A stretch of DNA of 60,412 nucleotides from Clostridiaceae bacterium. GTDB lineage: Bacteria; Bacillota; Clostridia; DSM-8532. The translations under genes were made by a program, and so were the position numbers. Within the stretch, counting starts at the first letter, position 1; each line of letters starts with the position of its first letter. Under the pieces are notes generated by a model. That model did no database searches, had not been told where the DNA came from, and saw only the letters and a program-made list of their open reading frames with translations. The stretch covers positions 1-60,412 of the forward strand of contig JAAYTP010000128.1 in assembly GCA_012518025.1 (NCBI GenBank). The letters are read 5' to 3'. Shown here piece after piece: positions 1-60,412 of this stretch.

Positions 1-865
1 CGCCAATACCGTGAACAACACCTGTTATTCCTAATGACAGGCGTCCTCCGAAAGATCCTGAACGCACCGATCCGGATCCATGGTGATGTGATCTGTCCAA
101 CCGGTTGAGCAGGGTCAGACAGGTTCTGGCATCTCCAATTCGTTTTGAAGGATCATGTCTGACAAGATCTTTAATAAGGGACGAAAACCTTTGCGATATA
201 CCGCATAGTTCCAGATGCCGCTCAATCTCATCATGGGCTACCATTGCCGGATGGGTACCGGTGGCGAGATGAAAGAGGGTCATTCCCAGATTATACAGAT
301 CGGTTCTTTCATCAGATTTCCCCCATCCGAATTGCTCCGGTGCCGCATAACCCTGGGTTCCTATGTAGACGGTGTCCTCCAGTGTTTGCTCCTTGAAGGG
401 TTTGGCTGTACCAAAATCAACCAGGTGCAGTCTTCCGCTGTCCCCGAGGATAATATTGGAGGGTTTCAAATCGCGGTAGATCACAGGGGGCTGCCTGGAA
501 TGAAGATAAATCAAAACATCACATAACTGTTTACCCCAGTCAATCAGGCGCGACTCCTCTATCCTTCCCTCAGCTTTCAGGATTTCCGACAGGGTTTCTC
601 CTTCTATGTAATCCATAACAATATAGATGTGCTTCTCATCCTCACAAAGATCGGCTATCCTTGGAAGCATGTGATGGTTCAAACCTTTCAGTATGTTAAC
701 CTCCTGCATCTCATGAATAGCTGAAGGGTTATTCCTGTCTATGGCCTTGATCGCCCACAGGTTTGACAGCACCATGTTCTCCGCGAGAAAAACAGTGGAG
801 TTTCCTCCCTGTCCTATCCGCTTCAATATCCTGTATTTAAGCCCAACAATATCCCCTTGTTTCAT
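1..865 (-). CDS. Serine/threonine protein kinase, N-terminal part (cut by window edge)
   Basis: The gene starts at the ATG at 865 behind a GGTGGG-type ribosome binding site, and the frame stays open to base 1, so only the first 288 codons are seen. Those codons form a nearly complete Hanks-type kinase domain. It has a glycine loop at about residues 18-25, an AIK lysine at 40, a catalytic loop YRDLKPSN at 130-137, DFG at 150-152 and an AAPEQFG activation-segment end near 174-180. The usual HRD histidine is tyrosine, a common variant in bacterial PknB-like kinases. No PASTA or transmembrane part lies inside the window. The family phosphorylates Ser/Thr on cytosolic proteins; the substrate cannot be told from here. 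Confidence 0.93.
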   Translation of the reverse strand, partial: MKQGDIVGLKYRILKRIGQGGNSTVFLAENMVLSNLWAIKAIDRNNPSAIHEMQEVNILKGLNHHMLPRIADLCEDEKHIYIVMDYIEGETLSEILKAEGRIEESRLIDWGKQLCDVLIYLHSRQPPVIYRDLKPSNIILGDSGRLHLVDFGTAKPFKEQTLEDTVYIGTQGYAAPEQFGWGKSDERTDLYNLGMTLFHLATGTHPAMVAHDEIERHLELCGISQRFSSLIKDLVRHDPSKRIGDARTCLTLLNRLDRSHHHGSGSVRSGSFGGRLSLGITGVVHGIG

Positions 866-1259
866 TTCCCACCATAAATTTTACATGGTTTTACAATTAA
901 CTATTGTATCAGCATAATTTAGATTTATCAATATTATTTTAGTTAATTTGTTATAATTTAGTGGATTGGTGGCAACTGCCTGCAGCGGGTAGTTATATTC
1001 CGCCAGGAGCTGACTTCTTTTACCATTGCCCGGCAGACTTCCTCCCGGGTTAATGGAAGAAGCAAAGAAAAAGAGAGTTGAAGGGATAATCACATCCCTC
1101 GACAGGATTTATGAGAATTTGCTTTATATAAAACAGGAACCGTGACTCCCTGCCCCTAATAGCTCGGGAACAGAGCCGATTCCTCATTCTAGCAGATCAT
1201 ATTTAAATAACTGCCTTTATGAGGCAGTTATCAATGAATACACTTATTATCGCCTGAAG
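866..1259. other. Intergenic region between the kinase and hisE
   Basis: This 394-base stretch holds no convincing gene. The first ~100 bases are AT-rich and probably carry the kinase promoter, but no clean -35/-10 pair stands out. A 30-codon plus-strand reading frame at 1053-1145 (MEEAKKKRVEG start, rich in Lys and Glu) has protein-like composition but no ribosome binding site close to its ATG, so I do not call it a gene. A hisE-side terminator hairpin lies at 1209-1229. Confidence 0.5.
1209..1229 (-). terminator. Terminator-like hairpin after hisE
   Basis: A perfect stem AACTGCC/GGCAGTT with a 7-base loop lies 31 bases past the hisE stop. Read on the minus strand it is followed by a T-rich tail (TTATTTAAATAT). 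It is the likely end of the hom-hisI-hisE transcript. Confidence 0.6.
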
Positions 1260-1547
1260 TTATCTTCTTTTTTGCAGTTCCTGGCAGATATCTTCCCAGG
1301 TAAGGCCTCTGTCAACCATGAGCACAATGAGATGATAGATCAGGTCGGCTATCTCATAGCGGATCTCATCGGGGTTGTTGTTCTTCGCACCGATGATCAC
1401 CTCGGCGGCCTCCTCCCCAATCTTTTTGCAGATCTTGTCTATCCCCTTGTCCAACAGATAATTGGTATAGGATCCCTCTTTCGGATTCACCTTTCTGTCT
1501 GAAACCACCTGGAAAACTTCCTCGAAAACATTGAATGGCTCGCTCAT
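1260..1547 (-). CDS. hisE: Phosphoribosyl-ATP pyrophosphatase HisE
   Basis: HisE hydrolyses phosphoribosyl-ATP to phosphoribosyl-AMP and pyrophosphate, the second step of histidine synthesis, in the cytosol. The 95-residue product is the usual size for a stand-alone all-alpha HisE and has the expected EEAAEVI and EIADLIYHL helices that carry the metal-binding acidic residues (about residues 43-72). The ATG at 1547 follows a GGAGG site. hisI lies just upstream (12-base gap), so the two successive steps are encoded as separate proteins rather than as the fused HisIE found in many bacteria. No other his gene is in the window. Confidence 0.95.
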   Translation of the reverse strand: MSEPFNVFEEVFQVVSDRKVNPKEGSYTNYLLDKGIDKICKKIGEEAAEVIIGAKNNNPDEIRYEIADLIYHLIVLMVDRGLTWEDICQELQKRR

Positions 1548-1559
1548 GATCAGGCCTCC

Positions 1560-1892
1560 TCAAATATTGATCTCATTGAAAAAACAGGTTCTGTTTCCGG
1601 TGTGGCAAGCGGAACCTGCCTGTTTAACCTTTAGCAGCACAGTATCTCCGTCGCAGTCAAGATAGAGCGAAACAAGGCGCTGACGGTTTCCCGATGTCTC
1701 ACCCTTGGTCCAGAGACATTTACGACTCCTGCTGTAATAGGTTACATCCCCGGTTGCCAGGGTCTTTAAAATGGATTCCCTGTTCATCCACGCCAGCATA
1801 AGCACCTCTTTGGTATCAATATCCTGTGCGATGGCGGGAACCAGCCCCAGATCATTCCATTTTATACTGTCCAGCATCTCGGATTGGTTCAT
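1560..1892 (-). CDS. hisI: Phosphoribosyl-AMP cyclohydrolase HisI
   Basis: HisI opens the adenine ring of phosphoribosyl-AMP, the third step of histidine synthesis, using zinc and magnesium. The protein shows the family core: an AWMN stretch near residues 34-37, SRSRKCLWTKGETSGN with the active-site residues, then LDCDGD and CHTG with zinc-ligand cysteines. There are two in-frame ATGs. The first (1898) directly abuts AGGAGG with no spacer; the second (1892) sits 6 bases after it, so I take 1892 (110 residues). The gene is 10 bases downstream of hom and upstream of hisE, so the three are very likely co-transcribed. Confidence 0.94.
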   Translation of the reverse strand: MNQSEMLDSIKWNDLGLVPAIAQDIDTKEVLMLAWMNRESILKTLATGDVTYYSRSRKCLWTKGETSGNRQRLVSLYLDCDGDTVLLKVKQAGSACHTGNRTCFFNEINI

Positions 1893-1902
1893 GCCCATCC
1901 TC

Positions 1903-3171
1903 CTATCGTTCCACCCTTATCATGCTCTCAATTGAAGATATGGCGGCACAGCCCTTCATATCCTCCAGAGCCCGCACCATGGATTGTTCATGGGCTTCAT
2001 GGGTGATAAAGATAAGGCTTGCGTCGTCACCCCTGTTCTTCTGTATCACTGATTCCAGGCTCACTCCATGCTTGCCGAACAGTCCGGCAATCTCGCCGAG
2101 CACACCGGGCCGGTCGTAAACCAGCATTCGGACATAATACCTGGATACCCAGTTCTGCTCAAAGACTACGTCCTCTTTATCCATCCCGGTCCTGTGATGG
2201 TATCCACCCTGGTTCTGACAGGCTGTAATGATATCCGAGACCACGGCACTTGCAGTGGGAAGATCTCCAGCACCCCTGCCATAGAACATGAGATTGCCCA
2301 CAGCGTCTCCCTCAAGAAAAATAGCATTATATGCATCCCTCACCGCGCAAAGGGGGTGTGAGAGGGGGATAAAGGTGGGATGAACCCTGGCTTCAATCCT
2401 GTTTCCATTCTTCTTGCCTATGGCGAGAAGCTTGATACCGTAGCCCAATTGCTGCGCATAGGTGATGTCTTCAGCGGTCACTTTGGTGATACCCTCGCAA
2501 AAGACATTCTCAAGCGGTACCTGATTTCTAAAACAGATGGTGGAAAGAATAGAAAGCTTGAATTTGGCATCCAGGCCTTCGATGTCAGCAGTCGGATCGG
2601 GCTCGGCATAACCAAGTCTTTGAGCTTCCTTCAGCACGGTATTGAAACCGGATCCTTCCTCCGACATCCGAGTCAGAATATAGTTGGTGGTGCCGTTTAT
2701 TATGCCCATGAACTTCAGAATATGATTGGCCTGGAGGGATCGCTTGATGGTTTTGATGATGGGAATACCGCCGGCAACACTGGCCTCAAAATAAAGGCCT
2801 GCCCCGCTTTTTTCGGCCTCGCGCTCCAGCACATCTCCATGCTTTGCGATAACCTCCTTGTTGGCGGTTACAACCGACTTCCCCTTTTTCAAGGCTTCCC
2901 GGATATAGGTAAATGCAGGCTCCTCGCCCCCCATGAACTCAGCTACCAGGTCGATCTCCGGGTCATTTAAAATCACCTGTGCATCGGTTGTCAGTACTGA
3001 GGGATCAATCTCCACGGCGCGTTTCTTGGATTTGTCCCTTACAAGCACCCGGCACACATCAATGTCCAGGCCTTCCCTTCTTTTGATCATGTCCGCATTT
3101 TGACTGAGAACCTTAAGAACACCGCTTCCAATGGTTCCCAAACCTAACAGTCCAAGCTTAACCTTTCTCAT
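1903..3171 (-). CDS. hom: Homoserine dehydrogenase with C-terminal ACT domain
   Basis: Hom reduces aspartate semialdehyde to homoserine with NAD(P)H, the branch point to threonine and methionine. The N-terminal Rossmann fold opens with GLLGLGTIGSG, the catalytic middle has the VTANKE and INGTTNYIL signatures, and the last ~80 residues form an ACT domain (DRPGVLGEIAGLF) that normally binds an amino-acid effector. I place the start at the ATG at 3171, where homology begins. An upstream in-frame ATG at 3213 would add 14 residues with no family match and a poorly spaced GAGG, but cannot be excluded. It is first in the operon hom-hisI-hisE, an uncommon pairing of threonine and histidine genes. Confidence 0.95.
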   Translation of the reverse strand: MRKVKLGLLGLGTIGSGVLKVLSQNADMIKRREGLDIDVCRVLVRDKSKKRAVEIDPSVLTTDAQVILNDPEIDLVAEFMGGEEPAFTYIREALKKGKSVVTANKEVIAKHGDVLEREAEKSGAGLYFEASVAGGIPIIKTIKRSLQANHILKFMGIINGTTNYILTRMSEEGSGFNTVLKEAQRLGYAEPDPTADIEGLDAKFKLSILSTICFRNQVPLENVFCEGITKVTAEDITYAQQLGYGIKLLAIGKKNGNRIEARVHPTFIPLSHPLCAVRDAYNAIFLEGDAVGNLMFYGRGAGDLPTASAVVSDIITACQNQGGYHHRTGMDKEDVVFEQNWVSRYYVRMLVYDRPGVLGEIAGLFGKHGVSLESVIQKNRGDDASLIFITHEAHEQSMVRALEDMKGCAAISSIESMIRVER

Positions 3172-3260
3172 AGATGCTTTATAACCCCTTTTCAAGCAGT
3201 TTCCCAGCCGCATATGCCTCGGGTGTGGCAGGCGGCATTACCATGCTGCTGTTTTTTTCC

Positions 3261-3274
3261 TACCCTTTAGGGTA
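3261..3274. promoter_or_regulatory. Inverted repeat upstream of hom
   Basis: Six-base arms TACCCT and AGGGTA are separated by TT. The repeat lies between the putative hom promoter and the hom start. T or A runs flank it on the wrong sides for a terminator in either direction, so an operator is the more likely role. Inference only. Confidence 0.3.
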
Positions 3275-3342
3275 AAAATGATGCATAATGATGGTATGGC
3301 CGATTATACCCTCCCATATTAAGACAGGGATGTTTTCTGATT

Positions 3343-3351
3343 ATTATATCA
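3343..3351 (-). promoter_or_regulatory. Putative extended -10 promoter for hom-hisI-hisE
   Basis: The minus strand reads TGATATAAT, an extended -10 element, about 170 bases upstream of hom. A TTGACA-like -35 is poor (CTGTTA at the right distance), so activation or the extended -10 would have to compensate. Confidence 0.35.
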
Positions 3352-3412
3352 TAATACCAGAAGCTTAACAGACCTTTAAAGTACTTTTATTTGCAGTTAC
3401 AGGAGGCAAACC

Positions 3413-4018
3413 ATGCGCATATTAGCGGTATCCGATACCGAAAGTGAATACATCTGGGATCATTTTGACGAGTCAAGGTTTGAAGGGGTGGACCTTATGA
3501 TCTCATGCGGAGATCTGAAAAGCCAGTATCTGTCCTTCCTGATTACAATGATCAAGGCTCCCCTGTTCTATGTCCATGGCAACCACGATACAAACTATGT
3601 GGACAACGCTCCTGAGGGCTGCGACTGTATTGAGGACAAGATCGTCGAATATAAAGGAATCAGGATTATCGGTCTGGGAGGTAGCATGAAGTACAACAGC
3701 CATCCATACAACAGCGTTCCTCCCTGGCAGTATACTGAAAAACAAATGGCAAAACGAGTTCGGAAACTGGAGAGGAAGATTAAGGCATACAAGGGATTCG
3801 ACATCATGGTAACCCATGCACCGGCCTATGGTATCGCAGATGATGAGGATCTCTGTCACACAGGCTTTAAGTGTTTTGTACCCTTATTGGACAAATATCA
3901 GCCCCGGCTCATGATCCATGGCCACATGCACAGAAAATTCGGCAGGGCTCCGCGATCAATAAACTATAACGGCATAGAAGTGGTGGACGCATTCGGATAC
4001 CACCTCATGGACATATGA
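3413..4018 (+). CDS. Calcineurin-like metallophosphoesterase
   Basis: A cytosolic 201-residue protein of the calcineurin-like phosphoesterase fold. Visible metal and catalytic motifs are CGDL (32-35), GNHD (56-59), THAP (134-137) and GHMH (170-173). The first block, usually D-x-H, reads S-D-T-E, so its histidine is replaced by Glu. From memory, related clostridial proteins also start with SDEES, so this is probably a subfamily trait, not damage. An AGGAGG site lies 7 bases before the ATG. The substrate is unknown. The stop is only 3 bases from the stop of the convergent gene at 4022, so the two transcripts must overlap at their ends. Confidence 0.9.
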   Translation: MRILAVSDTESEYIWDHFDESRFEGVDLMISCGDLKSQYLSFLITMIKAPLFYVHGNHDTNYVDNAPEGCDCIEDKIVEYKGIRIIGLGGSMKYNSHPYNSVPPWQYTEKQMAKRVRKLERKIKAYKGFDIMVTHAPAYGIADDEDLCHTGFKCFVPLLDKYQPRLMIHGHMHRKFGRAPRSINYNGIEVVDAFGYHLMDI

Positions 4019-4021
4019 AGG

Positions 4022-5977
4022 TCATGAGCCCCCTATCCTTCCCGTTGAAAGATCAGCCAGAGGATCAAACCCCTTGGAATCCGGCATGCTGCAGACCACA
4101 CCTTCAATAATCCAATTCATCATCAGGATCTGAGGATGTTCAAGAATCTCGTCCTCTTCCAACATCAACCTTCCTTCCCTGTCACGGATGGGCCCTGTAA
4201 AGACCCTAAAACTGCGGGACATAATACCGCTCTTAAAAAATTCTATGAGCTTTTGCGTCTCAACTGGAATATGGTTTCTGGCATAGAAAAAATCCAAAAG
4301 ACCCGAATCCATGCCCCACCAATAATTGCGTACCCTGCCGGTGGAAGCTGAGTCATGACCCAGTCTGGTACCTCCCACCAGAATGCTCCTGATATACTTC
4401 TCATAAAAGATGCCCCAGTTCCAGACAGGCACAGCCAGATACTTTTCAGGAACAAAACAACCGCTTTCATCCTGCTTGATGGTATAAACCCCATACTCCC
4501 GGGAGAACTGTCTATTGGCCAGAGTATTGTGATGGCATATGATATCGGCGCCTTGCTGTGCTATTCTATTGGTACACTGAGGTGTTGCGCTGTTGTAGTC
4601 CCATGTCTGCATCCATTCAAGATAAACCTGGACATCGGGTCTTATCATCCGAGCTCCCAGAGTAAATGCATTTATCCCGCTGAGAACATCACTTACAGGG
4701 AAGGGGGCTATATACCCCAGCTTGCCTGTACGGGTCATCACACCTGCTACAAGACCACTTAAAAATCTGGGCTCATGAATCCTTCCGAAATAGGTGTTCA
4801 CATGTTTGAAGGAGTGCACGGCCGAGCAATTTAACAGGTTGACTTCAGGATTCTCCATGGCAACCTTTAAGGTAGCATTGATAAGGGATGGGCTGGTAGT
4901 GAAAATAATCCGGCAGCCCTCATCAAGCATTTTCTGGAGGGCAGGCGCAGCTTCAATACTCTCTGGCAGCCTGGTCACACTAACTGTTTCCACACTTTTA
5001 TTCAATACATGATCCAGATGCATCCTTCCAAGTTCATGGGAATAGACCCAGCTGGAAGATTTGGTGTCATTTACATGTGCAAATCCAACCTTCAGTTTTT
5101 CGCTTCGCATCCTATGGGTCAGCTTGCCAATAAAGCTGGATTCCTGTTTGAGGCTGGGAGTTTTTTGAACCTCAACGCCCCTACCACCCTTATGATACTC
5201 CATCTCAGAGATGAACCTCTTCATGATGGACTTAAGCTCAGCATCTGAAACCGAATCTCTGATTCCATGTATTTTGAGAAAGTCCAGGAAGGCATCCCCC
5301 GTGGTAATGGGAAGCCTGTCGCCCCCCAAATCATAGAATATCTTTCTAAAGACATTGTAAACAGCGCTCTTGAAATAGGTGAACCGATCCTCATCATTGA
5401 CCAGTCTGCTGGTAGGACGGTAGTCCTTTATTATTTCCCACAGTTCGGGAAAGCTGCCCTCTTTCGAAAACCATATCTCGTTTATGCCTGTCTTTTTATT
5501 AAAGTCCATGAACTCATAGTACAGGCGGATATCCTTGCTGTTTTCATCGTATTTTGGAATCAGGCGGGTGACATATCCATGATAGGAATAGTTGTCCAGA
5601 TACTTGAGCACACTCACCCTTTTATTGCCTTCCACAACATAGAACCAGTTGAGGTATTCGTAAACCTTTATGGGATCATTGAGACCCTCCAGGGTCTGTA
5701 TGTTATAAACATTCTGCCACTTCATGGCAAACTCAGTGTCCTCATCCATAAGGGGCATGAAGTTACGTGCAAAGGATATGCTCCTTAGATATGTATAGGT
5801 TCCGCGGATCTTTTTCAGCGGAATATCAACAATTCCCATGTCCACTTCGGACAGGATATCTATATTTTTCAGAACACCGTCCAAAAATGGCAGGTAGCCG
5901 TTGCGGCCCTGCGATATATAGTTGGAATACTCTTTAAGCCCTGATTTGCGGGCATTTATATAAGCAGATAAATCCAT
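4022..5977 (-). CDS. Cytosolic ParB-like/Bmp-type ligand-binding fusion protein
   Basis: A 651-residue protein with two recognisable parts. Around residues 50-127 there is a ParB/sulfiredoxin-like pattern: a DIPLKKI start, then DPIKVYEYLNWFYVVEGNKR, with VEGNKRVSVLKYL matching the G-(N/H)-x-R nucleotide-binding box of that fold. From about 294 to 600 it resembles Bmp/PnrA/Med nucleoside-binding proteins (KVGFAHVNDTKSSSW, then GRIHEPRFLSGLVAGVMTRTGKLGYIA). There is no signal peptide or lipobox, so it should be cytosolic, unlike transporter-linked Bmp lipoproteins. I start at the ATG at 5977, about 10 bases after AGGAG; the GTG at 5989 is too close to it. No transporter genes adjoin. Function unknown; a nucleoside-sensing or nucleotide-using regulator is a guess. 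Confidence 0.8.
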   Translation of the reverse strand: MDLSAYINARKSGLKEYSNYISQGRNGYLPFLDGVLKNIDILSEVDMGIVDIPLKKIRGTYTYLRSISFARNFMPLMDEDTEFAMKWQNVYNIQTLEGLNDPIKVYEYLNWFYVVEGNKRVSVLKYLDNYSYHGYVTRLIPKYDENSKDIRLYYEFMDFNKKTGINEIWFSKEGSFPELWEIIKDYRPTSRLVNDEDRFTYFKSAVYNVFRKIFYDLGGDRLPITTGDAFLDFLKIHGIRDSVSDAELKSIMKRFISEMEYHKGGRGVEVQKTPSLKQESSFIGKLTHRMRSEKLKVGFAHVNDTKSSSWVYSHELGRMHLDHVLNKSVETVSVTRLPESIEAAPALQKMLDEGCRIIFTTSPSLINATLKVAMENPEVNLLNCSAVHSFKHVNTYFGRIHEPRFLSGLVAGVMTRTGKLGYIAPFPVSDVLSGINAFTLGARMIRPDVQVYLEWMQTWDYNSATPQCTNRIAQQGADIICHHNTLANRQFSREYGVYTIKQDESGCFVPEKYLAVPVWNWGIFYEKYIRSILVGGTRLGHDSASTGRVRNYWWGMDSGLLDFFYARNHIPVETQKLIEFFKSGIMSRSFRVFTGPIRDREGRLMLEEDEILEHPQILMMNWIIEGVVCSMPDSKGFDPLADLSTGRIGGS

Positions 5978-6250
5978 AAAAGATTTCACTCCTCAAGGGT
6001 ATGCTCTCTTATATTTCCATTACATATGAGAACATCAGTTGTGAGTATCAACACTCAGGTCTTGTTGGTTAAATTTTACCAGAGGCATAAAGAAAATGAA
6101 AGGCTATGTGCTCATATCCTGCAACATAATGTAAGGTTATTCGGATCCCGCCCTCGGGCAATATGTTATAATTTTACTGGCGAGCGCCGACATTTTGATT
6201 AAATTTTATTTACTGTGGATTTATAGTGCTGAAAGGCGGAAAACGGGCAG

Positions 6251-6622
6251 ATGAGAAAGAAAAAGGGTATAATAAACAATAGACTTGCAGAAAACCTGCC
6301 TGCCGTCATCCAACCAAAAAGAAGAATGTGCATGAACTGTGTCAAGGGGCTGCCCGTAGGTATGAACAGCGACATCCTTTGCCGAGAGAAGGGTATCGTC
6401 ACCTGGGATTACTGCTGTTCAAACCATCGTTTTTTCTTCATGGAGGATCTCATGAAGATGGAGTTCTTCAGGTGTTCAAACTGCGAGTTCTTTACATTCC
6501 ATCCTCACCCCTACATCCCTTCCTACGGTGTCTGCAGCCTGTTCTCGGTCAGAAAATGCGACGGCAGCGTTAAAAAGGCTTGTTCCAAATTCGTTAAGAG
6601 AAGCAAAAGCGATGCATCATGA
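6251..6622 (+). CDS. Cys-rich protein with two similar Cys modules
   Basis: I do not recognise a named family. The 123-residue protein is basic at both ends and has 14 cysteines in two similar blocks. Block one: C-x2-C, 13 residues, C, 10 residues, CC (about 27-57). Block two: C-x2-C, 16 residues, C, 7 residues, C, 7 residues, C followed by SKF (about 76-114). Such spacing suggests two metal-binding knuckles. No signal peptide is visible, so it is probably cytosolic and reduced. The ribosome binding site is weak (AAAGGCGG). It is the only plus-strand gene between two minus-strand units. Confidence 0.65.
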   Translation: MRKKKGIINNRLAENLPAVIQPKRRMCMNCVKGLPVGMNSDILCREKGIVTWDYCCSNHRFFFMEDLMKMEFFRCSNCEFFTFHPHPYIPSYGVCSLFSVRKCDGSVKKACSKFVKRSKSDAS

Positions 6623-6672
6623 CATGTACCTGTGGCTCAGGCGCCATAGGTCTTTGCTCTGAATTCGATCGT

Positions 6673-6712
6673 CAAAAAAGCGGGTATTCTGCTCATCGGC
6701 AGGATACCCGCT
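6673..6712 (-). terminator. Rho-independent terminator of rpoB-rpoC
   Basis: On the minus strand the stem AGCGGGTATCCTGC pairs with GCAGAATACCCGCT (one mismatch) around a 6-base loop, followed by TTTTTT. It lies 18 bases past the rpoC stop. Confidence 0.9.
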
Positions 6713-6729
6713 CTGTTTGATTCTTCTTA

Positions 6730-9700
6730 TCAGCCGACCTCAACCATGTTTTCCTGGTTCTCCTGGTTCTCCTGGATTTCCTGGTCGTCGTGTAAATCCA
6801 GGTCGATATCTCTATACCTTGACATGCCAGTTCCGGCAGGGATGAGCTTACCGATGATGATGTTTTCCTTAAGCCCGATCAATGGGTCAACCTTACCCTT
6901 GATGGCCGCCTCGGTCAGAACACGCGTGGTCTCCTGGAAGGATGCGGCGGAAAGGAAGGACTCAGTGGCAAGGGACGCCTTGGTAATACCCAAAAGTGCT
7001 CTCTTTCCAGTAGCAGATCTCAGGCCTTTTTCCTCAGCCTCCTGGTTCTTGCTCTCAAACTCAAACATATCCACCAGGCTGCCCGGGAGCATATCGGTAT
7101 CGCCAGCCTCGTCAATCTTGACCTTTCTGAGCATCTGCCTGACAATAACCTCAATATGCTTGTCGTTGATGTCAACACCCTGGAGGCGGTATACCTTTTG
7201 AACCTCCTGGAGCAGGTAGGACTGAACTGCCTGCACCCCTTTGATCTTAAGAATATCATGGGGATTGACAGAGCCTTCGGTCAGTTCATCGCCGGCCTCA
7301 ATCACATCTCCGTCCATCACCTTGATGCTGGAGCCATAGGGAATGAGATAGGACTTGCTTTCACCTGACTCATTATTGATGACTTCAATTTCACGTTTCT
7401 TCTTGGTGTCCTTGATCCTTACTGTACCGGCCAGTTCGGATACAATGGCAAGACCCTTGGGTTTGCGGGCTTCAAATAGTTCCTCAACACGCGGGAGACC
7501 CTGAGTGATGTCATCGCCGGCCACACCACCGGTATGGAATGTACGCATGGTAAGCTGGGTACCCGGCTCACCAATGGACTGGGCAGCGATGAACCCAACC
7601 GCTTCGCCCACGTTGCTTTCTTCACCCACTGCCAGGTTGATACCGTAGCAATGAGCACATACACCAATTTTTGAGCGGCAGGTGAGTACCGAACGGATCT
7701 TGGCTTTCTTAACACCCGCATTTTCTACCTTCTCCGCCATGTCTTCATTGATGAGACTATTGGCTTCCACCAGGATCTCACCTGTCTTGGGATCAACTAT
7801 ATCGGCAAGAGCGTACCGTCCGATCAGTCGCTCTGCAAGAGATTCAATGGGCTTTCCGCTGGCAATAATGGCCCCAATCTCAATACCGTCGGTCGTACCG
7901 CAATCCTCTTCACGGATGATCACATCCTGTGCCACGTCAACAAGACGCCTGGTCAGGTAACCCGAGTCTGCGGTTCTCAAGGCTGTGTCTGCAAGACCTT
8001 TTCTGGCTCCGTGGGTGGAGATGAAGTACTCCAGAACGTTGAGCCCTTCACGGAAATTGGAGCGGATAGGAATCTCAATGGTCTCACCCGATGTGTCAGC
8101 CATCAGACCGCGCATACCCGCCAGCTGACGGATCTGGTTGATGTTACCGCGGGCTCCCGACTGGGACATCATATACACAGGATTAAAGCGATCCAGCGTA
8201 CTTACCAAGGCATTCTTGATCTCCTCGGTAGTCTTGCTCCAGGCCGTGATAATGGCACGCTTCCTCTCTTCCCTGTTGTAAAGACCGTTCCTGTAGTATC
8301 TCTCTATTTCCTCGACCTTCTTGTCGGTCTCTTCAAGATAACGCTGCTTGACTTCTGGAATTACCATGTCGGTAACACCGATGGTGACGGCACCCTTAGT
8401 GGAATACTCGAATCCCAGGGACTTGATCTTATCCAGAACGATAGCCGTTTTATTGGCTCCGTTGATCTTGATGCAGCGATCGATTATCCTGCCCAGTTCC
8501 TTCTTCCCTGTGATGAAATCCACTTCATAATCAAACATGGTTTCAGGATTGGTTCTATCTACAAAACCAAGATTCTGGGGAACGGCGCTGTTAAATATAA
8601 TTTTCCCCACTGTGGTTTTTATCATCCTGGACTTCTTGACACCGTCCACCTCCATGGTTCTCTTGACCATGATTCTGGCATGCAGGCTTACAACTCCGTT
8701 CTGATAGGCCATTAATGCCTCCTCAGGCGACGAAAACGCCTTGCCTTCTCCAATAACACCATTAGTTACATTTCCGTTCTCGTCCTTCTCCTCCTCTTTC
8801 TCTATGGTAAGGTAATAAGTTCCCAATACCATGTCCTGGGTAGGAACGGTTACGGGTTTTCCATCCTGGGGCTTCAACAGGTTATTGGCAGACAGCATCA
8901 GGAACCTGGCCTCAGCCTGTGCTTCAGCTGACAGCGGCACGTGTACGGCCATCTGGTCACCGTCAAAGTCAGCATTGTATGCAGTACAAACCAGTGGATG
9001 AAGCTTGATGGCACGGCCTTCTACCAATACGGGTTCAAATGCCTGAATACCCAGCCTGTGGAGGGTGGGTGCACGGTTCAGAAGAACGGGATGTTCCTTT
9101 ATCACTTCTTCAAGGACGTCCCAGACCTCGGTTTTTACCCGCTCCACCATTCTCTTTGCGCTCTTGATATTATGAGCCAGCCCGTTTTCAACCAGCTTCT
9201 TCATCACAAAGGGCTTGAAGAGCTCCAATGCCATTTCCTTGGGAAGACCGCACTGGAATATCTTAAGCTCGGGACCTACAACTATAACTGAACGGCCGGA
9301 ATAGTCCACGCGCTTACCCAGGAGGTTCTGGCGGAACCTCCCTTGTTTACCCTTCAGCATATCCGAAAGGGATTTAAGGGCTCTGTTGCCGGGGCCGGTG
9401 ACCGGTCTGCCGCGGCGACCGTTGTCTATAAGAGCATCAACAGCTTCCTGGAGCATTCTTTTTTCATTTCTTACGATGATCTCGGGAGCGCCCAGATCCA
9501 AAAGTCTCTTCAGGCGGTTGTTACGGTTGATCACACGGCGGTAGAGATCATTCAGGTCAGAAGTAGCAAAGCGTCCTCCATCCAACTGCACCATGGGTCG
9601 CAGCTCAGGAGGGATGACGGGTATGGTATCCAGAATCATCCATTCAGGCCTGTTTCCCGAGGTACGGAAGGCTTCCACCACTTCAAGGCGCTTAATAGCC

Positions 9701-10314
9701 CGCACCTTCTTCTGCCCACTGGCAGTTTCTACCTCTTCACGGAGTTCCTTTGCCATTTGATCAAGATCCATGGCAGCCAGAAGCTCTTTGATAGCCTCCG
9801 CACCCATTCCGGCACGGAAGTTAGTGCCAAACTTCTCAACGCTCTCCCTGTATTCCTTCTCGTTTAAAACCTGCTTTAAGGAGAGTGGAGTGCTACCGGG
9901 ATCAATCACAACATAGGCTGCAAAATACAGTACCTTTTCCAGGGCTCTCGGGGACATGTCCAGAAGAAGCCCCATACGGCTGGGGATCCCTTTGAAGTAC
10001 CATATATGGGATACAGGAGCCGCCAACTCAATATGGCCCATCCTTTCACGCCTGACCTTGGAGCGGGTGACTTCAACACCGCACCGGTCACATATGATAC
10101 CCTTATAGCGTACTCTTTTATATTTTCCGCAATGGCATTCCCAATCCCGGGTAGGTCCAAAAATCCTTTCACAGAACAGACCGTCCCGTTCGGGCTTCAG
10201 TGTTCTGTAATTGATGGTTTCAGGTTTTTTTACCTCGCCCCTTGACCATTCCCGAATTTTTTCGGGGGAAGCCAGGCCAATCTTTATGGCATCAAAAGTA
10301 TTTAATTCAAACAT
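6730..10314 (-). CDS. rpoC: RNA polymerase beta' subunit
   Basis: The largest RNA polymerase subunit, containing half of the active site. Of 1194 residues, the N-terminal zinc site uses Cys 60, 62, 75 and 78; the catalytic NADFDGDQ loop with three Mg-binding aspartates is at 447-454; a second zinc site in the C-terminal half includes [11 protein letters not shown]. Length matches clostridial beta' without the large lineage insertions of proteobacteria. The C-terminal tail ends in a short repeated Q-E-N motif. GGAGGG precedes the ATG. It is 14 bases after rpoB and co-transcribed with it. Confidence 0.98.
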
Positions 10315-10328
10315 TGCCCGTCACCCTC

Positions 10329-13300
10329 CTATATATCGTCATCATCATCTGAGACCAGATCCCCTGCTCCAAGCAGGTTGGTGACCAGATCCTCGTTTAG
10401 TTCATCGGCTTCATTGAATTCAGTCTCACTGATGGTTTCAATCTCAAACTCATCGTCTATAACATCCTTGGTTTCTTCATCCTCAAGATCCAGATAGGAT
10501 GCGGTTTCATCTTCTCGACCCTCAATGTTGACATCCAACTCCTCCAGGTCATCATACACAGATTCCCTGATCTCTATCTCTTCCTGTTGGTCGCTGAACA
10601 CCTTCACATCCAGAGCCAGACTCTGCAACTCCTTCATAAGAACCTTGAAGGATTCCGGGATACCGGGTTCAGGCACATTTTCGCCCTTAACAATGGCTTC
10701 ATAGGTCTTTACACGGCCAACCACATCGTCGGATTTAACCGTGAGAACTTCTTGGAGCGAGTAGGCTGCACCATAGGCGGCAAGAGCCCAAACTTCCATT
10801 TCGCCGAAACGCTGGCCGCCAAACTGTGCCTTACCTCCCAGGGGCTGTTGGGTCACCAGGGAGTAAGGACCGGTTGAACGGGCATGAATCTTGTCGTCAA
10901 CCAGATGCGCCAGTTTCAGATAATACATATATCCAACGGTAACCCGACTGTCGAAGGGTTCGCCGGTACGGCCGTCATAGAGCACGGTCTTACCATCCTC
11001 AGGAAGACCGGCAAGTTTCAGTGTGTCGAAAATATCCTGCTCCACGGCGCCATCGAATACAGGGGTTGCTATCTTCCACCCTAAAGCTCGGGCTGCATAA
11101 CCCAAATGCACCTCAAGCACCTGTCCTATATTCATTCTTGACGGTACACCCAGAGGGTTCAGAACGATCTGGAGCGGTGTGCCGTCGGGCATGAAGGGCA
11201 TATCCTCAACAGGGAGTATCCTGGATATAACACCCTTATTACCATGGCGGCCTGCCATTTTGTCTCCCACAGATATCTTTCTTTTCTGAGCAATGTAGAC
11301 ACGCACCAGCTGATTGACTCCCGGCGGCAATTCATCACCGTTTTCACGGGAGAACACCTTAACATCCACAACGATACCTGATTCGCCGTGGGGTACTCTC
11401 AGCGACGTATCACGGACTTCTCTGGCCTTCTCGCCAAAGATAGCTCTAAGAAGGCGCTCTTCTGCAGTCAGCTCAGTCTCACCCTTCGGTGTGACCTTGC
11501 CCACGAGAATATCACCGGAGCGAACCTCCGCACCGATGCGGATGATACCCCTCTCGTCCAGATCCTTAAGAGAATCCTCACCCACATTGGGAATATCACG
11601 GGTGATCTCTTCAGGACCAAGCTTGGTGTCACGGGATTCGGATTCATATTCCTCAATATGGATGGATGTGTAAACATCATCTCTAACAAGCTCTTCACTT
11701 ATGAGAATGGCATCCTCGTAGTTATAACCCTCCCAGGTCATGAATCCCACGAGAACGTTCTTGCCAAGGGCAATCTCACCGTTGTCGGTGGAAGGACCAT
11801 CGGCAATAACATCCCCCTCTTCAACCTTGTCGCCCTTTCTGACAATGGGACGCTGGTTGATGCAGGTACCCTGGTTGGAACGCTGATACTTAAGGAGGTT
11901 ATAATAATCCTTGGTGCCCGACTCGGTTCTAACAACAATTTCGCTTGCAGTAACCTTTTCCACAACACCCGGGTTTTTGGCTATAATGCAGACACCTGAA
12001 TCCCTGGCCGCCCTGTGTTCGATTCCTGTGGCAATGATGGGAGCCTCAGGTTTAATCAGCGGTACTGCCTGACGCTGCATGTTGGAGCCCATGAGGGCAC
12101 GGTTGGCGTCGTCATTCTCCAAAAACGGGATCATTGCTGTAGCCACAGAAACAAGCTGTTTTGGAGAGACATCCATGTACTCAACCTTGCTGGGGTCAAC
12201 TTCTATAATCTGATCCTGATAGCGGCAGCCAACGCGTTTGTTGAGGAAACGGCCTTCCTCGTCCAACGGCTCATTGGCGCCTGCTATGATATAGGGATCT
12301 TCCTCGTCCGCGGTCATATATTCGGTCTGTTCGGTAACCCTGCCATCCACTACTTTCCTGTAGGGTGTCTCGATAAACCCGTATTCATTGATGCGGGCAT
12401 AGGTGCTCAAAGAGCCTATAAGACCGATATTGGGTCCTTCAGGGGTCTCAATGGGACACATACGTCCATAGTGTGAATGGTGAACGTCACGCACTTCGAA
12501 GCTTGCCCTGTCACGGGACAAACCGCCTGGACCCAGGGCACTCAGGCGGCGCTTATGGGTTAGTTCAGCCAGAGGATTGGTTTGATCCATGAATTGGGAC
12601 AACTGGCTGGATCCAAAGAATTCCTTTATTGCTGCTGCAACAGGACGAATATTTATAAGAGCCTGGGGCGTTGCCGCATCGATATCCTGGATGGTCATCC
12701 TTTCACGAACCACCCTTTCCATACGGGCAAGACCTATACGGAACTGGTTCTGAAGGAGCTCTCCCACAGAGCGAAGACGCCTGTTCCCCAGGTGATCGAT
12801 ATCATCAATACGGCCTACACCATGATCCAGGTTGAAAAGATAGCAGACGGTAGCAATGATGTCTTCCTTGGTTATATGCCTGGGCATCAGGTTATCCTTG
12901 TTCTCCCTGAGCATGGCGATCAGATCGTCCTCTTGCGCCTTCTTATTCTCTTTCAAAATTTCCATGAGGACATCATAACGCACCTTTTCGTTGATGCCAG
13001 CTCTGGCAGGATCGAAATCAACATAACCTGCGATATCAACAGTAAGGTTTCCGACAACCTTTACAGGCTTTCCATCAATCTCCACATGAACCACATTGGT
13101 TCCTGAATTCTGAATCTTCCATGCCTTTTCCTCGTTGATCTCTTCTCCAGCCTTGACAATGACTTTTCCGGTATTATTGTCTTTAATATCCTCAGCCGCA
13201 ATATGGTTTCTGATACGGTTGGCAAGGGAGAGCTTCTTGTTGAACTTATAGCGGCCTACACTGGAAAGATCATAACGCCTGGAATCAAAAAACAGATTAT

Positions 13301-14066
13301 TGATAAGGGTACTGGCACTCTCTTCGGTGGGCGGCTCTCCTGGACGGAGACGCTTGTACACCTCAAAAAGTCCCTCTTCTCTGCTCTTGGTGCTGTCCTT
13401 GGCAATTGTGGCCAAGAGCTTTGCCTCTTCACCAAAGAGATTAAGGATCTCTGCATCGGTACCATAGCCCAGAGCACGAAGGAACTGTGTTATGGGAAGC
13501 TTTCTTGTTCTGTCTATGCGCACATAGACAACCTCGGCAGAGTCGGTTTCGTATTCAAGCCATGCACCCCGGTAAGGAATAACAGTGTTGGAAAACAGAT
13601 TATTGCCCGCCTTATCCTTTTCCTTGGCATAATATACGCCCGGAGAACGGACAAGCTGGCTGACAATAACACGTTCAGCTCCATTAATGACGAATGTGCC
13701 GGTTTCGGTCATCAAGGGGAAATCTCCCATAAAGATTTCCTGCTCCTTGACCTCGCCTGTCTCCTTGTTGATCAGACGAACCTTAACCTTAAGTGGTGCG
13801 CAATAAGTAGAATCCCTTTCCTTGCACTCCTCAACCGAATACTTGATGTTGTCGGTTTCAAGAGAGTAGTCAATGAACTCCATGATCAGATTGCCGGTAT
13901 AGTCTGTTATGGGAGAGACATCCCTCAATACATCCTTAAGTCCTTCCTCAAGAAAATGCCTGTATGAATTTTTTTGAACTTCAATTAGGTTGGGCATTTC
14001 AAGAATTTCTTTAATCTTGGCATAACTCATGCGTGTAGTCCTGCCTAATTTGACCGGATGAACCAT
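10329..14066 (-). CDS. rpoB: RNA polymerase beta subunit
   Basis: The beta subunit (1245 residues) forms the other half of the active-site cleft and the rifampicin pocket. The pocket region ([20 protein letters not shown], then [13 protein letters not shown]) carries the Asp, His and Ser residues found in drug-sensitive enzymes. The C-terminal ~90 residues are strongly acidic (runs of E and D, ending DDDDDI), a Firmicute-like tail. The start follows GAGGTGAT at good spacing. rplJ-rplL and the ybxB-type gene normally found upstream are absent; instead the gene has its own promoter and a ~300-nt leader. Confidence 0.98.
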
Positions 14067-14367
14067 TTCATATCACCTCATAGGACTCATGTAATTAGTC
14101 AAAAAAAACATAAAAATATAGAGGGGGGGAAAGATCAATCCATTCCGGCAGTTATACTACATATTCCGTAGGTAGTTGGCCGGTTAGATTATGCATGTGA
14201 ATAGTACACTCCAAACTATCATTCTCCCGATCTATATTTTTCGTTTCAAAAAGATTATTGACATGTATTGTACTGTTCATACAATTGTGCTATACTAGGA
14301 GCGGATCAAACGGTGATTATGCACAAACAAAAAGAAAAATACAATACGTCATCATATAATAATGCAG
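14067..14367 (-). promoter_or_regulatory. Long 5' leader of rpoBC mRNA
   Basis: If transcription starts at the strong promoter at 14374-14402, rpoB mRNA carries about 300 untranslated bases. The leader contains a second promoter-like pair (TTGGAG-N17-TAATCT, minus strand, 14186-14214), a C7 tract (about 14126-14132) and a T8 tract about 30 bases before the start codon. No G-rich partner precedes the T8 tract, so I see no intrinsic attenuator. Unknown function. Confidence 0.5.
14268..14296 (+). promoter_or_regulatory. Promoter-like sequence antisense to the rpoB leader
   Basis: The plus strand reads TTGTAC-N17-TATACT with an inverted repeat ATTGTA-N7-TACAAT (14267-14285) across its -35. It points away from rpoB towards a 28-codon frame at 14319-14405 that runs over the rpoB promoter. 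That frame has no usable ribosome binding site downstream of the predicted start, so a short antisense RNA is more likely than a peptide. Confidence 0.35.
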
Positions 14368-14373
14368 TAAATA

Positions 14374-14402
14374 ATTCTAACATAGGAATTAAACAATGTC
14401 AA
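14374..14402 (-). promoter_or_regulatory. Sigma-A promoter of rpoB-rpoC
   Basis: On the minus strand TTGACA-N17-TAGAAT: a perfect -35, ideal spacing and a one-mismatch -10. It is the best consensus match seen in the window and explains high rpoBC expression without rplJL upstream. Predicted start near 14367. Confidence 0.85.
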
Positions 14403-14484
14403 TAAGGATATTGTTTTTTTTTGCTACTTTCAGGTTGCCTAAAATCTATTGTTTAACGCGTTTTTTGGAAATTCTACCTTCCCA

Positions 14485-14748
14485 TCATTCCTCTATGATC
14501 CGTATCTCAAAACGATCAAAATGTACGGTATTAAAAAACTGGTCGGCATTAAAGGATGTCCGCCGAAACCGGACATATTCCCTAGTGTTCTTTGTAAGCC
14601 AGAGGGGCACTTCTACGGAAAGCAGTCTGCATACTTCAAGCAAGCATTTCTCCAGGCGATCCTGATATGTGCCTTCGCCATCATCAACATCCACTACCCT
14701 TTCATCAAGGACTGATACTCCTTTATACAGCTTACCGATCATTCTCAT
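14485..14748 (-). CDS. Conserved small hypothetical protein
   Basis: An 87-residue acidic protein of unknown function. Its second half has a conserved-looking block of basic and aromatic residues (LTKNTREYVRFRRTSF, then DQFF and FDRFEIRIIEE) that I remember from small clostridial hypothetical proteins, without a function. The start is set by GGAGGG six bases before the ATG at 14748; an upstream frame to 14817 lacks any ribosome binding site. It follows truA at 87 bases, so may be co-transcribed with it. Confidence 0.7.
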   Translation of the reverse strand: MRMIGKLYKGVSVLDERVVDVDDGEGTYQDRLEKCLLEVCRLLSVEVPLWLTKNTREYVRFRRTSFNADQFFNTVHFDRFEIRIIEE

Positions 14749-14835
14749 CTTAAACCCTCCACCCGGGATCTGATGTGGGTATTCGTCCCGGCAATACCAT
14801 TCCAATAAAACCGGCATGAGGGGGGTACCGCTTTT

Positions 14836-15570
14836 TTAATAAAATACTTCAACAAGGTACAAACCCGCAGCAGGTGCTGTCATCCCTAGTGTGTTTCTGT
14901 CACCGGTTTCAAAAGCCTCCAATATTATTTCCGGAGGGAAGCGACCCCGTCCGATATCAACCATGGTACCCACCATTATCCTGACCATATTATACAGAAA
15001 AGCATTTCCCATAGTGTCATACCGAAGTATCCCGTCATCGAACTGCCAGGATGAATGGGTAATGGTTCTTTCAAAAGTCTTATTCTGATGGCCTGAAGCA
15101 CAGAAAGCCTTGAAATAATGGGTTCCTACAAGATATTGGGCAGCTTTCTCCATCGCATCGTGATCCAGTGTTTCCCGGATATGCCAGGCTCGTTTTTCCC
15201 ACAGAGGGGAACGTTGAGCCCTGTTGAGGATCAGATAACAGTAATGCTTCCCTTTTGCAGAAAACCGCGGATTAAAGTCCGGATCCACCTGCTCTGAACG
15301 CAGTACAGATATACCTGGTGATAATATACTGTTGAGGGCAGGGGCAAACCTTTCGGCGGGAATAGATGACTGAGTCATAAAGCTGGCTACCTGCCCCAGA
15401 GAATGAACTCCTGCATCGGTTCTTCCGGCTCCATCGGGCATGACCGACTCCCCGGTCAATTTTTTTATGGCCATGGCAAGTTCCTGTTGAACCGAATGGG
15501 CATTGGACTGAAACTGCCATCCATGATATTTTGAACCATCATATTCTATAACAAGTCTGATGTTTCTCAT
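14836..15570 (-). CDS. truA: tRNA pseudouridine(38-40) synthase TruA
   Basis: TruA converts uridines 38-40 in tRNA anticodon arms to pseudouridine. The 244-residue protein has the IEYDGSKYHGWQFQ opening, the GRTDAGVHS motif holding the catalytic Asp, and the ARxMVGTMVDIGRG-like C-terminal block. In many Firmicutes truA follows ecfA-ecfT; here it is about 3 kb away, after glcK. A GAGG site upstream is better spaced for a 5-codon minicistron (MRAER) whose stop overlaps the truA ATG, suggesting translational coupling. Confidence 0.96.
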   Translation of the reverse strand: MRNIRLVIEYDGSKYHGWQFQSNAHSVQQELAMAIKKLTGESVMPDGAGRTDAGVHSLGQVASFMTQSSIPAERFAPALNSILSPGISVLRSEQVDPDFNPRFSAKGKHYCYLILNRAQRSPLWEKRAWHIRETLDHDAMEKAAQYLVGTHYFKAFCASGHQNKTFERTITHSSWQFDDGILRYDTMGNAFLYNMVRIMVGTMVDIGRGRFPPEIILEAFETGDRNTLGMTAPAAGLYLVEVFY

Positions 15571-15625
15571 CGTTCAGCCCGCATTCTTTCCTCGTTATCC
15601 TGCCTGAATATGTATTCAGCGTATT

Positions 15626-16582
15626 CTATGACCTGGATATGAAGGCCGCACCTATAATACCGGCATCATTGCCCATTCGGGCTGCTACAAGGCGCGTGTT
15701 TTCCACGCCTTCGGCACAGTAGGTTCTGCTCTTCAGTTTTTCCCTTAAGGGTCTGAGAAGATTCTCACCTTCTTTTGAAACACCGCCCCCCAGCACAACA
15801 ACATTGGGCTGGAAGATGTTGATCATATTTGCCAGGCCTTCAGCCAGCATTTCAATATATTGATCCACCACCTGCTTTGCAGTCTCATCACCCATACGGG
15901 CACCGTCAAATGCGGTCTTCGCGTTTATCCTGCTAAGGTCTCCCTCTACCAGTTGATTGATTATGGACTGGGGATTGTCTTTCGCAGCCCGAACAGTCTG
16001 ACGGATCAGCGCGGTTGCGGAGGAATAGGATTCCCAACAGCCTTTTCTGCCGCAGGTACATTCTTCGCCGTTCATGTGGAGCACCACATGCCCAAGTTCA
16101 CCGCCCGCTCCATTAAAACCGGTATACAGCTTGTTACCAATAATCACTCCGCCCCCTATTCCCGTTCCGATGGTAATGACCACTGCATATGGCTCATCCT
16201 TGGCCGAACCAGCCACACTTTCGGCAATAGCGGCGCAATTTGCGTCATTCTCAAGGTAGACCGGAAGATTAAAATGCTTCTGCATAAGCTTACGGATGGG
16301 TACGTTTCGAAAACCCAGATTATTGTTATAAATTATAATACCATTTTTTCTGTCGGGTGTTCCCGGGCTTCCGATGCCTATGGAATGAATTTCGGCCTCC
16401 TCAATGCCTGCCTCAAGAATAAGATTCTTTACAAGAGCGCACATATCCTCTACGATCTCTTCAGAAGCACGGCTCCTTCCGGTGGGGACACTCCCCTTTT
16501 TAATAATGGCTCCGTTCCCGTCCACAATCCCTGCGGCTATATTTGTTCCGCCTAAGTCAATCCCTATGTAATACATGGACAC
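15626..16582 (-). CDS. glcK: ROK-family glucokinase
   Basis: Predicted to phosphorylate glucose with ATP in the cytosol. The 318-residue protein has the ROK features: GIDLGGTNIAAG phosphate loop at the N-terminus, ENDANCAA with the catalytic Asp, GTGIGGGVI, and the zinc motif CTCGRKGCWE. It lacks the N-terminal helix-turn-helix of ROK repressors, so a kinase is favoured, although N-acetylmannosamine or fructose kinases share the fold. GGGAGG precedes the ATG. truA follows after 55 bases and may share its transcript. Confidence 0.9.
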   Translation of the reverse strand: MSMYYIGIDLGGTNIAAGIVDGNGAIIKKGSVPTGRSRASEEIVEDMCALVKNLILEAGIEEAEIHSIGIGSPGTPDRKNGIIIYNNNLGFRNVPIRKLMQKHFNLPVYLENDANCAAIAESVAGSAKDEPYAVVITIGTGIGGGVIIGNKLYTGFNGAGGELGHVVLHMNGEECTCGRKGCWESYSSATALIRQTVRAAKDNPQSIINQLVEGDLSRINAKTAFDGARMGDETAKQVVDQYIEMLAEGLANMINIFQPNVVVLGGGVSKEGENLLRPLREKLKSRTYCAEGVENTRLVAARMGNDAGIIGAAFISRS

Positions 16583-16750
16583 CCTCCCAGAATTCCAACC
16601 TCAGAAACAACGGGCAAAGGGCTCTCTAAAGTCCAGCCAGGAAGCACGTACTACGCAGTCGTTTATACCTGCTGTATTCTGACCGCTGTTTACTGAAATA
16701 ATAACACTGTGATCAGCAAAATGCCATGAATCAGAGGCATTTGCATTTGC

Positions 16751-16782
16751 TTGGAAAGATCTAATCCATTATATGATATAAT
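16751..16782 (+). promoter_or_regulatory. Putative promoter of the acetyltransferase gene
   Basis: A perfect TATAAT at 16777-16782 is preceded by TTGGAA at 16751, but the 20-base spacing is long; an overlapping TATGAT gives 15. Transcription would start near 16789. Confidence 0.35.
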
Positions 16783-16832
16783 GCAGGTAGGGTCAATAAA
16801 TGGATTCAGAGCTGCAAAAGAAGGGACAAGCT

Positions 16833-17378
16833 ATGATCAGAGGAAAAAGTGTAATTCTTAGAACGGTTATCCCTGAAGAGGTGGACTACCTGTACAGGTT
16901 GATCACCGATATCAACAAGAAGGGACCCTATTGGCACCTGCAAATCCCTCCCCTGAACAAATTTCGGGATGAATACAGAGAAAGTGGATTCTGGTCCCGA
17001 GAAGAAGGGCGTATGCTGATTCTATCTCTTGAAGGTGAACATGTGGGCGAGATTCTCTATTTTAAAGGCCTTGATTACCAATCCGGGTATGAGGTAGGTT
17101 ATGAGCTTTTTGATCTGGCGTTTTCAGGGAAAGGCTACATGACTGAAGCCCTCAGGCTCTTTTGTGCCTATATGTTTGCTGTTTGGCCCATCAACAGACT
17201 TCAGGTGAATGTTATGAGCGATAACATTGCCAGCAGTCGCGTAGCTGAAAAATGCGGATTCACTTATGAAGGAACCATGAGACAGGCAACGTTTCATAAT
17301 GGCGCTTACCATGATTTAAAGCTCTACTCTATCTTGAGGGACGAGTGCCCTCCTTTGGATTCTCTTTTAGCTGAATGA
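16833..17378 (+). CDS. GNAT-family N-acetyltransferase (RimJ/RimL-like)
   Basis: A 181-residue acetyl-CoA-dependent acetyltransferase. It opens with IRGKSVILRTVIPEEVDYLY, like RimJ/RimL-type enzymes, and has the acetyl-CoA-binding stretch GYELFDLAFSGKGYMTEALR and the C-terminal N-x-x-S-x-x-V-x-E-K-C-G-F helix. An in-frame ATG at 16800 would add 11 residues, but the predicted transcription start near 16789 leaves no room for its ribosome binding site, so I prefer 16833, which follows AAGGGA. The acceptor (protein N-terminus or small amine) is not predictable. Confidence 0.85.
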   Translation: MIRGKSVILRTVIPEEVDYLYRLITDINKKGPYWHLQIPPLNKFRDEYRESGFWSREEGRMLILSLEGEHVGEILYFKGLDYQSGYEVGYELFDLAFSGKGYMTEALRLFCAYMFAVWPINRLQVNVMSDNIASSRVAEKCGFTYEGTMRQATFHNGAYHDLKLYSILRDECPPLDSLLAE

Positions 17379-17435
17379 TCTTCACCAGGCGGGGATAAAC
17401 TAATCCTTGCATTCCTTGTGATGGAGGTCATATTG

Positions 17436-18128
17436 GTGGAAGGCATTCTGCCTTTATTGTGGAAAACCTTTTTATTATATCTCGTGGTCGTAATCAGCAT
17501 GCGTTTGATGGGTAAAAGACAGATCGGTCAGCTCCAGCCTTTTGAGTTCGCTGTAGCCGTAATGATTTCCGAGCTTGCGGCACTGCCTCTGACTGGAGAT
17601 GACAGGAAGGTTCATCATGCCCTCATACCCATTGCTGTTCTGGTTGCCTGCCAGCTTTTTATCTCCTTTATTTCCATCAGGGGTGTGCGGATAAGGGGCT
17701 ATATATGCGGAAAACCCGCCATTTTAATCCGCAATGGCAGGATGCTTGAAAAGAACATGCGCAAAGAGATGTGCACCATCAATGAGCTTCTGGAGCAGCT
17801 CAGATTCCATAGTATCCAGAATATAAGTGATGTGGAATATGCAGTAATGGAGACCAATGGGCAGCTAAGCGTTGTTCTGAAATCTCAGAAACGTCCTGTG
17901 ACACCCGAAGATCTGAAAATCGACACAAAGTACGAAGGATATACCATTGATCTGATTATAGACGGCAGGCTTATGAGCGGGACTTTGAAGAGAATGAATA
18001 TTGACAGGCAGTGGCTAGACCAGCAATTAAGAGAGAAGGGTATTTCGGACTATAAAATGGTTTTCTATGCTTCTGTGGATACGGCAGGCAACCTCTTTGT
18101 TCAAAAAAAAGGAGAGTACCTGGAATAA
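17436..18128 (+). CDS. DUF421/YetF-type membrane protein
   Basis: A 230-residue member of the DUF421 (YetF/YrbG-like) family, whose function is unsettled; relatives sit in the membrane of spore-formers. Three N-terminal hydrophobic segments (about residues 3-22, 37-55 and 61-80) flank the family signature MGKRQIGQLQPFEF; a cytosolic alpha/beta domain follows. The start is GTG (17436) or TTG (17433), set by GGAGG at 17423-17427; upstream GTG and ATG codons at 17418 and 17421 precede or overlap that site. It follows the acetyltransferase at 57 bases, so the two probably share a transcript. Confidence 0.9.
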   Translation: MEGILPLLWKTFLLYLVVVISMRLMGKRQIGQLQPFEFAVAVMISELAALPLTGDDRKVHHALIPIAVLVACQLFISFISIRGVRIRGYICGKPAILIRNGRMLEKNMRKEMCTINELLEQLRFHSIQNISDVEYAVMETNGQLSVVLKSQKRPVTPEDLKIDTKYEGYTIDLIIDGRLMSGTLKRMNIDRQWLDQQLREKGISDYKMVFYASVDTAGNLFVQKKGEYLE

Positions 18129-18147
18129 AAGTGCCTCAAAGGCACTT
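18129..18147. terminator. Hairpin between convergent genes
   Basis: Perfect 8-bp stem AAGTGCCT/AGGCACTT with a CAA loop immediately after the DUF421 stop. There is no long T tract on either strand, so termination may be weak but could act both ways. Confidence 0.55.
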
Positions 18148-18156
18148 CATTACTTA

Positions 18157-18405
18157 CTACCTCCCGCCTGCGTTCAGAAGATATTCGGCGATCTTGTTCA
18201 GAATCTCCAATTCCAATTTTTTAGAGTTGATTTTCGGAAGAACACTCTGTATTTCATCAGGATATTGGATAGTAACCCTGGGAGGCTGCCTCAAAACATC
18301 AACCAACACATTCTTAAATGAAATGTTTTCATCCTGATAGCTTACCATGACTGTAAAAGCAGGATCATAGCTCTTTTCTTTAACAACACTAACAGAAATA
18401 TTCAT
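18157..18405 (-). CDS. Unrecognised small protein, probably 5'-truncated by a frameshift
   Basis: The 82-residue product starting at the ATG at 18405 looks beta-rich with a C-terminal amphipathic helix; I do not know the family. Coding-like sequence continues in frame upstream (KKVYDIKHIGIKEEYEDSE, positions about 18434-18490) but has no start codon before a TGA. An ATG at 18512 (MDIELY) joins this frame if one base is added near 18491-18500 (for example TATTTAACG for TATTAACG). The gene thus appears to have been ~118 codons and to have lost one base, either truly or through sequencing error. It lies downstream of ecfT on the same strand. Confidence 0.5.
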   Translation of the reverse strand: MNISVSVVKEKSYDPAFTVMVSYQDENISFKNVLVDVLRQPPRVTIQYPDEIQSVLPKINSKKLELEILNKIAEYLLNAGGR

Positions 18406-18531
18406 GATAACGTATCGTCCCCCCAAAATCTCACTGTCTTCGTATTCCTCCTTAATTCCTATATGTTTAATATCATATACCTTTTTGCCCGTTAATACAA
18501 CTCAATGTCCATAATGATCTGCGGCGTTTTC

Positions 18532-19341
18532 TTACCCGGCATTCGTTAAGAAGCGAGATCCAAACAGGATCATGAGAAACAAAATCCCTGCGAGGCTCGC
18601 CTTTAAATCCAGGATGGTAAAATGGATCTGCTTAAGCCGTGTCCTGCCCCTGCCTCCACGATAACATCTTGCTTCCATGGCTTCTGCCAGCTCGTCGGCA
18701 CGCTTAAAAGCGCTCACGAAGAGCGGAACCAATACCGGAATGAAGCTTTTTACCCTTTTAAACAGGCTCCCCGTGTCAAAATCTGCTCCCCTTGATGCCT
18801 GCGCCTTCATGATTCGCTCAGTTTCCTCCATGAGGGTGGGAATAAAGCGAAGGGCTATGGACATCATCATGGCTATCTCATGAGCAGGAACACCTACGCG
18901 TTCAAGGGGCTTCATCATGCGTTCAATCCCATCGGTCATTGCCATTGGTGTGGTTGTCAGGGTCATCAGTGAAGCCGCCACAACAAGCATCACCAGCCTG
19001 AAGAACAGCATAACAGCTGAAATAATCCCTTCATAGGTTATCATCACAGGACCCAGTTTCACCAATGGTGTGCCCTTAACAAAGAAAATATTCAAAATGG
19101 CGGTAATGGCAAGAATCAACACCAGGGGCTTGATGCCTTTCAGAGATTGTTTGACAGGTATATCGCTAATAACAAGCAAAAGGGCAATAAAGGCACCCAT
19201 GATCACATATTCCTGCCATGTATTGATGACGAATACGGCCACCATGAGAAGGACTGTCCATATGATCTTGGATCTCGGATCCATCTTATGCAGTATGGAT
19301 TCACCGGGTATATATTGCCCGAGAGTAATATTACCAATCAC
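18532..19341 (-). CDS. ecfT: ECF transporter transmembrane protein EcfT
   Basis: EcfT is the membrane scaffold that couples vitamin- or metal-specific S components to the two ATPases of energy-coupling-factor importers. The 269-residue protein has several hydrophobic segments and the two Ala-Arg-Gly-type coupling motifs, ASRGADFDTG and AMEARCYRGG, which insert in grooves of the ATPases. Its ATG overlaps the stop of the fused ecfA gene by 4 bases, so translation is coupled. No S component is encoded nearby, which fits a shared group II module. Confidence 0.95.
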   Translation of the reverse strand: MIGNITLGQYIPGESILHKMDPRSKIIWTVLLMVAVFVINTWQEYVIMGAFIALLLVISDIPVKQSLKGIKPLVLILAITAILNIFFVKGTPLVKLGPVMITYEGIISAVMLFFRLVMLVVAASLMTLTTTPMAMTDGIERMMKPLERVGVPAHEIAMMMSIALRFIPTLMEETERIMKAQASRGADFDTGSLFKRVKSFIPVLVPLFVSAFKRADELAEAMEARCYRGGRGRTRLKQIHFTILDLKASLAGILFLMILFGSRFLTNAG

Positions 19342-21107
19342 AGGATCATTCCCCCTTTATCCCATCCCTGCCCAGATACAATGCCTGAGATTTCCTCAAC
19401 CGCCTCTGAAATGGTCAGAACATGGTCATTCACCGGATACCCTGAACCTTTGAGATTCCGGAACAGACGTGTGATTTCCGGGATATCCAGTCCCAGTTTA
19501 TGAAGACGTTCCTCATGGCTGAAAACCCTGCGCGGGGTATCCAGCATCTCAAGACTCCCATTGTTGAGCACCGCTATCCGGTCGCAATAGGCAGCTATAT
19601 AATCCATGTTGTGAGAGATAATCAGTATGGTGGTTCCATTAGACCTGTTCAGTTCAGTCAAAAAGGAGAATACCTCTTCACTGCCCTGAGGATCAAGCCC
19701 AGCGGTTGGTTCGTCCAACACCAGTATCTCCGGTTCCATCACAAGAACGCCTGCTATGGCAACCCTTCTTTTCTGGCCTCCGGAGAGTTCAAAGGGCGAT
19801 TTTTCCAAAAGTTCCTCGGAAAGGCCAAGAATCTCCAAAACACGCTTTACCCGTTTTCGTATTTCTTCCTCGGGAAGTTCCATCTTAGTAAGGCCAAATA
19901 TGATGTCCTTATAAACCGTTTCTTCAAACAGCTGATGTTCCGGGTACTGAAAGATGAGGCCGACCTTTTGGCGAAGCTCTTTAAGGATTTTGCTGCTATA
20001 TTCAAGACCATCAACTTCTATAGAGCCAGAGGTGGGTTTTAAAAGCCCGTTCAAATGCTGAACCAATGTGGACTTCCCAGAACCGGTATGTCCAATAATA
20101 CCCATTATCTCACCTTTCATGATATCCATGCTAACCCCGTCCAGGGCTTTTCGTTCAAAGGTAGTTCCGGGCATATAGATATGGGTCAGTTCCCTGATCC
20201 GTACAATTGCTTCCCCAGATTCCCGGGTTACGGCTGAGTCCTGAATGACATCCGCTTTTCTTTCTGCTTTGACTAAAACCCCTTTCAGGCTTTCTTCCGC
20301 CTCTTCAAGGGTAAGAGTGGTTCCTCCGCGGACAATACCTCTAAATTTCAGTTCATGCATGAGCTGCGTGACATGGGGCACACTGAGCCCTGCCTCTTTC
20401 AGTTGGTCCACCCGAGAGAAAATCTCCCCTGGTGTACCCTTCATTATAATGCGCCCACTGTCCATGACCATTACCCTGTCGGCAAAAACTGCCTCCTCCA
20501 TGTGATGGGTGATGAGGATAATGGTTATTTTTCTGTCCCTGTTGAGAGTCCGGACAAGGTCTAATACCTCTTTTCTACCTCTTGGATCCAGCATTGATGT
20601 GGATTCATCCAGCACAATGCATTTTGGTTCCATGGCCAATATGCCGGCTATGGCGACGCGCTGTTTCTGGCCTCCTGAAAGCATGTGGGGAGAATGCCCC
20701 ATATGCTCTTCCATACCCACATATCTTGCGGCTTCATCAATGCGCTTTCTTATTTCTAGCGGCTCCACACCCAGGTTTTCGGGACCAAATGCCAGATCCT
20801 CCTCAACGGTTGTCGCTACAATCTGATTATCAGGATTCTGGAAGACCATTCCCAGTGTTTTTCTGATCTCCCATATCATTTCACCCTCAGAGGTGTTCAT
20901 GCCCTCCACCCACACGGTACCACCGGTGGGCAGCAAAAGGGCATTCATCAAGCGAGCCATGGTGGATTTACCGGAACCGTTTCTTCCTAGCACCACAACA
21001 AATTCGCCCTCACAGATGCGTTCGGTTACACCGTTAATGGCCTGCGTTACGGGCTGATCTACAGATTGTGATCCGTATTCAAAATAGACATCCCTAAACT
21101 CAATCAT
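19338..21107 (-). CDS. ecfA: Fused EcfA1-EcfA2 ATPases of the ECF transporter
   Basis: One 589-residue chain holds two complete ABC ATPase domains that are usually separate genes. Domain 1: Walker A GRNGSGKST (41-49), Q-loop FQNPDNQ (89-95), signature LSGGQKQR (143-150), Walker B near 164-168, in EcfA1 style. Linker about 260-300. Domain 2: Walker A GHTGSGKST (339-347), FQYPEHQLFEET (386-397), LSGGQKRR (441-448), LDEPTAGLD (464-472), in EcfA2 style. Both halves keep all ATPase motifs. Start: AGGGG six bases before the ATG at 21107; a longer frame to 21215 would run back over a terminator. ecfT follows with a 4-base overlap. Confidence 0.95.
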   Translation of the reverse strand: MIEFRDVYFEYGSQSVDQPVTQAINGVTERICEGEFVVVLGRNGSGKSTMARLMNALLLPTGGTVWVEGMNTSEGEMIWEIRKTLGMVFQNPDNQIVATTVEEDLAFGPENLGVEPLEIRKRIDEAARYVGMEEHMGHSPHMLSGGQKQRVAIAGILAMEPKCIVLDESTSMLDPRGRKEVLDLVRTLNRDRKITIILITHHMEEAVFADRVMVMDSGRIIMKGTPGEIFSRVDQLKEAGLSVPHVTQLMHELKFRGIVRGGTTLTLEEAEESLKGVLVKAERKADVIQDSAVTRESGEAIVRIRELTHIYMPGTTFERKALDGVSMDIMKGEIMGIIGHTGSGKSTLVQHLNGLLKPTSGSIEVDGLEYSSKILKELRQKVGLIFQYPEHQLFEETVYKDIIFGLTKMELPEEEIRKRVKRVLEILGLSEELLEKSPFELSGGQKRRVAIAGVLVMEPEILVLDEPTAGLDPQGSEEVFSFLTELNRSNGTTILIISHNMDYIAAYCDRIAVLNNGSLEMLDTPRRVFSHEERLHKLGLDIPEITRLFRNLKGSGYPVNDHVLTISEAVEEISGIVSGQGWDKGGMIL

Positions 21108-21173
21108 CTTTATCCCCTGACCAGTGAAGTTGCCATATGTTTGAAAATAATATGCCAAAATCATACCGGTATG

Positions 21174-21215
21174 TAAAAGAACAAATGGAGAACGGAATCC
21201 CTGCCCGCTCTCCAT
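21174..21215 (-). terminator. Terminator after rplQ
   Basis: On the minus strand ATGGAGAGCGG pairs with CCGTTCTCCAT (11 bp, one G-U), then TTTGTTCTTTT. It separates the ribosomal block from the ecf genes, perhaps with read-through because no clear ecf promoter is visible in the 136-base gap. Confidence 0.75.
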
Positions 21216-21243
21216 CGCTTAAGTAATCATTATTCAATAGTGT

Positions 21244-21768
21244 TTATACCAGCTCCAGCACAACTACTTCTGCGCCGTCGCCTCTTCTTGGGCCAAGTTT
21301 GTAGATGCGGGTATATCCGCCTTTTCTGTCCTTATATTTAGGAGCTATCTCATCAAATAGCTTGTTGGTAAGGCTTATGGTTTTACCGTCCTCATCCTTT
21401 ACCCTGTAAACCCAGTTCATGACTATCCTTCTTGCTGCAAGCCTTGAAGGAGCATCAACAGTCCTCAGTTCTTCCTTCTTTTCCCTCTCTACTACTTCAT
21501 ACTTGTTACCATTCTTGCTGGTCACAGTCTTCAGCATTTTACGGCCTTTGCTGTCAACAACCGGAACAGTGACGCTAACATTCTTGGATGTAAAATTATC
21601 GCATTCCTTTACAGCAAGAGTAATAAGTTTTTCAGCGATATTTTTAACTTCCTTTGCTCTCGTTTCGGTTGTCTCTATCCGGCCATGCTGGATCAGAGAG
21701 GTTACCAGGCCCTTCAGCATGGCTTTGCGCTGATCTGTAGGCCGTCCAAGTTTCCTATGTGCAGGCAT
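21244..21768 (-). CDS. rplQ: Ribosomal protein L17 with internal insertion
   Basis: L17 binds 23S rRNA of the large subunit near the exit tunnel. The N-terminal [18 protein letters not shown] and the C-terminal [18 protein letters not shown] are standard. At 174 residues it is about 50-60 longer than the usual ~112-130; the extra part is a charged insertion at about residues 56-105. Last gene of the alpha operon, 24 bases after rpoA, before a terminator. Confidence 0.97.
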
Positions 21769-21792
21769 TTTTATTTCCCTCCCTAGTACTCG

Positions 21793-22740
21793 TTAATCTT
21801 CGGATGGAGCAAGTTTCAAGCCCAGAGCATCCAATTTCGTAACCACTTCTTCAAGCGATTTACGCCCGAGATTCCTGACCTTCATCATCTCTTCTTCAGT
21901 CTTGCTGATCAGATCCTCAACAGTATTGATGCCGGCTCTCTTCAAACAGTTATATGATCTCACCGAGAGATCCAGTTCCTCGATGGTCATCTCCAGAATC
22001 TTGTCTCTTTCGGGTTCACCCTTCTCAACAAGAATTTCCGCATTCTTCGCCCTGTCGGTCAGGTTTATGAAAAGGTCAAGATGATCGCTCATAATCTTGG
22101 CTCCAAGGCTGATGGCTTCATCAGGAGCAATGGAACCGTCTGTCCACACTTCGATGCTCAGCTTATCGTAGTCGGTAATCTGTCCGACACGCGTGTTCTC
22201 AACAGTATAGTTAACCTTTCTCACAGGTGTATAGATGGAGTCAACGGGTATAATGCCGATGGGCTGATTGGGAAGCTTGTTCCTTTCAGCTGGAACATAT
22301 CCCCTGCCATGGCTCACATTAATCTCCATAAAAAACCTGCTTGTACCGTTCACTGTGGCGATATGCAAATCCGGATTTAAAATCTCAACATCTGAATCCG
22401 GCTTGATATCAGACGCCTTTATCGCGCCTTCCCCTTCGTAGTCGATATACAGGGTCTTGGGCTCCTCACAGTGGAGCTTAAATCGAAGTTCCTTGATGTT
22501 AAGGATGATCTCAGTCATATCCTCAACTACTCCAGGGATGGTGGTAAATTCATGCAGCACACCGTCAATTTTTATGGACGTAACGGCTACTCCCGGAAGA
22601 GATGAAAGCAATATTCTTCTCAGGGAATTCCCCAACGTAATACCATAACCTCTCTCCAGGGGCTCTATGACGAATTTCCCGTAGGAATGATCCTCCGCAC
22701 TCTCTACGCATTCAATCCTTGGCTTCTCAATTTCGATCAT
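21793..22740 (-). CDS. rpoA: RNA polymerase alpha subunit
   Basis: The 315-residue alpha subunit dimerises to nucleate RNA polymerase. The N-terminal domain shows [14 protein letters not shown]; after a flexible stretch near residue 230 the C-terminal domain ([20 protein letters not shown]) has helix-hairpin-helix elements that contact UP elements and activators. It lies between rpsD and rplQ as usual. Together with rpoB and rpoC in this window, all three main core subunits are encoded within 23 kb. Confidence 0.98.
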
Positions 22741-22790
22741 TTATCAACCCTCCTTGGGTTATTAGAATTCTGGGCACAAGAGATATTGGC

Positions 22791-23417
22791 TTACTTCGAG
22801 TACAACTCTACGATCAAATGCTCTTGTACCTGGAGGTCGATATCCTCCCTGGCAGGCAGTGCAACAACCTTGCCCGTAAGGTTTTCCTGATCTACTTCAA
22901 GCCAGCTTGGTACAATCTTCGAGCCCGTAACATCAAGGATCTCCTTGAACCTTGCCAGTTTCTTGCTTTTTTCCTTTACGGTGATGGCGTCATTCACTTT
23001 TACAAGGTATGAGGGAATGTTCACACGTTTCCCGTTAACCTGGAAATGACCATGTCTCACGAGCTGACGGGCTTCGGCACGGGTTGTCCCAAATCCCATC
23101 CTGTAAACCACGTTATCAAGCCTGGTTTCCAGTATCTGCAGCAAAAGCTCGCCTGTGATACCCTTCTTGCGTGCAGCCATATCAAAATACTTCCTGAACT
23201 GGCTTTCAAGAAGGCCGTAAAACCTTTTTGCCTTTTGCTTTTCACGCAACTGCAAACCATATTCTGAAAGCTTTTTCCTCTGTGCGCCATGCTGACCGGG
23301 AGCATAAGCCCGTCTGCCAATAGCGCATTTATTGCCATAACATCTCTCGCCCTTGAGAAAGAGTTTCTGCCCTTCCCTTCTGCAGAGCCTACAAGATGCA
23401 TCGGTATATCTTGCCAT
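22791..23417 (-). CDS. rpsD: Ribosomal protein S4 (zinc-binding type)
   Basis: S4 nucleates assembly of the small-subunit body and takes part in decoding fidelity. The 208-residue protein keeps four N-terminal cysteines (9, 12, 26, 31) for zinc, then the S4 RNA-binding fold ([19 protein letters not shown]). In other bacteria S4 represses its own operon; whether the structured region upstream of rpsM serves this here is open. Genes on both sides are standard alpha-operon members. Confidence 0.98.
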
Positions 23418-23434
23418 TTATTGCTACACCTCCA

Positions 23435-23830
23435 TTAAACCCTTCTTCTCTTAGGCGGTCTGCAGCCATTGTGGGGGATCGGGGTTACATCCTTGATGGA
23501 GTTAACCTCAAGCCCGGCTGCCTGAAGCGCCCTGATCGCAGCCTCGCGACCTGAACCAGGTCCCTTCACATATACCGAAACGGTTTTCAGACCGTGTTCC
23601 ATAGCAGCTCTTGCTGCTGTCTCAGCGGCCTGCTGAGCCGCAAAGGGTGTGCTCTTCTTTGAACCTCTAAAACCGAGCCCGCCTGCGCTTGCCCAGGAAA
23701 GAGCATTACCCTGTACATCGGTTATAGTAACTATTGTATTATTGAAAGAGGAACGAATATGGGCTGCGCCACGTTCAATATTCTTCTTTTCCTTCCTCTT
23801 CCTCGATCTTCTAACAACTCTCGCTGCCAT
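23435..23830 (-). CDS. rpsK: Ribosomal protein S11
   Basis: A 131-residue small-subunit platform protein near the mRNA exit. Family signatures are [12 protein letters not shown] and the C-terminal [17 protein letters not shown]-terminal basic tail [12 protein letters not shown]. Placed 17 bases before rpsD and 21 after rpsM, as in the standard alpha operon. Confidence 0.98.
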
Positions 23831-23851
23831 CTTTATTCATCGACCTCCCGA

Positions 23852-24220
23852 TTACTTCTTCTTATTGGCAATGGTCTTTCTGGGACCCTTTCTGGTCCTG
23901 GCATTGGTCTTGGTCCTCTGACCGCGAACCGGCAGACCCATTCTATGCCTGATTCCGCGATAACACCTAATCTCAACAAGACGCTTTATGTTAAGTGCAA
24001 CCTCTCTTCTCAGGTCACCTTCAACGGTATATTCCTTTTCAATGGTTTCGCGGAGTTTGCTGATCTCATCATCTGTCAAATCGCGTACGCGTGTATCGGG
24101 ATTAACACCTGTTTTCCCGAGTATCTCCAGAGAGCGACTTCTCCCTATTCCGAAGATATACGTCAGGCCGATTTCAACTCTTTTTTCTCTTGGCAAGTCA
24201 ACACCTGCTATACGAGCCAA
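23852..24220 (-). CDS. rpsM: Ribosomal protein S13
   Basis: S13 sits in the small-subunit head and contacts the P-site tRNA and the large subunit. The 122 residues include [11 protein letters not shown] and the basic tail [23 protein letters not shown] site lies 7 bases before the ATG. Unlike the compact order elsewhere in this block, 430 bases separate it from rpmJ. Confidence 0.98.
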
Positions 24221-24385
24221 TTCACTACACCTCCGATTGGTTAGCTGTTTGTTAATTGCTGTTTCTGTTTGGGTTTAGCTTTATATGATAAAGATCTTTG
24301 CATGCTCCCCAGGGTTTCATAAACCCATAGGGATCAGCCGCCATACAAAAATCATTTTTCCCAAAATTGTATATACTTAGACCGG

Positions 24386-24434
24386 TCCATTGGTATCATA
24401 AGGAAATCCATTGACACGACCCAAGAGTCCATTG
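24386..24434. repeat. Three TCCATTG heptamers at 21-bp spacing
   Basis: TCCATTG occurs at 24386, 24407 and 24428 (plus strand), exactly 21 bases apart, with unrelated spacers. Two helical turns between copies would put them on one DNA face, as in tandem regulator sites. Confidence 0.6.
24395..24424 (-). promoter_or_regulatory. Candidate internal promoter for rpsM-rplQ
   Basis: Minus strand TTGGGT-N18-TATGAT, interleaved with the heptamer repeats. The -35 is imperfect. Predicted start near 24388 would give a ~168-base leader before rpsM. Confidence 0.35.
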
Positions 24435-24650
24435 CGGTAAATACCCGCAAACTACCCTCATTTCAAGGCCAACCGTCATCCAGGCAGTAACATGGAAGCG
24501 GATGGCCCTTATGCTGAGGTATTTCCCATAGTCTTATAAGAATATGGAGCTCATCCCTTTTTACTTATGTGTAATGCCAGATATCCTGCTTTGAATTGCT
24601 ACCGGCGCGCTAAAGCCGCCGGCTGTCAATCCAATAAAATCCCTTTTATT

Positions 24651-24764
24651 TTAGCCCTGCCTCTGCTTATGCTTGGGATTTGCACAGATGACCATAACGC
24701 GGCCTTTCCTGCGGATGATCTTGCATTTCTCACAAATTTTTCTAACCGATGGTTTTACTTTCAT
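24651..24764 (-). CDS. rpmJ: Ribosomal protein L36 (zinc type)
   Basis: A 37-residue protein, one of the smallest in the ribosome: starts [14 protein letters not shown] and ends NPKHKQRQG. Cys 11, 14, 27 and His 32 form the zinc ribbon of the C+ form of L36, so this genome depends on zinc at this position unless a C- paralogue exists elsewhere. It follows infA by 33 bases with a GGAGG site. Confidence 0.97.
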
Positions 24765-24797
24765 AGTCTGTTCCTCCAATCATGCTGGCTTAAGAAA

Positions 24798-25019
24798 TCA
24801 CGATTTGCCTCTCCATGTAATCCTGCCGCGTGAGAGGTCATATGTGGACATCTCAACTGTAACCTTATCTCCAGGAAGAATTCGAATATAATTCATTCTG
24901 AGCTTTCCGGATATATGGGCGAGAATAACATGCCCGTTCTCAAGCTGCACTCTAAACATGGCGTTCGGCAGCGCTTCCAGAACTGTACCTTCCAGTTCTA
25001 TTACATCTTCCTTTGACAC
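24798..25019 (-). CDS. infA: Translation initiation factor IF-1
   Basis: A 73-residue OB-fold protein that binds the A site of the small subunit during initiation. It opens [19 protein letters not shown] and contains the [13 protein letters not shown] strand pair typical of IF-1. It follows the KOW gene with a 1-base gap, so their translation is probably coupled. Confidence 0.98.
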
Positions 25020-25020
25020 T

Positions 25021-25326
25021 TTAACCCTCCTCGCTCACAGAATCATCCGTTTGTTCCATTAAATATCCTTGAACAGCTTTTCTCAAATCGTCATCGGTAA
25101 GCCTCTTCCGATTAATAACCGTTTGAGATATCTCTTCTGCTATCTTTTGAGTAACCTTTAAATGTTTAAGCTTTTTCTTTTTTGGTTTACTTACAGGCCT
25201 TAAATCACCATCTGCAATCAGTACATGGGCATCATCTGCTATATCGATAATGACAAAGAGCCTGTCTTTATCCCTGCCGGCCTTGGACCACACGAAGCGT
25301 CCTATTACGGCATCCAAGCCATTCAC
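25021..25326 (-). CDS. KOW-domain RNA-binding protein (L14e-like)
   Basis: A 101-residue protein that opens with a KOW/L14e-like beta-barrel ([20 protein letters not shown] and [13 protein letters not shown]) followed by a Lys-rich run and an acidic C-terminus. Firmicutes, B. subtilis included, often have such a gene between map and infA; it is thought to bind ribosomal RNA, but its role is not well settled. It lies 82 bases after map. Confidence 0.85.
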
Positions 25327-25408
25327 CCCGTTTCCGGACTAAAGCCCAAGTCTATATTCTATATGATCTTCTCTGTTTTTTCAACATTCTAATTCAGTTT
25401 CAGCAAAT

Positions 25409-26176
25409 TTAATAAAGAGCGGTAAGTATTTTAGGGCCTTTGTCAGTAACGGCAATAGTATTCTCGTGATGTGCCGATAAGCTGCCATCAGCGGTTACAA
25501 CCGTCCATCTGTCATCCAGTACACTTACCTGCCAGGTACCTGCATTTACCATGGGCTCTATGGCAAGGGTCATCCCCGCAGTGAGCCGGACTCCCCTGTA
25601 TGAGGAAACATAGTTTGGAATCTGTGGTTCCTCATGCATCTCCCTGCCGATACCATGGCCGACATAATCCCTTACCACCGAAAAGCCATTCTCCTCAACA
25701 TAGCTTTGTATCGCTCTGGAAATATCCCTTATACGATTTCCTTCCACGGCTTGAGCCATTCCTCTGTTGAAGGCTTCTTCGGTTACACTGATCAGCCTGA
25801 GGGCCTCAGGTGATACAGAACCTACAGGGTATGTTCGGGCAGCATCACCATGAAAACCGTCAAGTATGGCACCTGTATCAATACTGATGATATCTCCGTC
25901 TTCCATTACCCTGTTTCCGGGAATGCCATGAATAACTTCATTATTGATCGAAGCACATATAACCCCCGGAAAATCAATCCCACCATAGGGACATGGGACA
26001 CCTCTGAAGGAAGGAACAGCTCCTTTGCTTTTAATCACTTCAGCTGCAACCCTGTCCAATTCCTTGGTGGTCACACCCGGCGCAATCATCTCCTCCAGCC
26101 TTTTATGGACGAGCATGACAACCTCGCCGGCTTTTCTCATACTGTCAAGCTCCCTTTGGGATTTGATACTGATCAT
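25409..26176 (-). CDS. map: Methionine aminopeptidase, type I
   Basis: Map removes the initiator Met from nascent proteins. The 255-residue chain has the five metal ligands in order: Asp in SIDTGAILDG, Asp in GFHGDAA, His in VGHGIGREMH, Glu in LAIEPM and Glu in HHENTIAV. No N-terminal SH3-type or zinc-finger extension. Only 2 bases separate it from adk. Confidence 0.97.
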   Translation of the reverse strand: MISIKSQRELDSMRKAGEVVMLVHKRLEEMIAPGVTTKELDRVAAEVIKSKGAVPSFRGVPCPYGGIDFPGVICASINNEVIHGIPGNRVMEDGDIISIDTGAILDGFHGDAARTYPVGSVSPEALRLISVTEEAFNRGMAQAVEGNRIRDISRAIQSYVEENGFSVVRDYVGHGIGREMHEEPQIPNYVSSYRGVRLTAGMTLAIEPMVNAGTWQVSVLDDRWTVVTADGSLSAHHENTIAVTDKGPKILTALY

Positions 26177-26178
26177 AT

Positions 26179-26835
26179 TTATACTCCATCCGATTCCCGA
26201 CCAAGAGCCGTTAAAATATCCTGAAAAATTGAGTCTATCGGCTTATCACCGTCAATCTCAATGAGCAATCCCCGCCTGCTGTAAAAATCAATCAGAGGAC
26301 TGGTCTGGTCATGGTAGGTCTTAAGGCGGTTGAGCACGGTTTCTTCACGGTCGTCATCCCTAATATAAAGGGGCGATCCGCAAGAATCACATACGCCCTC
26401 CTTCTTGGGCGGGTGACTTAACACATGATAGACCTTCCCGCAGGGACACATCCTTCTTCCCGACATCCGTTTTACAACCACGGCATCATCGAGGGATATG
26501 TTGATCACTGCGTCAATCCTTTGGTTATTTTCACTTAGCATGCTCTCAAACATCTCAGCCTGAGGAAGGGTTCTGGGAAAACCGTCCAAAATAAAACCGT
26601 TATGGCAATCATCCTTCATCAGTCTGTCTTTGACAATCTCACAGGTCACATCATCAGGAACAAGCCCGCCCGATTCGAGAATCCCCGAAACTAGCTTTCC
26701 AAGCTTGGTTTTCTCCTTGATATTTGACCTGAAGATATCACCCGTCGATATATGGGGAACCTTGAGAGCCCCGGACAATAATGCAGCCTGTGTTCCCTTG
26801 CCTGCTCCGGGTGGGCCCAGAAGTATCAGTCTCAT
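26179..26835 (-). CDS. adk: Adenylate kinase (zinc LID type)
   Basis: Adk interconverts ATP, AMP and ADP. The protein (218 residues) starts MRLILLGPPGAGKGTQ with the P-loop, then DGFPRTLPQAE. The LID domain carries C-x-C and C-x2-C pairs (CPCGKV, CDSCGS), the Gram-positive zinc site. An in-frame ATG six codons upstream (26853) lacks a ribosome binding site; the usual family start is 26835. Follows secY after ~120 bases that hold a hairpin. Confidence 0.96.
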   Translation of the reverse strand: MRLILLGPPGAGKGTQAALLSGALKVPHISTGDIFRSNIKEKTKLGKLVSGILESGGLVPDDVTCEIVKDRLMKDDCHNGFILDGFPRTLPQAEMFESMLSENNQRIDAVINISLDDAVVVKRMSGRRMCPCGKVYHVLSHPPKKEGVCDSCGSPLYIRDDDREETVLNRLKTYHDQTSPLIDFYSRRGLLIEIDGDKPIDSIFQDILTALGRESDGV

Positions 26836-26905
26836 AGAATAAACCAGCCTCATTCATCATAGTATTTAGCAAGCAATCATATCATATTTCCCAACAGAAG
26901 CGGCA

Positions 26906-26935
26906 AAAGCGGATGGTACAATCATCCGCCATTTT
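26906..26935 (-). terminator. Weak terminator-like hairpin between secY and adk
   Basis: GCGGATG/CATCCGC with a 7-base loop, then TTTTG on the minus strand. The short T run suggests partial termination, which could lower adk-map-infA expression relative to secY. Confidence 0.5.
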
Positions 26936-26954
26936 GTACCGCAACTTTACTTTA

Positions 26955-28247
26955 TTAATCCAGAAAACCTTTGTAATGCCTCATCATCAACTGTGATTCT
27001 ACCTGCTTCATGGTCTCCAGGGCAACGCCAACCATGATAAGTACAGATGTGCCGCCGAACCACATGTTGTGGAGACCGGTGACGAACCCAAGCAAGATGG
27101 GTAATACAGCAACCACAGCCAGGAAGAATGCACCGAACCATGTAATGCGGTTCAGTACTTTTGCAATGTATTCCGAGGTAGGCTTACCCGGGCGTATTCC
27201 TGGAATAAACCCGCCGTTTTTCCTGATGTTGTTTGCCAACTCCACCGGATTAAACACCATGATGGTGTAGAAAAAGGTGAAGAACAGGATAAGCAGTCCG
27301 TATACCAGCATATATACCGGGCTCCTGTTAAAGTTCATGAGAGCCAGAAGGAACTTGCTGGTTGTATTGGGCGCCACCAAACCAATAATGGTGGGGAAGA
27401 ACGCCAGTATGGACATGGCAAAGATGATGGGGATAACGCCGGCCACATTCACCTTCATTGGGATATGTGTGCTCTGGCCTCCATACATTTTCCTTCCAAC
27501 CACTCTCTTGGCATACTGCACAGGAATCCTTCTCTCTGCCTGTGTAACCCAAATGACAAACATGATGACGGCCACAAAGACCACCACAATAGCTGCTAAT
27601 ATCAGTATACCGATGGCAAGCTTCCCATCATAGGCATATGCCTTCACAATGCCGTACAATGCGCTTGCACCATCAGGAGCTCTTGAAATAATGTTGACAA
27701 AGATGATGAGCGATATACCATTGCCTATTCCATATTCATTTATCTGCTCGCCCAACCACATGATAAAGGCGGTACCTGCTGTAAGAGCAAAGGTGATAGT
27801 CAGGAATGAAATAGTGCTGGGCTTCACAATGGCGCCCCTGAACCCAATATATGTGAAAGTGGCCTGAAGGAAACCAAGTATCACTGTTCCGTAGCGCACC
27901 CATTGGGCCAGCTTCTTCCTTCCTTCCTCGCCTTCCTTCTGGAGCCTTTCCAGAGCGGGAATGGCTATGGTCAAAAGCTGCATAATAATTGATGCATTAA
28001 TATAAGGAGTGATGGACATGGCAAATATACTTGCCCGTTCAAATGCGCCGCCGCCAATGATGTTCAGAAAACCAAACAGTCCACCCTGGCCTTGAGCCAA
28101 TTCTCTCAGTGCTACATCGCTCAGTCCGGGGACAGGGATGTACACACCCACTCGATAGACAAGAAGAAGCAAGAAACTAGCAAGGATCTTCTTCTTCAAA
28201 TCCGGAATCTTCCAAGCGCTTTTGAGTGGGGTCAGAAAGTTTTCCAT
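26955..28247 (-). CDS. secY: Protein translocase channel SecY
   Basis: SecY forms the membrane channel for protein export and insertion. The 430-residue protein has ten predicted transmembrane segments; visible family markers are PGLSDVALRELAQ in the first periplasmic segment, GIGNGISLIIF, and the cytosolic loop FNPVELANNIRKNGGFIPGI (residues near 330-350). It follows rplO directly, as in the spc operon. Confidence 0.98.
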   Translation of the reverse strand: MENFLTPLKSAWKIPDLKKKILASFLLLLVYRVGVYIPVPGLSDVALRELAQGQGGLFGFLNIIGGGAFERASIFAMSITPYINASIIMQLLTIAIPALERLQKEGEEGRKKLAQWVRYGTVILGFLQATFTYIGFRGAIVKPSTISFLTITFALTAGTAFIMWLGEQINEYGIGNGISLIIFVNIISRAPDGASALYGIVKAYAYDGKLAIGILILAAIVVVFVAVIMFVIWVTQAERRIPVQYAKRVVGRKMYGGQSTHIPMKVNVAGVIPIIFAMSILAFFPTIIGLVAPNTTSKFLLALMNFNRSPVYMLVYGLLILFFTFFYTIMVFNPVELANNIRKNGGFIPGIRPGKPTSEYIAKVLNRITWFGAFFLAVVAVLPILLGFVTGLHNMWFGGTSVLIMVGVALETMKQVESQLMMRHYKGFLD

Positions 28248-28697
28248 TTATACCACCTCTGCCTTTCCTCCTAAAGCTTGAATCTTTTCGGAAGCTGTTT
28301 TTGTAAATCTGGCAGCCTTAACATTCAATTTCTTTGTCAGATTGCCGTTACCTAAAATGACAATGCCGTCATTGATCTTCTTGATGATACCGTTTGCCTT
28401 TAATAGTTCGGCTGTAACCTCAGTGCCATTCTCAAAAACCTCCAGGTCTGATAGCTTCACTTCGGAATACACCTTTCTGAATTCATAGTTGTTAAAGCCT
28501 CTCTTGGGGACTCTTCTGTAAAGAGGCATCTGGCCGCCCTCAAAGCCTGGTTTTACACCGCCGCCAGATCTTGCCTTCTGGCCTTTTGATCCCCTGCCGG
28601 CAGTTAAACCGTTACCAGAACCGTAGCCTCTTCCTTTTCTCTTGGGAGCCTTATTAGGCGCTCCAGATTTCAATTCATGCAAGCTCACCGGTCGCAC
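28248..28697 (-). CDS. rplO: Ribosomal protein L15
   Basis: A 149-residue large-subunit protein. The N-terminal half is a long Gly/Lys/Arg-rich extension ([18 protein letters not shown]) that threads into 23S rRNA; the rest is the globular fold. The stop directly adjoins the secY ATG. Confidence 0.98.
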
Positions 28698-28702
28698 CTC
28701 CT

Positions 28703-28882
28703 TTACGCTTCCTCAACACTCACTAGATGTGATACCTTTTCGATCATTCCGCGAATCTGAGGATTGTCCTTCTGTTCAACGGTCTGTCCAATTTTGCGAA
28801 GACCGAGAGCGGCTATCGTAGCCTTCTGATCTTGTTTCGCCCTTATTGTACTCTTTTTCAGAGTAATTTTTAAATTGCCCAT
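28703..28882 (-). CDS. rpmD: Ribosomal protein L30
   Basis: A short gene of 59 codons. The product starts [20 protein letters not shown], continues [20 protein letters not shown] and ends in EEA, a good match to bacterial L30. AGGAGG lies 8 bases before the ATG. The position between rpsE and rplO is standard for the spc operon. Confidence 0.97.
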
Positions 28883-28895
28883 TGAAAGCTACCTC

Positions 28896-29396
28896 CTAAT
28901 CCCGGATTTCTTCAACGCTCTTGCCTCTGAGCTTGGCCACCTTCTCAAGGGTCATCAGCCTTGAAAGTCCGTCCATGGTGGCCCTGACCATATTGGTCGG
29001 ATTATTGGATCCCAAAGATTTTGTGTAAATATCGCGTACACCCGCAAGTTCCAAGACGGCTCTCACAGGTCCGCCGGCAATAACACCGGTACCTTCCTGG
29101 CCCGGCTTCAGTAAAACCCTGCCTGCACCGTATACACCCAAAATCTCATGAGGAATGGTGGTGTTCTCCATAGGTATGAAGATCAGGTTTTTCTTTGCAT
29201 CTTCTATACCCTTGCGAATAGCATCAGGAATTTCTGTTGCCTTTCCGCTGCCGACACCCACATATCCATTTTCGTCGCCTACTACGACCAGAGCGCTGAA
29301 ACGGAAGTTCCTACCACCCTTTACAACCTTGGTGACACGGCTTATATTCACTACCTTTTCCTTTAGGTCCAGAGTATTTGGATCAATCTTCTGCAA
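28896..29396 (-). CDS. rpsE: Ribosomal protein S5
   Basis: A 166-residue small-subunit protein affecting decoding fidelity and spectinomycin response. The N-terminal double-stranded-RNA-binding-like domain contains [19 protein letters not shown] and [14 protein letters not shown]; the S5 C-terminal domain follows ([16 protein letters not shown]). The VVKGGRNF loop, where resistance changes occur in other species, looks unaltered. Confidence 0.98.
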
Positions 29397-29426
29397 TGTG
29401 TTTCCCTCCTTACTCGGAAATCCGGA

Positions 29427-29795
29427 TTAAAAATCCAGACCGGCTTCTCTTGCACCATCAGCCAGTTCTTTAACCCTGCCATGATAAAGGTAGCCGCCTC
29501 TGTCGAAAACTACCTGTTTAATTCCTTTTTCCAAAGCCTTATTACCGATCAGCTTTCCCACTTCTCTGGCCGCCGCTTTATTGCCTGCGTTTGCAAACTT
29601 TCCCTTCAGGGCCTCATCAAGAGTGGAAGCAGCAACAAGAGTGGTGCCTTTTATATCATCGATAATCTGTGCATATATATGCTTAGCGCTTCTGAAAACA
29701 CAGAGCCGTGGCTTCTCGGATGTGCCTGCAATCTTTTTGCGCACCCGTACATGCTTACGGATTCTGACTTTGTTCCTGTCAATTTGCTTGATCAT
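29427..29795 (-). CDS. rplR: Ribosomal protein L18
   Basis: A 122-residue 5S rRNA-binding protein. Basic N-terminus ([16 protein letters not shown]) and the core [14 protein letters not shown] and [20 protein letters not shown] are typical. 30 bases upstream of rpsE. Confidence 0.98.
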
Positions 29796-29815
29796 TCCAC
29801 ACTCACTCTCCTCTC

Positions 29816-30352
29816 TTATTTACCGGCCTTGCCTTCCTTGCGGATAATGACTTCACCAGCGTACTTGATTCCCTTGCCCTTATACGGCTCAGGCGGACGT
29901 TTCATACGAATCTTGGCTGCAACTTCACCCACAGCCTGCTTATCTGCGCCTTTAACGATAATCTTATCGGGCGACGGTACTTCAATGGTAATTCCAGCCG
30001 GCTCCTCCATCTCAACAGGATGGGAATATCCGAGAGTCAGAACGAGCTTCTTACCTTGTTTTTGGGCTCTGAATCCAACGCCCACAATCTCAAGATGCTT
30101 CTCGAAACCCTGCGTAACACCTGTTACCATATTGCTGAGCAATGACCTTGTCAAGCCATGCAAAGCACGGTTTGTTTTTTCATCATTGGGTCTGGTGACA
30201 ACCAGGGTGTTTCCTTCTTTCTTAATGACCATATTACTGTGGAATGTTTCAACCAGGGTACCCTTGGGTCCTTTAACTGTCACTTCCTGACCGTTGATCT
30301 TAACATCCACACCTGCCGGGATCTCTACCGGCATTCTGCCTATACGAGACAT
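29816..30352 (-). CDS. rplF: Ribosomal protein L6
   Basis: A 178-residue large-subunit protein with two similar alpha/beta domains, near the factor-binding site. It opens [16 protein letters not shown] and ends with [14 protein letters not shown], the family signature. Standard neighbours rpsH and rplR. Confidence 0.98.
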
Positions 30353-30429
30353 ATTGTGTGCACCTCCAGTCCTTAGATTGAGAACAGATTTCTGTTCTTT
30401 TCAGAACTACATAATAATAAGTTTTGTTG

Positions 30430-30828
30430 TTACCAGACAAAGGCAAGAACTTCGCCACCAACGCCAAGCCTTCTTGCTTCCTTATCTGTTACAATTCCCT
30501 TTGATGTGGAAACAATAGCGATTCCCAGGCCTCCAAGAACCTTGGGTATTTCGTTTTTACCGGCATATACCCTCAAGCCGGGTTTGCTGATTCTCTTAAT
30601 GCCGGTTATGACATTCTTCTTGTTATCAACATACTTAAGGGTTACTCTGATAATTCCCTGTTTCTTATCATCTATATCGGCGATTTCCCTGATATATCCT
30701 TCATCCAGCAGGATCTGTGCAATCTGCCTCTTAAGTTTTGATGCAGGAATATCAACGGTTTCATGCTTTGCATCTGCTGCATTTCTGATTCTTGTCAGCA
30801 TATCTGCAATTACATCGGTTGCATGCAT
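30430..30828 (-). CDS. rpsH: Ribosomal protein S8
   Basis: A 132-residue 16S rRNA-binding protein. It has [13 protein letters not shown] at the start and the C-terminal [20 protein letters not shown] block. In E. coli S8 represses the spc operon by binding its own mRNA; no equivalent site is obvious here. Confidence 0.98.
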
Positions 30829-30853
30829 TGTTACAGACCTCCTTTCGCGACTG

Positions 30854-31039
30854 TTACCAACTTGCCTTCTTTACACCAGGAATCTGACCCTTGTATGCCA
30901 GTTCCCTGAAGCAAATACGGCAAATGCCAAATTTTCTTAGATACGCATGTGGTCTGCCACAGAGCTTGCAACGATTGTAGTATCGTGTCGAGAATTTGGG
31001 TTTTCTTTGCTGCTTTAATATCATGGATTTCTTTGCCAC
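30854..31039 (-). CDS. rpsN: Ribosomal protein S14, zinc type
   Basis: A 61-residue short form of S14 with the zinc pairs CKLC and CRIC (about residues 24-43). This is the zinc-dependent form usual in Gram-positives; the longer zinc-free paralogue is not in the window. GGAGG precedes the ATG, and rplE lies 14 bases upstream. Confidence 0.97.
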
Positions 31040-31053
31040 TACAAATACCTCCT

Positions 31054-31596
31054 TTAGCTCCTGGCAAATGGCATTCCGAGAAGCGACAGCAATTCTTTTG
31101 CCTCTTCATCGGTCTTGGCTGTGGTAACAAATGTGATGTCCATACCACGCACCTTTTCTACCTTGTCATATTCAATTTCAGGAAAGATAAGCTGTTCCTT
31201 TATTCCCATGGTGAAATTTCCTCTTCCATCAAAGGAATCCGGGTTAATACCCCTAAAGTCTCTTACCCTTGGAAGACCAACATTGAATAGCTTATCCACA
31301 AACTCGTACATCCTGTCTCCGCGCAGTGTTACCTTGCAGCCGATGCTCATGCCTTCACGGAGCCTAAATGCGGCAACAGATTTTTTAGCCTTGGTAACTA
31401 CCGCCTTTTGACCAGTAATGACAGCAAGCTCGTTGGCTGCGTTCTCAATGGACTTTGGATTTTCCTTAACATCCCCAACTCCCATATTGAGAACAACCTT
31501 TACAAGCTTCGGGATCTGCATGGGGCTCTTGTAATTAAATTTTGCCTGAAGCGCCGGAGCCACTTCTGATTTATATTTGTCAAGCAATCTAGGCAT
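31054..31596 (-). CDS. rplE: Ribosomal protein L5
   Basis: A 180-residue 5S rRNA-binding protein of the central protuberance. Family features: [35 protein letters not shown] and the C-terminal [18 protein letters not shown]. Standard place between rplX and rpsN. Confidence 0.98.
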
Positions 31597-31619
31597 GCTC
31601 TCTTCAACCTCCTTAAGGA

Positions 31620-31964
31620 TTATTCTTTACCTTCTCTGATAATATCAATTTCTTCTCCGCATTTCTTGCAGATCCGCGCTTTCCCACCGTTTTCGAGAAC
31701 TTTCCTGCCTACTTTGGTTGGAACACCGCATTTCTCGCAGATGAGCATGACCTTATCAGCATAAATGGGAGCTTCCTGGTGAACCAGTCCGCCCTGAAAA
31801 CCCTTATTCGGTCTCGGCTTAACATGCTTGGTAACGATATTCACGCCTTCAACAACGACCTTGTGCTCAATGTGATCCACATCGAGAACTTTTCCTTTTT
31901 TCCCGCCGTCCTTGCCGCTGAGTACGTATACCATATCTCCTTTTTTAACGTGTACTTTTCCCAT
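31620..31964 (-). CDS. rplX: Ribosomal protein L24 with C-terminal zinc ribbon
   Basis: An assembly-initiator protein of the large subunit. The KOW motif [17 protein letters not shown] is at the N-terminus. The C-terminal third has two Cys pairs (CEKC and CKKC) that suggest a bound zinc, a feature of many Firmicutes. 114 residues, about ten longer than the E. coli form. Confidence 0.97.
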
Positions 31965-31981
31965 GAGTCAAGCCTCCTTCC

Positions 31982-32350
31982 TTACAGCACTTCCGGCGCA
32001 AGAGAAATAATCTTCATGTAGTCCTTTTCCCTGAGTTCCCTTGCAACGGGGCCAAAAATACGGGTTCCTCTTGGGCTGCCATCGTCCTTGAGAATAACAG
32101 CCGCATTCTCATCAAAGCGTATCAGCGAACCGTCCGGTCTTTTCAATCCCTTAACCGAACGAACAATAACCGCTCTTACAATTTCACCTTTCTTGACAAC
32201 ACCGCCGGGCGTTGCGTTTTTAACCGAACAGACGATCACATCGCCTATGTTGGCATATTTTCTTTTTGAACCGCCCAGGACTTTTATGCACATCAATTCC
32301 TTGGCGCCAGTGTTGTCAGCCGACTTCAAATATGTCTGTGCTTGAATCAT
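31982..32350 (-). CDS. rplN: Ribosomal protein L14
   Basis: A 122-residue beta-barrel protein at the subunit interface. Markers: [20 protein letters not shown] at the start and [16 protein letters not shown] near the end. 15 bases after rpsQ. Confidence 0.98.
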
Positions 32351-32365
32351 TTCCTGCGCCTCCTC

Positions 32366-32632
32366 TTACTTCGCTTTCTCGATGATCTTAACCAAACGCC
32401 ATCTCTTGTCCCTGCTCAGCGGTCTGGTTTCCATAATCTCAACGCGATCACCGATATTGCATTCATTATTTTCGTCATGGGCCTTGAACTTGGTTGTTCT
32501 CTTCATGATCTTCTTGTAAAGCGGATGCTTTACATTATCCTCAACAGCCACGACAATGGTTTTATCCATTTTATCACTTACAACCCTTCCAATTCGGGTT
32601 TTCCTCAAATTCCTTTCAGCCACGCGAAACAA
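32366..32632 (-). CDS. rpsQ: Ribosomal protein S17
   Basis: An 88-residue OB-fold protein of the small subunit. It contains [20 protein letters not shown] and [18 protein letters not shown], the family signature. Its start is preceded by GGAGG. Confidence 0.98.
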
Positions 32633-32656
32633 ACCTCCTTCCGGTTTAAAGGCCCA

Positions 32657-32869
32657 TTAAGCCTTCCTTGTTGCAAGTTCCTTTTCACGAATGATAGTCT
32701 TCACCCGTGCGATATCCTTCTTTACTGCCTTCAGCTTCATAGGATTCTCAAGCTGGCTTGTAGCATGCTGGAACCTTAGCTTAAACAATTCGGCCTTGAG
32801 TTCGTTGAGCTCCTCATTGAGTTCGTCACGCGTCTTTTCCCTGAGCTCTTTCAGATCAGAAGCTTTCAT
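32657..32869 (-). CDS. rpmC: Ribosomal protein L29
   Basis: A 70-residue two-helix protein at the exit tunnel that contributes to binding of SRP and trigger factor. It starts [20 protein letters not shown] and has the [20 protein letters not shown] core. The ATG at 32869 lies 1 base after the rplP stop with its ribosome binding site inside the rplP end, so translation is likely coupled. A GTG three codons upstream overlaps rplP and is less likely. Confidence 0.96.
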
Positions 32870-32870
32870 T

Positions 32871-33293
32871 CTATACACCTACCTCTTCGTTACGTGCTAT
32901 GATCTTGCACTTTACAGGCAACTTGTGGGACGCAAGTCTTAATGCTTCCCTGGCTATATCTTCCGGAACGCCTGCGATTTCAAACAATACGCGCCCCGGC
33001 TTGACAACGGCCACCCAGTACTCGGGGGATCCTTTACCTGAACCCATACGAGTCTCGGCAGGCTTTTGGGTAACCGGCTTGTCTGGGAAAATCTTAATCC
33101 AGACATGCCCGCCTCTTCTTACAAAACGGGTCATGGCAACACGAGCTGCTTCAATCTGATTGCTTGTGATCCATGCCGGTTCTGTGGCCTGCAATCCGAA
33201 CTCACCGTATGCAATGGTATTGCCGCGGGTTGCCTTACCGGTCATGCGCCCTCTCTGGACCCTTCTGTATTTAACTCTCTTAGGCATTAGCAT
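32871..33293 (-). CDS. rplP: Ribosomal protein L16
   Basis: L16 helps place tRNA in the A and P sites. The 140-residue chain has [19 protein letters not shown] at the start and [20 protein letters not shown], the family pattern. The ATG at 33293 overlaps the rpsC stop by one base and has GGGGGAG seven bases before it; the ATG two codons later (33287) is the usual family start and cannot be ruled out. Confidence 0.97.
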
Positions 33294-33958
33294 TATGCTT
33301 CTCCCCCTTCCTTCTTCTCCTTCTTCTTGCTGGGAAGAACCTCGCCCTTATAAATCCAAACCTTAACACCTATTTTCCCATAGGTTGTGTCGGCTTCTGC
33401 AAAACCATAGTCGATGTCTGCACGCAGTGTCTGCAAAGGAATAGTGCCTTCGTGGTAGTGCTCAACACGAGCGATTTCAGCACCGCCCAACCTTCCGGAA
33501 ACCTGGGTTTTGATACCCTTTGCGCCAAATTTCATGGCTCTTGACATTGCCTGCTTCATGGCACGGCGGAACGAAATTCGTTTCTCCAATTGCGAGGCAA
33601 TATTCTCAGCAACCAATTGTGCATTTGTTTCGGGAGACTTTATCTCAGTGATGTTGAGAAGAACGCTCTTACCAGTCATCTTCTCAAGTTCCTTCCTGAG
33701 GGCTTCTATGCCCGCTCCCTGCTTGCCAATAATGATACCGGGCTTGGCGGTGTGAATATTGATTTTTACCTTGGCTGCCGCCCGCTCGATCTCTATTCTG
33801 GCAATCCCTGCGATATAAAGCTTTTTCTTAATAAACTTCCGAAGCTTGAAATCCTCAACCAGGAAGCTGCTGTAGTCCTTAGCGTTGGCATACCATTTTG
33901 TATCCCAGTCCTTAATGATTCCAATTCTCAGTCCGTGCGGATTTACTTTCTGGCCCAT
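33293..33958 (-). CDS. rpsC: Ribosomal protein S3
   Basis: A 221-residue small-subunit protein with a KH RNA-binding domain ([19 protein letters not shown], with a GxxG-like GKQG loop) and the C-terminal S3 domain; it lines the mRNA entry tunnel. Very basic, Lys/Glu-rich tail. Overlaps the rplP start by one base. Confidence 0.98.
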
Positions 33959-33970
33959 TCTGCAACCTCC

Positions 33971-34450
33971 CTATTTAGCCTTTTCCTTGAGAACCACTGT
34001 AATATGGCTGGTTCTCTTGCGGATCCTGAACGCCCGACCCTGTGCTCTTGGCCTGATCCTTTTCAGGGTTGGTCCTTGCTCTGCATATATTTCCGATACA
34101 TACAAGCTGTCTCTATCAAGTTCGTTGTTGTTGACCGCATTGGCTTCTGCAGACTTCAGCAGCTTGTACAGAATCTCTGATGCTTTCCTGGGCGTATACT
34201 TCAATATAGCGTAAGCTTCATCAATTCCCTTATTTCTTATAAGATCAATAACCAGCTTGGCCTTTCTGGTGGAAACCCTGGCATGCTTCACAACAGCTCT
34301 GCCTTCGTCCTTACCGATACCAAGAACCTTCCGCTCCTTCTTTGTCAGAACGGGAAGCTTATTGGATTTTCTGCGGCTCTTGCCGTACTGTTCGAGCAGC
34401 TCTTCTTTTTTCTCGAGAAGCTCCTCTTTGGACATAACCTTTCTGCCCAA
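33971..34450 (-). CDS. rplV: Ribosomal protein L22 with N-terminal extension
   Basis: L22 reaches into the nascent-peptide tunnel. The family core begins around residue 51 ([19 protein letters not shown]) and ends with the tunnel-loop region and HITVVLKEK. Before it come ~50 extra charged, helical residues ([19 protein letters not shown]). The start is likely the TTG at 34450, seven bases after AAGGAGG; the GTG at 34468 overlaps that site and the ATG at 34435 is too far. About 159 residues versus the usual ~110. Confidence 0.95.
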
Positions 34451-34480
34451 GTCAATTCCTCCTTCCACTTCAGAAAGTAC

Positions 34481-34765
34481 TTACCTCTTAAGTTTTGAGC
34501 CCTTTTCGTCCTTACCGTGGCCTCTGTAGGTACGGGTAGGAGCAAACTCTCCAAGTTTGTGGCCAACCATATCCTCGGTTATATATACCGGTACATGCTT
34601 GCGGCCATCATGGACTGCAATTGTGTGACCGACCATCTGTGGAAAGATAGTGGATGCACGGGACCAGGTTTTTATAACCCTATTCTCGTTTTTATCATTC
34701 ATGTCGACAATTCTGGATAAAAGCCTTTCATCAACAAAAGGACCTTTTTTCAGCGATCTACCCAC
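34481..34765 (-). CDS. rpsS: Ribosomal protein S19
   Basis: A 94-residue protein of the small-subunit head, partner of S13. It starts [16 protein letters not shown] and carries [20 protein letters not shown] and [13 protein letters not shown]. 23 bases after rplB. Confidence 0.98.
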
Positions 34766-34788
34766 GGTACAAACCTCCTTCCAGCATA

Positions 34789-35622
34789 CTACTTGCTGTT
34801 GCGTCTCTTAACAATTAGTTTATCGCTCTGCTTGTTCTTCTTACGGGTCTTGTAACCGAGTGTCGGCTTACCCCAAGGTGTAACAGGACTTGGCATACCG
34901 ATGGGGGATTTGCCTTCGCCACCACCGTGAGGATGGTCGCTGGGATTCATGACGACACCGCGAACGGTTGGTCTGAAGCCCATCCAGCGCTTTCTGCCGG
35001 CCTTGCCGATTGAAATATTCTCATGCTCGACATTTCCCACCTGACCAATGGTTGCCTTGCAACGGATGTTGACCTTCCGAACCTCTCCGGATGGAAGCCT
35101 GATCTGAGCATAACCACCTTCCTTAGCCATGAGCTGAGCAAGGTTTCCTGCTGCACGAACAAGCTGACCACCTTTACCAGGCTTTAACTCAATGTTGTGT
35201 ATAACTGTACCCAGAGGAATATTCTCCAGAGGCAGCGCATTACCCAGCTTGATATCTGCATCCGGTCCCGAAACCACCTGATCGCCCACTTTTAGCCCAT
35301 CGGGTGCAAGAATATATCTCCGCTCGCCGTCAATATAGGTGAGCAAAGCAATGCGGGCCGATCTGTTAGGATCGTATTCAATGGCCGAAACCTTTGCGGG
35401 AATACTGTCCTTATCCCTCTTAAAGTCTATAATTCTGTACTTCTGCTTTGCGCCGCCGCCGCGATGGCGTACGGTTATCCTTCCGTAGGAGTTTCTTCCG
35501 CCCTTTCTTTTCCGCGGAGCAAGAAGGCTCTTCTCCGGATCCTTCCTGGTAATCTCCTCAAATGTCGATACAGACATAAATCTTCTTGCAGGAGATGTAG
35601 GATTGTATTTCTTTACTGACAT
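34789..35622 (-). CDS. rplB: Ribosomal protein L2
   Basis: The largest protein of the peptidyl-transferase neighbourhood (277 residues). It has the [10 protein letters not shown]-type start, [15 protein letters not shown] and the C-terminal loop with the conserved functional His ([14 protein letters not shown]). 100 bases separate it from rplW, wider than most gaps here, with no other gene visible in between. Confidence 0.98.
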
Positions 35623-35721
35623 TTCTTTCTTCCACTCCTTTATAATGTTGGGAACAAGCCGTTATCAGGACGAGTGCAGATCCTATATCTCCGACTTGTC
35701 CGAAATCTTATACTTCAATAA

Positions 35722-36075
35722 TTACTGGCCTACACCGAACTCTTCAATGGTTGTCTTGTATTTCTTGGCGGTAGTGATCTCTTTGCCGCCCTTGCCCATA
35801 TAGGTCACTGGCTGAGGATCGGTGTCGATGGTTACAATAGCCTTCTTGAAGGCTTCGGTCTTACCCACATGAACGCCCATTCGCTTTTCCTTGCCCTGGT
35901 AGTTCATGGTATTGACTGCCAGAACCTTTACCTGGAAAAGCTTCTCAACGGCGCCCTTGATCTCTGTCTTTGTGGACTTTTTATCTACGATAAAGGTGTA
36001 CTTGCCTTCGGCTATCTCCAGATTGCTCTTCTCGGTAATGTACGGGCGAATAATGATATCTTCCGCGCGTCTCAT
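35722..36075 (-). CDS. rplW: Ribosomal protein L23
   Basis: L23 sits at the tunnel exit and docks trigger factor and SRP. The 117-residue protein has IIRPYITEKSNLEIAEGKYT and VNTMNYQGKEKRMG. It is ~20 residues longer than typical because of a C-terminal tail (KKYKTTIEEFGVGQ). Start overlaps the rplD stop by one base. Confidence 0.97.
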   Translation of the reverse strand: MRRAEDIIIRPYITEKSNLEIAEGKYTFIVDKKSTKTEIKGAVEKLFQVKVLAVNTMNYQGKEKRMGVHVGKTEAFKKAIVTIDTDPQPVTYMGKGGKEITTAKKYKTTIEEFGVGQ

Positions 36076-36698
36076 TATGCATACACCTCCTCAATCTTTG
36101 CAATGGCTTCCCTGGTGACAATAAACTTCTTGTACCTGAGAATGTCGTAGGTATTGATGGTGTTCACCAGAGCAGTCTTCACACCTCTTATATTTCTGGA
36201 AGACTTGATGACATTTTCGTCCACTGCGGGAAGCACGATCAAAGCTGATGCATCCACATTCAGTTTGTCCAATACCTTTGCCATTTCCTTGGTCTTGATG
36301 GCTTCAAGCTTCAACTCGTCCAAAACCATCATGTTGTTCTCGAGAACCTTGCTGGTAAGAGCGCTTTTAAGAGCCAGTCTCTTAACCTTCTTTGGCAGGG
36401 TATAGCTGTAGCTTCTGGGTCTGGGCCCTAAAGCAACACCGCCGCCCACCCACTGGGGAGAGCGAATACTGCCATGACGGGCACGACCGGTTCCCTTCTG
36501 TCTCCAGGGTTTCCTTCCACCGCCTCTTACTTCCGCCCTTGTTTTGGTGGACTGAGTGCCCTGCCTTGCATTGGCAAGAATGTTCACAACTGCGGCATGC
36601 ATTGCCGTCTTATTTACTTCCACGCCGAATACGTCATCACTGAGAATCATATCGCCGACCTTTTGGCCGTCCATATTATAAACATCTACTTTTGGCAT
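36075..36698 (-). CDS. rplD: Ribosomal protein L4
   Basis: A 207-residue assembly protein with a tunnel loop ([20 protein letters not shown], then [13 protein letters not shown]). In E. coli L4 also represses the S10 operon through the leader; here the leader has an attenuator-like hairpin. The start is preceded by AAGGAGG. Confidence 0.98.
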
Positions 36699-36728
36699 AT
36701 TTTATCCTCCTTCCGAGCTAGTCTTTCG

Positions 36729-37361
36729 TTATGCCTTTACCGAATTCTTGATCACAAGGAGGCCGCCCTTTGGACCGGGTACTGCGCCCTTAACGAGCAA
36801 AAGTCCTCTTTCAGCGTCTACCTTTACAATCGACAGATTCTGAACGGTCACTTTTTCAGCTCCCATATGGCCCGGCATGCCTTTTCCCTTGAAAATACGG
36901 CTCGGATCGGAAGTGCCGCCCATGGAGCCAATGCCTCTGTGATAGCCCGAACCGTGGGACATACGACCCCGTCCTGTTCCAAAACGCTTTACCGTTCCTG
37001 CAAAGCCCTTACCCTTGGAAATACCGGAGACATCAACCTTGTCGCCATCCTGGAACATGTCCTCAACTTTGATGACACTTCCCACTTCGTAACCGGAGAT
37101 ATCATCAAGCCTGAATTCCCTGAGATATCTCTTTGTGGAGGTCTTAGCCTTTTCGAACTGACCTTTTTCGGGCTTGTTGAGCCTTTTGGCCGGGATGTCT
37201 TCATAGCCCACCTTGATGGCATTATATCCGTCAATCTCCTCGGTTTTCTTCTGAACAACCGATACAGGCCCAGCGGCAATAACGGTAACCGGCAGCATAT
37301 CGCCGTTTTCGGTAAATACCTGAGTCATACCTATCTTTTTACCAAGCATGCATTTTTTCAT
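36729..37361 (-). CDS. rplC: Ribosomal protein L3
   Basis: A 210-residue early-assembly protein. It starts [20 protein letters not shown] and holds the finger [20 protein letters not shown] that reaches towards the peptidyl-transferase centre. AGGAGG precedes the ATG. 56 bases after rpsJ. Confidence 0.98.
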
Positions 37362-37417
37362 CTTTTAAATACCTCCTGTCATTGGTTCAGCCATGCTGAA
37401 CTTAACATCATCCATTC

Positions 37418-37729
37418 CTAGAGTTTAATTTCGATATCCACTCCTGCCGGAAGATCCAGCCTCATAAGTGCGTCAACCGTCTTTGGTGTAGGCATAAGTA
37501 TATCGATAAGTCTCTTGTGTGTTCTCATCTCAAACTGCTCGCGAGAGTCCTTATACTTATGGGGAGCCCTAAGTATGGTTACGATTTCCTTCCTTGTGGG
37601 AAGGGGTACAGGCCCCGAAACCTTAGCACCCGTTCTCTTTGCAGTCTCGACAATCTTCTCGGCTGACTGATCAATAACCTGATGATCAAAAGCCTTCAGC
37701 CTGATTCTGATTTTCTGTTTGTTCGCCAT
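37418..37729 (-). CDS. rpsJ: Ribosomal protein S10
   Basis: First gene of the S10 operon; S10 (103 residues) belongs to the small-subunit head and is also NusE, partner of NusB in antitermination. It starts [20 protein letters not shown]. The ATG at 37729 lies 7 bases after AGGAGG; a TTG two codons upstream is closer than ideal. The family tail [19 protein letters not shown] is intact. Confidence 0.97.
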
Positions 37730-37813
37730 ATACAAACCTCCTCAAGTTATGATTCTGCTGGCGCAACAAGCTGTTCTCTGTACACTCTGCCGGGTGTTCC
37801 ATGTTTAATCATA

Positions 37814-37838
37814 GTAAAAGCCCAGATTTATCCTGGGC
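37814..37838 (-). terminator. Attenuator-like hairpin in the S10 leader
   Basis: GCCCAG-N7-CTGGGC followed by TTTTACT on the minus strand, about 90 bases before rpsJ inside the ~250-base leader. The short T run suggests conditional termination, for example by ribosomal-protein feedback. Confidence 0.55.
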
Positions 37839-37988
37839 CACGATACAAACATACAAATTGTGATAACATGCATGATGTACAGTGACTTGTCGCCCGGTTT
37901 CATAGAATCGGACATTCTCCGCTACAGTTCCCAGTTTGTTTCACCTGCCATCTGCAGCTTCATCGTATGCCATGTCACAGCGAGTAAT

Positions 37989-38017
37989 ATTGTACTACAG
38001 GATCATTTTATTTGCAA
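37989..38017 (-). promoter_or_regulatory. Sigma-A promoter of the S10-spc-alpha operon
   Basis: Minus strand TTGCAA-N17-TACAAT. Predicted start near 37982 gives a ~250-base leader before rpsJ. No other good promoter lies between it and the LonB-like gene. Confidence 0.75.
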
Positions 38018-38074
38018 GAATAATTTACGCCCAATCCTATATTTTTTTTATAAGGCAGGGGCAGGTGCTTCCAG

Positions 38075-38263
38075 GGATCCCGTAAAGCCTGTGAAACCTA
38101 TAATTTCACACATTCTGCCGTTCGCGATGACAGTATGGATGTGGGAGGTTAGAAGTGGGAATATAAGAAGGGCTTTGAAGCCGGAGATTGCCGCGCTCCA
38201 CTCCGTTCCGCTCGCAATGACAAAAGTTTAGACAGCCTGCATACATAAAAGGATCCCGTAAAG
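38075..38263. repeat. 13-bp direct repeats enclosing a repeat-rich segment
   Basis: GGATCCCGTAAAG occurs at 38075-38087 and 38251-38263. The 163 bases between them hold a 7-bp inverted repeat (TGTGAAA/TTTCACA, 38090-38110) and two repeat units also found in degenerate form at 40.9-41.1 kb. The layout recalls a small non-coding element with flanking duplications, but no transposase or clean terminal inverted repeat is present. Confidence 0.45.
38123..38222. repeat. Degenerate intergenic repeats, copy 1
   Basis: Two units. 38123-38159 begins CGCGATGACA and continues with a GTGGGAGGTTAGAAGTG-like stretch. 38184-38222 runs from GAGATTGCCGCG to CTCGCAATGACA, the form of a short palindromic repeat seen in many genomes (GAGATTGC...GCAATGACA). 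Related units lie at 40.9-41.1 kb. Confidence 0.6.
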
Positions 38264-38341
38264 GTAAGGTCGCATTGCGATAAGACGCTTAAAGCTCTCT
38301 GTGATAATGAAAAAAGGGCGGCTGCCGACACCTGGCTTACC

Positions 38342-40777
38342 TTATTCCTTGTACTTGGCCGTTGTTTCGGCAAAATACCTGAGTTTTTTGTACACCCGGT
38401 CATTAACTGTGCCCTCGGGATAAGTCCCGTCGGATTTTTTCTCTCCGGCAGGAACACCGGTGAGGATCTCGATACCCTCATCAACCGTACTGACAGGATA
38501 GATATGAAACGTCCCTTCCTTTACGGCTTCCACCACATCGTCATTGAGCATCAGATTCTTGACATTCTGCACGGGAATTATCACTCCCTGCTCTCCGGTA
38601 AGGCCTTTTATCCTGCATATGTTGAAATAGCTCTGGATCTTAAAGGTTGCTCCCCCAATGGGCTGAATGATTCCAAGCTGGTTAACCGAACCTGTGACGG
38701 CAATGCCCTGATTGATGGGAAGATCAGCCAGGCTGGACAGAATGGCGTACAGTTCTGTTGAGGATGCACTGTCACCGTCAATTCCGCTGTAATTCTGCTC
38801 AAAGCAGATGCTGGCGGTAAGCGAAAGCGGAATATCCTGAGCATACTTTCTTCCTATATATCCGCTCAGAATCAGAACACCCTTGGAATGCGTATAGCCT
38901 CCAGTCTCCACTTCCCGTTCAATGTCTACAATGCCGGCCTTGCCCATGAAGGTGGCTGCCGTGATCCTAGCGGGTTTTCCAAAGGTATAATCCCCCATAT
39001 CAATGACGGCAAGGCCGTTGATCTGCCCTACCACCCAGCCGTCGGTATCTATCATGATGGTACCTTTACGGACAAGTTCCAGCAGTTGCTCGTCATATTT
39101 ACTGGAACGCTTCATTTTCTCACTTATAGCCCTTTTTACATGCTGGGCTGTAACAAGGTCTGAACTCTGGATCCTGGCCCAGGTCCCTGCCTCCCCAAGT
39201 ACATTGACAATCTCACTGAAGCGGGTAGTGAGTTTGCTCTGATCCTGCACCAGCCATGAGCAGTAGTTCACCACCTCAGCCACACCGCTCCTGTCAAAAT
39301 GGGGGATACCCTCCTTGTTACAGAAGGCGCTTATGTAGCGGGCGAGCTTTGCAATATTGACCTCATTCCAGTCCATTTGATCATCAAAATCTGCCTTGAT
39401 CTTGAAATATTTCTTAAAATCACGATCATAGTTGTAAAGAAGATGATAAAGCTCGCTGCTCCCTACCAATATGACTTTGACATTGATGGGAATGGGTTCG
39501 GGCTTTAGGGCTGAAACAGCAACCAGTCCCATCTGTTCCTTAATATTTTCGATGACGATCTGCCTGGTTTTCAGGGTTCTTTTAATGGCTGCAAAGGATT
39601 GGGGGTTGGACAGGACATCGTTTATCTGGAGGATCAAAAAGCCCCCGTTGGCCTGATGAAATAGCCCGGGCTTTATCATGGTATAATCTGTGGTCATGGT
39701 CCCGAATTCATTCTCATATTCGCATCTTCCCATCAGATTATAGTAGGTTGGGTTATAGTCTACTACAACTGGAGCTCCATGTAGATGGCTGTTGTCCACC
39801 AGAAGATTTACCTTGTAGCGGTGATAGGGGTTTTCTTCGCCCCCTCTTCTGGCCATCAACTGAAGGAGCATGGAGTGCTGATCATCTCCATAGTCAGTAC
39901 GCACAAAGGATTCTATGTTTTCCAGAATATCGCTTCTTACCGAGTTCAGGTATTCCACAACTGCCGGATATGGTTCGTATTTTTCTTTTAGGTCATCTAT
40001 ATGTATCCCAACGGCATAAAGGGCGATCTGGTTCTCCCACTTCTTGACGGCCTCCTCCGCATCTGATTCTATTTCCCGGATTTTTCTTATGATATCACCG
40101 GTCTGATCCTGGAGTTGTTCAGAAGATTTTGAAAGCTCGATCTTCACGTCCTCATCGAGAAGCTTAAACTCCTCCTCGCTTAAGGGCTCGCCATCCAACA
40201 GGGGCATGAAGTAGATGCCCGAGTTGGCCAGTTTGATGCGAAATCCACGCTCCTGTGCCTCCTGGCTCAACTTCATGACCAACTCGTCTTTTTTGTCACG
40301 GAACCTCTTCATGATACGGGATCTCTCAGCTTCATACTCATCGCCGTTGAAAGCCTTTATGATCTCCTGCTCGATAATCCTTACGAATTCTTCCATGTCT
40401 TTTTTAAACTCACGACCTATGCCGGCAGGAAGGTTTATAGCCCTGGGACGGTTGGAGTCATCGAAATTATAGACATAGCACCAATCATCGGGTACGGGCA
40501 TGACCCTTGCCTGTCTTTGGGCACATTCCAGTGCATAGCGGGTCTTCCCTTGCCCGGATTCACCAGCCATATAGATGTTATAGCCGTCAAGCTCTATGGC
40601 AAGGCCAAATTCGGTAGCCTCAACGGCCCTTTGCTGGCCAATCAGGTCTCTGGAAGGCGTAATCCCGCCGGTATTTTCAAAATCAAATAATGACGGATCG
40701 CATTCTCTTCGTAGCGCTGAAGCGGGAAGCGGTTTTACTGGCATAACATCACGTCCTTCCATACATTTCCTGCTCAT
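38342..40777 (-). CDS. LonB-like ATP-dependent protease (YcbZ-type)
   Basis: An 811-residue soluble AAA+ protease related to Lon but without the Lon N-terminal domain. The P-loop GESGQGKT is at 72-79; a long helical insertion (about 130-270) follows; the AAA region includes GLFHQANGGFLILQ. The C-terminal Lon protease domain has the catalytic Ser in DGDSASST and the Lys in IGGATFKIQ. Both ATG 40777 (after GAGG) and ATG 40744 (after GGAAGG) are plausible starts. A second Lon is encoded at 44.1 kb. No terminator is evident; degenerate repeats flank the gene. Confidence 0.9.
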   Translation of the reverse strand: MSRKCMEGRDVMPVKPLPASALRRECDPSLFDFENTGGITPSRDLIGQQRAVEATEFGLAIELDGYNIYMAGESGQGKTRYALECAQRQARVMPVPDDWCYVYNFDDSNRPRAINLPAGIGREFKKDMEEFVRIIEQEIIKAFNGDEYEAERSRIMKRFRDKKDELVMKLSQEAQERGFRIKLANSGIYFMPLLDGEPLSEEEFKLLDEDVKIELSKSSEQLQDQTGDIIRKIREIESDAEEAVKKWENQIALYAVGIHIDDLKEKYEPYPAVVEYLNSVRSDILENIESFVRTDYGDDQHSMLLQLMARRGGEENPYHRYKVNLLVDNSHLHGAPVVVDYNPTYYNLMGRCEYENEFGTMTTDYTMIKPGLFHQANGGFLILQINDVLSNPQSFAAIKRTLKTRQIVIENIKEQMGLVAVSALKPEPIPINVKVILVGSSELYHLLYNYDRDFKKYFKIKADFDDQMDWNEVNIAKLARYISAFCNKEGIPHFDRSGVAEVVNYCSWLVQDQSKLTTRFSEIVNVLGEAGTWARIQSSDLVTAQHVKRAISEKMKRSSKYDEQLLELVRKGTIMIDTDGWVVGQINGLAVIDMGDYTFGKPARITAATFMGKAGIVDIEREVETGGYTHSKGVLILSGYIGRKYAQDIPLSLTASICFEQNYSGIDGDSASSTELYAILSSLADLPINQGIAVTGSVNQLGIIQPIGGATFKIQSYFNICRIKGLTGEQGVIIPVQNVKNLMLNDDVVEAVKEGTFHIYPVSTVDEGIEILTGVPAGEKKSDGTYPEGTVNDRVYKKLRYFAETTAKYKE

Positions 40778-41143
40778 GGTTTACCTCAAAACAAGCCATC
40801 CAAAACATTGTGTTTTATAAGGACAACCCCTATATTCTATAAAAGACATATAATAATATGATTATGCAAATGAAGTGAGATGTGAGAATTCCCCATGACA
40901 TATTAGAGGTACCTCTCTCCTCCCACCTCTCACTTCTAGTATGCAATTGTGAGTAGACGAAGTCGACGAAGCCATCTCGCAAAATAGATGTGGGATGTGA
41001 GAGATTAGAGTTTGGAATAAGAAATGGCTACCTTCTTATCTCCAATATATGAGTTTGCGATATGAGATACCGCGGTACCCCGCGATGACATGCTGGGTGT
41101 GAGATGTGGGAAGTTGGAAGTGAAAAACTGGAGCCTTCACTTC
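40778..41143. repeat. Repeat-rich intergenic region upstream of the LonB-like gene, copy 2
   Basis: No gene is visible here. Units include 41081-41124 (begins CGCGATGACA, then GTGTGAGATGTGGGAAGTTG), a shorter related stretch at 40986-41010, an inverted version near 40918-40938 (CTCCCACCTCTCACTTCTAG), a unit at 40946-40980 (TGTGAGTAGACGAAG, then TCGACGAAGCCATCTC) and a perfect 12-bp palindrome AGAGGTACCTCT (40905-40916). They match the kind of repeat at 38.1-38.2 kb in opposite orientation. The ~90 bases next to the gene are AT-rich and may hold its promoter, though I see no clear pair. Confidence 0.55.
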
Positions 41144-41605
41144 TCACTCCAATCTCAGCCACATGATCAGCGCATCCTCCCTGTTGTCGGCATAATACTG
41201 CTTTCTGCGCCCTTCAACCTTAAAGCCAAAGGACTCATAAAGCCTGATGGCTGGAAGATTACTGACACGGACTTCCAGGGTCAGGGACTTAATGCCGCTG
41301 GTTCTGGCATGATCTATGAGATCCTGCAGCAGTTTCCTGGCAAATCCCTTCCTCCTGAATTCCGGACGAACCGCCACATTTGTGATATGCCCCTCATCCA
41401 TTATTCGCCACATGCCTATATATCCGGCAATATTACCCCGGAATTCAATGACTCGATACCTGGCACGGATATTGAAATACTCTTCCTCCAGCATGCCCCT
41501 CGTCCATGGCACGCTGAATGAAGCTTTTTCCACAGCCTCCAGATCGTCCAGATCCGAATAACGCATTTTCCTTATAATAATATGCTCATCCATATTGGAC
41601 CTCAC
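41144..41605 (-). CDS. rimI: Ribosomal protein S18-alanine N-acetyltransferase RimI
   Basis: A 153-residue GNAT enzyme. Typical RimI features are the acetyl-CoA loop RPEFRRKGFARKLL (about residues 80-93), LEVRVSNLPAIRLYESFGF and the ending YYADNREDALIMWLRL. It lies right after tsaB, the usual association. The start may be at the ATG at 41605 or four codons later (41593). Confidence 0.92.
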   Translation of the reverse strand: MRSNMDEHIIIRKMRYSDLDDLEAVEKASFSVPWTRGMLEEEYFNIRARYRVIEFRGNIAGYIGMWRIMDEGHITNVAVRPEFRRKGFARKLLQDLIDHARTSGIKSLTLEVRVSNLPAIRLYESFGFKVEGRRKQYYADNREDALIMWLRLE

Positions 41606-41611
41606 ACCGGG

Positions 41612-42310
41612 CTAAGCATTCGATTCTCTCATACGCTCTGCCTGTGATTTTCTAAGATAGAGTGGCTCAAGTTCAAAGGGGCTTGAGATGGTGCCGCACT
41701 GTGCCTGTTTCTCTGCAAGAAGTGCCGTACAGGCAGCTCTCGGAAGAAACAGTGCCTTATCGGCCTGCCAGACCGGATATTTGACTGCATTCTTTACCGT
41801 TGAATGATGAAGGGGCGCTCCATCCCCCAGGATAAGAATCTCTTCCCTAAAGTCTGCCAGAATCCCTGCCAGCTCAATTACGGGAAGGGCATAATAATCG
41901 CTGATACGGCGGAAATCACCATTATTCTTCCTGTAAACTGCCGTATAGACCTGATTGTTTCTGGCATCCATCATAGGGCAGATGACCCCGTTGAAATCAT
42001 TGACCGAATAGGCAAGGGCATCCAATGTGGGAATCCCGCACACCGGTTTCTTTTGGGCATAAGCCATGCCCTTTGCCGTCACGATGCCGATCCTGAGGCC
42101 GGTGAAGGAGCCAGGCCCTATGGACGCTGCATACAGGTCAAACTGGTCTGCCTTCAGATCAAGAAGTTCCATCAGGGATTGGATCATGGGAACAAGCTGT
42201 TGAGAGTGGGTTTTCGCATGGGAAGTCGTCAGCTCTCCAAGTACCCAACCGTTTTCAACAACGGCAACAGAGGCTGTCAGACTGGCTGTTTCTAAAGCAA
42301 GAGTTCTCAT
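41612..42310 (-). CDS. tsaB: t6A biosynthesis protein TsaB
   Basis: TsaB pairs with TsaD in making threonylcarbamoyl-adenosine at tRNA position 37. The protein (232 residues) starts MRTLALETASLTASVAVVE and contains GPGSFTGLRIG, an ASKHA-fold phosphate-loop vestige. The ATG at 42310 overlaps the tsaE stop by 4 bases (ATGA), fixing the start; a frame extending upstream to 42424 only overlaps tsaE. No tsaD lies in the window. Confidence 0.95.
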   Translation of the reverse strand: MRTLALETASLTASVAVVENGWVLGELTTSHAKTHSQQLVPMIQSLMELLDLKADQFDLYAASIGPGSFTGLRIGIVTAKGMAYAQKKPVCGIPTLDALAYSVNDFNGVICPMMDARNNQVYTAVYRKNNGDFRRISDYYALPVIELAGILADFREEILILGDGAPLHHSTVKNAVKYPVWQADKALFLPRAACTALLAEKQAQCGTISSPFELEPLYLRKSQAERMRESNA

Positions 42311-42750
42311 GATCGATCCTGCCTTTCCAAGAAGATGGTTCTTTTGTTCAGCTGGGCTTGGTCCCTCATGATCCTGATATGCATGGCATCCGCAGGAAGC
42401 ATTTGGGGCACCCTGTCCCCCCACTCAACAATGCAAACATCATTGGTGTTAAAGTATTCATCCCAACCGATATAATATAGCTCCTCAGGATCATCTATCC
42501 GGTATACATCAAAATGATGCAGCTTTATATCTCCCTCATAGGTATTTACAATGGTGAAGGTTGGGCTTGTAATGGTATCCTCAATACCAAGACCTTTGGC
42601 AATCCCCTTAACCAGAGCAGTTTTTCCAGCACCCAGATCGCCTTCCAGGCTCACAGTTGTGCCCGGTCCCATGAGGCGTGCCAGCTGTATGCCTAAATTA
42701 TGGGTCTCTTCCTCCGAACAGGAGATATACTTTTCGGTTATATTTCCCAT
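42307..42750 (-). CDS. tsaE: t6A biosynthesis ATPase TsaE
   Basis: The ATPase that resets the TsaBD complex. The P-loop GDLGAGKT is at 37-44, and further family features are SPTFTIVNTYEG and HFDVYRIDDPEELYYIG. 147 residues, normal size. Stop overlaps the tsaB start; 3 bases after the amidohydrolase. Confidence 0.96.
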   Translation of the reverse strand: MGNITEKYISCSEEETHNLGIQLARLMGPGTTVSLEGDLGAGKTALVKGIAKGLGIEDTITSPTFTIVNTYEGDIKLHHFDVYRIDDPEELYYIGWDEYFNTNDVCIVEWGDRVPQMLPADAMHIRIMRDQAQLNKRTIFLERQDRS

Positions 42751-42753
42751 CGC

Positions 42754-43935
42754 TCAACCTTTCTCCTGAGTATATGCTATCTTTCCGTTAATGATGGTCA
42801 TATAAACCCTGGTCATGTAATCAAAAGGATGGCCTGTATACAATACCATGTCAGCGTCCTTTCCAACCTCAAGGCTTCCGACGCGGTCATCAATACGGCA
42901 AGCCCTGGCTGCATTGATGGTTATAGCTTTAAGAGCCTCTTCACTATCCATCCCCTCACGAACTGTCAGAGCCGCACATAGCATGAGATGCTGAACAGGC
43001 ACGCAGGGATGATCGGTCATGATAGAAACTCTGACCCCGCTGTCCGCCAGGATCGCAGGAGTCCTGAGGGACTGGTTTTTGAGCTCAATCTTGGAACGGT
43101 CGGTAAGAAGCGGTCCTACAATAACATCACATCCGCATTCTTTAAGTACATCGGGTATGAGCCAGCCCTCGGTGCAATGATCCAGGGTGAGATCAAGGTT
43201 GAATTCTCTGGCAATTCTGATGGCTGTCACAATATCATCAGCCCTGTGGGCATGTGCCTTCACGACCAGTTCCCGCCTTATCACCGGTAAAAGAGCCTCA
43301 AGCTTCATATCGAATTCGGGTTTCTCGTTTTCTTCCCTATCCCTTTCGTACTCCTCTTTAGCTTCAAGATATTCTCTGGCCTTGAAGAGCTGCTCCCGCA
43401 GTATGGCTGCCGTTGTCATCCGGGTGGTGGGAGCCTGATGCTTCTCATTGTAAACAGTTTTGGGGTTCTCACCAAAAGCTATCTTCATGGCGCATGGATC
43501 CTTGACAATCATCTCGTCAACCGTTCTGCCCCATGTCTTGATAGCTGTGAACTGCCCGCCAATAACGTTGGAACTTCCGGGACCGGTTACCACTGTGGTA
43601 ACACCGAACTGCCTGGCCTCCTCGAAGGCTCTGTCATATTGGTTGATACCGTCTATGGCGCGCAAATGGGGAGTGACGGGATCAGCCATCTCATTTACAT
43701 CATCCCCCTCAAAGCCCATGGCATCTTCCACCATGCCGATATGGCAATGGGCATCCACCAGTCCGGGCATGAGCACCATACCTGCTGCATCAATCTCCTG
43801 ATCGTCCTTTCCCGCTTTCGGGCAATCCTCCATGGATCCGATGGCAACAATTTTACCCCCGTCGCAGGTAACATATCCTTTATCGTACCGGGCACCTGCC
43901 ATTGTATAGATCTTTGCGTTCTTTAATATTAGCAT
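42754..43935 (-). CDS. Metal-dependent amidohydrolase
   Basis: A cytosolic 393-residue member of the amidohydrolase superfamily (imidazolonepropionase-like). The HCH metal motif is in GLVDAHCHIG (about residues 59-68); later metal or catalytic residues are KAHAHR, LDHCTEGW and MTDHP. The family cleaves amide or amine bonds in cyclic substrates; the substrate cannot be read from sequence. It begins the unit amidohydrolase-tsaE-tsaB-rimI, with GGAGG before the ATG. Confidence 0.88.
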   Translation of the reverse strand: MLILKNAKIYTMAGARYDKGYVTCDGGKIVAIGSMEDCPKAGKDDQEIDAAGMVLMPGLVDAHCHIGMVEDAMGFEGDDVNEMADPVTPHLRAIDGINQYDRAFEEARQFGVTTVVTGPGSSNVIGGQFTAIKTWGRTVDEMIVKDPCAMKIAFGENPKTVYNEKHQAPTTRMTTAAILREQLFKAREYLEAKEEYERDREENEKPEFDMKLEALLPVIRRELVVKAHAHRADDIVTAIRIAREFNLDLTLDHCTEGWLIPDVLKECGCDVIVGPLLTDRSKIELKNQSLRTPAILADSGVRVSIMTDHPCVPVQHLMLCAALTVREGMDSEEALKAITINAARACRIDDRVGSLEVGKDADMVLYTGHPFDYMTRVYMTIINGKIAYTQEKG

Positions 43936-43988
43936 TTATTCCTCCAAATTATTCCCTCACGCTTGCTTTGGTATCAGTAAAGAAAATG

Positions 43989-44013
43989 CAGGCTTTTGAA
44001 AAAAGCCTGCACA
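43989..44013 (-). terminator. Terminator after lonA
   Basis: Perfect 11-bp stem TGCAGGCTTTT/AAAAGCCTGCA with a 3-base loop, then TTTTCTTTAC on the minus strand. It ends the lonA transcript before the amidohydrolase gene. Confidence 0.85.
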
Positions 44014-44058
44014 TATTATAGCATAATTCTTTATATCCAGCGAAGTATCCGCCAAAAA

Positions 44059-46476
44059 TCACTGTTCGATACTCACAGCGGCTTCATCAGCAGCCTGCGC
44101 CATGTCCACCATATTTGGCATCTTCTTCTCGGTAGGGTCTTCAGGCATGCGAACCAGTGCAAGTTTAAACACTTCATCCATGTGGGATACCGGAGTGAGT
44201 TTGATCGTCTGTCTGATATTCTCAGGTATCTCTTCAATATCCTTGACATTTTCCTTAGGCATCAGTACCTCATTCACACCGGCCCTGTGAGCAGCGAGCA
44301 CCTTCTCCTTCAGCCCGCCTATCGGCAGAACCCTGCCTCTCAATGTTATTTCACCGGTCATAGCCACATTCCTTCTTACAGGGATACCGGAGATCGCCGA
44401 CATCATAGCGGTTGCAAGTGTGATTCCGGCTGATGGGCCATCCTTGGGTATTGCGCCTTCAGGCACATGGATATGCATGTCAAAAATCTTATGGAAACCT
44501 GCATCGATTCCATAGTGATCTGCCACAGACCGGATATAGCTTCGGGCTATCCGGGCAGACTCCTTCATCACATCACCCAGTTGTCCCGTGAGTTCAAGCA
44601 TGCCCTCGCCAGGCATGATATTCACCTCGATTGCCATGGTGTCCCCTCCAACAGGAGTCCATGCCAGGCCGCGCACAATACCCACTTCATCAACCTCATT
44701 GGCTACATCATACAGATATTTCCTTCCGCCAAGGTAGTTCTTGATCGTCCTTGGGGTAATCCTGACCATCTTCCTTTCACCAGAGACCAGCAGTTTGGCT
44801 GCCTTTCTCATCACAGTTGCAATGTTTCGTTCCAGGTTTCTCACGCCGGCTTCACGGGTATAGTGCACTACAATCTCCCGAATGCCTGACTCATCAAAGC
44901 GAACCTTCGATCCGTCCAGACCATGGGCAGCCAGCTGCTTGGGTATTAAATGGCGGGATGCAATACACACCTTCTCATCCTCGGTGTACCCGGAAATATC
45001 AATGACCTCCATACGATCCAAAAGTGGCTGTGGGATGGCTTCCTTATAATTTGCCGTAGTGATGAACATCACATCGGACAGGTCAAAAGGCAACTCCAGA
45101 TAATGATCCCTGAAATCCTTGTTCTGCTCGGCGTCCAAGACCTCCAAAAGAGCAGATGCGGGGTCTCCCCGGAAATCACTTGACATCTTATCGATCTCAT
45201 CCATCAGGATCAGAGGGTTGCTGGAGCCTGCCTGCCGCAGGGCGTTTATGATACGTCCTGGCATGGATCCTACGTAGGTTCTTCTATGCCCACGTATTTC
45301 GGCTTCGTCCCTCACGCCTCCCAGCGACATCCTGGCGTAATTCCGGTTCAGTGACTCGGCAATGGATCTGGCAATTGAAGTCTTGCCAACCCCCGGAGGT
45401 CCCGCCAGGCAGATAATAGGACCGTGAAGCCCGTTCCGGAGCTTTCTGACAGAAAGATATTCCAGAATCCTTTCCTTTACCTTGGACAGACCATAATGAT
45501 CCCTGTCCAAAATCTCAGCGGCATACTGGAGATCAAGGCGTTCATCGGTCTTTTGGTTCCATGGAAGCTCAAGGATGGTATCCAGGTATGTCCTTATGAC
45601 CCCGCTCTCAGCCGATGTAGAATGCATGCGGGAGAGACGGTCCACTTCCTTCATGGCCTTATTTCTCACTTCTTCCGGAAGATCTGCCTTTATTATTCTT
45701 TCCCTGTATTCTTCCACTTCAGAAGACAGGCCTTCAGTTTCGCCCAATTCCCTCTGGATAGCCTTGAGCTGTTCCCTCAGGTAATATTCCCGCTGGTTTT
45801 TGTCAATCTGTTGCCTGACCTTGGTGCTTATGTTTTTCTCTATTTCAAGAATCTCATTTTCATGCACAAGTATGTCCAGGATCCTCTCAAGCCTCTTCTT
45901 GGGTGACAGTTCTTCAAGAATGCTCTGTTTGAGTTCAACGGCTATGGACAGATTGGATGCAATAATGTCCGGCAAACGGGTTAAATCGTCAATGGCGGTA
46001 ATTGAAAGAGTGGCATCCGGTGATATCTTGCCAGAGAGCTTGGCATACTGCTCAAAGTGCTCAACTACCTGCCTTGCCAGTGCCTCAACATCGGTCTTCC
46101 CGCTGCGTATGGAGTAGACCCTTACAGGCTTGATTTTTGCCATATAAAAAGGCTCGGTCTGAACCAGTTCGGAAAGCTTTGCCCGACCAATACCCTCAAC
46201 CAGTACTCTGATTGTATCTCCGGGAAGTCTCAAAAGCTGTTTGATCTTGGCTATGGTACCGTATGCGTATATATCTTCGGGCTCTGGATCCTCTATGTTT
46301 GGATCCCTCTGAGCCACAAGAAAAATTAGCTGCTCTTCCAACATGGATTCCTCAATCGCCTTGATTGATTTAATCCTGCCTACGTCGAAGTGCAGTATCA
46401 TATGGGGATAAACCACGATTCCTCTCAATGGAATAAGCGGCATATGTCTTGCATTTTTGTCTTTGACCTGTGCCAT
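44059..46476 (-). CDS. lon: ATP-dependent protease Lon (LonA)
   Basis: A cytosolic protease that degrades misfolded and regulatory proteins. The 805-residue chain has the LonA N-terminal domain ([20 protein letters not shown]), the AAA+ module with Walker [10 protein letters not shown] and Walker [11 protein letters not shown], and the protease domain with the Ser in [11 protein letters not shown] and the Lys in [10 protein letters not shown]. Own promoter upstream, terminator downstream, so it is a single-gene unit. Confidence 0.97.
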
Positions 46477-46527
46477 GCAGCATCATCCTTTCGTTGCCGT
46501 AAGGCCTCTTACCCCTAGGCTATCCCT

Positions 46528-46556
46528 ATTATAAAGGCCGATATCCTGTAATTCAA
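46528..46556 (-). promoter_or_regulatory. Sigma-A promoter of lon
   Basis: Minus strand TTGAAT-N17-TATAAT, predicted start near 46521, 45 bases before the lon ATG. I see no CIRCE or CtsR box. The rest of the gap to the tuf terminators (46557-46781) shows no gene. Confidence 0.75.
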
Positions 46557-46781
46557 ATGTTTCTTTTGCCAAATCAGCACCCGTTTGCTTTACTTATAAG
46601 TACCTCAGCCCAAACCTTAATTTAACTTAAAAGCCGGCAGAACACCGTCTGGAAAACCTTAGCCGTTAGTATAAGAGACTCTTGATTAATATCTTCCCTG
46701 CGGCCCTGCCCTGGAAACAGCCGGATTCTATCCGGATCTGAACCACAGGATCAAAAGCAAATGCTGAGTGCATTTCAGAGG

Positions 46782-46825
46782 TTTGAGCCTTGCGGGAAAT
46801 GGTCTTATTTCCCGCAAGGCTCAAA
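46782..46825 (-). terminator. Second, long hairpin after tuf
   Basis: A perfect 19-bp stem (46782-46800 with 46807-46825; core GCCTTGCGGGAAAT) with a 6-base loop. No T tail follows on the minus strand, so it may back up the terminator before it, block exonucleases, or terminate read-through from either side. Confidence 0.7.
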
Positions 46826-46851
46826 AAGGAGGAGACCGAAATCTCCTCCTT
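46826..46851 (-). terminator. Rho-independent terminator after tuf
   Basis: AAGGAGGAGA/TCTCCTCCTT stem with a 6-base loop directly downstream of tuf, followed by T residues on the minus strand. Confidence 0.85.
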
Positions 46852-46886
46852 CAGTAATAAACCTTATTCTGTCAAGCCAGATCAGA

Positions 46887-48092
46887 TTATTTCTCCACGT
46901 CGGCAACAACGCCAGCACCAACAGTACGTCCGCCTTCACGGATAGCGAAGGTAAGACCCTTTTCCATGGCGATGGGAGTGATCAGCTCAACGGTCAATGT
47001 GGTTCTGTCACCAGGCATGCACATCTCTACGCCCTCAGGAAGCTTGATGTTTCCTGTAACGTCGGTGGTTCTGAAATAGAACTGAGGTCTGTAGCCGGAG
47101 AAGAAGGGCTTGGAACGGCCACCTTCAGCAGCGGTCAGTACGTAAACCTCAGCTGTGAACTTTGTGTGAGGTGTAATGCTGCCAGGCTTAGCAAGAACCT
47201 GTCCTCTCTCGATTTCTGTTCTCTGAATACCGCGGAGAAGCGCACCGATATTGTCGCCTGCAACAGCCTGATCCAGAAGCTTTCTGAACATTTCAACACC
47301 GGTAACGGTGGTCTTTCTTGCCTCGTCTCTGAGACCGACGATCTCGACCTCGTCGCCTACCTTAACAGTACCTCTCTCAACCCTACCGGTAGCAACGGTA
47401 CCACGGCCAGTGATGGAGAATACGTCCTCAACAGGCATGAGGAAAGGAAGGTCTGTGGCACGCTGAGGTGTGGGAATATATTCGTCGACAGCCTTCATGA
47501 GCTCATGGATGCAGGCATACTTAGGATCACTGGGATCATTGGAATCGCACTCCAGAACCTCAAGAGCAGAACCTCTGATAATGGGAACTTCATCGCCAGG
47601 GAAGTTGTACTGGCTCAGAAGATCACGGAGTTCCATCTCAACGAGCTCAAGAAGCTCTTCGTCGTCAACCATATCACACTTGTTCAGGAAAACAACAATC
47701 CTCGGAACACCAACCTGGTGGGAAAGAAGAATGTGCTCACGGGTTTGCGGCATGGGGCCGTCAGCAGCGGAAACAACGAGGATCGCGCCATCCATCTGTG
47801 CGGCGCCGGTGATCATGTTCTTAACATAGTCGGCGTGTCCGGGACAGTCAACGTGAGCATAGTGACGGTTTTCTGTCTGATACTCAACGTGGGATGTGTT
47901 GATGGTGATACCTCTTTCCCTTTCCTCCGGGGCAGAGTCGATAGCGGTATAGTCTTTTACTTCAACAGTTGTGTCAGCAAGAGCCAGAACCTTGGTGATA
48001 GCAGCGGTAAGAGTTGTCTTACCATGGTCAACGTGTCCTATTGTACCAATGTTTACATGGGGTTTTGTACGTTCAAATTTAGCCTTTCCCAT
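46887..48092 (-). CDS. tuf: Elongation factor Tu
   Basis: EF-Tu delivers aminoacyl-tRNA to the ribosome using GTP. Of 401 residues the G domain has [18 protein letters not shown] and NKCD; domains 2 and 3 follow with [13 protein letters not shown] and [12 protein letters not shown]. Codon choice is strongly biased, as expected for high expression. It is the last str-operon gene but has its own promoter in the 136-base gap after fusA. Confidence 0.98.
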
Positions 48093-48112
48093 TTCTTAAT
48101 AAACCTCCTTCA

Positions 48113-48132
48113 TTGAATCGCTGATGATTCAA
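48113..48132 (-). other. Inverted repeat at the predicted 5' end of tuf mRNA
   Basis: TTGAATC-N6-GATTCAA lies at the predicted tuf transcription start. A hairpin at the very 5' end could stabilise the mRNA. Inference only. Confidence 0.35.
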
Positions 48133-48133
48133 G

Positions 48134-48162
48134 ATTATATAATTTTTGACTTATTAATTCAA
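48134..48162 (-). promoter_or_regulatory. Internal sigma-A promoter of tuf
   Basis: Minus strand TTGAAT-N17-TATAAT with AT-rich surroundings. It allows tuf to be transcribed apart from rpsL-rpsG-fusA. Confidence 0.8.
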
Positions 48163-48179
48163 TAGCTTTAAGCTTTAGC

Positions 48180-48217
48180 AAAAAACTGGCGTATCGGCTC
48201 ATCCCTAAGGATAGCCG
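48180..48217 (-). terminator. Possible partial terminator between fusA and tuf
   Basis: CGGCTATCC/GGGATGAGCCG hairpin (imperfect, TTA loop), with TTTTTT beginning about 10 bases later. The offset T run makes strong termination doubtful. Confidence 0.35.
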
Positions 48218-48228
48218 GAACTCAGGCT

Positions 48229-50310
48229 TTAGCTTCCTGCCTTGCGACCCTCTGTAAGCGTTTCCTGCAAACTCTTGGGAACCTCCGCATAGTGTGAGGG
48301 TGACATGGTGTAGGTAGCACGGCCCTGGGTACGTGATCTCAGATCTGTTGCATATCCGAACATCTCTGACAGAGGTACGAACGCATGTACGCTGTGCCCG
48401 CCTGAACGAGCCTCCATGCCTTCGATCCGGCCGCGGCGGGAGTTCAGGTCTCCTATAACATCTCCCAGATAATCATCGGGAGTCTGGACATCCACCTTCA
48501 TGATTGGCTCAAGTAACACAGGATCGGCCTTTTTCATGCCTTCCTTGAATGCCATTGAACCGGCAATCTTAAATGCCAATTCAGAAGAGTCAACCTCATG
48601 ATAGGATCCGTCAAACACGGTGACACGTACGTCAAGAACCTGATAGCCAGCGATAACACCGCTGTTCATGGCATCCCGTATGCCCGCGTCGATGGCAGGA
48701 ATATATTCCTTGGGTATCACACCGCCAACAATCTTATTGACGAATTCATAACCCTTGCCGGATTCCAGGGGTTCCAGTTCAATCCAGCAGTGACCGTACT
48801 GGCCTCTGCCGCCGGACTGCCGCACGAACTTACCTTCGGACTTAACTGCCTTACGGATGGTTTCCTTGTAGGATACCTGCGGCTTGCCCACATTAGCCTC
48901 CACCTTAAACTCACGGAGCAGGCGATCCACGATGATCTCCAGATGGAGTTCGCCCATGCCTGCAATGATGGTCTGCCCGGTTTCAGCATCTGTGGTAACT
49001 CTGAACGTGGGATCCTCTTCAGCCAGCTTCTGCAGGGCAATGCCCATTTTCTCCTGGCCAGCCTTTGTTTTGGGTTCTATGGCAATGTTTATGACCGGCT
49101 CAGGAAACACCATGGATTCCAGAATGATGGGATGCTCTTCCGAACAAAGGGTATCGCCTGTGCTGGTATTCTTTAATCCAACAGCGGCCGCTATATCTCC
49201 CGCAAAAACCCTTTCCACTTCCTGCCGATGGTTGGCATGCATGAGAAGAATTCGTCCGATCCTCTCACGCTTGTCTTTCGTGGAGTTGTAGACATGGGAT
49301 CCTGCGTCCAGGGTTCCTGAATATACGCGGAAGAAGGCCAGCCTGCCCACAAAGGGATCGGTCATGATCTTGAAAGCCAGAGCTGAAAACGGGGCTTCAT
49401 CGCTGGAGGGCATTTCCTCCTCTTCTTCTGTGCCGGGTTTTACGCCCTTTATGGCCGGTATATCCACCGGTGAAGGCATATAATCCACAACACAGTCCAA
49501 AAGCTTCTGAACACCCTTGTTCTTGTAGGATGAACCACAGGTTACAGGTACCATCACATTGGCAATGGTTGCCTTCCTGATACCAGCTTTCAGTTCATCC
49601 TCAGTGAGTTCCTCTCCTTCAAGATACTTATCGAGCAGATCCTCATCAAGCTCGGCGATAGCCTCGATCATTTTCAGTCGATATTCTTCCACCAGATCCT
49701 TCATGTTTTCCGGAACATCCACTTCATCAATCTGCTTGCCCAGGTCGTCCCGGTAGATGTAGCCCTTGTTTTTCACAAGATCCACAATGCCCTCAAAATG
49801 GTCTTCCTTGCCTATGGGGAGCTGAATGGGCACAGCATTGGTATGAAGCCTGTCCCTCATCATCTGAACGCAATTGAAGAAATCCGCGCCCATTATGTCC
49901 ATCTTGTTGACATAGGCCATACGCGGCACGCCATACTTGTCAGCCTGCCTCCAAACGGTTTCGGTCTGGGGCTCAACCCCTCCCTTTGCGCAGAAAACAG
50001 TTACCGATCCGTCCAGAACGCGAAGGGAACGCTCAACTTCAACAGTGAAGTCAACATGCCCGGGCGTGTCTATGATGTTTATTCTACAATGCTTCCAATA
50101 AGCAGTGGTAGCGGCAGAAGTAATAGTGATGCCTCTTTCCTGCTCTTGTTCCATCCAGTCCATGGTGGCGGAGCCTTCATGAGTCTCTCCGAGTTTATGT
50201 GAACGCCCTGTGTAAAACAGGATTCTTTCTGTTGTGGTGGTTTTTCCTGCATCGATGTGTGCCATAATACCGATGTTCCTTGTATTCTCCAGGGAGTATT
50301 CTCTGTTCAT
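48229..50310 (-). CDS. fusA: Elongation factor G
   Basis: EF-G drives translocation and, with RRF, ribosome recycling. The 693-residue chain has [23 protein letters not shown] and NKMD in the G domain and the family domains II-V behind it (SYKETIRK, then [19 protein letters not shown]). AGGAGG precedes the ATG. It follows rpsG after 49 bases. Confidence 0.98.
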
Positions 50311-50359
50311 CGATATCCTCCTTTCGACTTAGTAGTGCGTTGTGTGCTGCATTGATTCA

Positions 50360-50875
<516 letters not shown>

Positions 50876-50940
50876 TCACAGGTACTCGTCCCGAAACAAT
50901 TCGGGTACGTCAGTGCGTTTCGTCAGTTAAAGCATAGATA

Positions 50941-51029
50941 TAGGGTTTGGTGTGCCCTTGCAACCATAGTCAGCAAGACTTGAAGTCTACGGTCGTCCGC
51001 TTGCACTACCCAGGCGGAATGCCAAACTA
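50941..51029 (-). ncRNA. Candidate structured RNA between rpsL and rpsG
   Basis: On the minus strand an outer stem AGUUUGG/CCAAACCCU encloses CCGC/GCGG, UGCAA/UUGCA and ACCGUAG/CUAUGGU pairings, the last around AGACUUCAAGUCU. Two more hairpins (CCCGAA/UUCGGG and a CGGGU/ACCCG pair) follow before rpsG. E. coli has an S7-binding element in the same intercistronic position, but I see no sequence match. Pairing was judged by eye. Confidence 0.45.
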
Positions 51030-51110
51030 ACTATATATATGATAACAACGTTTTCGCACGTCGATTCGTCCTGTATTCAAATTTTTAACGGTTACATGAA
51101 GTAAGTTACT

Positions 51111-51521
51111 CTACTTACCTCTCTTGGCGCCGTATTTGGAACGGGCCTGCTTGCGGTTTGCCACACCGCCGGTATCAAGAGTCCCCCTGATAATGTGGTA
51201 TCTTACGCCAGGCAGATCCTTGACACGGCCGCCTCTTATCAGAACAACACTGTGTTCCTGAAGGTTGTGGCCAATACCGGGAATGTAAGCAGACACTTCA
51301 ATACCGTTTGTCAAACGAACTCTTGCAACCTTACGAAGAGCAGAATTCGGCTTTTTAGGCGTGATTGTCTTAACCACGGTGCATACTCCGCGCTTCTGGG
51401 GGCTGCTCAATGCTACATGCTTCTTCCTCAGTGTGTTCATACCCACCTGAAGAGCCGGTGAATTGGATTTGTAGGTTACCTTCTTCCTGTTCTTCCTCAC
51501 CAGTTGATTAAATGTTGGCAT
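51111..51521 (-). CDS. rpsL: Ribosomal protein S12
   Basis: S12 monitors codon-anticodon pairing. The 136-residue chain has [17 protein letters not shown] with the Lys that gives streptomycin sensitivity, and [13 protein letters not shown], whose Asp is the RimO methylthiolation site in other species. Start 52 bases after the L7Ae-like gene. A small hairpin overlaps the stop codon (51101-51118). Confidence 0.98.
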
Positions 51522-51573
51522 TCATTCTCACCTCCTATACCCTTTATTGAATCTATAAAATTAACGAATAACG

Positions 51574-51831
51574 TTAATTCTCCTTTTGCTCCGCCAAAAT
51601 ACCGACCACTGACGCTCCAACGTCAATACCGGCTGCCCTTCCAAGTTGTTTCATGGAATCAGCCCTATGAACGGGAACCCCCTGCTGTTCACAGAGCTGC
51701 TTCAACTGACCAACCACACGCAAATCTGCGTCGTTTGCAATAATCAGGGATTCAAGCCTGTTGGCCTCAGCCGCTTTTCGGGCTTCCTTAATGCCGATAA
51801 CCTTATCCATTCGTTTTAATGCATCAAGCAT
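51574..51831 (-). CDS. L7Ae/L30e-like ribosome-associated protein
   Basis: An 85-residue protein of the L7Ae/L30e fold, equivalent in position to B. subtilis rplGB (ybxF), which binds K-turn RNA. It starts MLDALKRMDKVIGIKEARKA and has IIANDADLRVVGQLKQLCEQ, the family core. The ATG at 51831 lies eight bases after GGAGG; an upstream frame to 51879 has no such site. First gene of the str transcript. Confidence 0.9.
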   Translation of the reverse strand: MLDALKRMDKVIGIKEARKAAEANRLESLIIANDADLRVVGQLKQLCEQQGVPVHRADSMKQLGRAAGIDVGASVVGILAEQKEN

Positions 51832-51907
51832 TATACACGCCTCCGGATTCAGATAAAATTGGCAACAATACAAAAGCATGCAAACTGTCGCGTTCGCACG
51901 CTAAAAT

Positions 51908-51937
51908 ATTGTATCACCGCACTCATTCCGTTGTCAA
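51908..51937 (-). promoter_or_regulatory. Sigma-A promoter of the str operon
   Basis: Minus strand TTGACA-N18-TACAAT, predicted start near 51901, ~70 bases upstream of the L7Ae-like gene. Confidence 0.8.
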
Positions 51938-52003
51938 GCAGGTTTTATCGATGCGACGGCCCGGAAGAGCGGAGCGGTACAGCCTCCTTTGGATAAGCCC
52001 GGT

Positions 52004-52609
52004 TCAGCGCATTTTCACAGAACGGTATACCCTGATGCCGCCGCTTTTGACCACATCCTCCACGTTGCCAAATGTTTCTTCCATCATCTTCTTCAGGGAC
52101 TTGCCCCCTTTATTGTGGTAGGCCACAATCTGGAGTGCTCCTCCAGGGAAGAGATAGCAAACCGCTTCCTGTATCAGACGTAAGGTGACAGCCTTGCCTG
52201 CAGCCAGGGGAGGGTTGGATACAATATCGCCAAATGTCCGCCCCTCCAGCTCGCTGTACAGATCGCTTTTAAGAACCCGGACATAGAGATTATTAAGATC
52301 CGCATTTTTTTCGGTATAATACACAGCCCGCTCGTTGATATCCAGAGCGGTTACGTCAAGATGTGGATATCGCGCTTTGATGAACAGGGAAATGGGGCCA
52401 TACCCGCAGCCCATATCCAAAACCGAAGGGTGTGCACCCGAGGGTTTGAAATTGGAGATAAGCAGTTCGGAAGCCCGGTCGATTCTGGAACCGTAAGCAA
52501 AGACCCCGCTCACTGATATAAAGGAGAGGGTGTTATTGGAAATCCGCCAGTCAAAGCGGCATTCCCTGACCTCTGATTTTGGTTTTTCAGTATAGTAATG
52601 ATCTGACAT
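52004..52609 (-). CDS. Class I methyltransferase, YbxB-type
   Basis: A 201-residue methyltransferase of the RsmC/RlmG-like small-domain group, close to B. subtilis YbxB: MSDHYYTEKP start, SAM site VLDMGCGYGPISLF (about residues 63-76), DINERA, and the catalytic NPPLAAGK motif that marks guanine or adenine amino-group methylation of RNA. The target is unknown. ybxB normally lies between rplL and rpoB; here it is adjacent to the L7Ae-like gene instead. AGGTGG precedes the ATG. Confidence 0.88.
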   Translation of the reverse strand: MSDHYYTEKPKSEVRECRFDWRISNNTLSFISVSGVFAYGSRIDRASELLISNFKPSGAHPSVLDMGCGYGPISLFIKARYPHLDVTALDINERAVYYTEKNADLNNLYVRVLKSDLYSELEGRTFGDIVSNPPLAAGKAVTLRLIQEAVCYLFPGGALQIVAYHNKGGKSLKKMMEETFGNVEDVVKSGGIRVYRSVKMR

Positions 52610-52634
52610 CTTTAACCACCTTCATTTTATTGCT

Positions 52635-53522
52635 TCAGGTTTGCCTGAGGGGGTAGGAATAAGCTACCCTGAAGGAACTGGGCGTTATTCCGGAATAACG
52701 CTTGAACACATAAGAAAAATAGGCTATGTTATCGAAACCGCATTCCAGGGATATGTCTGCAATGGATTTACTGGTGGTGGCCAGAAGCTCCCTGGCTCTA
52801 TTCATCTTTTTTGAGATTACAAATTCGTTTGGGGTCATTCCCATGGCTCTGGTAAACACCCGGTGAAAATAGTTTGGGCTCATACCCGCTACTGCGGCCA
52901 AATCCTTCAGCATAATCCTGTTGGAAATATTCTGCTCAACATACTCTATAACATTCCTTATTAACGTCCGATAGGCGGATCCATCCCCTTGATGACCATC
53001 AGGGCGTATGGTCTCTCTTGAAATTATGCAAAGCAATTGCAGACAATAACCCTTAAGAAGGGTCGCTGAGTCAGGTCCGGGATTGATATACTCCTTCAGT
53101 ATAGCATCAAAAAGAACCGAATACCGTTCGAATGCAGAAGCCTTGACCACGGGCGGAATTCTATCCAAAGGTGGACACGAATAACTCTGTTGATATTCCT
53201 GAGACTTGTTGAAATCATATGTTTCCGAGTTCTTGCCCGTATTGTCCATGAGATCCAGGATAACCGCATAGCAGGTATATGGCAATACAGCCTTCGTCAT
53301 TTGCCCCGGCCTTCTGACAATGATATCCCCTCTGGAGACAGGATGGTATATCCTGTCAATATACATCCCGCCATCGCTATAAGTGATCAGCTCGATCTCA
53401 TAATCATAGACCGATCTTTCTTTAAGCTCATGGGGCTTTTTGTACTTTTTCCCGTCCGAGTAATAATAGGCTTTCAATACACGGGGATTTATCTGACTGA
53501 GGTCAATGTGTATATGATTCAT
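52635..53522 (-). CDS. AraC-family transcriptional regulator
   Basis: A 295-residue regulator. The N-terminal ~180 residues look like an AraC-type cupin effector domain (YEIELITYSDGGMYIDR, HPVSRGDIIVRRPG). The C-terminal ~100 residues hold two helix-turn-helix units, with NYFHRVFTRAMGMTPNEF and ADISLECGFDNIAYFSYVFK as family markers. The ATG at 53522 has GGTGG five bases upstream; a TTG at 53534 is less likely. Its divergent neighbour is a GH1 glycosidase, so it probably activates that gene in response to a sugar. Confidence 0.93.
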   Translation of the reverse strand: MNHIHIDLSQINPRVLKAYYYSDGKKYKKPHELKERSVYDYEIELITYSDGGMYIDRIYHPVSRGDIIVRRPGQMTKAVLPYTCYAVILDLMDNTGKNSETYDFNKSQEYQQSYSCPPLDRIPPVVKASAFERYSVLFDAILKEYINPGPDSATLLKGYCLQLLCIISRETIRPDGHQGDGSAYRTLIRNVIEYVEQNISNRIMLKDLAAVAGMSPNYFHRVFTRAMGMTPNEFVISKKMNRARELLATTSKSIADISLECGFDNIAYFSYVFKRYSGITPSSFRVAYSYPLRQT

Positions 53523-53573
53523 TACTTCCACCAAATTACAATAAGATATCGATAGTATAATAAAGATTTTGAT

Positions 53574-53602
53574 TTTACAGATGTTGCCATAAACAGTATA
53601 CT
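53574..53602 (+). promoter_or_regulatory. Putative promoter of the GH1 gene
   Basis: TTTACA-N17-TATACT on the plus strand, in the 113-base gap shared with the AraC gene. Transcription would start near 53609. An AraC site would have to lie upstream; no clear repeat is visible. Confidence 0.55.
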
Positions 53603-53635
53603 AAAAGAAATTATTAGATACAAGGTGGAGATTGT

Positions 53636-55015
53636 ATGTCACGTTCCCATTTTCCCCACGATTTTGTATGGGGAGTTGCCGCATCGTCGTACCAAATAGA
53701 GGGTGCCGCCTATGAAGGCTTGAAGGGCCCGAGCGTCTGGGACGAATTCTGCAAAAAGGAAGGCGCTATATCCAACAATGATACAGGAAATGTAGCCTGC
53801 GATCATTTTCACCGGTACGAAGAAGATGTGTCCATCATGTCGGAACTGGAATACCCGGTTTACAGGTTATCCATCAACTGGCCGCGGGTGCTTCCGGCTG
53901 GTACAGGATCGGTCTATGCCGACGGGCTGGATTTCTATGACAGGTTAGTGGATACCTTGCTTGCCAAAAACATAACCCCCTATATAACACTTTTCCACTG
54001 GGAATACCCGCAGGCTCTGCAGGAAAAGGGAGGCTGGCTAAACCCTGACAGTCCCAAGTGGTTCGCTGAATATACCAGGGTTGTTGTGGACAAGCTCTCA
54101 GACCGGGTTCATAACTGGATTACTCTCAATGAACCTCAATGCTTTATCTTGCTTGGCCACCTCTATGGGGAGCATGCACCGGGCTTAAAAATGCCGGTGA
54201 AGGACATTCTGGCCATGACTCATCACACTTTCCTCGCCCACGGGGAATCGGTGAAGGTAATACGCAACTGCGCAAAAACCAGGCCTCATATTGGCCTTGC
54301 CATGGTGGGAACCACCTTCCTGCCCCATACCCAAAGCCCGGATGATATCGAAGCAGCCAGACAGGCCGTCTTTGGTTTCAACGGCTGGAGTCACGGCATG
54401 TGGAGTGCCGGTCTCTGGTTCGATCCAGTACTTCTTGGGCGCTATCCCGATGCCTATTACAGCACATATCAGGATTTGGTTCCAAAGATAGGCTCTGATG
54501 ACTTCCAGACCATGGCACAGCCCATCGATTTTCTGGGTTTGAATATCTATAACTCATCCCAGGTACGAAGGGGATTGGACGGAATGCCGGAGATAGTTCC
54601 CTATAAAGCAGGTATGCCCCGAACCAATATCGGATGGGACGTTACTCCTCAAAGCCTCTACTGGGGACCGCGTTTTTACTATGAACGCTATAAGCTTCCC
54701 ATCTATATTACCGAGAACGGACTCGCCAACCAGGACTGGGTTTCACTGGATGGAAAGGTGCATGATCCACAAAGAATTGATTTTCTGCATCGGTATCTGC
54801 TGGAACTTAACCGGGCCATTGGCGACGGCGTGGATGCAAGGGGCTATTTCCAATGGTCCATCTTCGATAATTTCGAATGGGCTAAGGGCTACGACAAACG
54901 CTTCGGGCTGGTGTATGTGGATTTTGAAACCCTCGAGCGAACCATTAAGGATTCGGCCCGATGGTACTCCAACATCATAAGAACCAATGGCAAGGCACTT
55001 TTTGACAGGAGATAG
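53636..55015 (+). CDS. GH1 family beta-glucosidase or 6-phospho-beta-glucosidase
   Basis: A 459-residue (beta/alpha)8 glycosidase. The acid/base Glu is in TLNEP (about residue 166) and the nucleophile in YITENG (about 360). The N-terminal signature FVWGVAASSYQIEGA is standard. At the conserved HWDLP block it has HWEYP. No signal peptide, so it acts in the cytosol on imported beta-glucosides; no sugar-transport gene is nearby to separate plain from phosphorylated substrate. GGTGGAG precedes the ATG. Confidence 0.93.
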   Translation: MSRSHFPHDFVWGVAASSYQIEGAAYEGLKGPSVWDEFCKKEGAISNNDTGNVACDHFHRYEEDVSIMSELEYPVYRLSINWPRVLPAGTGSVYADGLDFYDRLVDTLLAKNITPYITLFHWEYPQALQEKGGWLNPDSPKWFAEYTRVVVDKLSDRVHNWITLNEPQCFILLGHLYGEHAPGLKMPVKDILAMTHHTFLAHGESVKVIRNCAKTRPHIGLAMVGTTFLPHTQSPDDIEAARQAVFGFNGWSHGMWSAGLWFDPVLLGRYPDAYYSTYQDLVPKIGSDDFQTMAQPIDFLGLNIYNSSQVRRGLDGMPEIVPYKAGMPRTNIGWDVTPQSLYWGPRFYYERYKLPIYITENGLANQDWVSLDGKVHDPQRIDFLHRYLLELNRAIGDGVDARGYFQWSIFDNFEWAKGYDKRFGLVYVDFETLERTIKDSARWYSNIIRTNGKALFDRR

Positions 55016-55023
55016 ATGGCGCC

Positions 55024-55779
55024 TCATCCCCAGTGCTTCATAAGATCCGTCATCCATTGAGCCACATCCACAGAATAGACTGCTTTGAGATTGTCACGGG
55101 TCAGCACCTGGCTGACCTTCCCCTGAGAATATACCCTTCCCTCATGCATTAGAAGAGCCCGGGTTCCATAGCAGAAGGCAGTATTGAGATCGTGTACCAC
55201 TGCCAGAACCGCTTTACCCCGGGCTTTTGACCATTTTTTAATGATATCAAACAGGGTTATCTGATACTTGATATCCAGATGGTTGGCCGGCTCGTCCAGA
55301 ATGAGAAGACCCGGATCCTGAGCCAAAAGCTGTGCCAGGTAAGCCCTCTGCAGTTCACCCCCTGAAAGGGTAAGCACCGATTGATCAGCCATATGATCCA
55401 TGCCTGTGATGGTAAGGGCTTCATCGATCTTGTCCCTGTCCTTTTGGCTGAGCATACCGAAAAGGCCCCGCATATGGGCATACCTTCCAAGGCTGACCAC
55501 CTCATAAACGGTATGAGGGAACCGGGGCTGATGCTCCTGAGCCAGCACCCCCACCAGGGAGGCCAGGGCTTTGGGTCTTATGGTGGAGATGTCGCGCCCG
55601 TTTAGAAGAACCCTGCCCTTATAGCTGTAAATACGCATGATGGCTTTAATCAATGTGCTTTTACCAGCGCCGTTAGGCCCTACCAACATAAAAAAGTCAT
55701 TCTCATCAACATGGAAGGTAACCCCATCCACTATGGTCTTATGATCTAAATGGACACTCATGTTCTGAATATCAAGCAT
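55024..55779 (-). CDS. btuD: ABC importer ATPase, probably for cobalamin
   Basis: A 251-residue ATPase of the FecE/BtuD group. Walker A GPNGAGKST (about 34-42), signature LSGGELQR, Walker B LLILDEPANHLD, and H-loop VVHDLNTA are all present. Substrate is inferred from the cobalamin riboswitch that precedes the operon; by sequence alone iron-siderophore import would be equally likely. It follows the permease gene by 52 bases. Confidence 0.88.
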   Translation of the reverse strand: MLDIQNMSVHLDHKTIVDGVTFHVDENDFFMLVGPNGAGKSTLIKAIMRIYSYKGRVLLNGRDISTIRPKALASLVGVLAQEHQPRFPHTVYEVVSLGRYAHMRGLFGMLSQKDRDKIDEALTITGMDHMADQSVLTLSGGELQRAYLAQLLAQDPGLLILDEPANHLDIKYQITLFDIIKKWSKARGKAVLAVVHDLNTAFCYGTRALLMHEGRVYSQGKVSQVLTRDNLKAVYSVDVAQWMTDLMKHWG

Positions 55780-55831
55780 GATGCCTCCCGGTTCAATTCT
55801 TATCTAATCTTTCGGGTCAGTTATCCCGAAT

Positions 55832-56899
55832 TTAATATTTTCTGGCTGACCGATTGTTGTATCGATAGAATATGACAATAAATATAACAGCACCCGTAAA
55901 AGAGGTTACAACGCCCACAGGAAACTCTTCCGGACTTAACAGTGTTCTCGACAGAAGATCGGTCAAAACCATGAATATCCCGCCCATGATCAGGGATGCG
56001 GGCAGCAGCTTTCTATGATCCGATCCCGTGATCATTCTGGTAATATGAGGTATCACAAGGCCCACGAATCCTATTGTGCCGCTTACAGATACCGACACTC
56101 CGATGAGGACAGCAGTCAGAACCAATAAGGCCATCTTGACGGTCTTTGTGTCCACCCCTATATAACGTGCCTGTTCCTCTCCGAGGGAAAAGGCATTAAG
56201 CTCCTTAGAAAAAGCAATTATTACAAGACTGCCAATCAGAAAGACAGGAGCCATCAGAATCACATGATTCCAGCCCTTTCCTGAAAATGATCCCATGGAC
56301 CAGAACACAACCTGCTTCAGGCTGTCACCTGACAGCACAACCAACAGGCTGGTGATGCTGCCCGCAAGCATGGAGAAGATTACACCAGTCAGGATAATGG
56401 TATTGGTAGAAAGACTGTTGTCTATCTTGTAAGTTAGTGTCAGGATGAATATCAGGGACAGGAAGGAAAAGGCGATACTGCTCAGGGTCAGTCCCAATTC
56501 AGGGAAAAAACTCAAGCGGATGCCCAGTACAATGGACAATACGGCGCCCAGGGCTCCACCCGAGGAGACACCAAGGGTGGAACCATCGGCCAGGGGATTT
56601 TTCAGAAGGCTTTGCATCACAGCCCCCGCCAGGGAAAGAGCGCCGCCGGTCATGGCAGCCAGCAGGACACGGGGCAATCGCACCATGGCTATGATGGTTT
56701 CGGTACCACTCTGTATTTCTGTCATATCCCCTTTCCCAAAAAGGTATTTGAGCAGTATATTCCAGGTATCGGAAAGTGATACCTGTACGCTGCCAAGGGA
56801 AACAGCTATGAACAGTACCCCTGCAAAGAGTATGACGCTGAGCGGGTAAATCCACAGACCCCATGTGCTTTCAGACAGTCTGCCTCCAGTGTCCGGCAC
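55832..56899 (-). CDS. btuC: ABC importer permease (FecCD/BtuC type), probably for cobalamin
   Basis: A 355-residue membrane protein with about ten hydrophobic segments. FecCD markers: GGALSLAGAVMQSLLKNPLA, then DGSTLGVSSGGALGA, and GTIGFVGLVIPHITRM near the C-terminus. It has a Ser/Gly-rich N-terminus before the first membrane segment. Only one permease gene is present, as expected for a homodimer. Confidence 0.88.
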   Translation of the reverse strand: MPDTGGRLSESTWGLWIYPLSVILFAGVLFIAVSLGSVQVSLSDTWNILLKYLFGKGDMTEIQSGTETIIAMVRLPRVLLAAMTGGALSLAGAVMQSLLKNPLADGSTLGVSSGGALGAVLSIVLGIRLSFFPELGLTLSSIAFSFLSLIFILTLTYKIDNSLSTNTIILTGVIFSMLAGSITSLLVVLSGDSLKQVVFWSMGSFSGKGWNHVILMAPVFLIGSLVIIAFSKELNAFSLGEEQARYIGVDTKTVKMALLVLTAVLIGVSVSVSGTIGFVGLVIPHITRMITGSDHRKLLPASLIMGGIFMVLTDLLSRTLLSPEEFPVGVVTSFTGAVIFIVIFYRYNNRSARKY

Positions 56900-56951
56900 C
56901 TGATCCTCCTCCTTTTATTGCATCCTCGGTTATCTGTATCAACCACATTGG

Positions 56952-57857
56952 CTAAAACGGCTCAACCATGGTTCTCATCAATTCCCTGGCGGCTTCTGTC
57001 AGCCTCGGTCCGGGCCTGCTCAACATGTCACCATCCAGCATATAAACCTGACCCTTCTTAACCGCGTTGATCTCCGCCCAGTTAGCCCGTCCGGTGATAT
57101 CTCCCACAGGGTCTTCAATTCCTGTCAACGGGCTTGCAGTGGTTATAATGATATCGGGATTTCTCTCAATCACCTGTTCTTCTGATACGGCACTCCAACC
57201 TGTTGTATCATCAAAAATATTCTTTGCGCCTATAATATCCAAAAGTTCCTGCACAAAGGTTTCCTGTCCGCAGGACCATAGCCCGTACTGCAGGGGGGAG
57301 ACCTCCACATACACACTTTTCTGAGATATTCCCCGGGCTTCTTCCTTCAGATCTTCGAAGCTTTCCTGCATGCTGCTTACCAGTTTGTCGGCTTCCTTGC
57401 TCTTGCCTATAGCCTGCCCGATTATTCTGATGATTTCATAGGTTTCATCAAGGCTGTTGGCCTCGGTAACGACCACCTTGATCCCCGCATCCTCCAGTTG
57501 CCCTAACTGGTCTTCCATGGCACCCATTTGGCTCAAAAAAACAACATCGGGATTCAGGGAGATCAAAGCCTCAATATTCAGCTTCTCTCCCGTGGGAAGC
57601 TTGTGTTTGTTCCCGGTGTCCTCAGGATAGTTGCAGTAATCACTGACAGCAGTAATCTGATCCCCCGCATCCAGGGCATAGAGTATTTCGGTGTTTGCCG
57701 GGCTCAGGGATACGATGGAGCGGGGCACAGAGTCAAAGATAACCTCAACCCCTCTGCTGTCCATAATACGGACTCCTTCGCCGGGAGATCCCGCGCCGCA
57801 GCCTGTAATAGCCAGGAGCAGCATAACGGTCATCAACAGGGATAGCATTCTCTTCAT
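56952..57857 (-). CDS. btuF: Substrate-binding lipoprotein, probably for cobalamin
   Basis: A 301-residue exported lipoprotein: basic start MKRM, hydrophobic stretch and lipobox LAITGC (Cys 20), then a FecB/BtuF-type bilobal fold (VPRSIVSLSPANTEILYALD, then ALISLNPDVVFLSQ). It would capture the substrate outside the membrane. ATG at 57857 or TTG at 57860 lie 10 or 7 bases after GGAGG. First gene of the riboswitch-controlled operon. Confidence 0.88.
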   Translation of the reverse strand: MKRMLSLLMTVMLLLAITGCGAGSPGEGVRIMDSRGVEVIFDSVPRSIVSLSPANTEILYALDAGDQITAVSDYCNYPEDTGNKHKLPTGEKLNIEALISLNPDVVFLSQMGAMEDQLGQLEDAGIKVVVTEANSLDETYEIIRIIGQAIGKSKEADKLVSSMQESFEDLKEEARGISQKSVYVEVSPLQYGLWSCGQETFVQELLDIIGAKNIFDDTTGWSAVSEEQVIERNPDIIITTASPLTGIEDPVGDITGRANWAEINAVKKGQVYMLDGDMLSRPGPRLTEAARELMRTMVEPF

Positions 57858-57924
57858 CAAAAAAACACCTCCAAAGATTTTAACTCTTCAAATAGGTGTC
57901 TCTTCAAGGTGATTCTGATTCCAA

Positions 57925-57950
57925 TAAAAAATCCGCTTTCTTCAAAGCGG
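57925..57950 (-). terminator. Riboswitch-linked terminator
   Basis: CCGCTTT-GAAG-AAAGCGG followed by ATTTTTT on the minus strand, between the aptamer and the lipoprotein gene. It is the probable expression platform: cobalamin binding would favour termination. Confidence 0.85.
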
Positions 57951-58018
57951 GCCGGATCATGTGTACAATCCAATCGACAAGCCTTCTACAGCTTGCTCTT
58001 TACCCAGAAGAAACCAAA

Positions 58019-58186
58019 CATGGCGGCAGGTCTACCGACTTCGCTTCATCCTCGAGCGGCGCCTTCCCAGATTATCAATCCAGTGGCATTCGCCGTCTTG
58101 TCAGCTTCACGGTTGCTGGGACAGTGCGGGATTTTCACCCGCTTCCCTCGATGCACATTGTGCAGGCATTTTCTTGCACCGTCATG
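58019..58186 (-). promoter_or_regulatory. Cobalamin riboswitch aptamer
   Basis: On the minus strand: P1 arms CATGACGG and CCGCCATG (one mismatch), the core GGGAAGCGGGTGAAAATCCC followed by ACTGTCCCAGCAACCGTGA, and the B12 box AGTCGGTAGACCTGCC at 58025-58040. All are hallmarks of class I cobalamin riboswitches. It lies ahead of the ABC importer operon. Confidence 0.93.
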
Positions 58187-58205
58187 CACTATTTGATTAT
58201 GTATG

Positions 58206-58234
58206 TATTATAAATCTTTTATCGGTCTGCCGCA
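58206..58234 (-). promoter_or_regulatory. Promoter of the B12 importer operon
   Basis: Minus strand TTGCGG-N17-TATAAT, predicted start near 58199, a few bases before the riboswitch. Confidence 0.65.
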
Positions 58235-58246
58235 AGATGCGGTATA

Positions 58247-58285
58247 TGAGAAACACCCGCCGGCAGTTGCCGGACGGGTGTTTCT
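58247..58285 (-). terminator. Strong hairpin after groEL
   Basis: GAGAAACACCCG/CGGGTGTTTCTC with an inner CCGGC/GCCGG stem lies 51 bases past groEL. No T tail follows on either strand, but the length of the stem makes a terminator or 3'-end protector likely. Confidence 0.6.
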
Positions 58286-58335
58286 CCTGTATTCTCTATT
58301 ACCAGTGAGAATATCATATAGTTAACTGTACCTGA

Positions 58336-60295
<1,960 letters not shown>

Positions 60296-60306
60296 TTATT
60301 TACTTA

Positions 60307-60333
60307 TTAGCACTCAACGTTGTTGAGTGCTAA
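60307..60333. promoter_or_regulatory. CIRCE operator of groESL
   Basis: Perfect TTAGCACTC-N9-GAGTGCTAA, the binding site of the HrcA repressor. It lies between the promoter and groES, so groESL is heat-shock controlled by HrcA. Confidence 0.97.
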
Positions 60334-60337
60334 TACA

Positions 60338-60366
60338 ATATTAAACAATTTTATTGTCATAATCAA
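60338..60366 (-). promoter_or_regulatory. Sigma-A promoter of groESL
   Basis: Minus strand TTGATT-N17-TAATAT, with CIRCE immediately downstream, as in other CIRCE-controlled operons. Confidence 0.75.
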
Positions 60367-60412
60367 ATGGGCATATTTTTAGAATTCCATTGAATACCAA
60401 TAATTATTCCCG

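Follow-up and report, generated by a model that had tools for sequence, protein, structure and literature searches.

A cytosolic ParB/sulfiredoxin-like–Bmp fusion protein and its neighboring metallophosphoesterase: a candidate purine-responsive two-gene module in Clostridia

Bmp-type purine-binding domains are normally found outside the cell. ParB-fold domains were recognized as general NTP switches only recently, and to our knowledge the output is known for almost none of the fusion proteins that contain them. The ParB/sulfiredoxin (Srx) fold, Bmp domains and the cytosolic use of periplasmic-binding-protein folds are already known. The Bmp-type protein AtzT binds guanine at 110 nM, in a pocket formed by Y45, S97, E165, W194 and N220 (PMC6834077). 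ParB-fold domains in other fusions bind CTP, ATP or GTP, and this nucleotide specificity is not readable from sequence, as described in the main text of PMC12704722; neither a Bmp fusion nor a phosphoesterase partner is named in that main text. Literature searches for a Bmp-ParB fusion, DUF4032 or a ParB-like/metallophosphoesterase pair returned nothing relevant, and in the part of the literature that they covered no published description of the Bmp fusion, its phosphoesterase partner or its Fe-S-tailed relatives was found.

The window, that is, the whole stretch of 60,412 nucleotides analyzed here, contains such a fusion together with a convergent partner gene. The features of the two genes are as follows.

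3401–3406, plus strand: AGGAGG Shine-Dalgarno sequence of the metallophosphoesterase gene (from sequence)
3413–4018, plus strand: calcineurin-type metallophosphoesterase (MPE), 201 aa (PF00149 match)
4022–5977, minus strand: fusion gene, 651 aa (open reading frame with ATG at 5977 and stop ending at 4022)
4079–5110, minus strand: Bmp/AtzT-like substrate-binding domain, residues 290–633 (PF02608, likeness to AtzT)
5111–5182, minus strand: poorly ordered linker, residues 266–289 (low pLDDT)
5183–5551, minus strand: helical region, residues 143–265 (model; the equivalent in stand-alone relatives matches DUF4032, PF13224)
5552–5839, minus strand: ParB/Srx-fold domain, residues 47–142 (VIA-align matches)
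5618–5632, minus strand: EGNKR box, residues 116–120, corresponding to GxxR, the ParB P motif, and to Srx GCHR
5840–5977, minus strand: N-terminal extension, residues 1–46, with helices 4–22 and 32–36 (AlphaFold2 model)
5989–5994, minus strand: GAGGAG Shine-Dalgarno sequence of the fusion gene (from sequence)

The first-pass annotation had described 4022–5977 as a single reading frame of 651 residues joining a ParB/Srx-like N-terminal region to a Bmp-type C-terminal half, with no signal peptide and no adjacent transporter genes. The reading frame was confirmed on the minus strand, and so was the fusion itself. The ATG at 5977 is preferred over a GTG at 5989 because the GAGGAG Shine-Dalgarno sequence occupies 5989–5994. 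Pfam recognizes the Bmp domain alone, leaving the N-terminal 290 residues without a match. By Pfam matches and ORF reading, the window neighbors of the fusion are the MPE, homoserine dehydrogenase, HisI, HisE, rpoC and rpoB; no ABC transporter genes were found among them, so that this part of the annotation holds. The MPE gene, absent from that annotation, lies tail-to-tail with the fusion gene, with 3 bp between the two stop codons. On the other side, 6251–6622 (plus strand) encodes a 123-aa Cys-rich protein without any family over cutoff, which is conserved (cluster 8) close to the fusion at six related loci. An uncharacterized protein of about 163 aa (L033 cluster 7, MPRIYRIRYIPSETIDLSSD...) is encoded immediately upstream of the fusion at seven loci; it also adjoins the MPE in L172, a locus lacking the fusion, and it is not at the corresponding place in the window.

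The N-terminal domain (N-domain) gave no direct match to ParB above threshold in single-member sequence searches, and its fold was settled by structure. An AlphaFold2 model of the N-domain, for which the window protein and 66 relatives served as input, had a mean pLDDT of 89.9, falling below 50 from residue 266; in the model of the full fusion (pLDDT 88.6) the linker scored 61–68. A Foldseek search with the N-domain model retrieved Noc (four chains) and Arabidopsis sulfiredoxin at E ≤ 0.001. VIA-align of residues 47–142 gave Z scores of 8.5 with Noc (7ol9), 8.4 with Srx (6ky4) and 8.2 with ParB (7bnk) over about 80 residues, and a Z near 8 alone could reflect a common arrangement. The best 32 VIA-align rows were ParB, Noc, Srx, SerK, SbnI or related proteins. 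Independent sequence support joins these scores: the best match of the N-domain family profile in the PDB was sulfiredoxin (E 0.19), with EGNKR aligned to SGCHR; profile comparison placed the GNKR of the fusion on the GERR of the ParB AGERR box; and PF02195 weakly matched 2 of 28 family members (best E 0.008), with no match on the window fusion, which falls below the cutoff. For this reason the ParB/Srx fold assignment is considered right, and the fold search thus bore out the proposed nature of the N-terminal half. The GNKR box proposed for this half is likewise present, as G117-N-K-R120, and invariant in 67/67 aligned relatives. Sulfiredoxin activity is ruled out, because the invariant N118 stands at the position of the catalytic Cys of GCHR. 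For residues 143–265 no clear fold match was obtained, and the helical VIA-align rows in this region were judged to be chance matches.

The C-terminal half is a Bmp domain, as had been proposed. PF02608 matches residues 296–533 with 85.9 bits (cutoff 24.1), and the domain matches AtzT at the sequence level with E 1.6e-51. In the structural comparison the model scored Z 35.7 with AtzT and 35.3 with 3s99, versus 22–26 with the nucleoside-binding proteins PnrA, BmpD and Lbp; as modeled, the Bmp domain resembles the purine-nucleobase binders AtzT and 3s99 more than the nucleoside binders. The five AtzT pocket residues map to W310, S362, D430, W459 and N484 of the window protein. Across 77 fusion sequences W310 is invariant, position 459 is Lys in 36 and Trp in 24, and position 430 is Gly in 42. 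The divergence to Lys at 459 and Gly at 430 is seen mostly in Lachnospiraceae. Because the pocket is not conserved family-wide, the ligand may differ between clades; judged from the pocket residues, a purine ligand is plausible for the clade of the window protein and less certain in other clades.

Cytosolic location is indicated by the N-terminus. The maximal 19-residue hydropathy within the first 60 residues is 0.9 in the window fusion and at most 1.41 in 77 fusions, whereas all 19 true solute-binding relatives reach 2.0 or more, and 18 of these have a lipobox. No export signal was detected, and the absence of a signal peptide is therefore upheld. In a tree, from which one row (L249, a transport solute-binding protein in a wrong-frame ORF) was disregarded, the exported proteins form one supported group and the fusions fall outside it, except for a single long-branch Petrotoga fusion of uncertain place.

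The fusion architecture is conserved. A search of 293 genomes of the class with a profile of the N-domain alone gave 33 full-length matches in 31 genomes, all of them ORFs of 621–681 aa carrying both the N-domain and the Bmp half. A scan of named genomes found at least 587 relatives; among the best 80 are members of Clostridiaceae, Lachnospiraceae, Thermotogota (Marinitoga, Petrotoga) and Spirochaetota. Two genomes carry, in addition to the usual pair, a diverged second fusion copy without an adjacent phosphoesterase (L174, G223:C30; L175, G268:C52).

When gene neighbors were surveyed in other Clostridia and the remaining related loci, the MPE proved to be the constant neighbor: it adjoins the fusion or lies within 0.9 kb, on either strand, in 73/80 loci (69 identified by ORF clustering and four by tblastn). 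Three of the other seven loci end at a contig edge, and the other four (L034, L041, L045, L059) have an MPE elsewhere in the genome. Among the 293 class genomes, the MPE is present in 30 of the 31 fusion genomes and the fusion in 30 of the 32 MPE genomes (Fisher's p = 2e-37, shared ancestry not corrected for). The sole fusion genome without an MPE (G064) has its fusion at a contig end, and one relative from the window's own family (G167) has kept the MPE and lost the fusion. Of 29 fusion-MPE pairs on the same contig, 15 are convergent and 14 same-strand. About half of the pairs can therefore have no shared transcript, and an adjacency kept through reorientation of the genes suggests that the pair is under selection. 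Beyond the MPE no constant further neighbors were found, the others being lineage-specific housekeeping genes, and no constant purine operon accompanies the pair. At the gathering threshold, neither the window nor 11 related loci showed a purine or other riboswitch near the pair; the matches were limited to a T-box leader and an unrelated cobalamin riboswitch. The cobalamin riboswitch (58008–58198, minus strand, 95.1 bits) lies upstream of a Peripla_BP_2/FecCD/ABC ATPase set at 55024–57860, likely a B12 uptake operon. The window also encodes two different Lon-type proteases within 6 kb (38342–40777 and 44059–46476, both minus strand), one LonB-like and one classical Lon.

The MPE itself matches PF00149 with 45.4 bits (cutoff 21.5), and no relative of solved structure was found by sequence at E 0.1. 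The GD, GNH, H and GHxH motifs are present (D34, N57, H58, H135, H171 and H173), and D8, D34, N57, H58, H135, H149, H171 and H173 are invariant in 85/85 members. None of the 85 has the motif I His (DxH); the window MPE reads D8-x-E10. By these residues, one metal ligand is altered and the active site otherwise appears complete. The window MPE (3413–4018, plus strand) also matches the PADLOC candidate defense model PDC-S10 with 58.6 bits.

Searching the phylum's other classes with the N-domain profile gave stand-alone ORFs of about 310–400 aa that have no Bmp domain. Ten of these lie directly beside an MPE of the same family (192–239 bits), and two further pairs (G425, G554) were found starting from the MPE. 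Among 19 MPE genomes of the phylum sample, three have the fusion and 12 an adjacent stand-alone ParB-like gene; a ParB-only gene lies elsewhere in three (G327, G597, G577), and none was found in G312. The N-domains of the fusions matched a profile of the stand-alone proteins in 67/67 cases at E<1e-3, compared with 0/670 shuffled sequences. The box reads DG[NH]HR in the stand-alone relatives and EGNKR in all fusions, the His being replaced by Lys. Several stand-alone relatives end in a 2x[4Fe-4S] ferredoxin-like tail and others in a degenerate Cys tail. In one of them (L210), Fer4 scored 49.7 bits and the helical part matched DUF4032 (PF13224) with 28.2 bits (cutoff 23.8), the only case over that cutoff; a DUF4032 search of 196 class genomes gave 0 matches, so that this model does not see the fusions. 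Clostridia, Thermotogota and Spirochaetota have Bmp as the C-terminal module; other Bacillota have a ferredoxin-like tail or lack such a module. Since the stand-alone relatives adjoin the same MPE and the fusion N-domains match them, the constant unit is the ParB-like protein plus the MPE, with Bmp being one of several C-terminal modules. An adenine deaminase gene is followed by the MPE in one genome (G577, L219) and another lies near the MPE in G312 (L218), which again hints at a connection with purines. In four loci (L209–L211, L221) the MPE and the Fe-S-tailed ParB-like protein are followed by a Sir2 gene and then by an endonuclease/exonuclease/phosphatase-like gene, a family confirmed by Pfam in L211 only.

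How might such a pair work? Overall, the data suggest that two genes form a hitherto undescribed module for reading a purine signal, present in Clostridia and in some other bacteria. We tentatively favor, at somewhat below even confidence, the reading that the fusion acts in the cytosol as a nucleotide switch that responds to a ligand and works with the neighboring MPE. In this reading a purine nucleobase, which in this clade would be of the guanine or adenine type, would make the Bmp domain close. Such closure would change how the ParB/Srx-like domain binds or hydrolyzes NTP or transfers phosphate, and the resulting state of that domain would turn the MPE on or off, or set how much of its substrate is present. 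The MPE is taken as the likely output, being the component that stays the same throughout. That C-terminal modules are swapped while core and partner stay constant favors a division into input, switch and output roles. The first-pass annotation had envisaged that sensing of a nucleotide or nucleoside would be coupled to catalysis or to an activity related to DNA. Such a coupling is plausible; the catalytic link is most likely the neighboring phosphoesterase, and no link to DNA binding was found. Doubtful as it stands, a more general version may be considered, in which a ParB/Srx-fold NTP switch and a dedicated MPE with an altered metal site would be the constant core of an undescribed bacterial signaling module, and exchangeable C-terminal sensors (purine-binding Bmp, ferredoxin-like Fe-S) would act through the switch to control how a phosphorylated small molecule or nucleic-acid end is turned over. 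The fusion offers both a clear candidate input, a purine pocket for which a related structure is solved, and an equally clear candidate output, a phosphoesterase found with it in nearly all cases, which makes the role of orphan ParB-fold switches directly testable with two purified proteins.

The main rival is a kinase-phosphatase pair, because SerK shares the fold and weakly matches the stand-alone relatives. Here the N-domain would be a SerK-like small-molecule kinase, Bmp would hold or sense a purine-type substrate, and the MPE would remove the phosphate from, or cleave, the product. SerK and SbnI belong to the same fold group as the N-domain, two stand-alone relatives match the SerK NCBIfam model at E ~1e-4, and an opposing phosphoesterase would make sense as a partner. 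However, that match amounts to 21 bits versus a cutoff of 380, the fusion gave no match to the model, and the His of DGxHR is lost in every fusion (EGNKR), which speaks against plain SerK chemistry. A ferredoxin tail would also be an odd substrate-binding module, and CTPases and switches come from the same fold (main text of PMC12704722). We consider this reading rather unlikely.

A DNA-binding regulator, in which the cytosolic purine-binding domain governs a ParB-like DNA clamp as in PurR/LacI, appears improbable. Cytosolic periplasmic-binding-protein folds do serve as LacI/PurR effector domains (Z ~14 to the Bmp domain), and ParB and Noc are DNA clamps, but the structural match to ParB/Noc ends at residue 142, before their helix-turn-helix domain, with no clear fold match for the helical residues 143–265 that follow, the genome has two ordinary ParB-family genes elsewhere (PF02195 over cutoff; C33, C71), and the MPE would be left unexplained. 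An anti-phage defense or toxin-antitoxin pair is more improbable still: although the PDC-S10 match and the occurrence in defense of two-gene pairs with exchangeable sensors favor it, the pair is stable within families and has housekeeping genes (rpoBC and his) as its neighbors in the window, the PADLOC matches of the fusion are at noise level only, and a scan of viral contigs with six N-domain patterns gave three pattern matches and no relative. Finally, the convergence of the two genes in the window, which are hence not one operon there, would allow for chance neighbors, a chromosomal Bmp-like relic beside an unrelated phosphoesterase; adjacency across three phyla and in both orientations, near-perfect co-occurrence, and the same adjacency repeated by the stand-alone relatives in other classes make this hardly credible.

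How does the pair compare with known systems? The C-terminal fold of the fusion is the same as that of AtzT and Brucella 3s99 (Z 35), and five pocket positions match or resemble those of AtzT. Unlike these proteins, the fusion has no signal peptide or transporter genes and carries its Bmp domain behind a ParB/Srx-like domain, and its pocket diverges in the Lachnospiraceae members. With the ParB-CTPase-fold fusions described in the main text of PMC12704722, it shares the ParB/Srx fold, the GxxR box and a lineage-specific fused domain, and it is likewise an orphan not associated with ParA. The model behind that survey is PF02195, which misses the N-domain at its cutoff; Pfam-based surveys of the fold would therefore miss this domain. 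SerK and SbnI, free serine kinases, share the fold, and the stand-alone relatives show weak similarity to the SerK profile, whereas the fusions have Lys for the His of DGxHR, fall far below the SerK cutoff and have other C-terminal parts. The likeness to DUF4032 proteins (PF13224) is confined to the helical part of the stand-alone partner in L210, and the fusions miss that model. LacI/PurR and Med (2hqb, Bacillus halodurans) also use a periplasmic-binding-protein fold as sensor, cytosolic in LacI/PurR, but the fusion has a ParB/Srx domain in place of the helix-turn-helix and, in addition, an MPE partner. The MPE shares the PF00149 family, and the invariant D34, N57-H58, H135, H171 and H173, with YfcE-like calcineurin metallophosphoesterases, from which it differs by the missing motif I His in all 85 members and by its constant ParB-like partner.
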